Assembly: GCA_003220495.1 (NCBI GenBank) | Contig: QHSP01000055.1 | Coordinates: forward strand, 1-49,102 | Reading direction: 5' to 3' | Origin: Candidatus Rokuibacteriota bacterium | GTDB taxonomy: Bacteria > Methylomirabilota > Methylomirabilia > Rokubacteriales > CSP1-6 | DNA: 49,102 bases | In this document: positions 1-49,102 of the stretch, piece after piece | How the letters are laid out: every line of letters starts with the position of its first letter | How positions within the stretch are numbered: position 1 is the stretch's first letter | Notes under the pieces: model-generated | What the model saw: the letters and a program-made list of their open reading frames with translations, nothing else | Told to the model about the DNA's origin: nothing | Databases searched by the model: none | Position numbers and translations under genes: made by a program

Positions 1-731
1 GCCACGGTCAGGTAATCGCGTCCCTCGGCCAGCATCCGGCCCCACGTCGGCGTCGGCGGCGGCACGCCCAGGCCGAGGAACGAGAGCGCCGACTCCATCA
101 GGATGATGCGCGCGACCTCGAGCGTCCAGATCACCATCACCGGCGCCAGCACGTTGGGCAGGACGTGGCGGGCGATGATCCGCGCGTCGTGCGCGCCGAG
201 CGCCCGCGCCGCCTGCACGAACTCGCGTTCGCGCAGCCCGAGGCTCAGCCCGCGCACCACGCGCGCGTAGATCATCCACGTGGTGATCGCCATCACGATC
301 ACCAGGTTTTTCAGATTCGCGCCGAGCAGCGCGACCACGGCCAGCGCGAGCAAGATCAGGGGAAACGCGAGATTCAGATCGGCGAGGCGCATGATGATCG
401 TGTCTACGCGCCCGCCGAGGTAACCCGCCACCAGCCCAGCGACCACGCCCACCACGGCGCCCAGGCACGCCGCCAGCACGCTGATCGTCAGCGAGATCTG
501 CGCGCCGTAGATCAACCGCGAGTAGACGTCCCTTCCGAGGTGATCGGTGCCCAGCGGGTGCCGGAGCGAGCCGTCGCCGAGCCAGAACGGCGGCTTGAGC
601 GCTTCCGAGAGATCTTGATCGATCGGGTCGGTCGTGGCCAGGAGCGGCGCGGCCAGGGCCGCGACGATTACCAGGCCGACGATCAGCGCGCCGGCGCCGG
701 CCAGCGGGCTACGCCTCGCTAGGCGGATCAC
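1..731 (-). CDS. DppC/OppC-like ABC transporter permease (partial)
   Basis: Inner-membrane permease of a dipeptide/oligopeptide-type ABC importer, cut by the left edge so that the C-terminus is missing; 243 codons are visible. The GTG start overlaps the TGA of the upstream DppB-like gene by four bases (GTGA), which fixes the start and implies translational coupling. An N-terminal membrane segment is followed by a motif typical of DppC N-termini (HPLGTDHLGRDVYSR). The EAA loop that contacts the ATPase is visible near residues 175-195 (FVQAARALGA). It pairs with the neighbouring DppB and binding protein. The ATPases presumably lie beyond the edge. The true substrate (peptide, nickel, opine or other) cannot be told from sequence. 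Confidence 0.93.
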   Translation of the reverse strand, partial: MIRLARRSPLAGAGALIVGLVIVAALAAPLLATTDPIDQDLSEALKPPFWLGDGSLRHPLGTDHLGRDVYSRLIYGAQISLTISVLAACLGAVVGVVAGLVAGYLGGRVDTIIMRLADLNLAFPLILLALAVVALLGANLKNLVIVMAITTWMIYARVVRGLSLGLREREFVQAARALGAHDARIIARHVLPNVLAPVMVIWTLEVARIILMESALSFLGLGVPPPTPTWGRMLAEGRDYLTV

Positions 732-1645
732 GTCACGCGTATGCGCGGATCGAGCCAGACGTACAGCAAGTCCACGGTCAGGTTGATCAGCACCACCGCG
801 GTGGCCAGGATGAACACCGAGGCCTGGACGACCGGATAGTCGCGGTTGAGAATCGCCTGGATCGTGAACAGTCCGACCCCCGGCCAGGTGAAGATCGTCT
901 CGATCACCACGGCACCGCCGAGGATGTAGCCGAACTGCAGCCCGACCACCGTGACCAGCGGGATCAGCGCGTTGGGCAGGGCGTGGCGGCTCGTCACGAA
1001 CAGCTCGCGCAATCCCTTCGCGCGGGCCGTGCGCACGTAGTCCTCGGAGAGCATCTCGATCATGGTCGAGCGGACCAGGCGGGTCAGCAGCGCCATCAGA
1101 TTGATGGCGATGGCGGCGGCGGGCATCACGACGTGCGCCACGCCGCCCCGCCCGGACGTGGGCAAGAGGCCCCAGGAGACCGCGAACAGCAGGATCATCA
1201 TGATCGCCAGCCAGAAGTTCGGAACGGACTGGCCGACCAGCGCCACGCCCATCGCCAGGAGATCAATCGGGCCGCCACGGTGAGTGGCCGCGAGCACGCC
1301 GAGGGGCACCGCCAGCGCGATGGCCAGCAGCATCGCCGTCACCGTGAGCTGAAGGGTGGCCGGCAAGCGCGCCGCGATCAGCGGCAGCGACTGCTGGCCG
1401 TGCCGCAGCGAGATCCCGAAGTCGCCGTAGACCGCGCGCTTCAGGAACCGCCAGTACTGGACGATCACCGGATCGTCGAAGCCCCACTCGGCGCGGAACT
1501 TCCCGATCTGCGCCGCCGTCGCGCCCGGCGGCAGCATGATCTCGGCGGGGTCCCCGGTCAGGAACGTCAGGAAGAACGAGACGACGGACACTCCGAGGAT
1601 GACCAGGACCGCGGTCGCCAGACGGCCCGCGATGTAGCGACGCAC
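728..1645 (-). CDS. DppB/OppB-like ABC transporter permease
   Basis: A 305-residue inner-membrane permease, the normal length for the DppB family. It starts MRRYIAGRL with the usual first membrane helix, has the conserved extracytoplasmic segment with DFGISLRHGQ near residues 75-85, about six hydrophobic segments, and an EAA-loop motif (DYVRTARAKGL) near residue 205. It forms the heterodimeric channel with the DppC-like protein, whose gene overlaps its stop codon. The binding-protein gene ends 12 bases upstream, so the three are one minus-strand operon. The general function is secure; the substrate is not. Confidence 0.95.
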   Translation of the reverse strand: MRRYIAGRLATAVLVILGVSVVSFFLTFLTGDPAEIMLPPGATAAQIGKFRAEWGFDDPVIVQYWRFLKRAVYGDFGISLRHGQQSLPLIAARLPATLQLTVTAMLLAIALAVPLGVLAATHRGGPIDLLAMGVALVGQSVPNFWLAIMMILLFAVSWGLLPTSGRGGVAHVVMPAAAIAINLMALLTRLVRSTMIEMLSEDYVRTARAKGLRELFVTSRHALPNALIPLVTVVGLQFGYILGGAVVIETIFTWPGVGLFTIQAILNRDYPVVQASVFILATAVVLINLTVDLLYVWLDPRIRVT

Positions 1646-1657
1646 CTCAGGAGGATC

Positions 1658-3190
1658 TCACCCCTTCAGCGCCAGCGGATAGAGCCACTGGGTCTCGTCG
1701 GGGCGCGGCGTGTAGTCCACCCTGGCGCTCATCCCGAACGCGGCGTCGGCCTGGTAGAGGAAGATGAACGGCGCCTCGTCCTTGATCAGCTTCTGCACGT
1801 CGCTGTACTGCGGCGCCCGCTTCTTGGGATCGTCGGTCGCCTCGATCCGGGTCAGCAGCTCGTCGAGCCTGGCGTTCTTGTAGTGCATGCCGAGGCCGCC
1901 CTGCGTCATCCAGCGGATCACCCACGAGGGCTCGAGGTAGGCGTTGCCGATGCTGTAGATGAACAGCGGGGCGGTCTTGTTCTGCACCCGTCGCGGGCCC
2001 AAGGCGGAGAACTCGAAGACGTTGGCCTTCGCTCTGATTCCGACCTTCTGGAGATAGCCCACGATCGCTTCGGCCGGCTTGGAATGATCGGCGATGCTGC
2101 CGGTGAAGCTGTCGAACTCGACCTCGAAGCCGTTGGGGTAGCCGGCCTCCGCGAGCAGCGCCTTTGCCTTGCTCGGGTCGTACGGGTAGGGCGCCACGCT
2201 CGGGTCATATCCCAGCGCGCCCTTGTCCACGACGGTCGCCAGGCGCGTGCCGTGGCCGAAGTAGAGCGTCTTGAGGATGGCGTTGACGTCCACCGCGTAG
2301 TTCAGCGCCTGGCGCACCTTGACGTTGTCGAAGGGCGGCTTGCGCACGTCGATCGTCACGTGGAAGATGCGCGGTGCGGCGATCGTCTTGATCACGAGCT
2401 TGTCGTTCTTCTGCAGCTCGGCGATTCGCACGTGGGGGATGGGCGCGATCAGATCGACCTCGCCGGCCTGCAGCGCGGCGACCCGGGCGGCGTCCTCGAG
2501 GATCGGCCGCACGACGATCGTCTTCACCTTCGGCGAGCCGCGCCAGTAATTCTCGTTCGCCTCGAGCACCAGCCGCTCGTTCTTCGCCCACGTGACCAGC
2601 TTGAACGGGCCCGTCCCGTTTGGCTTGACGGCGATCGCTTCCTTGCCCGTGGCGTTGGTGTGCTTCGGCGAGAGCATCAGGCCGAACAGCTCGCCCAGCC
2701 GCACCGGCAGGAGGAAGTCGGGCGTCCGGGTGATGACGTTCACGGTGAAGGGATCGACGATCTCTGCCCCGCCGATCGTGCTGACCTCGGAGCTGATGGT
2801 GGCCTTGGTCTCTGGATTCGTGGCGCGGTCGAGGGTGAACTTGACGCACTCGGCGTTGAAGTCGTCGCCGTTGTGGAACTTCACGCCCTTGCGCAGCGCG
2901 AACTGCCAGGTGGTCGCGTTCAGCCGCTTCCAGGACTCGGCGAGCGCGGGCACCAGGTTGCCCTGGACGTCGCGGGCCGTCAGGCCGTCGTACACGTTGG
3001 CGATGAAGATCTGGGTGTTGCGTCCGACCGTCAGATGCGGGTCGAAGGTGTTCGGCTCGGCGGCGAGGCCGATCTTGACCTCGCCGGTTGGCGCGGCGGC
3101 GGCCGGGGCGCCCGTGCGCAGCCCTGCGGCCGCGGCGGTCAGGCCCAGAATGCGTAGCGCGGTGCGCCGGGTCATCGCTCGCTGATTCAT
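1658..3190 (-). CDS. ABC transporter substrate-binding protein, family 5, Tat-exported
   Basis: Periplasmic solute-binding protein of the peptide/nickel family (SBP_bac_5), 510 residues. The start chosen, MNQRAMTRRTALRILG, has a good ribosome site (AGAGGA) and a twin-arginine signal (RRTALRIL followed by an Ala-rich helix), so export of a folded protein is likely. A longer frame to 3262 would run into the upstream cupin gene and is less likely. Family landmarks include the early NTFDPHLTVGRN segment and the W-x-F-x-LR-x-GVKFHNG motif near residues 95-110. It should deliver ligand to the two downstream permeases. The ligand is unknown; family members carry peptides, glutathione, opines or metal chelates. 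Confidence 0.95.
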   Translation of the reverse strand: MNQRAMTRRTALRILGLTAAAAGLRTGAPAAAAPTGEVKIGLAAEPNTFDPHLTVGRNTQIFIANVYDGLTARDVQGNLVPALAESWKRLNATTWQFALRKGVKFHNGDDFNAECVKFTLDRATNPETKATISSEVSTIGGAEIVDPFTVNVITRTPDFLLPVRLGELFGLMLSPKHTNATGKEAIAVKPNGTGPFKLVTWAKNERLVLEANENYWRGSPKVKTIVVRPILEDAARVAALQAGEVDLIAPIPHVRIAELQKNDKLVIKTIAAPRIFHVTIDVRKPPFDNVKVRQALNYAVDVNAILKTLYFGHGTRLATVVDKGALGYDPSVAPYPYDPSKAKALLAEAGYPNGFEVEFDSFTGSIADHSKPAEAIVGYLQKVGIRAKANVFEFSALGPRRVQNKTAPLFIYSIGNAYLEPSWVIRWMTQGGLGMHYKNARLDELLTRIEATDDPKKRAPQYSDVQKLIKDEAPFIFLYQADAAFGMSARVDYTPRPDETQWLYPLALKG

Positions 3191-3200
3191 TGTGGTCCTC

Positions 3201-3551
3201 TCAGGCGCCTGCCGGCGCCTCTCGGGCGCCGGTTCGCCGGCCTTTGACCTCGACGATGACATTGCGGAACGTCTTGCTCCCGATATTGCGCAGCGCGTGC
3301 CGCAGGGTGCCCTGGTTCCAGCGCATGATCGCCCCGGGCGTCACCTCGATCCGATCCACCGTGCCGTCGGCGTTCGGGCGCTCGACGAGGTCGCCCTCGA
3401 CGACGACCGTCGTGTAGTCGAGGTAGTGGGTGTGCCACCCGGCCGTCTCGCCCGGGGCCAGCTCGATCCGCCAGACCCTCACGCTGTCGTCCTCGTACAC
3501 CAGCTCGGTCCCGATCGGGTTGCCCTTCGGATCAGCGGCCTCGTCCACCAT
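3201..3551 (-). CDS. Cupin-domain protein
   Basis: A 116-residue single-domain cupin. The first metal-binding motif is recognisable as GWHTHYLDYTTVVVEGDL (residues about 38-55), with the later half-motif around LRHALRNIGSKTFRN. Start ATG has a strong GGAGGAG ribosome site. It ends 10 bases before the binding-protein start, so it is probably the first gene of the transporter operon. Small cupins of this sort can be isomerases, dioxygenases or ligand-sensing proteins; the sequence does not decide between these. A role in handling the imported compound is inferred from position only. Confidence 0.88.
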   Translation of the reverse strand: MVDEAADPKGNPIGTELVYEDDSVRVWRIELAPGETAGWHTHYLDYTTVVVEGDLVERPNADGTVDRIEVTPGAIMRWNQGTLRHALRNIGSKTFRNVIVEVKGRRTGAREAPAGA

Positions 3552-3585
3552 GGCTCCTCCCCGGGCGAAAGTAGCACAGAGCGCG

Positions 3586-3591
3586 TATCAT
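3586..3591 (+). promoter_or_regulatory. Putative -10 element (TATCAT) of the CoxL-like gene
   Basis: TATCAT stands in GC-rich surroundings and ends eight bases before the ATG at 3600. There is no Shine-Dalgarno sequence in the gap. The spacing predicts transcription starting at or next to the ATG, a leaderless mRNA. No convincing -35 box was seen. Confidence 0.45.
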
Positions 3592-3599
3592 GGGCCGCC

Positions 3600-5930
3600 A
3601 TGTCCTACGTCGGCGCGGCGCTGAGCCCGCGCGAGACGAAGAAGCTGGTCCTCGGGCGCGGCAGCTACATCGGCGACCTCACAATGCCGGGTTTGCTGCA
3701 CGCCGCCTTCGTGCGGAGCCCTCACGCCCACGCGCGAATTCTCCGGATCGACGTCGACGCCGCGCGCAGACAGCCGGGCATCGTCGCGGTGCTGACCGGT
3801 CACGATCTGGCGCGCGTGACGGCGCCGCTCAGGATCGCGCCCCCGATCGAGGGGCTCTTGCCGATGGAGATGGCGACCTTGCCGGTGGACAAGGTCCGCT
3901 TCGTCGGCGATCCCGTCGCTTGCGTGATCGGCGAGCAGCCTTATCACGTCGAGGACGCCTGCGCGCTCGTCGACGTCGCGTACGAGCCCCTCCCGGCCGT
4001 GGTCGATCCCGAACGGGCGCAGGATCCGGGGCTGCCGCTGGTCGACGAGACGATTCCGGCGAATCGCGCCTACGCGGGCGTCTTCGCCGGCGGCGACGTC
4101 GAGGCGGCCCTCGGCGCGGCCGACCGGGTGGTCGCGGTGCGCTTCCATCAAGGGCGCCAGACGCACGTGCCCCTCGAGCCGCGCGGCTGCCTGGCGAGCT
4201 GGCTGCCCGGCGACGAGACGCTCACGTTCTGGCACTCGACCCAGATCCCTCATCCGATGCGCTCAGCGCTGGCCGCGCGCCTCGGGGTTTCTGAGAGCGC
4301 GATCCGGGTGATCACGCCGGACGTCGGCGGCGGCTTCGGTCAGAAGATCCCGCTCTATCGCGAAGAGCTCGCGACTGCTGCAGCCTCGCGCCTGCTGGGC
4401 CGCCCGGTTCGCTGGATCGAGACCCGACGCGAGAACCTCCTCGCCGCGCTCCACGCCCGCGAGGACATCGTCGACGTCCGGGCCGCGGTGAAGTCGGACG
4501 GCGCCATCCTCGGTCTCGACGTCCAGATCCTCACCGACTTCGGCGCGTACGCTTACTTCCCGGCGAACTACATGGCCCGCGTCATCGGGATGATGGTGCC
4601 CGGCGCCTATCGGCTGCGCCACTACCGCTACGCGATCACGGCGGTCCTGACGAACAAGTGCCCGGCCGGCCCATACCGCGCGCCGATGCTGATCTGCAGC
4701 TGGGTGACCGAGGGGACGATCGACGCCATTGCTCGAGCGCTCGAGCTGGACCCGATCGAGGTCCGGCGCCGAAACATGCTCGCCGAGTCCGACCTTCCCT
4801 ACACGACGGCGAGCGACATGATCTACCGCTCGGTCTACCCGCGCGACACGCTGGAGCGCGCGCTCGCCGCGTTCGGCTACGCGCACCGGCGGCGCGAGCA
4901 GGCGAGCGCGCGCGCGGCCGGACGGATCGCCGGGATCGGGGTGGCCACCTACGTCGAGCCGAACACCTACGGCTCGGAGTTCTACAAGACGGCCGGTATC
5001 CCTGGATCGGGGCACGACTCGGCGATCGTCCGGATCGAGCCGAGCGGGGCCGTCGCCGCCCAGATCGGCATCGTCAGTCAGGGCCAGACGCACCTGACCA
5101 CGGTCGCCCAGGCGCTGGCTGACGAGCTCACAGTGCCGCTGGACAAGGTCCGGGTCCAGTCCGGCGACACCGCCGCCGCGCCGTACGGCATGGGCACGCG
5201 CGGCGCTCGCGGCGGCGTGGTGAGCGTGGGCGCAGCGCTCGGAGCGGGGCGCGTCTTGAAGCAGAAGCTCTTGCGGATCGCGGCGCATCTCCTGGAGGCG
5301 CCGCTCGAAGACCTGGAGCTGGTCGCAGGCTCGATTCGCGTGCGCGGCGCGCCCACGTCTGGCGTGACGATCGCCCAACTCGCCCAGAAGGCGTACTTCG
5401 CTCCGACGGACCTGCCGCCGGGGATGGAGCCTGGGCTCGAGGCGACGCACGCGTTCGATCCGCCGCCGCTGACCTTTTCGAGCGGGACCCACATCTGTCA
5501 GGTCGAGATCGACCCGGAGACGGGTGGTCTGACGATCACGCGCTACACGATCGTCGAGGACTGCGGGCGGATGCTGAACCCGCGCGTCGTGGAGGGGCAG
5601 GTTCACGGCGCCACGGCACAAGGCCTTGGCGGAGCTCTCATGGAGGAAATCGTCTACGACGCCGACGGGCAGAACCGCAGCGCGACCTTGCTCGACTACG
5701 CGATCCCGACAGCCGCGCTGATGCCGTCGTTCGAGGTCGAGCACCTCGAGCGGCTCGACCCGAGCACACCGCTGGGCATGAAGGGAATGGCCGAGGGCGG
5801 GGCGATGGGCGCCTCGGCGGCGATCTCCAACGCCGTCGCCGACGCGCTGGCGCCGTTCGGCGTCGCCGCCGGTCGCCAGCCGTTCACCGCGCGGCGGCTC
5901 GCCGAGGCCCTCCGGGCCGTGCGGGGCTGA
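3600..5930 (+). CDS. Xanthine dehydrogenase family molybdopterin-binding (large) subunit, CoxL-like
   Basis: Large catalytic subunit of a molybdenum hydroxylase (aldehyde oxidase / CO dehydrogenase superfamily), 776 residues, a normal length. The a/b-hammerhead domain is N-terminal (GRGSYIGDLTMPG, HAAFVRSPHAHARIL). The molybdopterin-binding part carries GGGFGQK near residue 245 and a catalytic-Glu region near residue 730 (GMAEGGAMGAS, Glu kept). The active-site loop reads GPYRAPM, not the AYRCSFR of form I CO dehydrogenase, so CO oxidation is unlikely; an aldehyde or N-heterocycle is more plausible. No FAD (CoxM) or 2Fe-2S (CoxS) subunit gene adjoins it, which is unusual. ATG 3600 is chosen because the protein alignment begins there and a -10 element sits just upstream. 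Confidence 0.93.
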   Translation: MSYVGAALSPRETKKLVLGRGSYIGDLTMPGLLHAAFVRSPHAHARILRIDVDAARRQPGIVAVLTGHDLARVTAPLRIAPPIEGLLPMEMATLPVDKVRFVGDPVACVIGEQPYHVEDACALVDVAYEPLPAVVDPERAQDPGLPLVDETIPANRAYAGVFAGGDVEAALGAADRVVAVRFHQGRQTHVPLEPRGCLASWLPGDETLTFWHSTQIPHPMRSALAARLGVSESAIRVITPDVGGGFGQKIPLYREELATAAASRLLGRPVRWIETRRENLLAALHAREDIVDVRAAVKSDGAILGLDVQILTDFGAYAYFPANYMARVIGMMVPGAYRLRHYRYAITAVLTNKCPAGPYRAPMLICSWVTEGTIDAIARALELDPIEVRRRNMLAESDLPYTTASDMIYRSVYPRDTLERALAAFGYAHRRREQASARAAGRIAGIGVATYVEPNTYGSEFYKTAGIPGSGHDSAIVRIEPSGAVAAQIGIVSQGQTHLTTVAQALADELTVPLDKVRVQSGDTAAAPYGMGTRGARGGVVSVGAALGAGRVLKQKLLRIAAHLLEAPLEDLELVAGSIRVRGAPTSGVTIAQLAQKAYFAPTDLPPGMEPGLEATHAFDPPPLTFSSGTHICQVEIDPETGGLTITRYTIVEDCGRMLNPRVVEGQVHGATAQGLGGALMEEIVYDADGQNRSATLLDYAIPTAALMPSFEVEHLERLDPSTPLGMKGMAEGGAMGASAAISNAVADALAPFGVAAGRQPFTARRLAEALRAVRG

Positions 5931-5967
5931 CGTGGACGCCACCGACCTCTAAGACCTGTACAACAAG

Positions 5968-5998
5968 GGCGGATTCCGCCACACTGGAGGCCCAGTGT
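5968..5998 (+). other. Two back-to-back hairpins after the CoxL-like gene
   Basis: A perfect palindrome GGCGGA-T-TCCGCC (5968-5980) is followed directly by ACACTGG-AGGC-CCAGTGT (5981-5998). They begin 38 bases after the stop codon. There is no T-run, so they are not classic intrinsic terminators, but they could stabilise the transcript's 3' end or act as a Rho-linked terminator. Confidence 0.5.
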
Positions 5999-6096
5999 TC
6001 GCGGGACCTACCCGCCGGCCCCGTGGTCACGCCGGGAGCTCTAGCTTGTTGGCGGGCGTAGTCACCGGCATCGGGCCGGCTTGCTGCGATGAGGGA

Positions 6097-6459
6097 ATGA
6101 TGGCGATAAGCTGGCAACAACCGTTCAGAGAGCTCAATCCGAAAGTCGAGAAGCTGGTCGTCAAAGTGCTGGAAGAAGGAAAGGGCGCGGGGAAGAGCCC
6201 CGACTGGCAAACGCTCGGAAGCGTCACCCAGCTCGACTGCCACAATCCTCTCTGTCAACGTGGAGGGGTCGACCTTCAGCACACGCTGCGCGAAATGGTC
6301 GCTACGCGCCGCGCGGAGCTGGAGAACGTCAAGATGTGCCGCGGCATCGAAGGGGACAAGCCCAGCGTCGCGCCGCGGCGCTGTCTGAATCGCTTCGCGT
6401 TCCGCATCTCGCTTGCCTACACGGTGGAGGGTCCCCGCCCCGTGCCGAATGCGGGATGA
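6097..6459 (+). CDS. Small Cys-containing conserved-type protein, function unknown
   Basis: A 120-residue soluble protein that I cannot assign to a named family. It begins MMAISWQQPFRELNPKVEKL and has a charged helical N-terminal part. A C-x4-C pair follows (LDCHNPLCQRGG, about residues 55-66), then single Cys residues near 87 and 102 (PRRCLNRF), which could together form a zinc site. GAGGGA abuts the first ATG and suits the second ATG (6100) slightly better, so the start is uncertain. The frame stays open back to 5962 without a clear start. It is convergent with the broken endonuclease gene. Confidence 0.55.
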   Translation: MMAISWQQPFRELNPKVEKLVVKVLEEGKGAGKSPDWQTLGSVTQLDCHNPLCQRGGVDLQHTLREMVATRRAELENVKMCRGIEGDKPSVAPRRCLNRFAFRISLAYTVEGPRPVPNAG

Positions 6460-6476
6460 TCCGGGGCCACGATATC

Positions 6477-7647
6477 CTAGCCGCTCGCCAACGGATGTAA
6501 GACATCGATCGCGTAGCCGACGTTCAGGCGCTCGCCCTGCCAGCGCGGCATCGAGGTGCCCGCGTGCAGAACCAACCCCGCCGCCTGGTTCGACGCTCGT
6601 AGCACGGCGACCGGATTGGCGGGCACCCCTGGCGATCGCGGCACCTCGGGCACAAGGTCTCCGTCGGGCCGTCGGAATCGAAGCTCGCCGTCAGGCTCGC
6701 GATCGACCTGATAGCCCTCCTCGTGAACGGCACGATGGTGGCGCCGGCAGAGCATGGAGAGGTTCGAGAGCGTCGTAGGCCCTCCCTGGGCCCAGTGGCG
6801 AATGTGATGCCCCTGTCCGAAGCGCACGAGACAGCCCGGAAAACGACAACCGTGGTCGCGATGCTGGAGCGCGCGGCGTAGCGCTGGCGGAATCGTCCGC
6901 GTTCGCGCCGCGACCTCCACCACGCGGCCGTCCCGGGCGTGCTGCATCACCACGCGGCTGGCGTCGCACGCCAGGCGCCGGGACGTTTCCGCGGAAATGT
7001 GCTCGCCGTTCTCAAGCACCGACTGTCCAGCCGCGTCGGGGTCGGCCAGCGCCGGCGCGTCGATACAGCGCCTCTCGCGCCGCGGTCAGTGCCTGGAGGA
7101 GAAGTTCGCCGACCTCGGGCTCGAGGCGACCGCGGACGACGATCATCCCGTCATGATCGCGGTAAACTCGGAGCGCGCGGCACTTGTGGCGTTCCGCAGC
7201 CTCTCGGGCCTCCGCGGTCCGATCCACCCGTCGCCAGCCACGCACGATTCGCTCGACGTGCTCCGCGGTACCGGAGCGCCCCACTTCCAGCAGTCGCTCC
7301 TCGGTCGCCGGCGTGGCGACGCGGGTCAACGCGCGGACTTTGGCATACGAGAGCTCACCGCGGGCGAGGGCATGGGCCAGGCGCGGCAGCGTGCCGAGAG
7401 CGCGCGCGACGCGGACCTTCTCTCGCGCTGCGCCAATGTCGAGCCCCACTCGCCAGCTAAGCCAGTGGGCGCAGGAGCGAAACCCGTTGCCCCAGCCGCC
7501 GCGCCCGTCGAACTCGCGAATGAGATCGAGCAGACGCACGATCGCGGCATCGAGGTGTACCGAGAGCTCCGCGATCTCGTCGCCCAGGCGATCGAGCTCG
7601 GCCGTCGAGCTTGCGGGAGTCAGCATCGCAGCGGTAAGCGCGTTCAT
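6477..7647 (-). pseudogene. DUF222-HNH endonuclease, disrupted
   Basis: Remnant of an HNH endonuclease of the DUF222 (13E12-repeat-like) type. The 5' part (7647 down to about 7060) encodes an intact DUF222 domain and has a good ribosome site (GGAGG). The 3' part (about 7070 down to 6477) encodes the HNH domain with CRFPGC, GHHIRHW and CRRHH zinc/catalytic residues, in another reading frame. The first frame reads ...TAAREALY and then leaves homology before stopping. The second picks up at IDAPALADPDAAGQSV. Intact relatives have roughly 45-55 extra residues between these points, so an out-of-frame internal deletion, not a one-base error, best explains it. A separately translated HNH fragment from 7019 is possible. 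Confidence 0.8.
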
Positions 7648-7976
7648 GGCGAGTCGCCTCCTACAAGGGCGACTCTATACCCGGGTTTCGAGCCCACCTG
7701 CGGGGCGCCACACGCGGCGATCACGTAGCGATCGGCTTTTTTGCGAAGTGCCGGGCCGCCGCGCATTGTGGGCTTTGTGTGTGCTCCTCGCGCGGCATTA
7801 GCATCGCACTTCCGGCACGCCGAGATTGCGCACGTCGAAACCTGTCAAGCGAAATCTTGCCGGCGGGCGCTTCCGCCGGGGCGAGTCAGTGTTGTCGCGC
7901 GGTGGCCTCCGTTGTATAGAGACGGCGAGGCTCCAAACGGCTCCAGGCGAGGCCCCAGGATCGGGAGGACGCGACC
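7648..7976. other. 329-bp intergenic region between divergent genes
   Basis: No gene was found here. It holds the ribosome site of the broken endonuclease (right side of 7648-7665) and an upstream TATAGA read on the minus strand (7675-7680). A short stem (CGATC 7718-7722 with GATCG 7730-7734) is followed by six T residues. The promoter of the amidohydrolase lies at 7892-7920. Confidence 0.5.
7892..7920 (+). promoter_or_regulatory. Putative sigma70-type promoter of the amidohydrolase gene
   Basis: TTGTCG (7892-7897) and TATAGA (7915-7920) are separated by 17 bases. The predicted leader is about 50 bases and contains a GGGAGG ribosome site before the ATG at 7977. Confidence 0.5.
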
Positions 7977-9119
7977 ATGACGAACGATCAGACGCGGTGC
8001 GTGGTGGACGCCGACGGCCACGTCCTCGAGCCGGCGGACACCTGGCTCGAGTACCTCGAGCCCAGATATCGCGACCGGGCGATCCGCATCGCCCGTGACG
8101 AGCAAGGCCTCGAGGTGCTGCTGATCGACGGGCAGCCGCTCAAGACGCTCCGGGGACAGCTCGGGGCGCTCGGCGGGATCGACATGGACGCCGCCAAGCT
8201 CTTGACCCGGGGCCAGATCAGCTATGCGGAAGGCAGCCCGCCCGGGGCGTACGATCCGGCCGCTCGGTTGCGCGTCATGGATGCCGAGGGCATCGACGCC
8301 GTCCTGCTCTACCCGACCATCGGGATCTGCTGGGAAGGTCACGTCACCGACGGCGCCCTGGCGACCGCGTACACCCGCGCCTACAACCGATGGCTCGCCG
8401 AGTTCTGCCGAGCCGAGCCCGCACGGCTCTACCCGGTGGCGCACATCTCGCTACTCGATCCCGAAGGGGCCGTCGAAGAGACGATCCGCGCCCGGCGGGA
8501 CGGCTGCGTCGGGATCTACCTTTCGCCGGATCTCGCCGCGCGCGGCGGGCGGCACTTCGACGACCCGGTCTTCGCGCGGTTCTGGGAGACGGCGCAGGAG
8601 CTCGAGATGCCGGTGGGGTTCCACGTTGTCGTGCGCGATCGACAGTGGTTCCGGCAGTGGCAGCGGCGCGACCCGTCGGATGGGCTCTTCAGCATCGTCT
8701 TCCTCGCCATCGACGTCATGGCTGCGTTCACCCAGATGCTGAGCGCGGGCATGTTCGAGCGCTATCCACGCCTGCGCTGCGTGGTGCTCGAGGCCGGCTC
8801 GAACTGGATCGCCGCCTGGCTCGATCGTCTCGACCACAAATACCGCATCCTCGCTCACCAGACACCGATCCGGATGCCGCCGAGCGAGTACTTCCGCCGG
8901 CAGTGCCTGATCTCGGCGGACCCCGACGAGTCGGTCACCGCCCAGATGGTCGAGCACCTGGGCGCCGACTACTTCGTCTGGGCCTCGGACTATCCGCACA
9001 TCGACGCCTCGTTCGGCGTCGTGCGCGAGCTTCACGAACGGCTCGCGCCGCTGTCGGAAGCGGCGCGGCGTAAAGTCCTCGGCCTGAACGCCCGACGATT
9101 CTATCGGCTCGCGGGCTGA
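7977..9119 (+). CDS. Amidohydrolase-2 family metal-dependent hydrolase
   Basis: A 380-residue TIM-barrel hydrolase of the amidohydrolase-2 family (PF04909), which includes ACMS decarboxylase-like and other C-C or C-N bond-cleaving enzymes. The N-terminal metal motif is VDADGHVLEP (residues 9-18), a common variant of D-x-H-x-H. The C-terminal catalytic Asp region is WASDYPHID (near residue 335). A preceding LEAGSNWIAAWLDR segment is also typical. It has an SD (GGGAGG) and its own promoter. It ends 11 bases from the convergent GlcG-like gene. A second family member lies at 13706. The substrate is unknown. Confidence 0.92.
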   Translation: MTNDQTRCVVDADGHVLEPADTWLEYLEPRYRDRAIRIARDEQGLEVLLIDGQPLKTLRGQLGALGGIDMDAAKLLTRGQISYAEGSPPGAYDPAARLRVMDAEGIDAVLLYPTIGICWEGHVTDGALATAYTRAYNRWLAEFCRAEPARLYPVAHISLLDPEGAVEETIRARRDGCVGIYLSPDLAARGGRHFDDPVFARFWETAQELEMPVGFHVVVRDRQWFRQWQRRDPSDGLFSIVFLAIDVMAAFTQMLSAGMFERYPRLRCVVLEAGSNWIAAWLDRLDHKYRILAHQTPIRMPPSEYFRRQCLISADPDESVTAQMVEHLGADYFVWASDYPHIDASFGVVRELHERLAPLSEAARRKVLGLNARRFYRLAG

Positions 9120-9130
9120 GCGCGCCGCGG

Positions 9131-9526
9131 CTAGAGCTTCGCCACGGCCGCCTTCGCCACGTCCTCGTCCTGCTGCGACGTCCCGCCGCCCACGCCGCAC
9201 GCGCCCTCGACCACGCCGTTCTTGACGATCGGCACGGCGCCCATGCTCGGGATCATGTGGCCGCCCTCGGCGGCGACGATGCCCTGGATGATCGGCGTGC
9301 CGGCGCGCTCGGTCAGCTCGCCGCTGGCACGCCCGAACGCCGCCGAGGCGATGGCCTTGCCCTGGGAGCCGTAGACGCTGCCCCAGATGGCGCCGTCCAT
9401 GCGGTTGAACGCCATCAGGCGGCCGCCGGCGTCGCAGACCGCCGCGCTGACCTTGATGTTCATCTCCTGGGCCTTGGTGATGGCGGCTTGCACGATGCGA
9501 TTGGCTTCAGCGAGTGTCAGAGCCAT
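9131..9526 (-). CDS. GlcG/HbpS-like (haem-degrading family) protein
   Basis: A 131-residue single-domain protein of the GlcG/HbpS family. Recognisable are the N-terminal [13 protein letters not shown] and the [17 protein letters not shown] segment (residues 30-46). The C-terminal half ends with the Gly-rich run [23 protein letters not shown]. Characterised members bind haem or cobalamin, or accompany glycolate and diol catabolism. No signal peptide is present, so the protein is probably cytoplasmic. A ribosome site (AGGAGG) precedes the ATG. The next gene upstream on the same strand is an SDR 27 bases away, so co-transcription is likely. The exact role is unknown. Confidence 0.9.
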
Positions 9527-9553
9527 GAGTGTCCTCCTGTTGTGTGAGCGGAT

Positions 9554-10309
9554 CTATTCAGCTGTGGTACCGCCGTCGATCACCAGCTCGCTGCCCGTCA
9601 TGAACGACGACTCGTCGGACGCCAGGTACAGCACGCCGTACGCGACGTCCTCGGGCGTCCCCACGCGCCCCAGCGGCAGCCGGCGCATGCGCTGCTCCCA
9701 CTGCGCCTTGTCCTCCAGCACGTCCTTGATCATGTCGGTCGCGATCGGCCCGGGGTGAACGGAGTTGCAACGGATGCCTTCCTTCGCGTGCTGAACCGCC
9801 GTCGACTTCGTGAAGAGCCGCACCGCGCCCTTGGTCGCGGTGTAGGCGGCCGTGAAGCCCGGGGCGCCGACCAATCCCGCCGTCGACGAGATGTTGATGA
9901 TCGAGCCGCCGCCGGCCTGGCGCATCGCCGGGATCGCGTGCTTGGTGCCGAGGAAGACGCCCTTGACGTTGACCGCCATGATGCGGTCCCAGTCTTCGAC
10001 CGATGTTTCCTCGATCTTCGATCGGAAGAGAATGCCTGCATTATTGACGAGCACGTTCAGGTTGCCATACGCCTGGACGGCCGTCGCGACCGCCGCGCGC
10101 CAGTCGGCCTCACGCGTCACGTCGAGATGAACGTAGGTCGCCTTGCCCCCGTTGGCCCTGATCTCGGCCTCGACCTTCTTGCCCTCGTCGTCCCGGACGT
10201 CGCCGAGCACCACGGCGGCGCCCTCGCGAACGAACATCCGCCCCTCGGTCGCGCCCTGTCCGCGCGCGCCGCCGCTGATCAGCGCTACCTTGCCGTCGAG
10301 TCTTCCCAT
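9554..10309 (-). CDS. SDR family NAD(P)-dependent oxidoreductase
   Basis: A classical short-chain dehydrogenase of 251 residues. The cofactor-binding GGARGQG lies at residues 14-20 and NNAG near residue 88. The catalytic Ser is in the INISSTAG stretch, and Tyr/Lys are in YTATKGA (near residues 155-161). The C-terminal [19 protein letters not shown] signature is intact. The Asp in LGDVRD after the second strand suggests NAD preference. The start ATG has a GGAGA ribosome site. The gene lies nine bases after the epimerase homologue on the same strand, so they form an operon with the GlcG-like gene. The alcohol or keto substrate is unknown. Confidence 0.94.
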
Positions 10310-10318
10310 CGCCGTCTC

Positions 10319-11266
10319 CTAGTGCGGATTGGTTCTCAGCCAATCGATGTACGCCGCGATGCCGGTCTCCAGCGACTGTTCCGGCCGATACCCGACCTCC
10401 GCCGCGCGCCCCAGATCGGTCGCCGGATTCGTCGACCCGCCCGGCGTCTTGCCCGGCTTGAGCGCCGCGCACCGGGCACCCGGCACGGCCTTGCGCACGG
10501 CCTCGAACGCGTCGCGGTTCGAGCTCGCGCGGCCGGAGGCGATGTTATAGATCCGGTGATTGAGCTTCTCCGCCGTGTGCACCTGCTGGATGCCCCGGGC
10601 GACGTCCTTCACGTAGGTCCAGTCGGCCTGGTCGTCCTCGAAGATCTTGCCGTCGGGGCGGTCGCTGAAGTCGGGCTCGGTGTTTCTGGCGGCGCCGTGG
10701 CACATGCGGCTGATCGGATTGTGCATGCTGTAGTAGAGCGGGCCGTAGATGCTGCCGATACGCAGCGCGACCACGTCGATCTTGGTCTGGGCCGCGTAGA
10801 AGTGCGCGTGCATCTCCATGCCCTTCTTGAAGGCCGAGACCTGCGTCGGCGACGGCACCGGCAGCGGCGTGTCCTCGCGGTAGGGCCCGCTCGTGATGCC
10901 GCCGTAGACGCCGACCGAGCTGCCGAGCGACACGCGGCGCAGCCCGAACGTGCGCGCGGCCTCGAGCACGTTCTGCAGGCCGGCCGTGTAGAGGTGATAG
11001 TCGGACTGAGTCGAGAGACTGCGCGCGGGCGGCGCCATCAGGTTGACGATGCTCTCGACCTGGTGGCGGCGGACCACCTCGAACACCTCGTAGGGGTTGG
11101 TCACGTCCATCTGGGCGACCATGACGCGCGCGCCGATCTCGGCCTTGAGCGCGTCCGGGATGCGGCGCGCGCTGTGCTGCGAGAGGACGACCCGCTTGCC
11201 GGTCTCCAGGAACCTCAGGGCCGTGTTCAGGCCGATGAACCCCATGCCGCCGACGATCAGAATCAT
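10319..11266 (-). CDS. NAD-dependent epimerase/dehydratase family protein lacking the usual Tyr
   Basis: An extended SDR of 315 residues. The Rossmann motif is VGGMGFIG (residues 5-12). The Ser motif SSVGVYGG is present near residue 118. Where family members have Y-x-x-x-K, this protein reads VSAFK (codon GTC at the Tyr position), so the Lys is kept and the acid/base Tyr is lost. The later RIGSIYGP motif is normal. It may be an enzyme with altered chemistry or a binding/redox-insensitive homologue. Start ATG has a GGAGG site. It precedes the SDR by nine bases, so joint action on one substrate is plausible. Confidence 0.88.
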   Translation of the reverse strand: MILIVGGMGFIGLNTALRFLETGKRVVLSQHSARRIPDALKAEIGARVMVAQMDVTNPYEVFEVVRRHQVESIVNLMAPPARSLSTQSDYHLYTAGLQNVLEAARTFGLRRVSLGSSVGVYGGITSGPYREDTPLPVPSPTQVSAFKKGMEMHAHFYAAQTKIDVVALRIGSIYGPLYYSMHNPISRMCHGAARNTEPDFSDRPDGKIFEDDQADWTYVKDVARGIQQVHTAEKLNHRIYNIASGRASSNRDAFEAVRKAVPGARCAALKPGKTPGGSTNPATDLGRAAEVGYRPEQSLETGIAAYIDWLRTNPH

Positions 11267-11334
11267 GAGGCGCCTCCGCGTCGAGGGATAGTCCGGACGT
11301 GTACCACCGCGGGAGCGCTATGACAACGGGGAAT

Positions 11335-13503
11335 TCAGCGGCGGGCGATGACCTTCAGGATGGCCTGCGTGAGCGCGTCGAGCGTGACCGGCTTGCTGAC
11401 GACCGCATCGACGCCCGGCGGGTGCTCGCCCTTGGCGGCCATCAGGTCGCCGAATCCGGTGAGCATGATGACCGGGATTTCCGGCGCCGACCGCTCGATG
11501 GTGGCCGCGAGCTGGTCGCCTCCCATCTCCGGCATGGCGCGATCGGTCACGACCAGGTCGAAGCGGCCGGACGCGAAGCGATCGAGGCCTTCGCGCCCGT
11601 TCGCGGCGGTCTCGACGATGTGCGCCTGCGTGTTGAGCTGGGCGACGACGGAGGTGCGTACGAGTGGGTCATCGTCCACCACCAGGATGTGCAGCGGTCG
11701 CAACGGCTCCGGCGACTCGTCGTCCGCGCACGCGGTCGCCAGCTCGCCCTGAATCGGGAGCCGCACGATGAACGTGCTGCCCCGACCCGGCTCGCTCTCG
11801 ATCGTCAGGGTCCCGTCGTGGCGCTGGACGGTCGTGTGCACGAGCGAAAGCCCGAGGCCGGTGCCGTGCTGGCCCTTCGTCGTGAAGAAGGGCTCCAGGC
11901 AGCGCTGCCGGACCTCGTCCGACATGCCGGTGCCGGTGTCGCTGACCTCGAGCCGTACCCCGGCGCCGTCCGGGCGCGCGCGCACCGTGATCGTCCCGCT
12001 CTTCGGCATCGCGTCGACCGCGTTGAAGATGAGATTGGCCAGCATCTCCCGGATGCCCGCGGCATCCCCCGAAAAGCACGGCACGTCGTCGACGCGCGTA
12101 TCGATGCGGATCGCGATGCCCTGTCCGAGGGCTTGATTCTTCCAGCGCGGCTGCGTCATGGCGACGACTTCGTCGATGCACCGGCGAAGATCGACCGGGT
12201 CGCCGATGACGCCATCGCTCCGGTCACGGTAGAGCTCGCGCAGGCGACGGATGACCGAGGCGGCGTCGAGAGCCGCGGTGTTGATGAGCTGCGCGTAAGC
12301 CTGCGTCGTCTCGCGCGGCAGATCGGGAGACTTCATGAGCAGCTCGGCGAAGCCGACGATGGGGGAGAGCGAGTTGTTGAAGTCGTGGGCGATGCCGCTG
12401 GCCATCTGGCCCATCGCGCGCAGCCGCTCCTGCTGGAGCATCTGCTGCTGAGTCGTCTTCAGCTGCAGAAGGGTTTCCTCGAGCATGCGATGGCTTTGCT
12501 GCAGCGCCGCTTCGGAGCGATGCCGCGCGGTGATGTCGTTGAAGCTCACGACCACCCCGGTGAGCTGGTCGCGCTCGACCATGGGCGTGGTCACGTAGTC
12601 GACGGGGACGTAACTGCCGTCCACGCGTCCGAAGATCTGGTCGGTCGCCTGGTGAGCCTTGCGGTCCTTCAGGGGGGCCAGGATCGGCGAGTCGTCGTCC
12701 GGCAGCTGCGTGCCGTCGGGGGCGAGATGGTGCACGATCTGACCGAGCCTTTTCCCGACGACGGCCCGCGCGTCCAGTCCGAGAATCGTGGCGGCGGCCG
12801 GATTGATGAAGGTGATGTGCGCGTCCGTGTCGACGCCGAAGATGCCTTCGCCGGCCGCCTCGATGATCAACGCGGTCTGCGCGAACGCCCTCTCGTTGAA
12901 CCGCCAGGCGACGACGCTGCCGACACAGGACCAGAGGACGAAGAGCGCGTGGATGCTGGCCCACGTCCACGGCGCGTTGAACGCCGCCTCGTGGTTGTAG
13001 ACCGACTGCGGCCAGAGCACGCCGACGACGCCGTGATGGACCGCGACGAACGCGACGGCCAGGAGGTAGGGGATCCAGTCCTGACAAAGTGCCAGGAACG
13101 TGAGCATGACGAAGAAGTGGAAGTGGAGCTCGATGTAGCCGCCGGAGAGATGCACGAGGATGGCGGACGAGCTCATCAGGCCGAAACCCACGAACGTGGC
13201 CTGCACGGTGCGGCCCGCGCGTCGCCAGCACGCCAGCAGTCCGAACAGCGCCACCACGAGCGACTCCCCGATGATGTGCAAGCCGCTGTCGTCGTCGAAG
13301 AACGCCCGGAGCGAGAGCTCCCAATGCTTCCCAATCACCGCCGCGGCCAGGGCGATGATGACGACGTGGAAGAATGTGAGCCCGATCAGGAAGCGATGCC
13401 GTGCACGCCACACACCCTCCGGGAGGGATCCGCCGGAAGGGACCAGGGACCACAGGCGGCTCATTGCAGTGATCGCGGTCGGCCGGCGCAGGCGGGTGGT
13501 CAT
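11335..13503 (-). CDS. Membrane hybrid histidine kinase with PAS and receiver domains
   Basis: A 722-residue sensor protein. About five membrane helices (residues 30-195) include a His-rich stretch (HLSGGYIELHFHFF, then VHHGVVG and a NHEAAF loop). A PAS domain (about 200-330) and a coiled linker follow. The kinase H-box is SGIAHDFNNSLSP, followed by the N-box FNAVDAM, G1 DTGTGM and G2 GTGLGLS. The receiver domain carries VVDDDP, phospho-acceptor Asp in VVTDRAMPEMGG and Lys in VSKPV. The H-box HDFNN type matches NtrB-like/complex hybrid kinases. No DNA-binding partner is adjacent, so output is unknown. The start is uncertain: a GTG at 13623 and an ATG at 13464 are also in frame, none with a clear ribosome site. 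Confidence 0.93.
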   Translation of the reverse strand: MTTRLRRPTAITAMSRLWSLVPSGGSLPEGVWRARHRFLIGLTFFHVVIIALAAAVIGKHWELSLRAFFDDDSGLHIIGESLVVALFGLLACWRRAGRTVQATFVGFGLMSSSAILVHLSGGYIELHFHFFVMLTFLALCQDWIPYLLAVAFVAVHHGVVGVLWPQSVYNHEAAFNAPWTWASIHALFVLWSCVGSVVAWRFNERAFAQTALIIEAAGEGIFGVDTDAHITFINPAAATILGLDARAVVGKRLGQIVHHLAPDGTQLPDDDSPILAPLKDRKAHQATDQIFGRVDGSYVPVDYVTTPMVERDQLTGVVVSFNDITARHRSEAALQQSHRMLEETLLQLKTTQQQMLQQERLRAMGQMASGIAHDFNNSLSPIVGFAELLMKSPDLPRETTQAYAQLINTAALDAASVIRRLRELYRDRSDGVIGDPVDLRRCIDEVVAMTQPRWKNQALGQGIAIRIDTRVDDVPCFSGDAAGIREMLANLIFNAVDAMPKSGTITVRARPDGAGVRLEVSDTGTGMSDEVRQRCLEPFFTTKGQHGTGLGLSLVHTTVQRHDGTLTIESEPGRGSTFIVRLPIQGELATACADDESPEPLRPLHILVVDDDPLVRTSVVAQLNTQAHIVETAANGREGLDRFASGRFDLVVTDRAMPEMGGDQLAATIERSAPEIPVIMLTGFGDLMAAKGEHPPGVDAVVSKPVTLDALTQAILKVIARR

Positions 13504-13705
13504 GGGAGCCAAGAGAGCAAGGGCGATGCCCGTGCTTGTGAGATCGAAGAATCGCGGGGTTGTCTCCCATCCGCGGTCGCGATGGACCCGACCGCTAGCC
13601 ATTTCTTGTCGATGACGTGGCACGAGCTTGTTCGCCTGCCCAGCAGAGGCAGATTTCCAGAAAACGGCGCATCATGTGCTGTATACCAGCCGGAAGGAGG
13701 GCCTC

Positions 13706-14740
13706 ATGCGCGACGGCATCTTCATCGTGGACGGCGACGGCCATGTCATGGACTTTCCGCACCGGTGCTACCAGAAGTACCTGCCGGAACAGTACCGCCG
13801 CCGTATCGCCTTCTTTCCCGGCGCCCAGTGGGACAGACGCCAGGCGCCGAACGGCGACATGGGGCGCGATCCCGGTACGCCGCAGGAGATGCTGGCGGAC
13901 CTGGCCCAAGAAGGGATCGATCTCGCGTTTCTCTATCCCACGTCCGCGCTTCGGATAGGTGAAATCCGCGAAGCGGATTATCAGGCCGCCCTGTGTCGGG
14001 CCTACAACGACTTCATGGCCGACTGGTGCAAGGCCGCGCCCGAGCGCCTGAAGGGTGTGGCCATCGTGCCCTGCCTCGACCCGACCGAGGCCGCCCGCGA
14101 GCTCGACCGCGCCGTCTCGCGCCTGGGTCTGGTGGGGCTGATGTTCCCGACCTTCATTCCCGGACGCAACGTGGCCGACCCCTTCTTCTGGCCGATCTAC
14201 GAAGAGGCCGAGCGCCTGGGCGTGCCGGTGGGCATGCACGCCTCGGGCAGCGAGACGGGCGATCCCTATCGCTTCAGCAATTTCCTGGCGGTGCACACCT
14301 GGACGCACGCGCCCGAGCAGATGATCTCCGTGATCAGCTGTGTCTACGGCGGGCTCTTCGAGAAGTTCCAGCGGCTGCGCATCGGGTTCATGGAGTCGGG
14401 CGCCGGGTGGGTGCCGTTCTTCATGGAGCACATGGACGGCGAGTTCGAGAAGCGCCCCTGGGACGCGCCGCTCTGCAAGGCCAAGCCGAGCGAGTACATG
14501 ACGTGCGGCCGCGCGTACTTTTCGTGCGAGCCGGAGGAGAAGACGATTCCGTACGTGATCGGCTGGGTCGGCGAGGACAACATCCTCTATGCGTCGGACT
14601 ACCCACACTGGGACAGCGAGTGGCCGCACACGGTCGACGAGCTCTTGAATCGGAAGGACCTCGACAAGAAGGTGAAGGCGAAAATCCTCGGACAGAACGC
14701 GCTTCAGTTCTACGACCTGAAGGCGCCGGTGTCGAGATAG
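13706..14740 (+). CDS. Amidohydrolase-2 family protein of the aromatic cluster
   Basis: A 344-residue metal-dependent hydrolase/decarboxylase of the amidohydrolase-2 family. The N-terminal metal motif is VDGDGHVMD (residues 8-16). The catalytic His region is GMHASGSETG, and the C-terminal Asp motif is YASDYPHWD. The start at 13706 has an unusually strong ribosome site (AAGGAGGG, seven bases ahead). TATACC at 13682-13687 is a possible -10. It is followed nine bases later by a gentisate-dioxygenase-like gene. Relatives decarboxylate or hydrolyse ring-derived acids, so a step before or after ring cleavage is inferred. It faces the Rieske/LigB operon. Confidence 0.92.
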   Translation: MRDGIFIVDGDGHVMDFPHRCYQKYLPEQYRRRIAFFPGAQWDRRQAPNGDMGRDPGTPQEMLADLAQEGIDLAFLYPTSALRIGEIREADYQAALCRAYNDFMADWCKAAPERLKGVAIVPCLDPTEAARELDRAVSRLGLVGLMFPTFIPGRNVADPFFWPIYEEAERLGVPVGMHASGSETGDPYRFSNFLAVHTWTHAPEQMISVISCVYGGLFEKFQRLRIGFMESGAGWVPFFMEHMDGEFEKRPWDAPLCKAKPSEYMTCGRAYFSCEPEEKTIPYVIGWVGEDNILYASDYPHWDSEWPHTVDELLNRKDLDKKVKAKILGQNALQFYDLKAPVSR

Positions 14741-14749
14741 GAGGCAACC

Positions 14750-15832
14750 ATGACGCGTGAAGTCGCGACCGCGACCGAGAAAGAGTTCCACGAAAAGATG
14801 CACGCCGCTCACATGTACGGGCTCTGGGAGCTCGCGAGCCAGATGACGAAGCACCCGGAGCCGAAGGCGATTCCCTATATGTGGAAGGCCTCGCTGATCG
14901 AGTCGCTCGTGCGCGAGGCCGGCGAGGCCGTGCCGGTCGGCGAGGAACGGCGGGCGCTCCAGCTCTTCAACCCGGGTCTCGATGGGCGCTGGGCGACCAC
15001 CAACACGATGATCGCGGCGATCCAGCTCCTGCTGCCGGGCGAGGTGGCGCGCGCCCATCGCCACACGCCGACGGCGATCCGCTTCATCATGGAAGGCTCC
15101 GGCGGCTACACCGCGGTCGACGGCGAGCGCGTCTACATGGCTCCCGGCGATCTGGTCCTGACGCCGAGCTGGGCGTGGCACGACCACGGCAACGAGACCG
15201 ACAAGCCCGTGGTGTGGATGGACGGGCTCGACGTGCCGCTGATCCAGGCGCTCAACGCGATGTTCTTCCAGTTCTACGACAAGGAGCAGTTCCCGCTGAC
15301 CAAGCCCCACAACGCCTCCGTGGCGCTCCACGGCCACGTCAGCCTGAGCCCCACCTGGGTGAAGGAGCGCCCGCGGTCGTCGCCGCTGCTCCTCTATTCC
15401 TGGGAGACCACGTATCGGTCGCTGCGAGCGCTGCGCGACGGCGCCGGCGACGCGTGGGACGACGTCGCGCTGGAGTACACGCACCCGCAGACCGGCGGCG
15501 CGCTCTTGCCCACGATGTCCTGCTGGGTCCAGATGCTGCGCCCCGCCGCGCGCCTCCAGGCGCATCGCCACACCGGCAGCGCCGTGTACTACGTGGTGGA
15601 GGGGACGGGCGAGACGATCATCGACGGCGTGCGCTTCACCTGGGGGCGGGGCGACGTCATCACGCTGCCGTCCTGGGCGCTACACGAGCACGCGAACACG
15701 TCGTCGCGCGACGCCGCGATCCTGTTCTCGATCCAGGATCGCCCGGTGCTGGAAGCGCTCGGGCTCTATCGAGAAGAGACGCTGATGGAGAACGCTGGTC
15801 GGCAGAAGGTCACGTCGACGTTCAAGGCCTGA
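14750..15832 (+). CDS. Gentisate 1,2-dioxygenase-like bicupin
   Basis: A 360-residue bicupin that resembles gentisate 1,2-dioxygenase and salicylate/1-hydroxy-2-naphthoate dioxygenases, Fe(II) enzymes that open rings between a hydroxyl- and a carboxyl-bearing carbon. Cupin 1 shows the metal motif ARAHRHTPTAIRFIMEG (near residues 100-116) and TPSWAWHDHGN (about 140-150). Cupin 2 repeats the pattern as QAHRHTGSAVYYVVEG and LPSWALHEHAN. The C-terminal RPVLEALGLYREE is typical. A GGAGG site precedes the ATG, nine bases after the amidohydrolase stop, so the two form an operon. The product class is firm; gentisate itself as the substrate is not proven. Confidence 0.92.
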   Translation: MTREVATATEKEFHEKMHAAHMYGLWELASQMTKHPEPKAIPYMWKASLIESLVREAGEAVPVGEERRALQLFNPGLDGRWATTNTMIAAIQLLLPGEVARAHRHTPTAIRFIMEGSGGYTAVDGERVYMAPGDLVLTPSWAWHDHGNETDKPVVWMDGLDVPLIQALNAMFFQFYDKEQFPLTKPHNASVALHGHVSLSPTWVKERPRSSPLLLYSWETTYRSLRALRDGAGDAWDDVALEYTHPQTGGALLPTMSCWVQMLRPAARLQAHRHTGSAVYYVVEGTGETIIDGVRFTWGRGDVITLPSWALHEHANTSSRDAAILFSIQDRPVLEALGLYREETLMENAGRQKVTSTFKA

Positions 15833-15850
15833 GGAGAGGCGGATGGCCGA

Positions 15851-16930
15851 TCAGCGCCAGCGCGCGAACGCCCAGCCGCCGCCTGTCCCGGCTGGCGTGC
15901 GATAGACCGGCACGTAGTCGAGGAGCTCCATCTTCAGCCGCGCCCGCTGCATTGCGCCGCCGAGCGCGACCCAGTTCAACGTCTCCGAGCCGGCGGAGTG
16001 CAGGCGATGGCGCGGGATCGAGCGCAGTGCGGCCGCGTCGTTCCGCTCGAGCGCGCCCAGCAGCCCGCGATCGAGCTCCTCGTCGACCACGAAGTGGCTG
16101 AGCCCGCCCGAGGCGATGACCGCGACCGAGGCGTCGCTCTTCCACTCTTCGACCGCCGCCGCGATCGCCTCGCCGATCGCGAGCGAGCGGCGCGGCGTCG
16201 GCTGGTTCGGCAGGTAGCAGGTGTTCTGGAAGACGGGAAGGATCGCGCCGGGCCTGTTGTCGAACAGCCGCTTGACGATGAACGAGAACGCGTGCGGCAG
16301 CCCCTGCGGGCGCGGCGGCGTCTCGCGCACGTAGTCGAGCTCGCCCTGCTTCGTCGGATAGCGTCGCGCGACCTTGCCGCCGTACGGCTGCTTCACGTAA
16401 CGCATGTGGGCGACGTCGAAGTCGTGCTCGATCAGGTACTCGATCAGGTAGCGGCCGAAGGTGCTGGCCACCGGAACGTCCATCGGCACGTCGCCGTAGC
16501 CGCGTCGGATGGCCTCGATCACGTCGGCGTCCCGCGAGCCCGGGGGCATCGTGCGCGGGATCAGCGGCGCCGTCTCGCCCCAGTACACCGAGAAGGCCGG
16601 CATGTTGTCCTCGAAGAACCACTCGTCCTGGTCGTCGCCGATGATCACGGTGATGTCGGGGCTCACGGCGCGCAACGTATTCGATAGCTCGTCGAGCGCG
16701 CGCTGGCAGGCCTCGGCCTGGGCGCGATAGGGATCGGCGCCGCGGAACCGGGCGCGGGCTTCGGGCGAGATCGAATCGAGCGCTTCCTTGTAGGACATCA
16801 CGACGCCATGGGGCGGGAAGGCGAGCTCGGGGTTGCGCTCGTCATTCCGGGCGTACGACGACCAGAGCTCGGCGGGCAAGGTCAGCATGGGCGTGTGAGA
16901 GGTCGCGAGGCCCAGAACGATTTCGGCCAT
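15851..16930 (-). CDS. Class III extradiol ring-cleavage dioxygenase, LigB type
   Basis: A 359-residue protein of the LigB superfamily of non-haem Fe(II) extradiol dioxygenases (protocatechuate 4,5-, 2,3-dihydroxyphenylpropionate and related). Metal-ligand candidates are His in LATSHTPML near residue 12 and PPHGVV near residue 41. An IIGDDQDEWF segment lies near residue 95. The catalytic His region is SGGLSHFVVDEELDR near residue 260. It follows the Rieske gene by 10 bases and has a GGGGG-type ribosome site, so hydroxylation followed by ring opening in one operon is the natural reading. Ring substrate unknown. Confidence 0.92.
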   Translation of the reverse strand: MAEIVLGLATSHTPMLTLPAELWSSYARNDERNPELAFPPHGVVMSYKEALDSISPEARARFRGADPYRAQAEACQRALDELSNTLRAVSPDITVIIGDDQDEWFFEDNMPAFSVYWGETAPLIPRTMPPGSRDADVIEAIRRGYGDVPMDVPVASTFGRYLIEYLIEHDFDVAHMRYVKQPYGGKVARRYPTKQGELDYVRETPPRPQGLPHAFSFIVKRLFDNRPGAILPVFQNTCYLPNQPTPRRSLAIGEAIAAAVEEWKSDASVAVIASGGLSHFVVDEELDRGLLGALERNDAAALRSIPRHRLHSAGSETLNWVALGGAMQRARLKMELLDYVPVYRTPAGTGGGWAFARWR

Positions 16931-16940
16931 GATCGCCCCC

Positions 16941-18239
16941 TTAGCCCGCGGTAGAGCGGGCGTCGACGCCGGACTCGGGCAGGCCCATCGCGCGGCGGTG
17001 TGCCGCCCGGACCTGCGCTGGCTGTCCTATCAGGAAGGGGAACTCGGTGCGCAGCGGCAATCCGGGCGTGCGCTGGCGCGAGGTCTCGCCCTCGACCTTC
17101 GACGAGCCGTTCACGAAGAGGTCGCGGCCGATGATCGGCAGCCGCACGAGGCGGTTCTTCTCCGGATCGCGGATCACGCCCTTGGGCTCTTCTCCCTTCG
17201 CCACACGCTCGGCGTCCTCGAGGATGCGGCGGCGCATCATGATGACGCCGCGGTCGCTCTCGCCCAGATGCTCCTGGGTGCGGTCGGCGACCGTGCCCTG
17301 GCCGACCCAGGCGACGAAGTCCTGGTTCATGACGTGCGAGGTGATCCAGCGGCCGGTCAGGTCGTCCTTGATGGGGCTGTACCAGTAGGGGATCCGCTCC
17401 TGCCGGTAGGGCTCCATCTCGTTCGGCACGCGATCGAAGAACCAGCCGACGCTCAGCATGTTGCTGTCGTCGATGGGCACGCGCCACTCGAAGTGGCCCC
17501 CGGTGAAGAGACAGTTCGGCCAGAGGCAGCATCGCCCGACCGTCCAGAGCTCGTCCTGCTCGGACTGGCCCTCGAGGACGCGCCGGTAGATGAAGCCGTA
17601 CTCGAACTCCTCGAAGCCGACCTTCAGGTGGGTCGGAGAACGCTGGCCGTCGGCGCCGCTGAGCGCGCGGGACCAGTTCGAGTGGAGCCACTCGAAGTGC
17701 ACGGGGTCGATCGAGTTCTCCTGGCACTGGAACCAGTTGCACGGGACCTCGGAGAACACGATCTGCACGAAGCCGTTTTGCCAGGTGAAGGGCTCCCAGG
17801 TCGGCACCAGCGGTACGGGGGGTGGCCCTAGATAGGCCCACAAAAGGCCACCCTTCGCCTCGACCGGGTAGGCTTTGATGCGCACGCGGTCCTTGAACTT
17901 CGCCTCCGGGTGCGCGACCTCCTCGAAGGGCTGCTGCAGGCACCGGCCCGTGTGGTCCCAGAGCCAGCCGTGGTAGTGGCAGCGCAGACCGCAGCTCTCG
18001 GGCCAACCGTACGAAAGATCTGCGCGCCGATGCGGACAATGTCGATCGACGAGGCCGTACGCGCCGGCCTTGTCCTTGTAGAGGACGAGGTTTTCTCCCA
18101 TGAGCCGTACGGGTTTCGTCGGATGGTCGTCCAGCTCGGCGACCGCGGCAACCGGCATCCAGTAGCGCCGGAGCAGCTCGCCCATGGGCGTGCCGGCACC
18201 GACCTCCGTCAATGCTCGGTTCTGATCCTCGCTGAGCAC
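16941..18239 (-). CDS. Rieske aromatic ring-hydroxylating oxygenase, phthalate 4,5-dioxygenase-like
   Basis: Terminal oxygenase component, 432 residues. The Rieske 2Fe-2S ligands are in CPHRRADL and CHYHGW (residues about 65-90). The mononuclear iron site is in DPVHFEWLHSNW (about 175-186), with a distal Asp expected near residue 315. The overall form matches the one-component-type phthalate/vanillate oxygenase alpha subunits. No ferredoxin reductase is adjacent, so electrons must come from elsewhere. The GTG start at 18239 is supported by a TAGAAT element ending six bases upstream and by the absence of any ribosome site, which suggests a leaderless transcript. The LigB-type dioxygenase follows in the operon. 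Confidence 0.94.
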   Translation of the reverse strand: MLSEDQNRALTEVGAGTPMGELLRRYWMPVAAVAELDDHPTKPVRLMGENLVLYKDKAGAYGLVDRHCPHRRADLSYGWPESCGLRCHYHGWLWDHTGRCLQQPFEEVAHPEAKFKDRVRIKAYPVEAKGGLLWAYLGPPPVPLVPTWEPFTWQNGFVQIVFSEVPCNWFQCQENSIDPVHFEWLHSNWSRALSGADGQRSPTHLKVGFEEFEYGFIYRRVLEGQSEQDELWTVGRCCLWPNCLFTGGHFEWRVPIDDSNMLSVGWFFDRVPNEMEPYRQERIPYWYSPIKDDLTGRWITSHVMNQDFVAWVGQGTVADRTQEHLGESDRGVIMMRRRILEDAERVAKGEEPKGVIRDPEKNRLVRLPIIGRDLFVNGSSKVEGETSRQRTPGLPLRTEFPFLIGQPAQVRAAHRRAMGLPESGVDARSTAG

Positions 18240-18245
18240 GGACCG

Positions 18246-18251
18246 ATTCTA
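18246..18251 (-). promoter_or_regulatory. Putative -10 element (TAGAAT) of the Rieske operon
   Basis: Read on the minus strand, TAGAAT ends six bases before the GTG start at 18239. This predicts a leaderless message. The upstream palindrome at 18271-18283 lies where a regulator could contact the -35 region. Confidence 0.5.
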
Positions 18252-18270
18252 CCTCCACTCTTCGGGTCGA

Positions 18271-18283
18271 AGTGTGTCACACT
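18271..18283. promoter_or_regulatory. Candidate operator, perfect palindrome AGTGTG-T-CACACT
   Basis: A 13-bp perfect inverted repeat centred about 38 bases upstream of the Rieske GTG. A second, imperfect repeat (CACTCTTCG / CGAAGTGTG, 18256-18276) overlaps it. The location suits an activator or repressor of the aromatic operon. No regulator gene is adjacent. Confidence 0.4.
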
Positions 18284-18406
18284 AGGGCGTCTGGGCTTGG
18301 CGCGACTCCATTCGGAGGTCCGCTCCTCTGCCAGACCACGACTCTGGCGCCGTCTTCCGCGTACCGGGGAGTGCGTTCAACCGCGGGAGATTCACAGAGG
18401 TGCGGT

Positions 18407-18706
18407 ATGGCTCAGAAGCTCTTCATCGGAGGCCTGTCCTTCTCCACTTCGACCGATCGACTGCGCGAGCTCTTTGCTCAGGCGGGCGTCGTCGAATCAG
18501 CCGCCGTGGTGACCGACCGCGAAACCGGCCGCTCACGCGGGTTCGGCTTCGTGGAGATGGCCACCCCCGCGGAGGCCGATGCGGCCGTCAAGAAGTTCAA
18601 CGGCCAAGAGGTGGACGGACGAACGCTCAAAGTAGAGCTCGCCAAGCCCCCGGGTCTGGGCGGTGGTGGCGCTCGCGGCGGCGGGAGCAGCCGGAGTCGG
18701 TGGTAG
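18407..18706 (+). CDS. RNA-binding protein with one RRM domain
   Basis: A 99-residue protein made of a single RNA recognition motif plus a short Gly/Arg/Ser tail. RNP2 is LFIGGL (residues 5-10) and RNP1 is RGFGFVEM (near residue 45). The tail GGGGARGGGSSRSRW resembles glycine-rich RNA-binding proteins of cyanobacteria and other bacteria, often linked to cold or stress. The start at 18407 follows AGAGG by eight bases. Downstream on the same strand are a 71-residue protein and ribosomal protein S21, so an RNA-related operon is likely. Confidence 0.93.
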   Translation: MAQKLFIGGLSFSTSTDRLRELFAQAGVVESAAVVTDRETGRSRGFGFVEMATPAEADAAVKKFNGQEVDGRTLKVELAKPPGLGGGGARGGGSSRSRW

Positions 18707-18719
18707 GGCCGCGGACGTC

Positions 18720-18935
18720 ATGCAAGTCGTCGCGTTCTCGACCCCGGACAATCCTCTCTGGCGATGGCGGATCGTCAACTACGCCGGTGAGCTCGTCGAG
18801 GAATCACGTGAGACCTTTCCGACGATCGCCGGCGCCCTGGCACAAGGATCGAAGCGAATGAGCGCGCTGGACGTGGTGGACCACTCGGTCCCGTACGTGG
18901 CCTATCGTTCGACGCGACACCTCAGGACGCCGTGA
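18720..18935 (+). CDS. Small conserved-type protein before rpsU, function unknown
   Basis: A 71-residue soluble protein starting MQVVAFSTPDNPLWRWRIV. Aromatic and charged residues are regularly placed, and the C-terminal part reads DHSVPYVAYRSTRHLRTP. I do not recognise a named family. It lies 13 bases after the RRM gene and its TGA overlaps the GTG start of rpsU by four bases (GTGA). This tight coupling argues that it is real and linked to translation. No Cys, membrane segment or signal peptide is present. Confidence 0.7.
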   Translation: MQVVAFSTPDNPLWRWRIVNYAGELVEESRETFPTIAGALAQGSKRMSALDVVDHSVPYVAYRSTRHLRTP

Positions 18936-19135
18936 AGATCGAGGTCTTCGACAACCAGATCGAGGCTGCTCTCAAGCAGCTCAAGAAGCAGATGCTGAAG
19001 GACGGCCTCTTTCAGGAGATGAAGCGGCGCCAGCACTACGAGAAGCCGTCGGTCAAGCGAAAGCGCAAGTCGGCTCAGGCGCGCAAGAAGCGGCGCAAGG
19101 CCATGAAGCGGATGCTCCAGCACGAGGGCGACTAG
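18932..19135 (+). CDS. rpsU: 30S ribosomal protein S21
   Basis: A 67-residue S21 homologue. It has the family's N-terminal MKIEVFDNQIEAALKQLKK, followed by the Arg/Lys-rich middle and tail (RRQHYEKPSVKRKRKSAQA, then ARKKRRKAMKRML). S21 sits near the 3' end of 16S rRNA and helps in initiation at the Shine-Dalgarno helix. The GTG start overlaps the stop of the upstream small gene by four bases. Placement beside an RRM protein, not beside dnaG/rpoD as in Proteobacteria, is notable. Confidence 0.95.
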   Translation: MKIEVFDNQIEAALKQLKKQMLKDGLFQEMKRRQHYEKPSVKRKRKSAQARKKRRKAMKRMLQHEGD

Positions 19136-19144
19136 CAGCCTTGC

Positions 19145-19150
19145 TATAGT
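19145..19150 (+). promoter_or_regulatory. Putative -10 element (TATAGT) of the LivF-like gene
   Basis: TATAGT ends seven bases before the TTG at 19158, with no Shine-Dalgarno sequence. A GTG at 19149 lies inside the hexamer and is therefore an unlikely start. Confidence 0.45.
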
Positions 19151-19157
19151 GAGCGCC

Positions 19158-19877
<720 letters not shown>

Positions 19878-19884
19878 TCGGGGC

Positions 19885-20799
19885 ATGAAGCTGACCGTCG
19901 AGTTCCCGAGCGTCTCCTATCGCGAAGGCCCGCAGGGTGTCGTGCGCCTCGCCCAGGCCATCGAGCAGATCGGCTACGACCACATCGACATGTTCGACCA
20001 CGTCGTGATGGGCTACCCGATCGAAGGCCGCCCGCCCGGGCCGTATCCGCCGCAGATGCCGATCCTCGAGGCGTTGATGGCCCTCTCGTACATGGCCGCC
20101 GTGACGACGCGCGTGACCCTCGGCACCGAGGTGCTCGTGCTGCCGCAGCGCCACCCGACCCTGGTCGCCAAGCAGGTGAGCACGCTCGACACGCTCTCGG
20201 GCGGCCGCGTGCGCCTGGGTGTGGGCGTCGGCTGGCAGGAGTCGGAGTACGAAGCGCTCGGCGAGGACTTTCACACGCGCGGCGCGCGCATGGACGAGAT
20301 GATCCGTCTCTTGCGGACCTACTGGAACGACGCGCAGGTCGACTTCAAGGGCCGCCACTACCACATCACGGCGATCGGGATGGAGCCGAAGCCCCCGCAG
20401 GGAAGCCGGCTGCCGATCTGGATCGGCGGCCGCTCCGAGCGCGCGCTACGCCGAGTCGCCGAGCTCGGCGACGGCTGGCTCGGCAACCAGATTGCCGACG
20501 CGGCGAGCGCGCGGGTGGTCATCGACACCATCCGGCGGCACGCCGAGGCGGCCGGGCGCGATCCGGCGTCGATCGGTCTGCAGGCGATGGTCGCCTCGCC
20601 GCCGCGTGATGCCGCGGGCAAGAAATTCTACGTCGAGCACGATCGGGTGGTGGCGCGTGTCGTCGAGCTCAAGGCGATGGGCTTCCAGTGGGCGGCCCTG
20701 AACGCGACCGCGATCTTCCAGGCCGGCGCGCGCTCGGTCGCCGCGATGATCGACGTGCTGGGCGCTCTGCACACGAAGATCCGCGGCGAGGTCGGCTAG
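19885..20799 (+). CDS. LLM class (F420/FMN) oxidoreductase
   Basis: A 304-residue luciferase-like monooxygenase-family protein. The typical strand-helix elements include TRVTLGTEVLVLPQRHP and TLSGGRVRLGVGVGWQ (near residues 105-120). The C-terminal barrel strand reads PIWIGGRSERALRR. The closest general resemblance is to F420-dependent TIGR03619-like members. Start ATG 19885 has no ribosome site, and TATATT (19870-19875) ends nine bases upstream, inside the end of the LivF gene. It may therefore have its own short-leader or leaderless transcript as well as read-through. Cofactor type and substrate cannot be fixed. Confidence 0.92.
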   Translation: MKLTVEFPSVSYREGPQGVVRLAQAIEQIGYDHIDMFDHVVMGYPIEGRPPGPYPPQMPILEALMALSYMAAVTTRVTLGTEVLVLPQRHPTLVAKQVSTLDTLSGGRVRLGVGVGWQESEYEALGEDFHTRGARMDEMIRLLRTYWNDAQVDFKGRHYHITAIGMEPKPPQGSRLPIWIGGRSERALRRVAELGDGWLGNQIADAASARVVIDTIRRHAEAAGRDPASIGLQAMVASPPRDAAGKKFYVEHDRVVARVVELKAMGFQWAALNATAIFQAGARSVAAMIDVLGALHTKIRGEVG

Positions 20800-20814
20800 C
20801 GAGCGCTCCTCGAA

Positions 20815-21267
20815 TCAGGCCGCGCGCCGCTGATCGACGTCGGCCGGTGTCCGGCGTCGATCGCGACGCCCGCTCGTCCACATCGCGGTCGCCACGATCA
20901 GAAGCCCGACGAACGACGTCCCCGCCGCGAACGGAGCGCCGTGCGTGTCGAGCTGCAGGTGCATGTACACGTGCCAGGCTTCTCCCGCCATCGAGATGAA
21001 GGCCCCCACGAAGGCGACCGGGAACGCGGCGCCGATCGGCGGCCGCCGCGCCTGGTCGATCAGCGCCCACGCGGTCGTCAGCACCACGCACAGCACGCCC
21101 ACGTAGATCGGGATGTGCACCGTCCCCAGGTGGACGAGCATCTGCTCGGTCGTCGTCGCCTCGAAGTCGGAGTGCAGCACGTGCCAGACGAGATCCACGA
21201 TCAAGCCGGCTAGCTGGACCCCGAGCGCGGTCCAGATCAACATCCGGGATTGTCTGCGACGTGACAT
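20815..21267 (-). CDS. His-rich four-helix membrane protein, function unknown
   Basis: A 150-residue integral membrane protein with about four helices (residues 9-30, 45-68, 78-100 and 112-130) and an Arg-rich C-terminus. Histidines cluster near helix ends: VWHVLH, LVHLGTVHIPIY and WHVYMHLQLDTHG. This could be a metal or haem site, but no family was recognised. A strong GAGGAGG ribosome site supports the ATG at 21267. It is divergent from the acyl-CoA dehydrogenase pair with a 75-bp shared upstream region, and convergent with the LLM gene. Confidence 0.82.
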   Translation of the reverse strand: MSRRRQSRMLIWTALGVQLAGLIVDLVWHVLHSDFEATTTEQMLVHLGTVHIPIYVGVLCVVLTTAWALIDQARRPPIGAAFPVAFVGAFISMAGEAWHVYMHLQLDTHGAPFAAGTSFVGLLIVATAMWTSGRRDRRRTPADVDQRRAA

Positions 21268-21342
21268 ACGGCGACCTCCTCACACGATCATCGTACCGGA
21301 CTGTGCTACCTTCCCAGGCACCAGGCAGGGAGAGGAGACGGT

Positions 21343-22587
21343 ATGGACTTCGAGGTCACGTACACGGAGGAGCAGCAGCGGTTCCGACGCGAAGTCCGCG
21401 GCTGGCTCGAGACGAACGTGCCGGCGTCGGTGTCGCGGACGCCGACCTCGCCCGAGGACAACTACCGGCGCTATCTCGAGCTGCGCGATCTCGGCCGCAA
21501 GCTCGGCGCCAAGGGCTGGCTCTATCCCACCGCGCCAGCGAAGTACGGCGGCGGTGGCCTCGACGTCGACCACGCGATCATCCTCGAGGAGGAGGTCGAC
21601 CGCTTCGACCTCTCGCTGCCGCCGTACTACGACAGCGGCGGCCGTCTCGGCTCGGCCTCGATCCTCGTCTGGGGCACGGAGGAGCAGCGGCAGGCGTTCC
21701 TGCCCGCGATCTATCGCGGCGAGGTCCGCACCTGGCAGCTCCTGACCGAGCCCGGCGCGGGCTCCGACCTGGCCGGCGTGCGCATGACGACGGCGGTGCG
21801 CGACGGCGACGAGTACGTGATCAAGGGCCAGAAGATCTTCGTCGGCAGCGACAACGGGACCGATCGGATCTGGATGATCGTGTGCACCGACCCGAACGGG
21901 AAGCGCCACGAGAACCTCTCGTGGTTCATGATCGACGCGAACCTGCCGGGGATCAGCATGCAGCCGATGGAGCTGATGGGCACCGGCGGCGAGGGCGGGA
22001 CCGACAGCGGCATCAAGCAGACGGTCTTCTTCGACGACGTCCGCGTGCCGGCGTTCGCGCTGGTCGGCGGCGAGAACAAGGGCTGGACCGTCGCCACGAC
22101 GCACCTCGAGCTCGAGCACGGCGGCGGCGGCCGCATCGGCCGCAATCGCGTGTGGGATCGGTTGCTGCGCTACTGCCAGGAGACCAAGCGCGACGGGGTG
22201 CCGTTGAGCCAGCAGCAGGACGTGCGCGACAGCCTGGCCGACATCTACATCAAGACCGAAGTCCAGAGGCTCTTCGGACTCAGGAACTTCTACCTGACGT
22301 ACGCGCGCAAGCCGAAGTCGTACGAGGGGCCGCAGCTCTCGTACTACAGAAAGACCACCGGGCTCTGGATGACCGGCGCGATCCTGGAAGCCGTCGGGCC
22401 CGCCGCGCTCACCACCGATCCCACGTGGGGCTCATCGTCCGGGTTCCTCGAGACCCAGCAGCGCAACGGCATCGTCTCGGTCCATCCGGGCGGCACGACC
22501 GACATCCAGCGCGTGCAGATGGCGCGTCGCATCGGCATCGGCCGCTCGACCCGTGAGAAGGCGGGCACCGTGCACGGAGCGGAGTGA
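21343..22587 (+). CDS. Acyl-CoA dehydrogenase family protein, large partner
   Basis: A 414-residue flavoprotein of the acyl-CoA dehydrogenase superfamily. The FAD-contact motif is LTEPGAGSDLAGV (near residues 135-147). The middle beta-domain follows with KGQKIFVGSDNG and the VFFDDVRVPA strand. The C-terminal helical domain ends with the GGTTDIQRVQMARRIG region that contacts FAD and the dimer partner. It has a GGAGAGGAGA ribosome site. The second dehydrogenase begins three bases after its stop. Such side-by-side pairs often make alpha2-beta2 enzymes, as in steroid side-chain FadE pairs. Substrate unknown. Confidence 0.94.
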   Translation: MDFEVTYTEEQQRFRREVRGWLETNVPASVSRTPTSPEDNYRRYLELRDLGRKLGAKGWLYPTAPAKYGGGGLDVDHAIILEEEVDRFDLSLPPYYDSGGRLGSASILVWGTEEQRQAFLPAIYRGEVRTWQLLTEPGAGSDLAGVRMTTAVRDGDEYVIKGQKIFVGSDNGTDRIWMIVCTDPNGKRHENLSWFMIDANLPGISMQPMELMGTGGEGGTDSGIKQTVFFDDVRVPAFALVGGENKGWTVATTHLELEHGGGGRIGRNRVWDRLLRYCQETKRDGVPLSQQQDVRDSLADIYIKTEVQRLFGLRNFYLTYARKPKSYEGPQLSYYRKTTGLWMTGAILEAVGPAALTTDPTWGSSSGFLETQQRNGIVSVHPGGTTDIQRVQMARRIGIGRSTREKAGTVHGAE

Positions 22588-22590
22588 GCG

Positions 22591-23712
22591 ATGGATCTGG
22601 CACTGACCGAAAGCCAGGAGATGCTCCGCACGACCGCGCGCAGCTTCATGGAGCACGAGGCGCCGGTCGATGTCGTCGTGGGTCTGCAGAAGGCCGAGTC
22701 GTCACTCGATCCAGATCTATGGAGGAAGGCCGCGCGGCTCGGCTGGCTCGGGATCGTCCTGCCGGCCGAGTATGGCGGCAGCGGCGACAGCCTGAGCGAC
22801 GCCGCGGTGCTCTACGAAGAGCTCGGCCGCGGCCCGCTGCCCGGCCCGTTCTTCAGCTCGGGAGTCCTGGGTGCGCTGACCGTGCTGGAGGCGGCCACGG
22901 ACGAGCAGCGCCGCCGGATTCTGCCGGCAGTGGCGAGCGGCGAGCGCGTGCTGACCGTGGCCATCACCGAGCCGAACACGTCGTGGGGGCCGGGCGGCAT
23001 CACCCTGGCGCCTCAAGGGCGGAACGGTAGCTTCGTCCTCAACGGCACCAAGCTCTTCGTGAGTGATGCGACCTCCGCCACCGACCTGATCGTCGCCGTC
23101 CGCACGGGCGACGGGCCGGGCGACGTCAGCCTCCTGCACGTCGACGCGAAAGCCCGCGGTGTGACCGCGCGCCGGCTACCCGGCTTCCTCTCGTGGCAGT
23201 GCGAGGTGAGCTTCGACAACGTCCAGGTGCCGGCGAGCGCGCTGTTGGGCGAGGCGCAACGAGGATGGGCGGCGCTCGCCGGGGCCCTCGAGCGGGCGGT
23301 GCCGCTCCTGTGCGCCTACATCGTGGGCGGCTGTCAGGCGGTGTACGAGAAGTCGGTCCTCTACACGCAGACCCGGGTGCAGTTCGGCGTCCCGATCGGA
23401 CGGTTCCAGCGCGTTCAGGACCACGTCGTCCGGCTGGTCAACCACCTGGACAGCGCGCGCTGGGCGACGTGGGAGGCGCTGTGGAAGCTCGACACCGGGC
23501 GCCCGGCCACCGCGAGCGTTCACATGGCCAAGGCCATCGCGAGCGAAGCGTACCTGGAGGTCTGCAACGCGGCGCACGAGGTCCACGCCGGCATGGGCGT
23601 GCTCATCGAGTACGGGCTGCCGGCGCACACGCAGATGTCGCGGACCCTGTTCCACTACCTCGGCGATCCGCGCTGGCACAAGCGCCGGATGGCCGACGCG
23701 CTCGAGTGGTGA
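22591..23712 (+). CDS. Acyl-CoA dehydrogenase family protein, small partner
   Basis: A 373-residue acyl-CoA dehydrogenase homologue that begins MDLALTESQEMLRTTARSF. The N-terminal helical domain has PAEYGGSGDSLSD and a shortened FAD-loop segment (AITEPNTSWGPGG). The middle domain has FDNVQVPASALLG, and the C-terminal domain contains RVQFGVPIGRFQRVQD. It is paired with the preceding gene at a three-base gap, which suggests one heteromeric enzyme, an inference from known FadE pairs. Convergent with the exonuclease gene at a three-base gap. Confidence 0.94.
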   Translation: MDLALTESQEMLRTTARSFMEHEAPVDVVVGLQKAESSLDPDLWRKAARLGWLGIVLPAEYGGSGDSLSDAAVLYEELGRGPLPGPFFSSGVLGALTVLEAATDEQRRRILPAVASGERVLTVAITEPNTSWGPGGITLAPQGRNGSFVLNGTKLFVSDATSATDLIVAVRTGDGPGDVSLLHVDAKARGVTARRLPGFLSWQCEVSFDNVQVPASALLGEAQRGWAALAGALERAVPLLCAYIVGGCQAVYEKSVLYTQTRVQFGVPIGRFQRVQDHVVRLVNHLDSARWATWEALWKLDTGRPATASVHMAKAIASEAYLEVCNAAHEVHAGMGVLIEYGLPAHTQMSRTLFHYLGDPRWHKRRMADALEW

Positions 23713-23715
23713 CGA

Positions 23716-24564
23716 TTACTTCTTCTTGATCCAGCCCGGATCGAAGGTGTGTCCGGGCTCGTCGAGATCGACGAGGAGCGGTGCGTGGTCCGAGGGCAGG
23801 GGCTTGCCCTTCCGCGCCTCGCGGTCGATCTCGACGGCCACCGCCCGCCCGGCGACCGACTTGGTGACGAGCAGGTGGTCGATCCGCATGCCGAAGTTCT
23901 TGTGGAAGTTCCCGGCGCGATAGTCCCACCAGGTGTAGCGGCCCGGCTCGGGCTGGCGCAGACGGTAGATGTCGAGCAGCCCCCAGCTGCAGAGCCTGGC
24001 GAAGGCGCGCCGCTCGGGCTCCGAGACGTGCGTCCCACCGTGGCAGGCCTCGGGATCCCACACGTCGGCGTCACCGGGAGCGATGTTGTAGTCACCCCCG
24101 AGCGCCAGGGCCTCGCCCGGGTCACGCGATTCGGCGAGCCAGCGGGCGAGACGCTCGTACCACGCGAGCTTGGCCTGATAGAAGGGCGAGTCGAGCGAGC
24201 GCCCGTTCGGCGCGTAGAGGCTCACGACGCGAACGCCGCCGCAGACCGCCGAGACCATGCGTGCCTCGGCGAGCGGCTCGTCGTCCGGAACGTCCGGCGT
24301 GGTCTGGGGGCGCAAGGGCTGGCCGAAGTTGCTGATGAGGTCGGCGATCCCGACGCGGCTCGCGATCGCGACGCCGTTCCAGCGGCCCTCGCCATGGTGG
24401 GCGAGCTCGTAGCCGGCCTCCTTGAAGGTCGCGACCGGCGCGTCGGCGTCGGAGAGCTTCGTCTCCTGCATCAGCAGCACGTCGGGCTTGGCTCGCTCGA
24501 GCCACCAGACGACTTTCTCGAGCCGCGCCTTCAGCGAGTTGACGTTCCAGGTCGCGATGCGCAT
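23716..24564 (-). CDS. xthA: Exodeoxyribonuclease III / AP endonuclease
   Basis: A 282-residue member of the exonuclease III family, acting on abasic sites and 3' blocks in base-excision repair. Key residues are Asn in ATWNVNSLK (residue 7), metal Glu in MQETKLSD (residue 35), SLYAPNG, catalytic Asp/Asn in GGDYNIAP, and Asp/His in PLPSDHAPLLVDL near the C-terminus. A ribosome site (AAGGAGA) precedes the ATG. TAAACT, read on the minus strand at 24593-24588, is a plausible -10. It appears to be monocistronic. Confidence 0.96.
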   Translation of the reverse strand: MRIATWNVNSLKARLEKVVWWLERAKPDVLLMQETKLSDADAPVATFKEAGYELAHHGEGRWNGVAIASRVGIADLISNFGQPLRPQTTPDVPDDEPLAEARMVSAVCGGVRVVSLYAPNGRSLDSPFYQAKLAWYERLARWLAESRDPGEALALGGDYNIAPGDADVWDPEACHGGTHVSEPERRAFARLCSWGLLDIYRLRQPEPGRYTWWDYRAGNFHKNFGMRIDHLLVTKSVAGRAVAVEIDREARKGKPLPSDHAPLLVDLDEPGHTFDPGWIKKK

Positions 24565-24709
24565 CGTCTCCTTCTCCGCTCCTGGCTAGTTTACTGTCCC
24601 GTGGCCCGGCATCGCAGTCAAGCCGGCGGCCGTTGGCGGCCGGGCCCGTGGTATGGTTCGGGCCTGAGCGTGCGACTCCCACGTGCGACTCCCAATGGAG
24701 GGCCTGCCG

Positions 24710-25555
24710 ATGCGTGATCTCGTGAAGAACCTCAACGAGCTGTGCGAGCGCGCTGAATTCGAGGTGAGCTGGTACTTGAAAGACCTCGCCAGCGGAGTCG
24801 CCGCCGATCGACGCGGGAAGGTCGCGGTGCCCTCGGCGAGCACCCGCAAGACCTCGATCATGATGGCGGCGCTGGCGGCCGTTCACGCGGGCAAGCTCTC
24901 CCTCGATCAGAAGGTCACCATCGACAAGAGATTTCAGGACAACGACTCGGGCACGTTCCAGCACCTGACCCCCGGATTCTCGATCAGCCTGCGGGACGCG
25001 ATGGTGATGATGATCATCGTCAGCGACAACACGTGCACCGCGCACGTTGTCGATCTGGTGGGGCTCTCGAACGTCCAGCGCTACACCGAGAGCGTCGGCC
25101 TGACCGGCACGGTGCACCGCTACGGCATTCCGCCGAAGGCGGCGCCCGACAGCTCGCTCGACCGGGTGACCACGACGACGGCCAACGACCAGGGGCTTCT
25201 GCTCGAGCTGATCCTCAAAGGAACCCAGGACCCTGAGGTCGCCGCCAAGCTTCAGTGCACCACGGCGCTCTGCCGGCTCGGGCTCGACATCCTCTCCTGG
25301 CAGAAGCTCAAGACCCGGCTGCCATCGCTCCTGCCGCTCGGCACGAAGGTCGCCCACAAGACCGGCACGGGCCACCGCTGCTACAACGACGCCGGCATCA
25401 TCTTCAAGGGCGACCGGCCGATCTGCATCCTGACCGCCTACACAGTGGATGTGCCGGACGCCGTCGCCGACGGGACGCCCGGCTTCGCCGCCGCCTACCA
25501 GCTGATCGGCCGCATGGCGAGGCTCTCCTACGACGAGCTCGGCGGCCGCGCATGA
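24710..25555 (+). CDS. Serine hydrolase of the class A beta-lactamase fold, no signal peptide
   Basis: A 281-residue penicillin-recognising-enzyme-fold protein. The SxxK motif is STRK (near residue 45), SDN is present in IIVSDNTCTAHVV, and KTG is in AHKTGTG (near residue 218). An obvious omega-loop Glu (E-x-x-L-N) is not seen, so efficient beta-lactam hydrolysis is doubtful; an esterase or amidase is more likely. The protein lacks an export signal, unusual for this fold. GGAGG lies eight bases before ATG 24710; in-frame GTG 24683 and ATG 24695 are less well placed. Its stop overlaps the RidA-family start (ATGA), so the two are coupled. Confidence 0.88.
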   Translation: MRDLVKNLNELCERAEFEVSWYLKDLASGVAADRRGKVAVPSASTRKTSIMMAALAAVHAGKLSLDQKVTIDKRFQDNDSGTFQHLTPGFSISLRDAMVMMIIVSDNTCTAHVVDLVGLSNVQRYTESVGLTGTVHRYGIPPKAAPDSSLDRVTTTTANDQGLLLELILKGTQDPEVAAKLQCTTALCRLGLDILSWQKLKTRLPSLLPLGTKVAHKTGTGHRCYNDAGIIFKGDRPICILTAYTVDVPDAVADGTPGFAAAYQLIGRMARLSYDELGGRA

Positions 25556-26073
25556 ACGTCGAGGCGAAGCTCGAGAAGCTCGGTCTGGAGCTCCCGAATC
25601 TCGAGGATCTGTACCGGACGAATTCGTCCGGCGCTCACTATATTTCGCACTACGCCGTTCAGAACTTGCTCTATCTCTCCGGCACGACGCCGAGGAAGGG
25701 CGGTCAGGGCTACCTGCCGGGTGTCGTCGGCAAGGACCTGACGCTCGAGCAGGGCTACGAAGCCGCGCGCTACGCCGCGCTGATGACCCTGGCGGCGGTG
25801 AAATACGCGCTCGGCGATCTGGACCGGGTCCAGCAGCTCGTGCACCTCCTTGGGTTCGTGAACTCGGCGCCCGGGTTCGGCGATCAGCCGCGTGTCATCA
25901 ACGGGGCGGCCGATCTCCTGGTGGAGTTGTTCGGGGACCGCGGCAAGCCGACTCGCGCCGCGATCGGCTGCCAGGGCTTGGGGGGCAACGCCTCGGTCGA
26001 AGTCATCGTGACCCTGCTGTTCTCGGGGAGCGAGGTGCGCCCTCCCCTTGCTCGCGACAAGTTCGTGCGCTAG
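25552..26073 (+). CDS. RidA/YjgF-family protein
   Basis: A 173-residue RidA-like protein (the YjgF/YER057c/UK114 fold), longer than the roughly 130-residue archetype because of an extended N-terminal part. It has NLLYLSGTTPRKGG, QGYEAARYAALMTLAAVK and the C-terminal GGNASVEVIVTLLF strand. The catalytic Arg of RidA proper is not clearly at its usual place, so imine deaminase activity is uncertain and an Rid subfamily or chorismatase-like role is possible. ATG overlaps the upstream stop by four bases. It is co-translated with the serine hydrolase, which may imply successive steps on an amide or enamine compound. Confidence 0.9.
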   Translation: MNVEAKLEKLGLELPNLEDLYRTNSSGAHYISHYAVQNLLYLSGTTPRKGGQGYLPGVVGKDLTLEQGYEAARYAALMTLAAVKYALGDLDRVQQLVHLLGFVNSAPGFGDQPRVINGAADLLVELFGDRGKPTRAAIGCQGLGGNASVEVIVTLLFSGSEVRPPLARDKFVR

Positions 26074-26076
26074 CCG

Positions 26077-26700
26077 CTAGGGCGTCGGGGCGCGATCCCT
26101 CGCGGGCGAGTTCAGCATGGTGGCGAGCGACGCGAAGAAGAGGCCCAGGGCGATCCCGGCCAGGGTGTCGACCGGCCAGTGAGCCCGGAGAATGATCCGC
26201 GCCAGGGCCACGAGCACGATCAGGAGGACGCTGGCGGCCCGCACGGCGAGCCGCGCCGGTGGGGGGAGCGAGCCCGCGAGATAGATCACGGCGCCGAAGA
26301 ATGCCGCGGCGGCCGTGGCGTGGCCGCTCGGGAAGCCCATCGACGACTCTTCGGGACGGGCGCGGCCGATGACGATCTTCAGCAATCCCTCGGCCGCCGG
26401 CGCGGCGAGCATCAGCCCGACCCAGAGCCACCATCGCGCTCGAGCCCGAGGGAACGCGACCAGCAACAAGAGCGTCGCGGGCAGGAGCACCCGCCAGCTC
26501 CCGAGGTAGTTGACCACCCGAGCAACCTCGACGACGGCCGGCGACCCGTAACCGAGCAGCCACCTCCGCGCCGCGGCATCCCCGGGGAACGGATCGACGA
26601 GCGTCACCGCGAGCGCCAGGGCGATGAAGCAGCCGGCGCTTGCGAGCAGGGTCCAGCAGGCGCTATTTCGACGGGGTGAGCTCGGCGCCACCGCCACCAC
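26077..26700 (-). CDS. PAP2-family membrane phosphatase
   Basis: A 207-residue integral membrane phosphatase of the PAP2 superfamily (undecaprenyl-pyrophosphate or lipid phosphate phosphatases). The three-part catalytic signature is KIVIGRARP, GFPSGHATA, and RIILRAHWPVD (the usual Ser before the Arg is Ala). About five to six helices are seen. The first visible start, GTG 26700, lies 37 bases inside the preceding lipoprotein gene. No better start or ribosome site was found, so the exact N-terminus is uncertain. It is the last gene of the minus-strand metal region and may be only loosely connected with it. Confidence 0.92.
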   Translation of the reverse strand: MVAVAPSSPRRNSACWTLLASAGCFIALALAVTLVDPFPGDAAARRWLLGYGSPAVVEVARVVNYLGSWRVLLPATLLLLVAFPRARARWWLWVGLMLAAPAAEGLLKIVIGRARPEESSMGFPSGHATAAAAFFGAVIYLAGSLPPPARLAVRAASVLLIVLVALARIILRAHWPVDTLAGIALGLFFASLATMLNSPARDRAPTP

Positions 26701-27022
26701 CGTCGCGGACGAATCGCAGCACCCGCTGACCGCGCTCCTCGTGGAGCGTCACCCGACCATTGCCGTCGTTGCCTTCGTAGCGGATGTTCCCGGGGCTCAG
26801 CACGCTGATCGTGCCCCTGATCTCCTTGTACTTCGGCTCGACGAAGAGGAGCCCCTGAAAAGCGCCGTCCTCGGCGATTGTCAGGATCAGCGGGGCATTC
26901 CCCATGGGCCCGGACATCCGGCCCCGCCACGTCCCGGCGAGGCTGGCGGTCTCGGCCGAATATGACTGGGCACTGGCACACCCGGTCAGGAGGGTTGCGA
27001 GCAGCACGATGACGCGGATCAA
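26663..27022 (-). CDS. Small lipoprotein after the metal permease
   Basis: A 119-residue predicted lipoprotein. A short hydrophobic signal ends in the lipobox LLTGC (Cys at residue 15), followed by a Ser/Ala linker. The rest is a small, mostly beta domain with TWRGRMSGPMGNAPLILTI and RGTISVLSPGNIRYEGN. The TTG start overlaps the TGA of the ZnuB-like gene. A GTG at 27007 is another possible start but leaves a very short signal. Linked by overlap to the metal uptake operon, so a periplasmic-side accessory role is inferred. No family is recognised. Confidence 0.8.
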   Translation of the reverse strand: MIRVIVLLATLLTGCASAQSYSAETASLAGTWRGRMSGPMGNAPLILTIAEDGAFQGLLFVEPKYKEIRGTISVLSPGNIRYEGNDGNGRVTLHEERGQRVLRFVRDGGGGGAELTPSK

Positions 27023-27843
27023 GGGCGACGCAGCTTGACGGCAGCGGCCCAGAGCGCGACGAGGCTCACGCCGAAGACACAGACGATCGTAGCTCCGGTC
27101 GGCAGGTCGAGCCAAGCCGAGGCGGTGACCCCGAGCACGCTCACCACGGTGCCGAAGCCCCAGCCGACGAGTAATCGGGTGGCGATCGAGCCGCCGACGA
27201 GCGTAGCGGCGAGCGCCGGCACGATGAGGTACGAGAAGACGAGCAGCACGCCCGCGATGCGGACCGAGCTGGTCACGACGACGCCGAACGAGGCGTAGAA
27301 GACAAAATCCCAGAGCCGCACGCGCCAGCCCTCGGCGTACGCCTTGCGCGGGTCCGTCGAGATCAGAAAGAACGGCCGGCGGCAGAACCAGTGCAGGACG
27401 CCGATCAAACCGTAGAGAATCGCGACCTTCACGACGTCCTCGCCGCCGACCGTCAGGAGCGAGCCGACCAGCATCGCCCGGATGTGCTCGACGCCGTGCG
27501 GGGCGCGGTCGGACAGCAAGACGGCGCCGGCCGCGGACGCGGCGTACACGACGCCGATCACGGCTTCCTGCGACACGCGCCGCTCGCGGCTGCGCGTGAG
27601 CGACAGCACGAGCGCGCCCACGAGCGTCGCGAAGAGACCCGCCCCGTAGGATTCCCAGGTGTGGAGCTCGTGGCCGAACAGGAACGCCGCGGTGGCGCCG
27701 AGCGCGGCGATCTGGGCGAGCGCGATGTCGACGAAGACCACCTCGCGCGCCAGCACGTGAACGCCCAGGTAGGCGTGGATGCCCGTGAGGACCAGACACA
27801 TGAGGAACGGCGCCCACAGGAGCGCCAGGAGGTCGGAGAGCAT
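27019..27843 (-). CDS. ZnuB/MntB-like metal ABC transporter permease
   Basis: A 274-residue inner-membrane permease of the ABC-3 (zinc/manganese) family. About eight hydrophobic segments are present, with family patterns VHVLAREVVFVDIALAQIA near residues 28-46 and VRIAGVLLVFSYLIVPALAA near residues 195-215. It is 17 bases downstream of the second ZnuA-like gene. No ATP-binding protein (ZnuC) gene is present before, between or after the transporter genes in this window, so the ATPase must be supplied from elsewhere. The metal could be Zn, Mn or Fe. Confidence 0.94.
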   Translation of the reverse strand: MLSDLLALLWAPFLMCLVLTGIHAYLGVHVLAREVVFVDIALAQIAALGATAAFLFGHELHTWESYGAGLFATLVGALVLSLTRSRERRVSQEAVIGVVYAASAAGAVLLSDRAPHGVEHIRAMLVGSLLTVGGEDVVKVAILYGLIGVLHWFCRRPFFLISTDPRKAYAEGWRVRLWDFVFYASFGVVVTSSVRIAGVLLVFSYLIVPALAATLVGGSIATRLLVGWGFGTVVSVLGVTASAWLDLPTGATIVCVFGVSLVALWAAAVKLRRP

Positions 27844-27860
27844 ACGGTCGGCTGTCGACC

Positions 27861-28778
27861 CTAGCGAAGCGCCTGAGCGAGCGCGTTCACGTTGTAGTCG
27901 ATGCTCCCGATGTAGGTATCGACGCCCTTGATCCCACCGACCATCGTCGGGATGACGACGACCTTTGCCCCGGCTTCTTCGGCGATACGCTGCGCGAGCT
28001 TCAGATCGTTCCAGGGCTGGACGAGGACGACTCTGACGCGCTCGTCCTTCATCTGCCGGACCAGCTGCGCGAGGTGCTGCGGCGAGGGCGGGATGCCCGG
28101 CCGGTCCTCGAGCATACCCACCTGGATCAGCCCGAACCGAGCGAGGAAGTAGACGTAGTCGGGGTGGTAGACGACGACCTTGGCGCCCTTGACAGGCGCG
28201 AGCGCGTTCGTCCAGCGCACCATCGCTTCTTCGACGCGGGCGAGGAAGGCCTGGCGATTCTTCTCGAAGGTCGCTCGAAGCTCGGGGGCCACGCGGGACA
28301 GGCCGTCGACGAGATTTTGAGTCACGATCGGCGCCAGCCCGGGATCGAGCGAGTAGTGAGGATTGCCCAGGGGATGCACGTCGCCCATCGAGCGATCGAC
28401 CCGTGTCGACGGCACATCGAGCACCTGGATACCGCGCGAAGCGTCGACGCGGCCGACCGCGCCGCGGACGATCTTCGGGTTGTTCGCGCCCTGCACGGCA
28501 GTATCCGACCAGGCGTCGAGCTCGAGGCCGTTCTCGATGAACAGATCCGCGCGCCGGAGCCGAAGCATGAGGCTTGGGCGGATCTCGACATCGTGCGCGT
28601 TCTGGCTGCCACGGGCCAGGGACTCGACGTCGACCTGGTCGCCGCCGATCTCCTCCACGAGCGCCTTGAAGTCCGGGATCGTCGTCACGACGCGGAGCTT
28701 GTGGGCGCCGTCAGCGCCCGCGGCCAGGAGGCCGAGCACCATGGCAGCGCCAACGAGGGCGGCCGCTCGGTGGCGCAT
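27861..28778 (-). CDS. ZnuA-like metal-binding periplasmic protein (second copy)
   Basis: A 305-residue cluster A-I (ZnuA/TroA) binding protein with an N-terminal signal peptide (MRHRAAALVGAAMVLGLLAAG). Candidate metal ligands are His in SQNAHDVEIRPS (near residue 63), His in HPLGNPHYSLDPG (near residue 138) and His in VVYHPDYVYF (near residue 205). A more C-terminal acidic residue would complete the site. No His-rich loop typical of ZnuA is present. It is a close paralogue of the gene just upstream. The ATG shares one base with the previous stop (TGATG). It feeds the ZnuB-like permease. Confidence 0.93.
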   Translation of the reverse strand: MRHRAAALVGAAMVLGLLAAGADGAHKLRVVTTIPDFKALVEEIGGDQVDVESLARGSQNAHDVEIRPSLMLRLRRADLFIENGLELDAWSDTAVQGANNPKIVRGAVGRVDASRGIQVLDVPSTRVDRSMGDVHPLGNPHYSLDPGLAPIVTQNLVDGLSRVAPELRATFEKNRQAFLARVEEAMVRWTNALAPVKGAKVVVYHPDYVYFLARFGLIQVGMLEDRPGIPPSPQHLAQLVRQMKDERVRVVLVQPWNDLKLAQRIAEEAGAKVVVIPTMVGGIKGVDTYIGSIDYNVNALAQALR

Positions 28779-29692
28779 CACTTCATCGCGGTAACGAGGG
28801 CGTTGACGTTGTGATCGATGGCGCCGATGTAGGAGTCGGCGCCCTTCACCCCGCCCACCATCGACGCCAGCACGACAGCTTTGGCGCCGGCCTCGTCGGC
28901 TATGCGATTCGCCAGCTTCAGGTCGTTCCACGGCTCGACGATGATGACCTTGATCCGCTCCTCCTTCATCTGGCGGATGACCCGTGTCAGATGAGCGGGC
29001 GACGCCGGAATCCCCGGTCGATCCTCGAGCGTCGCCGCCTGGCTCAGCCCGAATCGACTCAGCAGGTAAATCCACTGGGGATGATACACGACGACTCGGG
29101 CGCCCTTGAGCGGCTCCATCGCCCGCGTCCAACGCGCCATGGCCTCGTCGAGACGCGCGAGAAACGCCTGGCGGTTCTTCTCGAACTCGACGCGGTGGTC
29201 GGGGGCGAAGCGGCCGAGGGCATCGACGATGTTCTGGGTGATGACGGGCGCCATGCCTGGATCGAGAGAGTAGTGAGGGTTGCCCAGGGGATGCACGTCG
29301 CCCATCGAGCGATCCACCCGTGTCGACGGCACCTCGAGGACCTGGATGCCGCGCGACACGTCGACCCGCCCGGGCGCGCCGCGGACGATGTTCGGATTGT
29401 TCGCGCCCTGCACGGCGACCTCGGCCCACGAGTCGAGCTCGAGTCCGTTCTCGACCAGGATGTCGGCGCGGCGCAGCTTCACCATGAGGCTCGGCCGAAT
29501 CTCCAGCTCGTGGGCGTTCTGTGTGCCGCGCGCCAGCGTTTCGACGTCGACCAGCTTGCCCCCGACCTCCTCGGTGAGGGCCTTGAGGTCGGGGATGGTC
29601 GCCACCACGCGGATCTTGTCGGCCGCCCCAACGGGGGAGACGAACAGCGCGATGACCGCGAGAGCGAGAAGAGGGCGGATTGCGCTCAGCAT
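28778..29692 (-). CDS. ZnuA-like metal-binding periplasmic protein (first copy)
   Basis: A 304-residue ZnuA/TroA-family binding protein; MLSAIRPLLALAVIALFVSPVGA is the signal peptide. Candidate ligands match those of its downstream paralogue (TQNAHELEIRPS, HPLGNPHYSLDPG, VYHPQWIYL). The two proteins align along their whole length, with strong identity. The start at 29692 has an AGGAGG site that includes the TAG of the upstream barrel gene. The 25 residues that a longer frame would add lie inside that barrel gene and are rejected. Two binding proteins serving one permease may differ in affinity or metal. Confidence 0.93.
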   Translation of the reverse strand: MLSAIRPLLALAVIALFVSPVGAADKIRVVATIPDLKALTEEVGGKLVDVETLARGTQNAHELEIRPSLMVKLRRADILVENGLELDSWAEVAVQGANNPNIVRGAPGRVDVSRGIQVLEVPSTRVDRSMGDVHPLGNPHYSLDPGMAPVITQNIVDALGRFAPDHRVEFEKNRQAFLARLDEAMARWTRAMEPLKGARVVVYHPQWIYLLSRFGLSQAATLEDRPGIPASPAHLTRVIRQMKEERIKVIIVEPWNDLKLANRIADEAGAKAVVLASMVGGVKGADSYIGAIDHNVNALVTAMK

Positions 29693-29702
29693 GCGTCGCC
29701 TC

Positions 29703-31070
29703 CTAGAAGGGGTGCGCGGGATGCGCGCCGAGGATGAAGGAGGCCTGGAAGAAGAGCTCGTCCACATTCCGGGCGCTCGAGCCGTTCAGGTTGACGGCGT
29801 CGCGAGTTTGGGGGCTGCGGTCGGTGTGCTTGTATGCCAGCCGGAAGCGGAGAAACTCCGACGGCCAGAACGTGACGTATGGCTCGATCGCCCACTCCCA
29901 GCCCGGATTCGTCGGATACTGCGACCAGTCGTAGCGAAACCCGCCGGCCCAGCGGCGGAAAGGCTGGACCTCGAGGCCGGCATACGCGCCGGAATGATCG
30001 CGCTGGCGCTTGTCGACGCGGTCGATCGCACCGTCGCCGTCCACGTCGACTCCCACGTCCGCCTTGCGCAGCGAATAGAGCCACTCCCCCGTGAGCGTGA
30101 CGAGTGGATGGAGCCAGCTGTCGGGACGATATTTGTAGCGAAGCTCCCAGCCGAGGATCGTCGACCGGTTCCTGTCGTCCGTGTCGCCGCTCGCGACCGA
30201 CATGCCCAGCTGGATCGCGTGCTCGTCGCCGAGCTCGAGGAACGTCCGAAGCCGGCCCGTGACGAGCGGATGCTGCAGGGTGCCACGGCCGAACGCGGTC
30301 TCGTTGTCCCCGTTGAAGATGCCGGCGAGCGCCTCGATGTAGAAGGGCAGGTCCGGGACGAGGGTCAGCTCGACACCCTTCTCCTGCAATCCCTCGGCGC
30401 CAAAGAAGTTGCGCATGACGTTCGGTCGATCGACCCAGGACAGATCGTGCTCGTGGACCTCGTTCGAGTAGCCGAAGCGGTTGCGCATCTGGCCGAGTCT
30501 CGCCTGGGTACCGTAGGGGAGCGTGAGGAGCGTGAGGTAGGCTTCGGCCAGGTGGACAGTGGTCTCGGCGCCGCGCGTTTCCTCTCCGGCTTCGAACCTC
30601 ACGACCGCCGAGGCGTAGGGATCGATCTGGCCGAAGAGTGAGAGCTCTACTTCACGAGGGAAGAAGCGATTTTCCTGCCCGGCAAAGGTTCCGCCGCCGG
30701 CTCTCTCGACATTGCGCTGCGTGACGTTGCCGACGAAGTCGCCGGCGATGCCCATGTCGAAGAGGAGCTGACCGGAGCCTCGCTGCTGATACAGCCCGAA
30801 CGGTTGCCGGGGCCGCGCGAGATCCATGGCCGACGGCGGAGTCGAGGCTGGCGGCGGCGCGGCGACTCCCGGGCTACCCGGGGCACCTGCCGGAGCGGTC
30901 GGAGCCGGCGGCGGTTGGGCCTCCAGGCGCTTGAGCCGCTCCGTGACCGACTCGAGCTGGTTCTGCAGCTGCTCGATCTGCTTCCGTAGCTCCGCCGCGT
31001 CCTGCGCGGCGGCAACGGCGGGCCCGAGCGCCGTGCACATCGATATGACGATCAGAGCCAGTGCGCGCAT
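29703..31070 (-). CDS. Outer-membrane beta-barrel protein with coiled-coil N-terminus
   Basis: A 455-residue secreted protein: signal peptide to about residue 23, a heptad-like coiled coil (ELRKQIEQLQNQLESVTERL), then a Pro/Ala-rich linker. After the linker comes a long amphipathic beta-strand region that ends in Phe, as expected for a porin recognised by the BAM machinery. It resembles phosphate-selective-porin/DcaP-like barrels, not TonB receptors (no plug domain). A Ca-binding-like loop DVDGDGAIDRVD lies at about 342-353. It heads the ZnuA-ZnuA-ZnuB operon (TAG lies in the next gene's ribosome site), so it may admit the metal or its chelate. Start has GAGGACC ahead. Confidence 0.9.
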   Translation of the reverse strand: MRALALIVISMCTALGPAVAAAQDAAELRKQIEQLQNQLESVTERLKRLEAQPPPAPTAPAGAPGSPGVAAPPPASTPPSAMDLARPRQPFGLYQQRGSGQLLFDMGIAGDFVGNVTQRNVERAGGGTFAGQENRFFPREVELSLFGQIDPYASAVVRFEAGEETRGAETTVHLAEAYLTLLTLPYGTQARLGQMRNRFGYSNEVHEHDLSWVDRPNVMRNFFGAEGLQEKGVELTLVPDLPFYIEALAGIFNGDNETAFGRGTLQHPLVTGRLRTFLELGDEHAIQLGMSVASGDTDDRNRSTILGWELRYKYRPDSWLHPLVTLTGEWLYSLRKADVGVDVDGDGAIDRVDKRQRDHSGAYAGLEVQPFRRWAGGFRYDWSQYPTNPGWEWAIEPYVTFWPSEFLRFRLAYKHTDRSPQTRDAVNLNGSSARNVDELFFQASFILGAHPAHPF

Positions 31071-31092
31071 CCCGGTCCTCCAGTGAATTTGG

Positions 31093-31104
31093 TTCGAGCT
31101 CGAA
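31093..31104. promoter_or_regulatory. Palindrome TTCGAGCTCGAA upstream of the metal operon
   Basis: A perfect 12-bp palindrome in the 71-bp gap before the barrel gene, 22 bases from its ATG, with a second overlapping CTCGAAGCTCGAG-type repeat beside it. It could be an operator for a metal regulator. It does not look like the AT-rich Zur or Fur consensus. No regulator gene is adjacent. Confidence 0.35.
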
Positions 31105-31141
31105 GCTCGAGACAGAAACCAGGCTGACGAGTGGAGGAGCC

Positions 31142-31423
31142 CTAGAAGCGGGGCGGCGCGCGCGAATCGGAGAGCCGGACCGGTGCGGCGGCGAGGCGCG
31201 CGGCGGCCAGCGAGATCGCCGCGGAGAGCACGAGCGCGATCCCGAGGACCGGCATCGCATCGAGCTGGCACGCGTGGGTGCCGAACGCCGCCATCAGCGT
31301 GAGGTCGTGGTCGGCGTTCCAGAGCCCCGGGGTCGAGCCGGCGTGGGTGTGGGGCAGGCTCGCGCCGGCGAGAAGAAGCGCGACGACTCCCAGCAGCAGC
31401 GGGAAGGCGCGGCGTTTCGACAT
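31142..31423 (-). CDS. Small His-containing membrane protein of the copper cluster
   Basis: A 93-residue protein with an N-terminal hydrophobic segment (about 6-22, possibly an uncleaved signal) and a second helix (about 52-75). Between them is a periplasmic-type loop with SLPHTHAGS, NADHDLTL and FGTHACQL, that is, several His and one Cys that could bind metal. No named family was recognised. It follows the CopC gene by 37 bases on the same strand. On the minus strand TTGCAA lies upstream, but no clean -10 was found. An in-frame start 36 bases earlier exists and is less likely. Confidence 0.7.
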   Translation of the reverse strand: MSKRRAFPLLLGVVALLLAGASLPHTHAGSTPGLWNADHDLTLMAAFGTHACQLDAMPVLGIALVLSAAISLAAARLAAAPVRLSDSRAPPRF

Positions 31424-31460
31424 GGCGATTACAACAACACGATCGGCCCGGGATTGCAAG

Positions 31461-31835
31461 TTATCGGCGGTCCTTGACCGTGAAGGTCAGCTTCGACTCG
31501 ATCACGTGGCCGTCGACCGAGAGGACGCGAAAGCTCACGGTATAGCGGCCGGGCGCGAGCGGGGGCAGCGAGACCGCGAGGCGCCGGGAGTCCTCGGGGG
31601 ACACCGCGACGTCACGCAGATCGACCTGGGTGCCTGCCTCGTTCGTGACCAACGCCTTCGAGTACGCGGGCTCGAGTCGTTCGTTGAACCAGAGCTCCAC
31701 GCGGGGCGGGGACTCGACGAGCGCCGCCCGCTGGGCGGGGACGGACTTCACGAGGACGGCGTGAGCGAGGGCCGCAGCCGGCCAGAGCGCCAGGACAGCC
31801 AGCCCGGCCGGGACGAGCCGCCGAGCGACCCTCAC
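31461..31835 (-). CDS. copC: CopC-family copper-binding protein
   Basis: A 124-residue periplasmic CopC-domain protein. The signal peptide ends at ALA, leaving mature N-terminal His-Ala-Val, the Cu(II)-binding amino-terminal His of the family. The core reads LVKSVPAQRAALVESPPRVELWFNE in family register. The second ligand region is SVDGHVIESKLTFTV. The GTG start overlaps the stop of the CusF-like gene by four bases. With the CopD fusion and CusF-like protein it makes a compact three-gene copper unit, probably for copper uptake or buffering in the periplasm. Confidence 0.93.
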   Translation of the reverse strand: MRVARRLVPAGLAVLALWPAAALAHAVLVKSVPAQRAALVESPPRVELWFNERLEPAYSKALVTNEAGTQVDLRDVAVSPEDSRRLAVSLPPLAPGRYTVSFRVLSVDGHVIESKLTFTVKDRR

Positions 31836-32200
31836 TTGATCTTCTCGATCGTGGTCACCGCCACGTTCGGGAGAACACCCTGCAGGGTAAATCGTACCGC
31901 GTCCCCCACGGAAACGGCTTCGTGAATCTTCGGCGACGCGACCCGAAAGCCCATGGTCATCGCCGGCATGTAACCGGGGATCTCGCCGTGCGTGAGGACG
32001 ATCACGCCGAGCTCCGGAAAGATCGCGCGCACGACACCTTCGACCCTCCACTGGCGCTCGATCCCGCTCGCGGCGGCGGCCCGCGCCTCGGCCAGCTCGC
32101 GCTCGAGCCGGCCTTCGCGCAGCCCCCAGAACGCATAGCCCCAGCCCACCCCGATGATCAGCGCCAGGTCGATCAGGAGGACGGCCTTCCAGGCCCGCAT
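31832..32200 (-). CDS. Membrane-anchored CusF-like copper-binding protein
   Basis: A 122-residue protein: one N-terminal membrane helix (about 6-26, probably an uncleaved anchor), a short charged helix, then a small OB-like domain. That domain carries the Cu(I) motif IPGYMPAMTMGFRV (near residues 74-87), as in CusF and the CusB C-terminal domain, with an accompanying His in VLTHGEI. It likely hands Cu(I) between periplasmic partners. ATG shares a base with the stop of the CopD fusion (TGATG), and its own stop overlaps copC. No CusA or CusB gene is nearby. Confidence 0.88.
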   Translation of the reverse strand: MRAWKAVLLIDLALIIGVGWGYAFWGLREGRLERELAEARAAAASGIERQWRVEGVVRAIFPELGVIVLTHGEIPGYMPAMTMGFRVASPKIHEAVSVGDAVRFTLQGVLPNVAVTTIEKIK

Positions 32201-34176
32201 CAGTGCACGTGCTCCTCCGGCGCCGCCTCAGCCGCGATCTTCTCGGCGTTGAGCTGCTGGATCTGGGCGACCAGCGCGTCGATGTCGGTCGCTTCGCCGG
32301 TGCCGCGCGTGATCGCGCGGACGTAGCCCTGGCGGTCGACGAGCAGCTCGACGTGGGGCGCGACCGCGAAGAGCCGGTAGGCCGCGACGATCGTCTCGGC
32401 GCCCTCGGTGACGACGGGGAACATGACGCGCGGGTCCGGACCGAGCCGGCGGATCGCGTCCGGGTCGGCGTTGATCGGCACCGCGATGACCTCCACGCCG
32501 AGCATGGCCAAGGTCCCTTCACGCTGGGCGAGCTGGCTCATGCGAGCGCGCGCTCCGGGCAGCGCATAGAGGACGACCAGCACGTTGCGTCCGCGATAGT
32601 CCTTGAGCGCGTGCGGCGGCGTCGGGCCGACCGAGAACGTGAAGTCCGGCGCGACGAGCCAGCGTCGGTCGCGCTCGATCGTGGGCCCCATGCCGCGGGC
32701 GGCGTACCCGGCCGACAGCGCGCGCAGGTAGTTGATCAGCTCCCAGCACTGCTCCTCGCCGAGACGCGAGACGAATCCTGGCATGCCCGACTCGGGGATC
32801 CCGTGACTGATCCACCAGAAGAGATCGCCCGCGGTGTGCTGAGCCGTGTGAGGCGCGCGCAGATCGGCGGGCGGCCGCGGGAGCCCTCGACCGTCGGGGC
32901 CGTCACCGGCGCCGCGCGGCCCGTGACACCCCGCGCAGTTCGTCTGGTAGAGCACAGCGCCGGCCGCGATCGCGCCGGCCTGGTACGGCACCGAAGGCCG
33001 GAGATAGGTCGTCGGGTACGCGTCGATCGTGAGCGGGGGCAGGGCGAGCCCGACGCCGGCCCCGAGCGCGGCGAGCGCGACGGCCGCCAGCGGAAGGCGC
33101 CACGCCCGCATCGCGAGCCCGGTGATCAGCGCGACGAGACCGACGACCGCGATCTGGCTTCCGATCAGCGCCCGCGTCGCCTCGTCGGCGCGGCCCTCGA
33201 GCGCGGCGAACGAGAGGCGGATCGTGAACGGCCACACCGGCGGCTCGTGACGGGCGGGCGGCGTGACGTTCATCGCCGCCACGATGATCAGAATCGCGAG
33301 CGCCAGGATCGCCTCGACCACCACGAAGCTGGAAAGCCGACGCATCGCGGGGCGCCCGACGGTCGGCCCGTCGCCGCCGAGGCGGCCGAGGAGCACCGAG
33401 CGATTCAGCGCGGCGAAGGCGAGCGCCAGCGCCAGAAGCGCGAGCTTGGAGAGCAGAAGTCTTCCGTAGCTCGTGCCGACCAGCCCCGCCACGCTGCCAA
33501 CGTGGATGATCGCGAGCACGGTCCCCGTGGCGGCGAGAAGAACGATCATGACGAGGGCCGCGCGTGAGAATCGACGCGCCGCGAGGACGGCGTATGGCCG
33601 CGCGTCGGCGCCGGCTTCGGTGGCCGCCGTTTTCAGGAGAAGCGCCAGCGGGAGGAGGCCGCCGACCCAGATACCGGCCGCGAGCACGTGCAGGCCGTCG
33701 GACGCGATCGCGCGCGCGGTGTCGGGCTCCACCGCGGCGGCGTGGCCCGCCGCGGCGAGCGGCAGCAGCGCGGCGACGCCGAGCAGCACCGCTTCACCCC
33801 GCGCCGCACGCCAGTCGGCGCGCCGTTCGACCGACACGCGCAAGGACAGAAAGGCCGCGAGGATCGCGAGGAACCCGGCGCGGACGAGCCACACGTGGCC
33901 GGCCTGGGTCTCGAGCAAAACTCGTTCGATCGCGCGGGGCTCGAAGGCCGCGCCCGCGCGTCCCTCGAAGAGCGCCGTCTGCGCGCCGATCACCACCAGG
34001 CCGGACGCGAGCGCCGCGAGCGCCCACCCCCACGCAGAGGCGAGCACGCGCCGCTCCCAGTGCAGCGCCGTCGCGCGGTCGGAGCGCCCGGCGATCACGA
34101 TCATCGCCGCGGCGCCGACGAGGAGGACCGAGCTGGCAAGGTGAAGCCAGCGGGCGGCGAGTCCGAGCGCGTACAC
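32200..34176 (-). CDS. CopD - cytochrome c - thioredoxin-fold fusion protein
   Basis: A 658-residue fusion. CopD-type membrane region: about eight helices over residues 1-380, with family His motifs (ARWLHLASS, GLHVLAAGIWVGG). Then a cytochrome c domain with haem site NCAGCH (about 414-418) and a likely axial Met in ESGMPGF. The last part is a redoxin/thioredoxin-like domain (about 507-640) in which the active-site loop reads LYALPGARARM, with no Cys. The C-terminus ends HVH. The GTG start follows TACACT by six bases (leaderless pattern); a TTG at 34200 would be the alternative. Probable role: inner-membrane copper import or electron-linked copper delivery. The fusion resembles separate CopD and Sco/redoxin-type parts brought together. 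Confidence 0.9.
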   Translation of the reverse strand: MYALGLAARWLHLASSVLLVGAAAMIVIAGRSDRATALHWERRVLASAWGWALAALASGLVVIGAQTALFEGRAGAAFEPRAIERVLLETQAGHVWLVRAGFLAILAAFLSLRVSVERRADWRAARGEAVLLGVAALLPLAAAGHAAAVEPDTARAIASDGLHVLAAGIWVGGLLPLALLLKTAATEAGADARPYAVLAARRFSRAALVMIVLLAATGTVLAIIHVGSVAGLVGTSYGRLLLSKLALLALALAFAALNRSVLLGRLGGDGPTVGRPAMRRLSSFVVVEAILALAILIIVAAMNVTPPARHEPPVWPFTIRLSFAALEGRADEATRALIGSQIAVVGLVALITGLAMRAWRLPLAAVALAALGAGVGLALPPLTIDAYPTTYLRPSVPYQAGAIAAGAVLYQTNCAGCHGPRGAGDGPDGRGLPRPPADLRAPHTAQHTAGDLFWWISHGIPESGMPGFVSRLGEEQCWELINYLRALSAGYAARGMGPTIERDRRWLVAPDFTFSVGPTPPHALKDYRGRNVLVVLYALPGARARMSQLAQREGTLAMLGVEVIAVPINADPDAIRRLGPDPRVMFPVVTEGAETIVAAYRLFAVAPHVELLVDRQGYVRAITRGTGEATDIDALVAQIQQLNAEKIAAEAAPEEHVH

Positions 34177-34182
34177 CCGGTC

Positions 34183-34188
34183 AGTGTA
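34183..34188 (-). promoter_or_regulatory. Putative -10 element (TACACT) of the copper operon
   Basis: Read on the minus strand, TACACT ends six bases before the GTG at 34176. No ribosome site is present. The promoter lies back-to-back with that of the HAD gene. Confidence 0.4.
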
Positions 34189-34225
34189 CCGGATGGCCAA
34201 CCGGCGTTGAGTCGAAGCGTGCGGC

Positions 34226-34231
34226 TATACT
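34226..34231 (+). promoter_or_regulatory. Putative -10 element (TATACT) of the HAD gene
   Basis: TATACT ends six bases before the ATT codon that begins the homologous reading frame at 34238. The only stop-free upstream sequence is nine codons long and has no ATG, GTG or TTG. Confidence 0.4.
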
Positions 34232-34237
34232 GAGAGC

Positions 34238-34927
34238 ATTCGAGTCATCTTCTTCGACGCCGGCAACACCTTGCTCCGCATGGACTACGCGGTCATCGCC
34301 GCCGAGCTGGCGCGCCACGGCGTGCGCGTCGCGCCCGACGCGGTTCAGCGCGCCGAGTGGCAGGCGCGCGTTCATCTGGACGACCAGGTGTTCGCGCGGG
34401 CGGCGGGCGCGTCGACCGAGACTCAGGCGTCGGCCACTCGCTACATGAGCTTTGTCCTCGAAGGGCTCGGGGTCGCGGACGCCAAGACGGTCGAGCAGGT
34501 CGTCGAATGGCGGCGCACCTACAATCCTCCGGTCGGTCTCTGGACCACCCGCGATCCGCAGGCTCTCGAAGCGCTCGCGCTCGTGCGCCGGGCGGGCGCG
34601 CGGGCGGCGGCGATCTCAAACTCGAACGGCTCAGCCGAGACGCTTCTGGCGTCAGTTGGACTCGGACCCTACCTCGACTTCGTCGTCGACTCGGGCGAGG
34701 TCGGTGTCGAGAAGCCGAATCCTCGGATCTTCGAGCTGGCTCTGGCCCGGGCGGGTGTCGCCGCGGCCGAAGCGGCCTACATCGGCGACTTCTACTCGAT
34801 CGACGTCCGGGGCGCCGCGGCCGCCGGCCTGCGCGCGGTGCTGCTCGATCCGGGCCGCTTCTGGGGCACCCGCGACTGCGCGATGGCGCCCGACCTGCTC
34901 TCCGCCGTCCGTCTGCTAGTCGGGTAA
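34238..34927 (+). CDS. HAD-superfamily hydrolase, probable non-standard start
   Basis: A haloacid-dehalogenase-type phosphatase of about 229 residues. Motif I is FFDAGNT (nucleophile Asp, second Asp replaced by Gly, as in many GNT/GGT-type members). Motif II is AISNSN, motif III Lys is in EVGVEKPNP and motif IV is YIGDFYSIDV. Motif I requires translation from at or before 34238, where the only candidate is ATT; the first ATG (34280) lies after the catalytic Asp and would make a dead enzyme. An ATT start, or a base error at the start, must be considered. The 3' end overlaps the convergent phosphomannomutase gene by 12 bases. A sugar-phosphate substrate is inferred from context. Confidence 0.85.
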   Translation: MRVIFFDAGNTLLRMDYAVIAAELARHGVRVAPDAVQRAEWQARVHLDDQVFARAAGASTETQASATRYMSFVLEGLGVADAKTVEQVVEWRRTYNPPVGLWTTRDPQALEALALVRRAGARAAAISNSNGSAETLLASVGLGPYLDFVVDSGEVGVEKPNPRIFELALARAGVAAAEAAYIGDFYSIDVRGAAAAGLRAVLLDPGRFWGTRDCAMAPDLLSAVRLLVG

Positions 34928-36283
34928 CGTCACCGGGTAGTGGCTCAGCACGGCGTAGATCTCCCGCTTCATCTCCTCGATCTCCCGGTCGGTCCTGGCC
35001 TCGAACCGGAGCGTCAGATACGGATTCGTATTCGAGGCGCGGACGAGCCCCCAGCCGCGTCCCGGGAAGATCACGCGCGCCCCGTCCGTATCGATCGTCT
35101 CGTAGCGCTGCTTGAGCTCGCGCGTGACCGCCTCGACGACCCTGAACTTCTCGCCGTCCGGACACGGCGCCTTGAGCTCCGGCGTCGTGCGCAGGTGGGG
35201 GATCGACGCGAAGAGCCGCGAGAGCGGCTCGGCCGCGCGCGCGGCCAGCTCGATGATCTTGCACGAGGCGAGGATCCCGTCGTCGACGCCGTAGTAGTTC
35301 TCGGCGAAGAACATGTGCCCGCTGACCTCGCCGCCGAGCAGGATGTGGTCGTCGCGCATCTTGCGCTTCAGGTGCGAGTGACCGGTCTTCCACATGACCG
35401 GCACGCCGCCGTGCTGGCGGATGTCGTCGACGAGCGCCTGCGAGGACTTCACGTCGAAGACGACCTTGGCGCCGGGATGGCGCGCCAACAGGTCGCGCGC
35501 GAGCAGGATCAGGATCAGGTCCGCCTCGTGACGCTGGCCGCGCTCGTCGATGACCCCGACGCGATCGGCGTCGCCGTCGTAGGCGATGCCCAGATCGGCG
35601 CCGACCTCGAGCACCTTGATTTTCAGATCGGCGACGTTGCGCTCGTCCTCGGGGTCGGGCAGGTGATTGGGGAAGCGTCCGTCCGACTCGCAGAAGAGCT
35701 CGACGACGTCGCAGCCGATGCGGCGCAGGAGCTCGGGGCCGTAGAGCCCGGCGACGCCGTTTCCGGCGTCGACCACGATTTTCAGCCGCCGGGTCGGCCG
35801 GACGATCCGCGTGATCGTGTCGAAGTAGTCGTCGCGCGGGCTGCGCTCGCTGAGCCCGCCGTTCCCCGTCTCGTAGTCAGCGCGCTCGATCGTGGTGCGG
35901 AGCCCCTGGATCTCCTCTTCGGACAGCGGCGCCGCGCCGGGATGCACCATCTTCACGCCGTTGTACTCGATGGGGTTGTGGCTGCCGGTGATGTTGGCGC
36001 CGCCGTCCAGCTTCCAGTGGGCGGTCGCGAAGTAGAGGATCGGCGTGGTGGAGAGCCCGATGTCGACCACGTCGACTCCGGCCGCGCGCACGCCCTCGAC
36101 GAAGCCCTGCGTGAGATCGGTCGACGACAGGCGATTGTCCCGCCCGACGGCGACCCGCCGGCCGCCGTTGCGGCGGATCAGGGTCGCGTAGGCGCGCCCG
36201 ACCTGACGGAACACGTCGGGGTTGATGTCGCTGCCGACGAGCCCGCGCACGTCGTAGGCGCGGAACACGTGGGGGTTCAACAT
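34916..36283 (-). CDS. Phosphomannomutase/phosphoglucomutase
   Basis: A 455-residue alpha-D-phosphohexomutase, like AlgC/ManB. The phospho-Ser loop is ITGSHNP (near residue 99), the Mg site is YDGDADRVG (near residue 240), the sugar-binding loop is GGEVSGH (near residue 320) and the phosphate-binding loop is VRASNTNP (near residue 415). It interconverts hexose-6-P and hexose-1-P for nucleotide-sugar and polysaccharide synthesis. A GAGAGGA ribosome site precedes the ATG. It is divergent from the carboxymuconolactone decarboxylase-family gene (144-bp gap). The nearby HAD, inositol-phosphatase and GT9 genes fit glycan metabolism. Confidence 0.95.
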   Translation of the reverse strand: MLNPHVFRAYDVRGLVGSDINPDVFRQVGRAYATLIRRNGGRRVAVGRDNRLSSTDLTQGFVEGVRAAGVDVVDIGLSTTPILYFATAHWKLDGGANITGSHNPIEYNGVKMVHPGAAPLSEEEIQGLRTTIERADYETGNGGLSERSPRDDYFDTITRIVRPTRRLKIVVDAGNGVAGLYGPELLRRIGCDVVELFCESDGRFPNHLPDPEDERNVADLKIKVLEVGADLGIAYDGDADRVGVIDERGQRHEADLILILLARDLLARHPGAKVVFDVKSSQALVDDIRQHGGVPVMWKTGHSHLKRKMRDDHILLGGEVSGHMFFAENYYGVDDGILASCKIIELAARAAEPLSRLFASIPHLRTTPELKAPCPDGEKFRVVEAVTRELKQRYETIDTDGARVIFPGRGWGLVRASNTNPYLTLRFEARTDREIEEMKREIYAVLSHYPVTLPD

Positions 36284-36427
36284 TGTGCGGTCCTCTCGGC
36301 TACGTTATTGTGACGGCGCGGCGCGCCGCCGAATTCGCAGATTACCATGGATGGTCGTGCGCGCTGCAGGCCGTCGCGGGGCTGGGGCCCCGCCGGCCGA
36401 GGCGCGCCTCGAGATAAAGGAGACGCC

Positions 36428-36844
36428 ATGGCGCTCATGGACGATGCCGAGCTGAAAGCCCGCACGAAGCGGACGAGCCAGACGCTCTTCCACACCCTGA
36501 AGGGCGGCTCGGGATTCGAGACGTGGAAGCGGTTCGACAAAGGGCTCGCGCGCGAGCTCTCGCTGTTCTTCACCGGCGTGCTCTACAGCCGCGAGGTCAT
36601 CTCGCAGAAGCAGCGCGAGCTCTGCGCGGTCGGCGCGCTCACGGCGCTGCACCGCCCGAACGAGGTGCGCGCGCACATCCACGCCGCGCTCAACGTCGGC
36701 GCCACCCGCCAGGAAGTGGCCGAGGTGATCTTCCAGATGGTCACCTACGGCGGGATGCCGGTGGTCGTCGACGCATTGGAGGTCTACGGGCAGGTGCTGG
36801 CCGAGCGCGGCGAGCCCTTTCCGGCGGAAGAGCCCTCGACGTGA
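36428..36844 (+). CDS. Carboxymuconolactone decarboxylase-family protein
   Basis: A 138-residue all-helical protein of the CMD/AhpD-like family. The core helix pair reads QRELCAVGALTALHRPNEVRAH, followed by the ALNVGATRQEVAEVI helix. The C-x-x-C of AhpD-type peroxidase partners is absent, so it is closer to PcaC-like or uncharacterised members. AAGGAGA precedes the ATG. Its stop overlaps the GTG of the phosphatase gene (GTGA). The coupling to a sugar-phosphatase-like gene is unusual, and no protocatechuate genes are nearby, so its reaction is unknown. Confidence 0.92.
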   Translation: MALMDDAELKARTKRTSQTLFHTLKGGSGFETWKRFDKGLARELSLFFTGVLYSREVISQKQRELCAVGALTALHRPNEVRAHIHAALNVGATRQEVAEVIFQMVTYGGMPVVVDALEVYGQVLAERGEPFPAEEPST

Positions 36845-37614
36845 GCGAAGCGGCGCTGGCGGCCGCGGTCGATGCGGCGCGGGCGGCCGGGCGCGTCGCG
36901 CTCAAGTATTACAACGCCGGATTCGAGGTCGTCCTGAAGCCGGACGCGACGCCGGTGACCCAGGCGGACCGCGAAGCCGAACGCACGATCGTCGAGGTCC
37001 TCGGCCGGGCGTTCCCCGAGCACGGGTTCCTCGGCGAGGAGTTCGGCGGCTCCGGGAATGTCGCGACGCGCTGGATCATCGATCCCATCGACGGCACGAA
37101 GAACTTCGTGCGCCACATCCCGATCTGGGCGACGCTGATCGCGCTCGAGGAGCATGGCGAGATCACGGTCGGCGTCGTCCACAATCCCGTCACCGGCGAG
37201 CTCTACACCGCGCGCCGCGGCGGCGGCGCCTTCCTCAACGGCGAGCGGCTCCGTGTCTCCGACGAAGGGGACCTGGGCCAGGCGTATCTCCTGCACGCAG
37301 GGCTGCGCGGCGCCAGAACGACGAGGTACTGGGACGGATTCATGCGGCTCGTGGATGCGACCGATCGGCAGCGCGGCTTCGGCGACTACATCGGCTACTG
37401 CTTGATCGCCGAGGGCAAAGCCGAGATCTATGCCGAGATCTATCCGGAAGGGTCGGGACTCAAGCCGTGGGATCTGGCGCCGTGCAAGATCCTCGTCGAG
37501 GAGGCGGGGGGCCGGTTCACCGATCTCGAGGGCCGTCCGACGATCCACTCGAGCTCCGCGCTGGCGACGAACCGACGCCTCCACGATGCCGCGCTGGCTC
37601 TGCTCCGCCCCTGA
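36841..37614 (+). CDS. Inositol monophosphatase-family phosphatase (possibly HisN type)
   Basis: A 257-residue Mg-dependent phosphatase of the inositol monophosphatase superfamily. The metal motifs are LGEEFG (near residue 65), IDPIDGTKNFVR (near residue 82) and SGLKPWDLAPCKILVEEAGG (near residue 210). The sequence style, with DPIDGTKNF and a short length, matches histidinol-phosphate phosphatase HisN and inositol/fructose phosphatases alike. GTG start overlaps the stop before it. Its own TGA overlaps the next gene's apparent CTG start. The substrate cannot be fixed without histidine-operon context. Confidence 0.92.
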   Translation: MSEAALAAAVDAARAAGRVALKYYNAGFEVVLKPDATPVTQADREAERTIVEVLGRAFPEHGFLGEEFGGSGNVATRWIIDPIDGTKNFVRHIPIWATLIALEEHGEITVGVVHNPVTGELYTARRGGGAFLNGERLRVSDEGDLGQAYLLHAGLRGARTTRYWDGFMRLVDATDRQRGFGDYIGYCLIAEGKAEIYAEIYPEGSGLKPWDLAPCKILVEEAGGRFTDLEGRPTIHSSSALATNRRLHDAALALLRP

Positions 37615-38546
37615 CGCTCGCGATCCATCCCGGGGCCCTGGGAGACGTGCTCCTGGCGATTCCGGCGCTTCGCGTCCTCAGACGGGCCTCGCCCGGCGAC
37701 CCCCTCGTCGTCGCCGCGCAACCGCGGATCGGCCGGCTGCTCGAAATCCTCGGCGTCGCGCATCGGTCGGTCGACTTCGAGGCGCTGGGGCTCGACGCGC
37801 TCTTCGAGCTCGAGCCCGAGGACCGACGACGCCAATGGCCGGCGCGATGCGCGGACGATCTGCGCCGGGCCACGCGCGTGATCGCGTGGATCGGCTCACG
37901 CGAACCCACCTTCGTGCAGCGGCTCACCACGCTCGTGCCCGGCGCGATCGTCGCTCCGTCGGTCGGCGCGGGGCAGCCGGTGTGGGACCACCTCGTGAAC
38001 ACGGTGGGCGCGGCGTCCGGCGACTTCGCGATCCGCACGCCGGTCGGCGTGCCGGCCACGCTCAGGGAAGACGCGCACCGCGAGCTCGTCCGTCACGGGT
38101 GGAACGGGAGCGATCGGCTGCTGCTCGTGCATCCCGGAGCAGGGGGGCGGGGGAAGCAATGGCCGGCGACGGGCTTCGCCGCCGTGCTCGAGACCGTCGC
38201 AGCCCTGCCGCGTCTCGCGGTCGTCGTTCATCAGGGGCCGGCCGACTCCGGCGCCGTCGCGGCGCTCCCGGAGGGGCTGACCGCGCGGGCGATCCGGCTC
38301 CGGGAGCCGCCGCTCCCGCTTCTGGCGGGTGTCCTGACTCACGCGACGGCCTATCTCGGCAACGACTCCGGCATCAGCCATCTCGCCGCGGCAGTCGGCG
38401 CCCCCTCGATCGTGCTCTTCGGCGCCGAGCGTGTGATCTGGCGCCCGTGGGCGGAGCACGTCGAGCCGCTGGTCGTCTCGCTTTCGGTGGCCGAGAGATC
38501 CGACACCGCGCGAGTGACGGCTGAGCTCACGACCTTGCTACGGTGA
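37611..38546 (+). CDS. Glycosyltransferase family 9 (heptosyltransferase-like), apparent CTG start
   Basis: About 311 residues, with the GT9 N-terminal motif IHPGALGDVLLAIPALRVL and the C-terminal donor-site region LLLVHPGAGGRGKQWP plus YLGNDSGISHLAAAVGAP. This matches ADP-heptose:LPS transferase-like enzymes and would extend an outer-membrane glycan. No ATG, GTG or TTG lies near the motif: the nearest in-frame ATG is 144 bases upstream inside the phosphatase gene. A CTG at 37611 forms CTGA with the previous stop, copying the GTGA/ATGA junctions seen in this window, and gives the natural N-terminus. A GTG at 37647 would delete the motif. Confidence 0.88.
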   Translation: MTLAIHPGALGDVLLAIPALRVLRRASPGDPLVVAAQPRIGRLLEILGVAHRSVDFEALGLDALFELEPEDRRRQWPARCADDLRRATRVIAWIGSREPTFVQRLTTLVPGAIVAPSVGAGQPVWDHLVNTVGAASGDFAIRTPVGVPATLREDAHRELVRHGWNGSDRLLLVHPGAGGRGKQWPATGFAAVLETVAALPRLAVVVHQGPADSGAVAALPEGLTARAIRLREPPLPLLAGVLTHATAYLGNDSGISHLAAAVGAPSIVLFGAERVIWRPWAEHVEPLVVSLSVAERSDTARVTAELTTLLR

Positions 38547-38698
38547 GACTCGGCACGGTCCTCGCGGCGGGCGTGCTCATCGCCGCCGGGTTCGCGGTGG
38601 CGATCGCCGAGATGCTCCATCTCCCGAAGGGGACGATCTGGATCGTCGTGGCGGCCGCCGTGGCGATCCTGGCGGTCATCCGCGCCGCGACGCGCTGA
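38543..38698 (+). CDS. Small 51-residue membrane protein
   Basis: A tiny protein with two hydrophobic helices (about 4-21 and 31-47) split by a short EMLHLPKGT turn and ended by RAATR. The GTG start overlaps the GT9 stop by four bases (GTGA), the same junction type as the preceding genes, so it is probably translated. No family is recognised. It may be a membrane partner of the glycosyltransferase. Confidence 0.65.
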   Translation: MRLGTVLAAGVLIAAGFAVAIAEMLHLPKGTIWIVVAAAVAILAVIRAATR

Positions 38699-38709
38699 GG
38701 CGGGCTGGA

Positions 38710-38734
38710 CGCCGGCGTCTCCTCGACGCCGGCG
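38710..38734. terminator. Hairpin between convergent small genes
   Basis: A 10-bp perfect stem (38710-38719 with 38725-38734, core GCCGGCGTC) and a five-base loop lie between two convergent stop codons. No T-run flanks it, so it is a bidirectional terminator candidate only. Confidence 0.45.
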
Positions 38735-38735
38735 C

Positions 38736-38897
38736 CTAGAAGAACTCGCTGGGCGAAGCCGGCGCGTCGTGGCCCCGATCATCCGGGCCCAGATCCGGCT
38801 CCGCACCCTCCGTACGCTGAAAGCGAGCGAGCGCCTCTTCCTCCAGGTTGGTCTCTCCCCTGATGGCCAGGTCGAACCAGAGGTCCATGTGCTGCAT
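38736..38897 (-). CDS. 53-residue acidic small protein
   Basis: A short gene with a textbook ribosome site (GGAGG, eight bases before ATG). The product starts MQHMDLWFDLAIRGE, has an acidic middle (NLEEEALARFQR, EPDLGPDDRGHD) and ends APASPSEFF. It has no signal peptide, Cys or membrane segment. It is not recognised. The amphipathic N-terminus and acidic disordered tail could suit a regulatory or partner peptide. About 190 bases upstream belong to no other gene. They contain a possible 15-codon leader reading frame (ATG at 38952, TAA touching this gene's GGAGG). Confidence 0.6.
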   Translation of the reverse strand: MQHMDLWFDLAIRGETNLEEEALARFQRTEGAEPDLGPDDRGHDAPASPSEFF

Positions 38898-39084
38898 TTC
38901 AATTACCTCCGGGCGCCTTGCACCCTGTTTCGGTCATCTACGTCTGCCATAGCGCAGAGCAGGAGGCGTGCCGAGCGCCAAAGGCTAGGGAATCAGTAAC
39001 TTAGAGCTCGGCAGCCTCGACGGGGCAGGGCACAATTCCGGAAGCTCGCCGGAAGGATGCCCGATCAGGCTCGAGAGGCTCGGC

Positions 39085-40116
39085 TCAGCGCGGTCGAACG
39101 AGATCGTCGAACGGGCCGGAGATGCGCAGCACCTCGTTGACGGGCCAGGTGCCGCCTCTGATCGCGATGACGAAAAGGTCGCCGGCCACGCCCGCGCGTC
39201 GAGCCTCGGGCGTGAGCGGCGCGAAGGCGAGGCTGCGGGGCACGTCGCCGTCGGTGAAGCTGGCGAACTCGATCCGCTTGCCGTCCTGGGCGAGGACGAA
39301 GATCTGCTTCTCGTGACGATCGGCCACGAAGAGCGTACCGCCCGGGCCGACCCCGAGCGCGGCGATCACCGGCCCGCGATAGACGACCTCGGATACTCCC
39401 CGAGGAGAGACGCGAACGATCTCGCCCGGGCCCTGCTGGTAGGGCGCCTCGGCGCTCCCGTCGCTGCCGATCCACAGATGATCCCGGTCGTCGACGGCGA
39501 GAAGCCGCGGGTGAGAGATCGTCACGAACTTCGGATCGAGCACCCGGCCCTCCGGGTTGAGCCGGACGACGACACCCACGGCGCGATCCGCAACATAGAG
39601 GTTGCCCGCCGAGTCGACGGCCGCGGCTTCGGGCTGCTTCAAGATCGCGCGGGCGCCGCGCTCGGGCGTGCCGCCGGCGAAGAGCTCGGCCCGCCCGTCG
39701 ACCATGCGATACAGCGCGCCCACCTTTCGCTCGCGATCGAAGGTCGTCACGAACAGCTCGCGCCCGCCGCGGATCGCGCCCACCTGCGGGTTGAGCAGCG
39801 GGGGGCCGTAGAAATATCGACCCTCGACGGCGGGGCTCAGCCGGGCGCCGCCGGCGGGAATTCGATAGAGGGGCCAGAGGTCGTACACCTCGCCGCCGAC
39901 GTATCGCCGGCCCGTGCGCGCGAGATAGAGGAGCCCGGCCTGATCGAACGCGAGCGTGGACGTCGCCGGGATGCCGCGGATACCGCGCGTGGCGTCCGTG
40001 TCGAATCCCTCTCCCGTCACGTAGACTTGCGCAGTGAACCCCTGAGGCAGCTTCAGCTCGGCCGCTGCCTCGAGCGGAGCCAGCAGCAGCACCAGGGCGA
40101 GGAGTCCCATCATCAT
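39085..40116 (-). CDS. Secreted NHL/SMP-30-like beta-propeller protein
   Basis: A 343-residue protein with a cleavable-looking signal (MMMGLLALVLLLAPLEAAA). It continues as repeated beta-propeller blades: LAFDQAGLLYLAR, AAVDSAGNLYVADRAVG, LAVDDRDHLWIGSDG, LGVGPGGTLFVADRH. This is the NHL / six-bladed propeller pattern of SMP-30 and PQQ-independent sugar dehydrogenase-like proteins. The start ATG overlaps the stop of the nitrilase homologue (ATGA). No catalytic residues can be assigned from this pattern, so a binding role is equally possible. Two alternative ATGs follow directly. It is the last gene of a three-gene minus-strand operon. Confidence 0.9.
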   Translation of the reverse strand: MMMGLLALVLLLAPLEAAAELKLPQGFTAQVYVTGEGFDTDATRGIRGIPATSTLAFDQAGLLYLARTGRRYVGGEVYDLWPLYRIPAGGARLSPAVEGRYFYGPPLLNPQVGAIRGGRELFVTTFDRERKVGALYRMVDGRAELFAGGTPERGARAILKQPEAAAVDSAGNLYVADRAVGVVVRLNPEGRVLDPKFVTISHPRLLAVDDRDHLWIGSDGSAEAPYQQGPGEIVRVSPRGVSEVVYRGPVIAALGVGPGGTLFVADRHEKQIFVLAQDGKRIEFASFTDGDVPRSLAFAPLTPEARRAGVAGDLFVIAIRGGTWPVNEVLRISGPFDDLVRPR

Positions 40117-41180
40117 CGCGCCGGCCGCTTCCAGATGTCGCGGTCGTGCATCAGCCGGATCTGCCGGCGGATGACCTTTTCCCGGTACTCCGCGTGCTTC
40201 ATCGGCGCCCGCTTCAGATAGAGGTTCTTCGGGTAGATCGGCCGCTCGTAGAGAATCTGGTAGAGCTCGGTCCTCAGGTCCTTCATCCAGTTGTCCCACT
40301 GCGCCCGCGCTCGATGGTCGCGGAGCGCTTCGATGTCGATCACGCCGCCGACGTACGTCGAGCCCGCCCCGTAGTCCTGCCGGCCGACGATCCGCCCCTT
40401 GTAGTCGATGATAAAGGATCGCCCGCCGAACGTATCGATCGGCGTCGTCTCCTCCGGGAAGAGGTAGTAGGTCCCCATGTTCGGGGCGACCAGGTACATG
40501 TTGTTGTCGAGGGCACGGGCACGGCTCTGGATCTCGAAGATCTCGTTGCCGGTCGCCGGATGGGGATAGGACGCGCGATACACCACCTCGGCGCCGTTCA
40601 TCGCGAGCGCCCGCGCGTTCTCCGGATAGGAGCCCTCGTTCGCCATCATGATGCCGAGCCGCCCGATCTCGGTGTCGGCGACCGGCCAGAACGCGTCGAG
40701 GGTCTTGCCGTACTTCTCGACCCACCAGTCGTACACGTCGTGGGGGCAGACCGAATGCTCGACCGGGAAGAGCGGGGAGACCTTGTAGTGCTTGAGGATC
40801 ACGCGCCCTCGCGGGTTGATGATGAAGCCGACGTTGAAGTACCGGTCCTTGAGGTCCGGGTGCTTGGCCTTGGCCTGCGCCATGATGAACGCGTTGTATT
40901 CCTTCGCGATCTTGCCGAGCGCCTCGGTCTCCTCGCCGGGAATGTCGATCGCGCACTCGCGCGCGAACGTCACGTGATCGAGGTCGAGCACCTCGTCGTT
41001 GAACGCCTGCAGCGCGCCCTCGGGAAACGCGATCAGCCGAACGGGGATGTCGAGGCTCGACAGCCACGATGCCGCCTTCACCAGGTGCGACAGATGCTCG
41101 AGGTTGATCTTGATGTCCCCGCGCTTTCGGATGCCGCGCACGGTGGGAATCAGGCCGACGGCGGTGTACGGTTTGATCAT
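40113..41180 (-). CDS. Nitrilase-superfamily homologue lacking the catalytic Cys
   Basis: A 355-residue carbon-nitrogen hydrolase-fold protein. Glu of the triad is present (AFPEGAL, residue 54) and so is the Lys region (LKHYKVSPLFP, Lys about 130-133). The nucleophile elbow reads GIMMANEGSYPE, with Ala (codon GCG, residue 180) where nitrilases and amidases have Cys in IC-Y/D-E/G. The remaining helix (ARALAMNGAEVV) is typical. It should therefore not work by the usual thioimidate mechanism. A binding or structural role, or other chemistry, must be considered. It lies between a membrane protein and the propeller protein in an operon. An apparent GAGGAGCG ribosome site precedes the ATG. Confidence 0.9.
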   Translation of the reverse strand: MIKPYTAVGLIPTVRGIRKRGDIKINLEHLSHLVKAASWLSSLDIPVRLIAFPEGALQAFNDEVLDLDHVTFARECAIDIPGEETEALGKIAKEYNAFIMAQAKAKHPDLKDRYFNVGFIINPRGRVILKHYKVSPLFPVEHSVCPHDVYDWWVEKYGKTLDAFWPVADTEIGRLGIMMANEGSYPENARALAMNGAEVVYRASYPHPATGNEIFEIQSRARALDNNMYLVAPNMGTYYLFPEETTPIDTFGGRSFIIDYKGRIVGRQDYGAGSTYVGGVIDIEALRDHRARAQWDNWMKDLRTELYQILYERPIYPKNLYLKRAPMKHAEYREKVIRRQIRLMHDRDIWKRPAR

Positions 41181-41191
41181 ACGCTCGCTCC

Positions 41192-42451
41192 TCAGCGGCT
41201 GGTGATGCAGGTAACCTCGCGGACGCGGTCGTCGTAGAGCTCGATCGCCACCTCGTGGTGCTCGCTGCCGTTGCCGCCGCGGTAGAGCAAGGTGCGGCGG
41301 CCCGGGGGCGTGACGCGCTCGTGCTCCTCGTCGGGCTGTCCGAATCGGGCCACGACCTCGTCGTAGCGCGTGCCGGCCGGGAGGAGGGTGACGAGCGAGT
41401 CGCGCGACGGCACGCCGCCGTTCGCCGACGCCGCGGCCGCCTCGAACCGGCGCCGGGCGCGGCGGCGCCGACGAATGCGGCGACTGATGTCGGTGCTGAA
41501 CATGAGCACGCCCGCGAAGTTCGTCCCCAGCAGGATGAGCACCGAGATCACGATCGGGCGCCAGTTGATACGGCCGGCGAAGTAGTGGTACTGCACGCGC
41601 AGGCTCTGGGTGGCGACGTCCTGTGACGGCAGGAGCGTGAGCGCCACCACCTCGCCGCCCGCGCGCACGCGGCTCTGGCGACGCACGGCCGTGGCCGGTG
41701 AGATCTCCTCGATCTTGAGGTGCTCCGAATCGCCGAAGTTGGCGATGACCAGCGAGTAGTCGCGCGCCAGGTGCACGAGGCGGTCGCGGCGCTCGTAGTA
41801 GAGCGCGAAGAGCCCGAGCACCGGTGGGCCGAGGTCGCCGAAGCCCGCGGTGAGGACCTGGCGGCCGCCCCAGAAAAGATCCTCCAGCCACGTGCCGGCC
41901 TTCGGGGTCAGCAGACCACGGAGCGGGAGGACGAGGGTGACGATCGAGAGCGGGTCGGCCAGGCTCGGCGTCCACGGAATCTTGATGTACGCCACCGCTC
42001 CGGCCTGGGTCCCGGGCCGCGTGAAATTGACGAACGAGGGCGTGACCGAGACCGGCTCGCCGAGCGCGGCGGTGCCGAGCTGCATGCGGTCGCGGCTCCT
42101 CAGGACCAGGCGCCCGCTGCTCACGACGGCAAGACCTCGGCGCTCCACCTCGCGTACGAGCTGCGGCTCCGCGAGCCCGAGCGCCGTCGCTTCGACGATC
42201 TCCGCCGGCCACAGAAGATAGAGGTCCTGCCCGATGTCGGCCTTGCTGGTGACCGGGCCCGTCGTGAGACTCCACGAGAGGCTGACCGTGACGTGCGGGA
42301 TGCCCGGGCTCACGCTCGCGACCACGAAGAGGGGACCGATCATGAAGTCCGGATGCGGCCGCGACGCGAGGAACACCTGGGCCCGGCCCGGCGCCGGCGT
42401 GGTCACCACCGCGCAGAGAACCGCGCACAGTGCCACGCAGGATTTGATCAT
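41192..42451 (-). CDS. Signal- and membrane-anchored protein of unknown function
   Basis: A 419-residue protein: signal peptide (MIKSCVALCAVLCAVVTTPAPGRA), a roughly 260-residue exported domain with many beta-strand-like stretches, then one membrane helix (near 295-315, VISVLILLGTNFAGVLMF). A very Arg-rich stretch (RRIRRRRRARRRF) marks the cytoplasmic side. The C-terminal part (SRDSLVTLLPAGTRYDEVVARFG) recalls a SmpA/BamE-like fold. The resemblance to the exported domain of TIGR02186-type membrane proteins is a guess. AGAGGAAGG precedes the ATG. It heads the operon with the nitrilase homologue 11 bases on. Function unknown. Confidence 0.82.
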   Translation of the reverse strand: MIKSCVALCAVLCAVVTTPAPGRAQVFLASRPHPDFMIGPLFVVASVSPGIPHVTVSLSWSLTTGPVTSKADIGQDLYLLWPAEIVEATALGLAEPQLVREVERRGLAVVSSGRLVLRSRDRMQLGTAALGEPVSVTPSFVNFTRPGTQAGAVAYIKIPWTPSLADPLSIVTLVLPLRGLLTPKAGTWLEDLFWGGRQVLTAGFGDLGPPVLGLFALYYERRDRLVHLARDYSLVIANFGDSEHLKIEEISPATAVRRQSRVRAGGEVVALTLLPSQDVATQSLRVQYHYFAGRINWRPIVISVLILLGTNFAGVLMFSTDISRRIRRRRRARRRFEAAAASANGGVPSRDSLVTLLPAGTRYDEVVARFGQPDEEHERVTPPGRRTLLYRGGNGSEHHEVAIELYDDRVREVTCITSR

Positions 42452-42467
42452 GTGGCCTTCCTCTGCT

Positions 42468-42485
42468 AAGAGTTAACACACTCTT
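42468..42485. promoter_or_regulatory. Inverted repeat AAGAGT-N6-ACTCTT between divergent genes
   Basis: A perfect 6-bp inverted repeat around TAACAC, in a locally AT-rich patch between the starts at 42451 (minus) and 42491 (plus). It is placed so that one regulator could control both directions. Confidence 0.4.
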
Positions 42486-42490
42486 CTATC

Positions 42491-43498
42491 ATGAACGCCA
42501 GCCCTATCGGCGTCAGCGTGATGCCACTCGATAACCGACGTGAAGCGCTCGTCGGTGTCGCTGCGATCGCCGAGCAGCTCGGCTACAGCGCCTATTTTCT
42601 GCCGGAGACGTGGGCCCACGACATCACGGTCCTGATGGCCGAGGTGGCGATGCGAACCGAGCACCTCTCGCTGGGCACGGGGATCCTGGGCGTCTGGGGT
42701 CGGAGCGCCGGGACGCTCGCGATGGCGGCCGCGAGCCTCTCCGAGGTGTCGGCCGGCCGCTTCGTCCTCGGTCTCGGCGCCAGCACCGCGCAGCTCACCG
42801 AAGGTCTTCACGACGTCCCGTTCATCGCGCCGCTCGCCAAGATGCGCCGGACGCTGACTCAAGTGCGCGCGCTGCTCGGCGGCGAGCGCGTTCCGCTCGC
42901 GGTCGCGACCGGCGCGCGCGCGCTCAAGCTCAACCTGGCTCCGTCGGGCGCGGTGCCGATCTTCCTGGCCGCGCTCACCGACGAATCGGTGAGGCTCGCC
43001 GGCGAGCTGGCGGACGGCTGGCTGCCATTCCTCTATCCGCGCCGGTGTCTCGCTCAAGGGCTGGAGCTCCTGCGCGAGGGCGCGGCGCGCTCGGGCGACG
43101 CCGCGCGGCGTGTGTCGGTCTACCCGACGGTGCCGACGGTCGTGGCGGACGATCCGGCTGAAGCGCGGGCGGGCGCGGCGTGGTTCGTGTCGTTCTACCT
43201 CACGACGATGGGACCGCTCTATCGGCGGTCGCTGGCGCGCCAGGGATTCGGCCGCGAGATCGACGCGGTGATCGGCGCCAATACCCCCAAGTTCGCGGCG
43301 GCGGTCCCGCCCGAAGCCGACCGGCTGCTCGACGAGCTGACCGCATACGGCACGCCGGCCGAAGCCCGAGAGCGCCTCGGGCAATGGCACGCTGCCGGCG
43401 CCGACATGCCGCTGGTCTTCCTCCGTCCCAACCTCACGCGCGAGCAGATCGAGCGTACGCTGAGCGCCTTCGGGCCGATGCTAGAATCGCGCGTATGA
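42491..43498 (+). CDS. LLM class flavin-dependent oxidoreductase
   Basis: A 335-residue luciferase-like-fold oxidoreductase. It has the GTGILGVWGRSAGTLAMAAASL strand-loop, the SAGRFVLGLGAST motif (near residue 92) and a C-terminal PVFLAAL-like segment (reading AVPIFLAALTDESVRL). Likely cofactor is FMN or F420. The ATG at 42491 overlaps TATCAT, so the real start may be a little downstream, but no better candidate was found. Its stop overlaps the start of the UroD-family gene (ATGA). It is divergent from the minus-strand operon. Confidence 0.91.
   Translation: MNASPIGVSVMPLDNRREALVGVAAIAEQLGYSAYFLPETWAHDITVLMAEVAMRTEHLSLGTGILGVWGRSAGTLAMAAASLSEVSAGRFVLGLGASTAQLTEGLHDVPFIAPLAKMRRTLTQVRALLGGERVPLAVATGARALKLNLAPSGAVPIFLAALTDESVRLAGELADGWLPFLYPRRCLAQGLELLREGAARSGDAARRVSVYPTVPTVVADDPAEARAGAAWFVSFYLTTMGPLYRRSLARQGFGREIDAVIGANTPKFAAAVPPEADRLLDELTAYGTPAEARERLGQWHAAGADMPLVFLRPNLTREQIERTLSAFGPMLESRV
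43482..43487 (+). promoter_or_regulatory. Putative -10 element (TAGAAT) of the UroD-family gene
   Basis: TAGAAT ends seven bases before the ATG at 43495. It lies inside the last codons of the LLM gene, so the UroD-family gene may be expressed both by coupling and from its own leaderless transcript. Confidence 0.45.
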
Positions 43499-44574
43499 GC
43501 TCCAGCGCGGTCACCGGGCGCGAGCGGGTCGTCGCCGCGTACAAAGGCGGCTACGCCGACTGCGTGCCCGCGTATCCGATCGCGGGTTCTTTCGCCGGCT
43601 GCCTCGACGGCCTCTCGATCGAGGAGTACTGCACCAAGCCCGCCAAGGCCGTCCGGGCGATGCTGAACTACTACGAGCGCTATCAGCCGGACATCATGGT
43701 GGCCTTCAACGATCTGGCCAAGGAAGCCGAAGCCGTCGGCTGCCGCGTGAAGTACTCGGATTACGTCGTGCCGTCGATCGATCAGCACGTGCTCCAGGAC
43801 GACAAGGGCAAGCTCGCACGCATGGAGATTCCCGATCCGAAAGCGGCCGGGCGCCTGCCGGCCTTCCTCGAGCAGTGCGAGGCGCTCTCGGCGGCTCGAC
43901 TGCCGAGCGGGCTCGGCGCCGTGCTGGTGGGGCCGTGGACGATCGCGATGCTCCTGCGCAATCCCGAGCTCATGTGTCTGGACACGATCGACGACCCGGC
44001 GTTCGTCCACGACCTGATGCGCTTCAGCACCGAGTACGCCAAGCAGGTGGGCGACGCGGTGCTCGGCACGAAGATCGGCCTGAGCTATTCCGACCCGACC
44101 GCCTCGTGCTCGCTGGTCGGGCCCGACACCTACCGCGAGTTCATCAAGCCGTACCATCAGGAGCTGGTCAATTACTTCCGGGCGAAGAAGGTCGGCACGA
44201 CCGTGCACATCTGCGGCACCACGCATCAGATCCACGAGGATCTGGTCGACGTCGGCTTCGTCGCGATCACGATCGACCTCGATCAGCAGGGCGATCCGGC
44301 GCTCAAGGTTGACCAGCTCGACCGCCTGATCACGCTCGGCAATCAGCGGAACGTGGTCGCGATCGGCAACGTCGACGTGACGATCTTCGAGCGCGCGACC
44401 AAGGCGCAGATCGAGGCGGAAGTGAAGCGCTGCATCGACACCGCCGGAAAGCGCTCGCGATTCGTCCTGTCGACCTCGTGCGAGCTGCCGCCGCGCGCGG
44501 ATCCCGAGTGCGTGAAGTGGATGATGAACGCGGCGCGCGAGTACGGTCGGTACGACCGTATTCTCTCTTCCTGA
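43495..44574 (+). CDS. Uroporphyrinogen decarboxylase-family (MtaA/CmuA-like) protein
   Basis: A 359-residue TIM-barrel protein of the UroD superfamily. The zinc-site pattern typical of corrinoid:CoM-type methyltransferases is visible: His-x-Cys in VHICGTT (near residue 240) and Cys in LSTSCELPPRA (near residue 330). True haem-pathway HemE lacks that pattern and has an N-terminal RQAGR motif that is missing here. It probably moves a methyl group between a corrinoid or folate and a thiol or methoxy compound, although no corrinoid-binding protein gene adjoins. The ATG overlaps the LLM stop, and a TAGAAT lies seven bases upstream. Confidence 0.91.
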   Translation: MSSSAVTGRERVVAAYKGGYADCVPAYPIAGSFAGCLDGLSIEEYCTKPAKAVRAMLNYYERYQPDIMVAFNDLAKEAEAVGCRVKYSDYVVPSIDQHVLQDDKGKLARMEIPDPKAAGRLPAFLEQCEALSAARLPSGLGAVLVGPWTIAMLLRNPELMCLDTIDDPAFVHDLMRFSTEYAKQVGDAVLGTKIGLSYSDPTASCSLVGPDTYREFIKPYHQELVNYFRAKKVGTTVHICGTTHQIHEDLVDVGFVAITIDLDQQGDPALKVDQLDRLITLGNQRNVVAIGNVDVTIFERATKAQIEAEVKRCIDTAGKRSRFVLSTSCELPPRADPECVKWMMNAAREYGRYDRILSS

Positions 44575-44586
44575 TCGCTTATCAAC

Positions 44587-44754
44587 GTCGAGCGGGAGGC
44601 GGCGGGGCGTGGGGTGGGGTGCGACCGGACCACGCGGCGCGCGTGCGCTGCCCCGCGGCGGCTGGGCTCCATCCAGGTGCGCGACGTCCGCTATCGCTAA
44701 CAGGGAACGGGTCCGGTTCGACCCCACCCCACGCCCCGCCGCCTCCCGCTCGAC
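44587..44754. repeat. 45-bp inverted repeat with 78-bp centre, G-rich arms
   Basis: Left arm 44587-44631 and right arm 44710-44754 pair at 42 of 45 positions. Both ends are GTCGAGCGGG / CCCGCTCGAC. The left arm has G-runs spaced as GGG-N6-GGGG-N3-GGGG-N-GGGG, so a G-quadruplex is possible, and the right arm offers the same on the other strand. It fills most of the 277 bp between the UroD-family and cyclase genes. No clear target duplication flanks it. It may be a MITE-like element, a repeat family or a strong terminator-like structure. A small hairpin (GCACGG/CCGTGC) lies at about 44818-44840. Confidence 0.75.
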
Positions 44755-44851
44755 TCGCGTTACGACCAGTCCGAAAAATTCGTCCCGCCGTCCGAACGCG
44801 GCGCGAGCCTAGGACAGAGCACGGCATAGAAGGACCGTGCCGCGCCCGCCG

Positions 44852-46516
44852 TTAGATGGTGGGCAGGGCGGAGGCGCGGTGGATGACTCGGACGGTGATC
44901 TGGCCGGCGCGGTTTCGGACGGTCAGGTCGTGGGCGGGGAAGCGGGAGAGATCCAGCGCGGCGTGACGGGCGACGGCTTCGGAGACGACCAGCTCGGCGG
45001 AGTAGTCCTTGGTGGCTTGCTCGAGGCGGGCGGCGACGTGGACCGTGTCGCCGACGGCCGTGAGATAGAAGCTTTCGCCCCACCCCATCCGGCCGACGAC
45101 CGCGGGCCCGGTGTGGATGCCGATGCCGATGCGGAGTGCGGTGCCGAGATCGGTGGCGAGCTCGGCGCTGAGCGCGCTCACCGCGTCGACCATCGCGCGG
45201 GCAGCCGCGAGCGCCTGGCGCGAGCCGGCGGCCGGGCCCGAGTCGATCCCGAAGAGCGCCATCACCCCGTCGCCGGTGAACTGGTTCGTGACCCCACCGG
45301 ACCGCGTGATCGCCGTGCCGACGGCCTCGAAGTAGCGGTTCAGGACGAACACGACGTCATAGGGCAGCTTGTTCTCGGCCATCCGGGTGAAGCCGCGCAG
45401 GTCAGCAAAGAGGACCGCCAGCTCCTGCTCGCGTCCCTGGCGAACGTCGGTGCCGAACGCTTCGGCCGGCGCCACTGACGGCGCCAGCAACGGCTCCACG
45501 GACACCTCACGAGTCGGGCGAGTCTGGCAGGCGAGCCTCACGTCCGGCGCGGCGCCGACGCGCGCGAGCACGCGTCGCTCGGCCTCGCTCGGCGGCGCCA
45601 GATGCTCGAGCCCGCTCGGGATCCGAACCCGACAGGTCGAGCAACGCCCTCGGCCTCCGCAGACGGACGCGTGCGGGACGCCGCCCAGGCGGCTCGCGTC
45701 GAGAATCGTGAATCCCCCGGGCGCGATCACGACGCGGCCGTTGGGGTAGGTGATCCGGATCGAGCCTCGTCGCTCTACCAATCGACGGAGTCCTCGCGCG
45801 ACGAAGACGCCGACGAGCGCGACCAGGTACGCGTGCAGGAAGCCGCGACGAATCGCCAGCAGCTGCGCCGCCTCGGCCGGGCCCGGGGCGTGCGCCGCGC
45901 GCAGCATGGCCTCGGTCCAGCCGGGTGTCCTGGCCAGAGCGGACACGTCGCGCCCGGCGGCGACGAAGCCGAGCAGCGCGAGCGTCGGCAAGAGCAGCGC
46001 GACGGTGAAGAGCCAGGGTGCCGCGCGCGGGTACCATGGCCGGAAGCGAAGCCAGTAATGCACGCCGATCGCGGCGTGGAGCCACGCGAGGACGAGCGTG
46101 AGCGCCTGACGGGCGCCGAACTCGGGCGAGAGCATCCAGAGCGCGAGCACGATCCGGGGATACGGATCGTCGGCGCCGAACCGCCACCAGGCGATCCGCG
46201 TGCTCACGACGTGGACGACCAGGAGCGCCGGCAGGGCCAGCCCGACCGCGTATTGAACCGCCTCCCACCGCGGCATGCGCAGGCTTCGCCGGTCGTACAG
46301 GAGCCAGAGCGCCAGCACGCCGTGCACCGTGATCGCGCCGTAGAGCGCCAGAGTGCCGAGAGCGCTTCGCCAGAGCGCCAGGAACCACCAGCGCCCGGAC
46401 GCCATCGCGTCGAGCGAGACGAGCCCGAGCGCGTGGTTCGTGAAGTGGAGGGTCAGGTACAGGAGTAGGACGAGCGCCGCCGCGAGCCGCAGGCGGCGCA
46501 CGAAGACCGCGCTCAT
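44852..46516 (-). CDS. Membrane adenylate cyclase with 2Fe-2S ferredoxin domain
   Basis: A 554-residue fusion. Six or more membrane helices (about 10-250) contain His residues suited to haem ligation (HFTNHALG, TVHGVL, LVVHVV, WLHAAIGVHYW). A ferredoxin domain has Cys ligands C-x5-C-x2-C (CGGRGRCSTC) and a later LACQT. The class III cyclase domain has metal Asp in LFADLRGFTRM and in TGDGVMALFG, and the later motif GDTVHVAARLE. In the last, the usual Asn is His, while the Arg is kept. The layout matches redox/quinone-responsive cyclases such as Sinorhizobium CyaC-type proteins. It likely converts respiratory state into cAMP. No cAMP receptor is adjacent. Confidence 0.93.
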   Translation of the reverse strand: MSAVFVRRLRLAAALVLLLYLTLHFTNHALGLVSLDAMASGRWWFLALWRSALGTLALYGAITVHGVLALWLLYDRRSLRMPRWEAVQYAVGLALPALLVVHVVSTRIAWWRFGADDPYPRIVLALWMLSPEFGARQALTLVLAWLHAAIGVHYWLRFRPWYPRAAPWLFTVALLLPTLALLGFVAAGRDVSALARTPGWTEAMLRAAHAPGPAEAAQLLAIRRGFLHAYLVALVGVFVARGLRRLVERRGSIRITYPNGRVVIAPGGFTILDASRLGGVPHASVCGGRGRCSTCRVRIPSGLEHLAPPSEAERRVLARVGAAPDVRLACQTRPTREVSVEPLLAPSVAPAEAFGTDVRQGREQELAVLFADLRGFTRMAENKLPYDVVFVLNRYFEAVGTAITRSGGVTNQFTGDGVMALFGIDSGPAAGSRQALAAARAMVDAVSALSAELATDLGTALRIGIGIHTGPAVVGRMGWGESFYLTAVGDTVHVAARLEQATKDYSAELVVSEAVARHAALDLSRFPAHDLTVRNRAGQITVRVIHRASALPTI

Positions 46517-46524
46517 TGGACGGT

Positions 46525-46547
46525 CGGCGCGGCGATCCGCCGCGCCG
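46525..46547 (-). terminator. GC-rich hairpin between trpB2 and the cyclase gene
   Basis: A 10-bp perfect stem (46525-46534 with 46538-46547) and a three-base loop follow the TrpB2 stop codon on the minus strand. It has no T-run. Outer bases (GGACGG/CCGTCC) allow another fold. Confidence 0.45.
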
Positions 46548-46552
46548 TCCGC

Positions 46553-47932
46553 TTACACCTTCGGCACGCTCTTGAGCGCTTCGGCGACCTTCGCGGCCGG
46601 GTACTCGTAGTCCTGGAGCTTGCCGGCCAGATGCGCCTCGTAGGCTCCGAGGTCGAAGTGGCCGTGGCCCGACAGGTTGAACAGAATCGTCCGGCGCTTG
46701 CCGTCACGCTTGGCGCGCTGCGCCTCGTCGATCGCGACGCGGATGGCGTGCGCCGACTCGGGCGCTGGGATGATGCCCTCGGTGCGCGCGAACTGCACCG
46801 CCGCCTCGAAGGTTGCGAGCTGCGGCACCGCCATCGCCTCGATCACGCCCTCGTCGTAGAGCTTGCAGACCAGCGGGGCCATGCCGTGGTAGCGGAGCCC
46901 GCCCGCGTGCAGCGGCGCCGGGATGAACGTGTGGCCGAGCGTGTGCATCTTCACCAGCGGCGTCAGACCGACGGTGTCGCCGAAGTCGTAGACGTACTTG
47001 CCCTTGGTGAGGCTCGGGCAGGCGGACGGCTCGACGGCGATGATCCGCACCTTCTTGTTCTTGCCGGTGAGCTTGTCGGCCGCGAACGGGAACGAGAGAC
47101 CGGCGAAGTTCGAGCCGCCGCCGGCGCAGCCGATGACGATGTCCGCGGTGTCGTCGGCCTTCTCGAGCTGCTTCCTGGCCTCTTGCCCGATGATCGTCTG
47201 GTGCATCAGGACGTGGTTCAGCACGCTGCCGAGCGAATACTTCGTGTCGTCGCGGGTCGCCGCGTCTTCCACGGCCTCGCTGATCGCGATGCCGAGCGAG
47301 CCGGGCGAGTTCGGATCCTGCTCGAGGACTTTCTTGCCGGACTGCGTGTCGGGGCTCGGGCTCGCCACCACCTGCGCGCCCCAGGTCTCCATCATGATCC
47401 GGCGGTACGGCTTCTGCTGGTACGACACCTTCACCATGTAGACCTTGCACTGCAGGCCGAACATCTGACAGGCGAGCGCGAGCGCGGAGCCCCACTGGCC
47501 GGCGCCCGTCTCGGTGCTGAGCCGCGTGACCTTTTCTTTCTTGTTGTAGTAGGCCTGCGCGATCGCCGTGTTCGGCTTGTGGCTGCCGGCCGGGCTCACG
47601 CCTTCGTACTTGTAGTAGATGTGCGCCGGCGTGCCGAGCGCCTTCTCGAGGCGGCGCGCGCGATAGAGCGGCGACGGCCGCCACAGGCGATAGACGTCAC
47701 GGATCTCGTCGGGGATCTCGATCCAGCGCTGCTGGCTGACCTCCTGCTTGATCAGCTCCATCGGGAAGAGCGGCGCCAGGTCTTGAGGACCGATCGGGTT
47801 CTTCGTCCCGGGGTGGAGCACCGGCGGCGCGGGTGTCTTGAGGTCGGCCTGGATGTTGTACCACTTCGTCGGGATGTCCTTCTCGTCGAGCAGGAACTTC
47901 GTGCGGGTCCGATCGTTCGCCTTGGATGCCAT
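46553..47932 (-). CDS. TrpB2-type tryptophan synthase beta-like protein
   Basis: A 459-residue PLP enzyme of the TrpB2 subgroup, longer at the N-terminus than TrpB1. The PLP Lys is in AGSHKPNTA (near residue 115). The phosphate-binding loop is [11 protein letters not shown] (near residue 240), and [10 protein letters not shown] fits the fold II family. TrpB2 proteins can join indole and serine without TrpA, or act on phosphoserine-like or other substrates. No trpA, trpC or trpF gene is nearby. ATG 47932 has a GGAGG site; an ATG 45 bases earlier would place the N-terminus across that site and is rejected. Strong sigma70 promoter upstream. Confidence 0.94.
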
Positions 47933-47972
47933 GCCGACCTCCTTCGGAGGGAACCCCGTGAAAAGTGGGCTA

Positions 47973-48002
47973 ACCATACAGAACCCGGTGCGAGCCTGTC
48001 AA
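47973..48002 (-). promoter_or_regulatory. Sigma70-type promoter of trpB2
   Basis: On the minus strand TTGACA (48002-47997) and TATGGT (47978-47973) are separated by 18 bases. The leader of about 40 bases carries the GGAGG site. It is the best promoter in the window and lies back-to-back with that of the DUF993 gene. Confidence 0.65.
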
Positions 48003-48017
48003 TCAGCGCCGCTGGAG

Positions 48018-48023
48018 TAAACT
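48018..48023 (+). promoter_or_regulatory. Putative -10 element (TAAACT) of the DUF993 gene
   Basis: TAAACT ends eight bases before the ATG at 48032, with no Shine-Dalgarno sequence between, which predicts a leaderless or nearly leaderless mRNA. Confidence 0.45.
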
Positions 48024-48031
48024 AATGAATC

Positions 48032-49102
48032 ATGCCGACCACCCTCAAGCTGCCGCGTCGCGACGGGCTGCTCGCGCCGTACACGCTCACGGGCCGTGCG
48101 CCGGTCTCGGCGCCGCCCGGTCCCATCAAGCGCCGCATCGGCATGGCGGCGGTCCACGTCGTCGCCGATCCGCTCGCGTCGGTCAATCCGACGCTCGAAG
48201 TGGCGCTCGATTGGGACGCGACCTTGCGCTATCGCCATCACATCTGGTCGCTCGGGCTGGCCGTCGCCGAGGCGATGGACACCTCGCAGCGCGGGATGGG
48301 CTTCGACTGGCGGACCGCGAAGGAGCTGATCCGGCGCACGGTCGCCGAGGCGAGGACGGTTCCGGGCGCCGTGCTGGCGTCGGGAGCGGGCACCGACCAC
48401 CTCGAGCCGGGGCCGCGCGTGACGATCGCCGACGTCGAGGCCGCCTACGAGGAGCAGTGCGCGTGGATCGAGGGCTGCGGCGGCCGGATCATCCTGATGG
48501 CGAGCCGCGCCCTGGCGGCGTGCGCCAAGGAGCCCGGCGACTACCTGAAGGTGTACGGACGCATCCTCTCGCAGGTGCGCGAGCCGGTGATCATCCACTG
48601 GCTCGGCGCGATGTTCGATCCGGCGCTCGAAGGCTACTGGGGCTCTCGTGATCTCGACCAGGCCACCGAGACCTTGCTGACGATCGTGAAGGAGCACGCC
48701 TCGCGCATCGACGGTGTGAAGATCTCGCTCCTGGACCAGGCCCGCGAGGTCGCGATGCGCAAGCGCTTCCCGGCCAACGTCCGCATGTACACCGGCGACG
48801 ACTTCGACTATCCGACGACGATCCGGGGCGACGGCGATCGCCACTCCGACGCGCTGCTCGGCATCTTCGACGTGATCGCGCCGGCCGCCTCCGCGGCGCT
48901 CAAGGCGCTGGACGCCGGCGACCTCGCCCGCTACGCGGACGTGCTGGCGCCGACCCTCACGCTCTCACGCCACGTCTTCGGCGCGCCCACGCGCTTCTAC
49001 AAGACCGGCGTGGTGTTCGCCGCCTACCTGAACGGCCACCAGTCGCACTTCAGGATGGTCGGCGGCCAGGAGAGCGCGCGCTCGGTCGTGCATCTCGCCG
49101 AG
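48032..49102 (+). CDS. DUF993 family protein (dihydrodipicolinate synthase-like), partial
   Basis: 357 codons visible; the 3' end runs off the window. The sequence follows the DUF993 family, a TIM-barrel group distantly like DapA. Stretches include KRRIGMAAVHVVADP, LDWDATLRYRHHIWSLGLAVAEAMD, REPVIIHWLGAMFDP and the candidate Schiff-base Lys region GVKISLLDQ. The later MYTGDDFDYP and SRHVFGAPTRFYKTG segments are typical. The reaction is not established; aldolase- or lyase-type chemistry is inferred from the fold. It is divergent from trpB2, with a leaderless-type promoter. Confidence 0.9.
   Translation, partial: MPTTLKLPRRDGLLAPYTLTGRAPVSAPPGPIKRRIGMAAVHVVADPLASVNPTLEVALDWDATLRYRHHIWSLGLAVAEAMDTSQRGMGFDWRTAKELIRRTVAEARTVPGAVLASGAGTDHLEPGPRVTIADVEAAYEEQCAWIEGCGGRIILMASRALAACAKEPGDYLKVYGRILSQVREPVIIHWLGAMFDPALEGYWGSRDLDQATETLLTIVKEHASRIDGVKISLLDQAREVAMRKRFPANVRMYTGDDFDYPTTIRGDGDRHSDALLGIFDVIAPAASAALKALDAGDLARYADVLAPTLTLSRHVFGAPTRFYKTGVVFAAYLNGHQSHFRMVGGQESARSVVHLAE

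Follow-up and report, generated by a model that had tools for sequence, protein, structure and literature searches.

Metal importers of cluster A-I (type II), such as ZnuABC, PsaBCA/MntBC-A and AztABCD, pair a PF01297 binding protein with a PF00950 permease and its ATPase. Copper operons such as copCD and ycnJ, with CusF and SCO-type proteins, encode CopC and CopD. CruR of Bordetella pertussis (DUF2946) and CutF of Rhodobacter capsulatus are small exported-type proteins encoded first before a metal gene, and in the consulted parts of PMC9426467 and PMC9973294 mostly copper genes lie downstream of leaders of this type. Here we compare these systems with a locus on a contig of Candidatus Rokuibacteriota, a soil bacterium (Rokubacterium), analysed in a window of 49,102 nt. 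We find it somewhat probable that the locus is a copper-handling operon (CopD-cytochrome c-redoxin, CusF, a propeller in relatives, CopC and, at the far end, PAP2) with an inserted self-contained metal-import module, whose permease operates with no dedicated ATPase and whose supply is set by a leader. The module, on this same reading, consists of a RAPP leader, a 16-strand porin, a ZnuA-type binding protein (duplicated here), an ATPase-less ABC-3 permease and a lipoprotein.

Gene order and the relation between the two halves

All ten open reading frames described in an earlier note as consecutive minus-strand genes are present within 26077-34176, and every coordinate below refers to that strand. 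The copper part starts with a 658-aa fusion of CopD, cytochrome c and a redoxin-like domain (32200..34176), matching the Pfam families CopD (1e-19), Cytochrom_C (1e-14) and AhpC-TSA (1e-7). In an alignment of 11 relatives the CxxCH heme motif and a C-terminal EHVH tail are invariant, and the redoxin domain is devoid of its cysteines. The next genes encode a 122-aa CusF-like periplasmic copper-binding protein (31832..32200; PF11604, CusF_Ec, 2e-15) and a CopC-like copper-binding protein (31461..31835; PF04234, 2e-23), the GTG start of the latter overlapping the CusF stop because a beta-propeller gene of about 320 aa, found at this place in relatives, is missing. A PAP2-family membrane phosphatase (26077..26700; PF01569, 1e-14) is assigned to the copper operon as it is present where the import module is absent; such module-free operons have the order CopD-CusF-propeller-CopC-PAP2 and reveal where in the copper operon the module sits. 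CopC, CopD and CusF are shared with the copCD and ycnJ operons, whereas here CopD forms a fusion with cytochrome c and a redoxin lacking cysteines, the operon includes PAP2 and, in relatives, a beta-propeller gene, and CopA and CopB are absent from the locus.

The import module opens with the leader and continues with an outer-membrane porin (29703..31070), for which AlphaFold2 predicts a coiled coil, a Pro-rich linker and a 16-strand barrel (pLDDT 82). A Pfam search gave no relevant match for this protein; its best Foldseek matches are porins, including OprP and DcaP, and together with the 16 modelled strands they set it apart from TonB-dependent metal receptors with their 22-strand barrel and plug. 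Then follow two ZnuA-type substrate-binding proteins, ZnuA1 (28778..29692; PF01297, 9e-54) and its tandem duplicate ZnuA2 (27861..28778; PF01297, 5e-55), which are 67% identical. The duplication is recent: the nearest relative (L042) also has the pair, and most relatives have a single copy. Three His of the binding-protein site are invariant, and the canonical fourth acidic ligand is absent. The permease is followed by a small lipoprotein (26663..27019; no Pfam match) that accompanies the module and was not seen in the module-free copper operons.

Gene spacing is tight and the junctions mostly overlap, as described before: by 1 nt (CopD/CusF, ZnuA1/ZnuA2 and ZnuB/lipoprotein), 4 nt (CusF/CopC) and 38 nt (lipoprotein/PAP2), with a gap of 17 nt at ZnuA2/ZnuB. 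The reported 71-bp spacer was recovered exactly, from the stop of the small protein (31142) to the ATG of the barrel gene (31070). The lack of an ABC ATPase gene beside the ZnuB-like permease was missed in the earlier note, and so was the RAPP terminus of the small protein.

The copper half and the import module are adjacent in 17 loci from nine Rokubacterial genera. In seven genera the 7-9 kb upstream of the barrel-ZnuA-ZnuB module contain no copper genes, and the CopD fusion of those genomes lies on another contig; outside Rokubacteria the leader-porin-ZnuA-ZnuB module stands alone, and a Pfam scan of its neighbours there gave no recurrent copper or zinc families. In other genera (loci L213-L215) a classical ZnuA'-type importer takes the place of the module after this copper operon. 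We rejected chance adjacency on account of the shared neighbourhood in nine genera, and indivisible unity on account of the seven genera and the module-free copper operons. The halves are thus recurrent neighbours and not one indivisible system. Hence the unity suggested earlier holds as far as true neighbourhood goes and fails as regards indivisibility; the gene-order comparison proposed with it, in which halves that are never neighbours would count against the idea, leaves the claim unrefuted, though unity is not thereby established. The barrel next to a cluster A-I importer had also been called a non-standard arrangement, yet barrel-ZnuA-ZnuB is widespread.

A single clade of ZnuB-like permeases without a linked ATPase

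The ABC-3 (ZnuB-like) permease (27019..27843; PF00950, 8e-33) has a predicted fold matching the PsaBC permease (TM 0.81), and the locus holds no ABC ATPase gene. In the permease tree it falls in a clade of 56 sequences from several phyla (support 100/98), none with an adjacent ATPase. No ATPase-linked permease falls inside this clade, nearly all relatives outside it have an ATPase, and the linkage label changes 3 times on the tree compared with 33 for shuffled labels. The tree also took in ATPase-less sequences scoring below 206 bits, four of which group within the clade, three others (L188, L194 and L196, with the classical motif) falling elsewhere.

Two residues are diagnostic: H29 occurs in 54 of the 56 clade members and in 1 of 47 ATPase-linked permeases, D39 in 56/56 and 0/47. 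As read from the alignment, the clade has gained an invariant His and Asp. The metal triad, Asp-His-Asp in the MntBC permease (PMC8487065), is altered as well (His to Gln, Asp to Glu), with Gln44 and Glu93 invariant; Gln44 was discarded as a clade marker, being present also in 22/47 ATPase-linked permeases. The coupling loop (161-173) is the clade's least conserved stretch relative to the ATPase-linked relatives (+0.32 bits, with -0.58 for the other positions). Some of its residues are still common (A168 in 42 and G172 in 43 of 56), therefore some members may dock an ATPase. At the sequence level, then, the ATPase-docking loop is relaxed, not erased.

No ZnuC/AztA-like ATPase was found in the genome of the window (98.4% complete), where the best candidate, of FecE/heme type, scores 142.8 bits; ATPases linked to barrel importers reach 184-197 bits in the same comparison. 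A ZnuC-like ATPase was likewise not found in eight further genomes of the clade, including a single-contig one, and the clade genomes searched have one or two ABC-3 permeases each. Five of the nine show zero AztA-model matches at E 1e-38, so that not even a close FecE type is found there. The locus thus shares its binding-protein and permease families and the PsaBC-like predicted fold with the cluster A-I importers, but differs from them in lacking the ATPase gene at the locus and that ATPase family in the genome, in the relaxed loop, the gained H29 and D39 and the altered triad, and in the porin and leader that its operon also encodes. A search of the open-access literature, to which our survey extended, gave no paper describing an ATPase-less ABC-3 permease clade.

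The leader peptide and the 71-nt spacer

The first gene of the module encodes a leader peptide of 93 aa (31142..31423), assigned from its sequence motifs and position. It has a hydrophobic N-terminus, a metal-type motif PHTHAG...WNADHDL and the C-terminus ...SDSRAPPRF-stop. This is the His-rich membrane protein formerly placed in the copper half; with RAPP at its end and the barrel gene directly downstream in almost every relative, it belongs to the importer as its leader. A leader ending in RAPP or RGPP lies 5' of the barrel in 30/33 Rokubacterial and 24/32 other loci, against a background of 1.0% of ORFs.

The protein looks like a CruR/CutF-type metal-sensing leader. In common with both it is a small exported-type protein encoded first before a metal gene, with a metal motif about 45 residues ahead of a C-terminal RAPP/proline motif. 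It uses His where CruR has a CxxC, placed 45 residues from the Pro motif according to the consulted part of PMC9426467; 18 leaders from other phyla have a CxxC 42-46 residues ahead of that motif, and the window leader and all Rokubacterial leaders have none. The window copy has no match to DUF2946 or another Pfam family, while 4/39 leaders match DUF2946 at E 0.01, with L117 above the cut-off. A periplasmic metal-binding role for the small protein, with an incidental RAPP end, is very improbable: its His motifs and the missing DUF2946 match would fit, but the C-terminal R-x-P-P is conserved best among leaders whose overall identity to the window copy drops to 12-24%, and the ending is rare among ORFs.

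The spacer is likely to carry the switch of the leader. An anti-Shine-Dalgarno sequence, CTCCTCC (31133..31139), begins 2 nt past the leader stop and is predicted to pair with the Shine-Dalgarno sequence GGAGG of the barrel gene (31077..31081). In 22/30 Rokubacterial loci a CTCC lies no more than 20 nt from the leader stop; the pairing per locus is weakly above shuffles (6.1 against 5.2 nt), with p<=0.05 in 2/30. As a general trait it was rejected, not being seen outside Rokubacteria. In CutF, as far as the consulted text goes, a stem masks the next ribosome-binding site; here such a stem is a prediction, its position conserved in Rokubacteria. By analogy with CutF and CruR, metal on the His motif during export might alter ribosome stalling at RAPP, and a ribosome stalled there would open the stem and free the ribosome-binding site of the porin. 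Metal-sensing arrest peptides would then govern an entire periplasmic import route of porin, binding protein and permease; the consulted parts of PMC9426467 and PMC9973294 have no such porin/ABC-type importer context for CruR or CutF.

Energy source and cargo

Metal would cross the outer membrane through the porin, be caught by the binding protein with its three His and be passed to the permease. Most likely the permease would be powered in a binding-protein-dependent manner by an ion or metal gradient, via the gained His and Asp as pathway residues, a borrowed ATPase being less likely. It may thus work like the TRAP-type secondary transporters, with a binding protein and an ATP-free permease; the protein families are unrelated and we do not claim membership. 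As a serious but tentative possibility we propose a family of metal importers, spanning several phyla, that depend on a binding protein but not on ATP and derive from an ABC permease by loss of the ATPase and gain of the transmembrane His and Asp, each operon with its own porin and ribosome-arrest metal sensor. It is also possible, if somewhat questionable, that this is an ordinary ABC importer sharing an ATPase such as that of FecE/heme type encoded on contig 120. In Staphylococcus several permeases depend on FhuC as their common ATPase, and the modelled PsaBC-like fold, the coupling-loop residues that most members retain, the FecE-like ATPase of this genome and a classical ZnuA'-ATPase-ZnuB' set adjoining in some Rokubacteria all agree with sharing. 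It is precisely the coupling loop, however, that has relaxed, the ATPase is missing from the locus in all 56 members across several phyla, and the five genomes devoid of AztA-model matches speak against it too. If the clade does work without ATP, it would be a natural example of an ABC permease turned secondary transporter, offering about 60 sequences for tracing the residues behind the change and making the permease's need for its engine testable.

As to cargo, the binding protein's named relatives of solved structure are Zn, Mn or Fe proteins, the closest being of AdcAII/Lmb type (zinc), and the top family models are AztC (106-107 bits) and AztB (85 bits). Both scores fall below the NCBIfam cut-offs for AztABCD, 350 and 280, respectively. 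A zinc uptake module lying by happenstance inside a copper operon, and merely co-expressed with it, is conceivable but doubtful: these relatives, the three-His site and the independence from copper genes elsewhere favour it, while no Zur-like palindrome was seen by eye in the leader-porin gap, the altered triad departs from MntBC and the pairing with the copper operon recurs. Very slightly more doubtful is a single copper uptake and delivery system in which both halves feed a cuproenzyme, for instance a heme-copper oxidase. Against it stand the separate halves in seven genera, the lack of recurring copper families beside the module outside Rokubacteria, the solved relatives, and the link of His-only leaders with Ni/Co and not Cu genes in the consulted part of PMC9973294. 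The copper genes that mostly follow CruR/CutF-type leaders argue for it, as do the adjacency kept in nine genera, the renewed pairing in L213-L215, and the four COX1-family (heme-copper oxidase) genes in the source genome.

Gene order around the importer module

The ten minus-strand genes described in the earlier note (26077-34176) were borne out by Pfam, save the small protein, the barrel and the lipoprotein, for which the scan of the window genes matched no family. Named relatives of the barrel gene belong mostly to Candidatus Rokubacteria/Rokuibacteriota MAGs. To the barrel gene search (148 genomes) we added a comparison of 40 fetched regions, mostly from MAGs and some limited by contig ends. 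Seventeen loci in nine genera, the window counted, carry copper genes upstream of the barrel, in the order CopD fusion - CusF - [beta-propeller] - CopC - small protein - barrel - ZnuA - ZnuB - (lipoprotein) - PAP2. Across these loci the same HAD hydrolase and phosphohexomutase-like genes often lie further along, past PAP2, and in some genera members are absent, extra or reordered relative to the common order (loci L056, L058, L071, L072 and L077). Eight loci in seven genera have no copper genes within 7-9 kb upstream of the module (genomes G025, G059, G009, G037, G019, G023 and G018), and in 7/7 of those genomes the CopD-cytochrome-redoxin fusion is present on a different contig. The module-free copper operons (L203, L204, L205, L208, L211) run CopD - CusF - propeller - CopC - PAP2, one member being absent in some, while in three further genomes (L213, L214, L215) the copper operon and PAP2 adjoin a different, classical ZnuA-type gene.

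From the order with and without the module it follows that PAP2 is a member of the copper operon, and that the small protein, barrel, ZnuA, ZnuB and lipoprotein form a module situated between CopC and PAP2. Two kinds of cluster A-I importer recur beside this one type of copper operon, which argues for a functional link between importer and operon, but for nothing as tight as a single indivisible machine.

Close relatives keep a beta-propeller gene between CusF and CopC (L042 6540-7515) that the window's species has lost (31832-31835), hence the 4-nt overlap of CusF and CopC in the window. In one genus a membrane protein resembling reductases, whose end looks Rieske-like by eye, lies between CusF and the leader (L071 6905-7912). 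The CopD fusion keeps its heme motif and has an almost invariant C-terminal EHVH, with no cysteines in its redoxin domain. This redoxin/SCO-like domain (window 32200-32700, and relatives) is well conserved despite the loss, and is perhaps a structural or copper-binding remnant.

A clade of permeases lacking an ATPase

In a motif scan of the window the ABC-3 permease (27019..27843, minus strand) has no adjoining ABC ATPase; the sole one detected (19.3 kb) lies far off. A permease profile search (387 genomes) gave 80 fetched regions, in which ZnuB, ZnuA, the barrel and any ZnuC-like ATPase were scored. Most permeases with high scores follow a ZnuA by 10-150 nt and a barrel by about 1 kb, and have no adjoining ATPase, whereas for most with lower scores an ATPase lies no more than about 150 nt away. 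In a tree of 103 non-redundant permeases, rule-breaking ones included, 56 ATPase-less permeases form one clade (support 100/98) with 0 ATPase-linked members, and three further ATPase-less permeases fall outside; the clade, locus and leader counts all include related, non-independent sequences. The clade extends, by a partial phylum list, over Methylomirabilota, Planctomycetota (L117), Myxococcota (L115, L121) and many other families.

The genome holding the window (5.98 Mb, 98.4% complete; the window being one entire contig, C122) encodes two ABC-3 permeases, both within the clade, and no AztA/ZnuC-like ATPase. Its best match in that search, at 142.8 bits, is fitted better by heme/siderophore ATPase models and adjoins a FecCD-type permease; barrel-importer-linked ATPases score 184 and 197 bits. 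Such an ATPase is absent also from eight further clade genomes, one of them single-contig, and is present in one, G409, 60 kb off.

The second permease of the genome (L062 8108-9436, contig C42:35641-36435), likewise ATPase-less, has its own adjoining ZnuA, no barrel, and a C-terminal transmembrane/helical extension of about 150 aa. Long C-terminal extensions also occur on such permeases in Planctomycetota/Myxococcota (L115 11333-12784, L121 11097-12572, L117 9835-11265, L114 12162-13727), with a weak match to a HEAT-type model (NblB) in L115 and L114, the latter retaining an ATPase. In L146 and L149 a tandem pair of ATPase-less permeases 3' of a single ZnuA suggests a heterodimer.

Against its ATPase-linked relatives the clade shows stronger conservation nearly throughout, the exception being loop 161-173 in window numbering (+0.32 bits against -0.58 elsewhere, stable across three redundancy cut-offs), which we take to be the coupling loop, the site of ATPase docking in type II importers. 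Diagnostic of the clade are H29 (54/56 against 1/47 ATPase-linked) and D39 (56/56 against 0/47). The predicted fold is of the PsaBC permease type (TM 0.81). In MntBC an Asp-His-Asp triad is essential (PMC8487065), whereas the corresponding clade positions hold Gln44 and Glu93, both invariant there and shared by roughly half of the non-clade comparison set.

A probable leader peptide and the gap before the porin

The small protein before the barrel (31142..31423, minus strand) is, judged from its sequence, most probably a leader. In nearly all loci, copper genes present or not, an ORF with a hydrophobic N-terminus lies directly upstream of the barrel, and its stop follows a RAPP or RGPP motif by two to eight residues in 30/33 Rokubacterial loci and in 24/32 clade loci from elsewhere, five more having other xPP endings; among all 40-250-aa ORFs of this DNA, RAPP/RGPP-type ends occur in 1.0%. 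Both are strong bacterial arrest motifs, common at the C-terminal ends of small exported proteins 5' of metal genes (PMC12992588). For Bordetella CruR, 45 residues separate CxxC and RAPP, and copper relieves the stall (PMC9426467); for Rhodobacter CutF, copper-dependent stalling leads to opening of a stem that masks the next ribosome site (PMC9973294). Like CruR, 18 non-Rokubacterial clade leaders carry CxxC 42-46 residues ahead of the proline motif, and the L117 leader scores above the Pfam DUF2946 cut-off. Rokubacterial leaders instead carry PHxHA...GLWNxxHDL-type motifs, with HD about 47 residues ahead of RAPP in the window. RAPP leaders also lie 5' of barrels at classical ATPase-bearing importers (L173 1596-1871, L175 4426-4755, L177 560-943, L187 1062-1400), one of them in a Methylomirabilis-class genome, hence the leader may predate the ATPase loss.

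In Rokubacteria a CU-rich stretch directly follows the leader stop (CTCC within 20 nt in 22/30, against 0-24% for stops of neighbouring genes), and base pairing between this stretch and the GGAGG of the barrel gene is predicted. As the pairing at individual loci is only modestly above shuffles, we regard the leader/anti-SD switch as a supported hypothesis on a predicted structure, not a demonstrated one. The 71-nt gap, earlier read as the border of two halves, does exist; with the leader upstream and the predicted pairing it is likely the control point of the second half.

Route, energy source and cargo

The protein families imply a route in which substrate would pass from the porin to the binding protein and on to the permease. 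The barrel is predicted to form a porin of 16 strands preceded by an N-terminal coiled coil, and its top structural matches are porins (VhChiP, Omp32, OprP and DcaP) rather than TonB receptors. For the power source of the permease we weigh two readings about equally, each at somewhat less than even odds. A gradient-driven, binding-protein-dependent permease would account for the loss of the ATPase, for the loosened docking loop and for the charged pair that the clade gained. Powering by a borrowed ATPase would account for the residual conservation of the loop.

The cargo may be copper, a reading to which the leader type in other phyla, the Rokubacterial copper neighbours and the changed triad point. 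It may equally be zinc, to judge from the binding protein family, its three-His site and the His-only leader. The window's genome encodes heme-copper oxidases, so a client for copper exists, with none tied to the locus. Three histidines (H61, H140, H204), metal ligands in this protein family, are invariant in the binding proteins, and the acidic residue that serves as fourth ligand in AdcAII/Lmb-type proteins, the nearest solved relatives, is absent. The tandem ZnuA pair is common to the window and its nearest relative, and another contig, C100, encodes a lone ZnuA-type protein (L063 9707-10798) that shares about 50% identity with the pair and has no adjoining permease.
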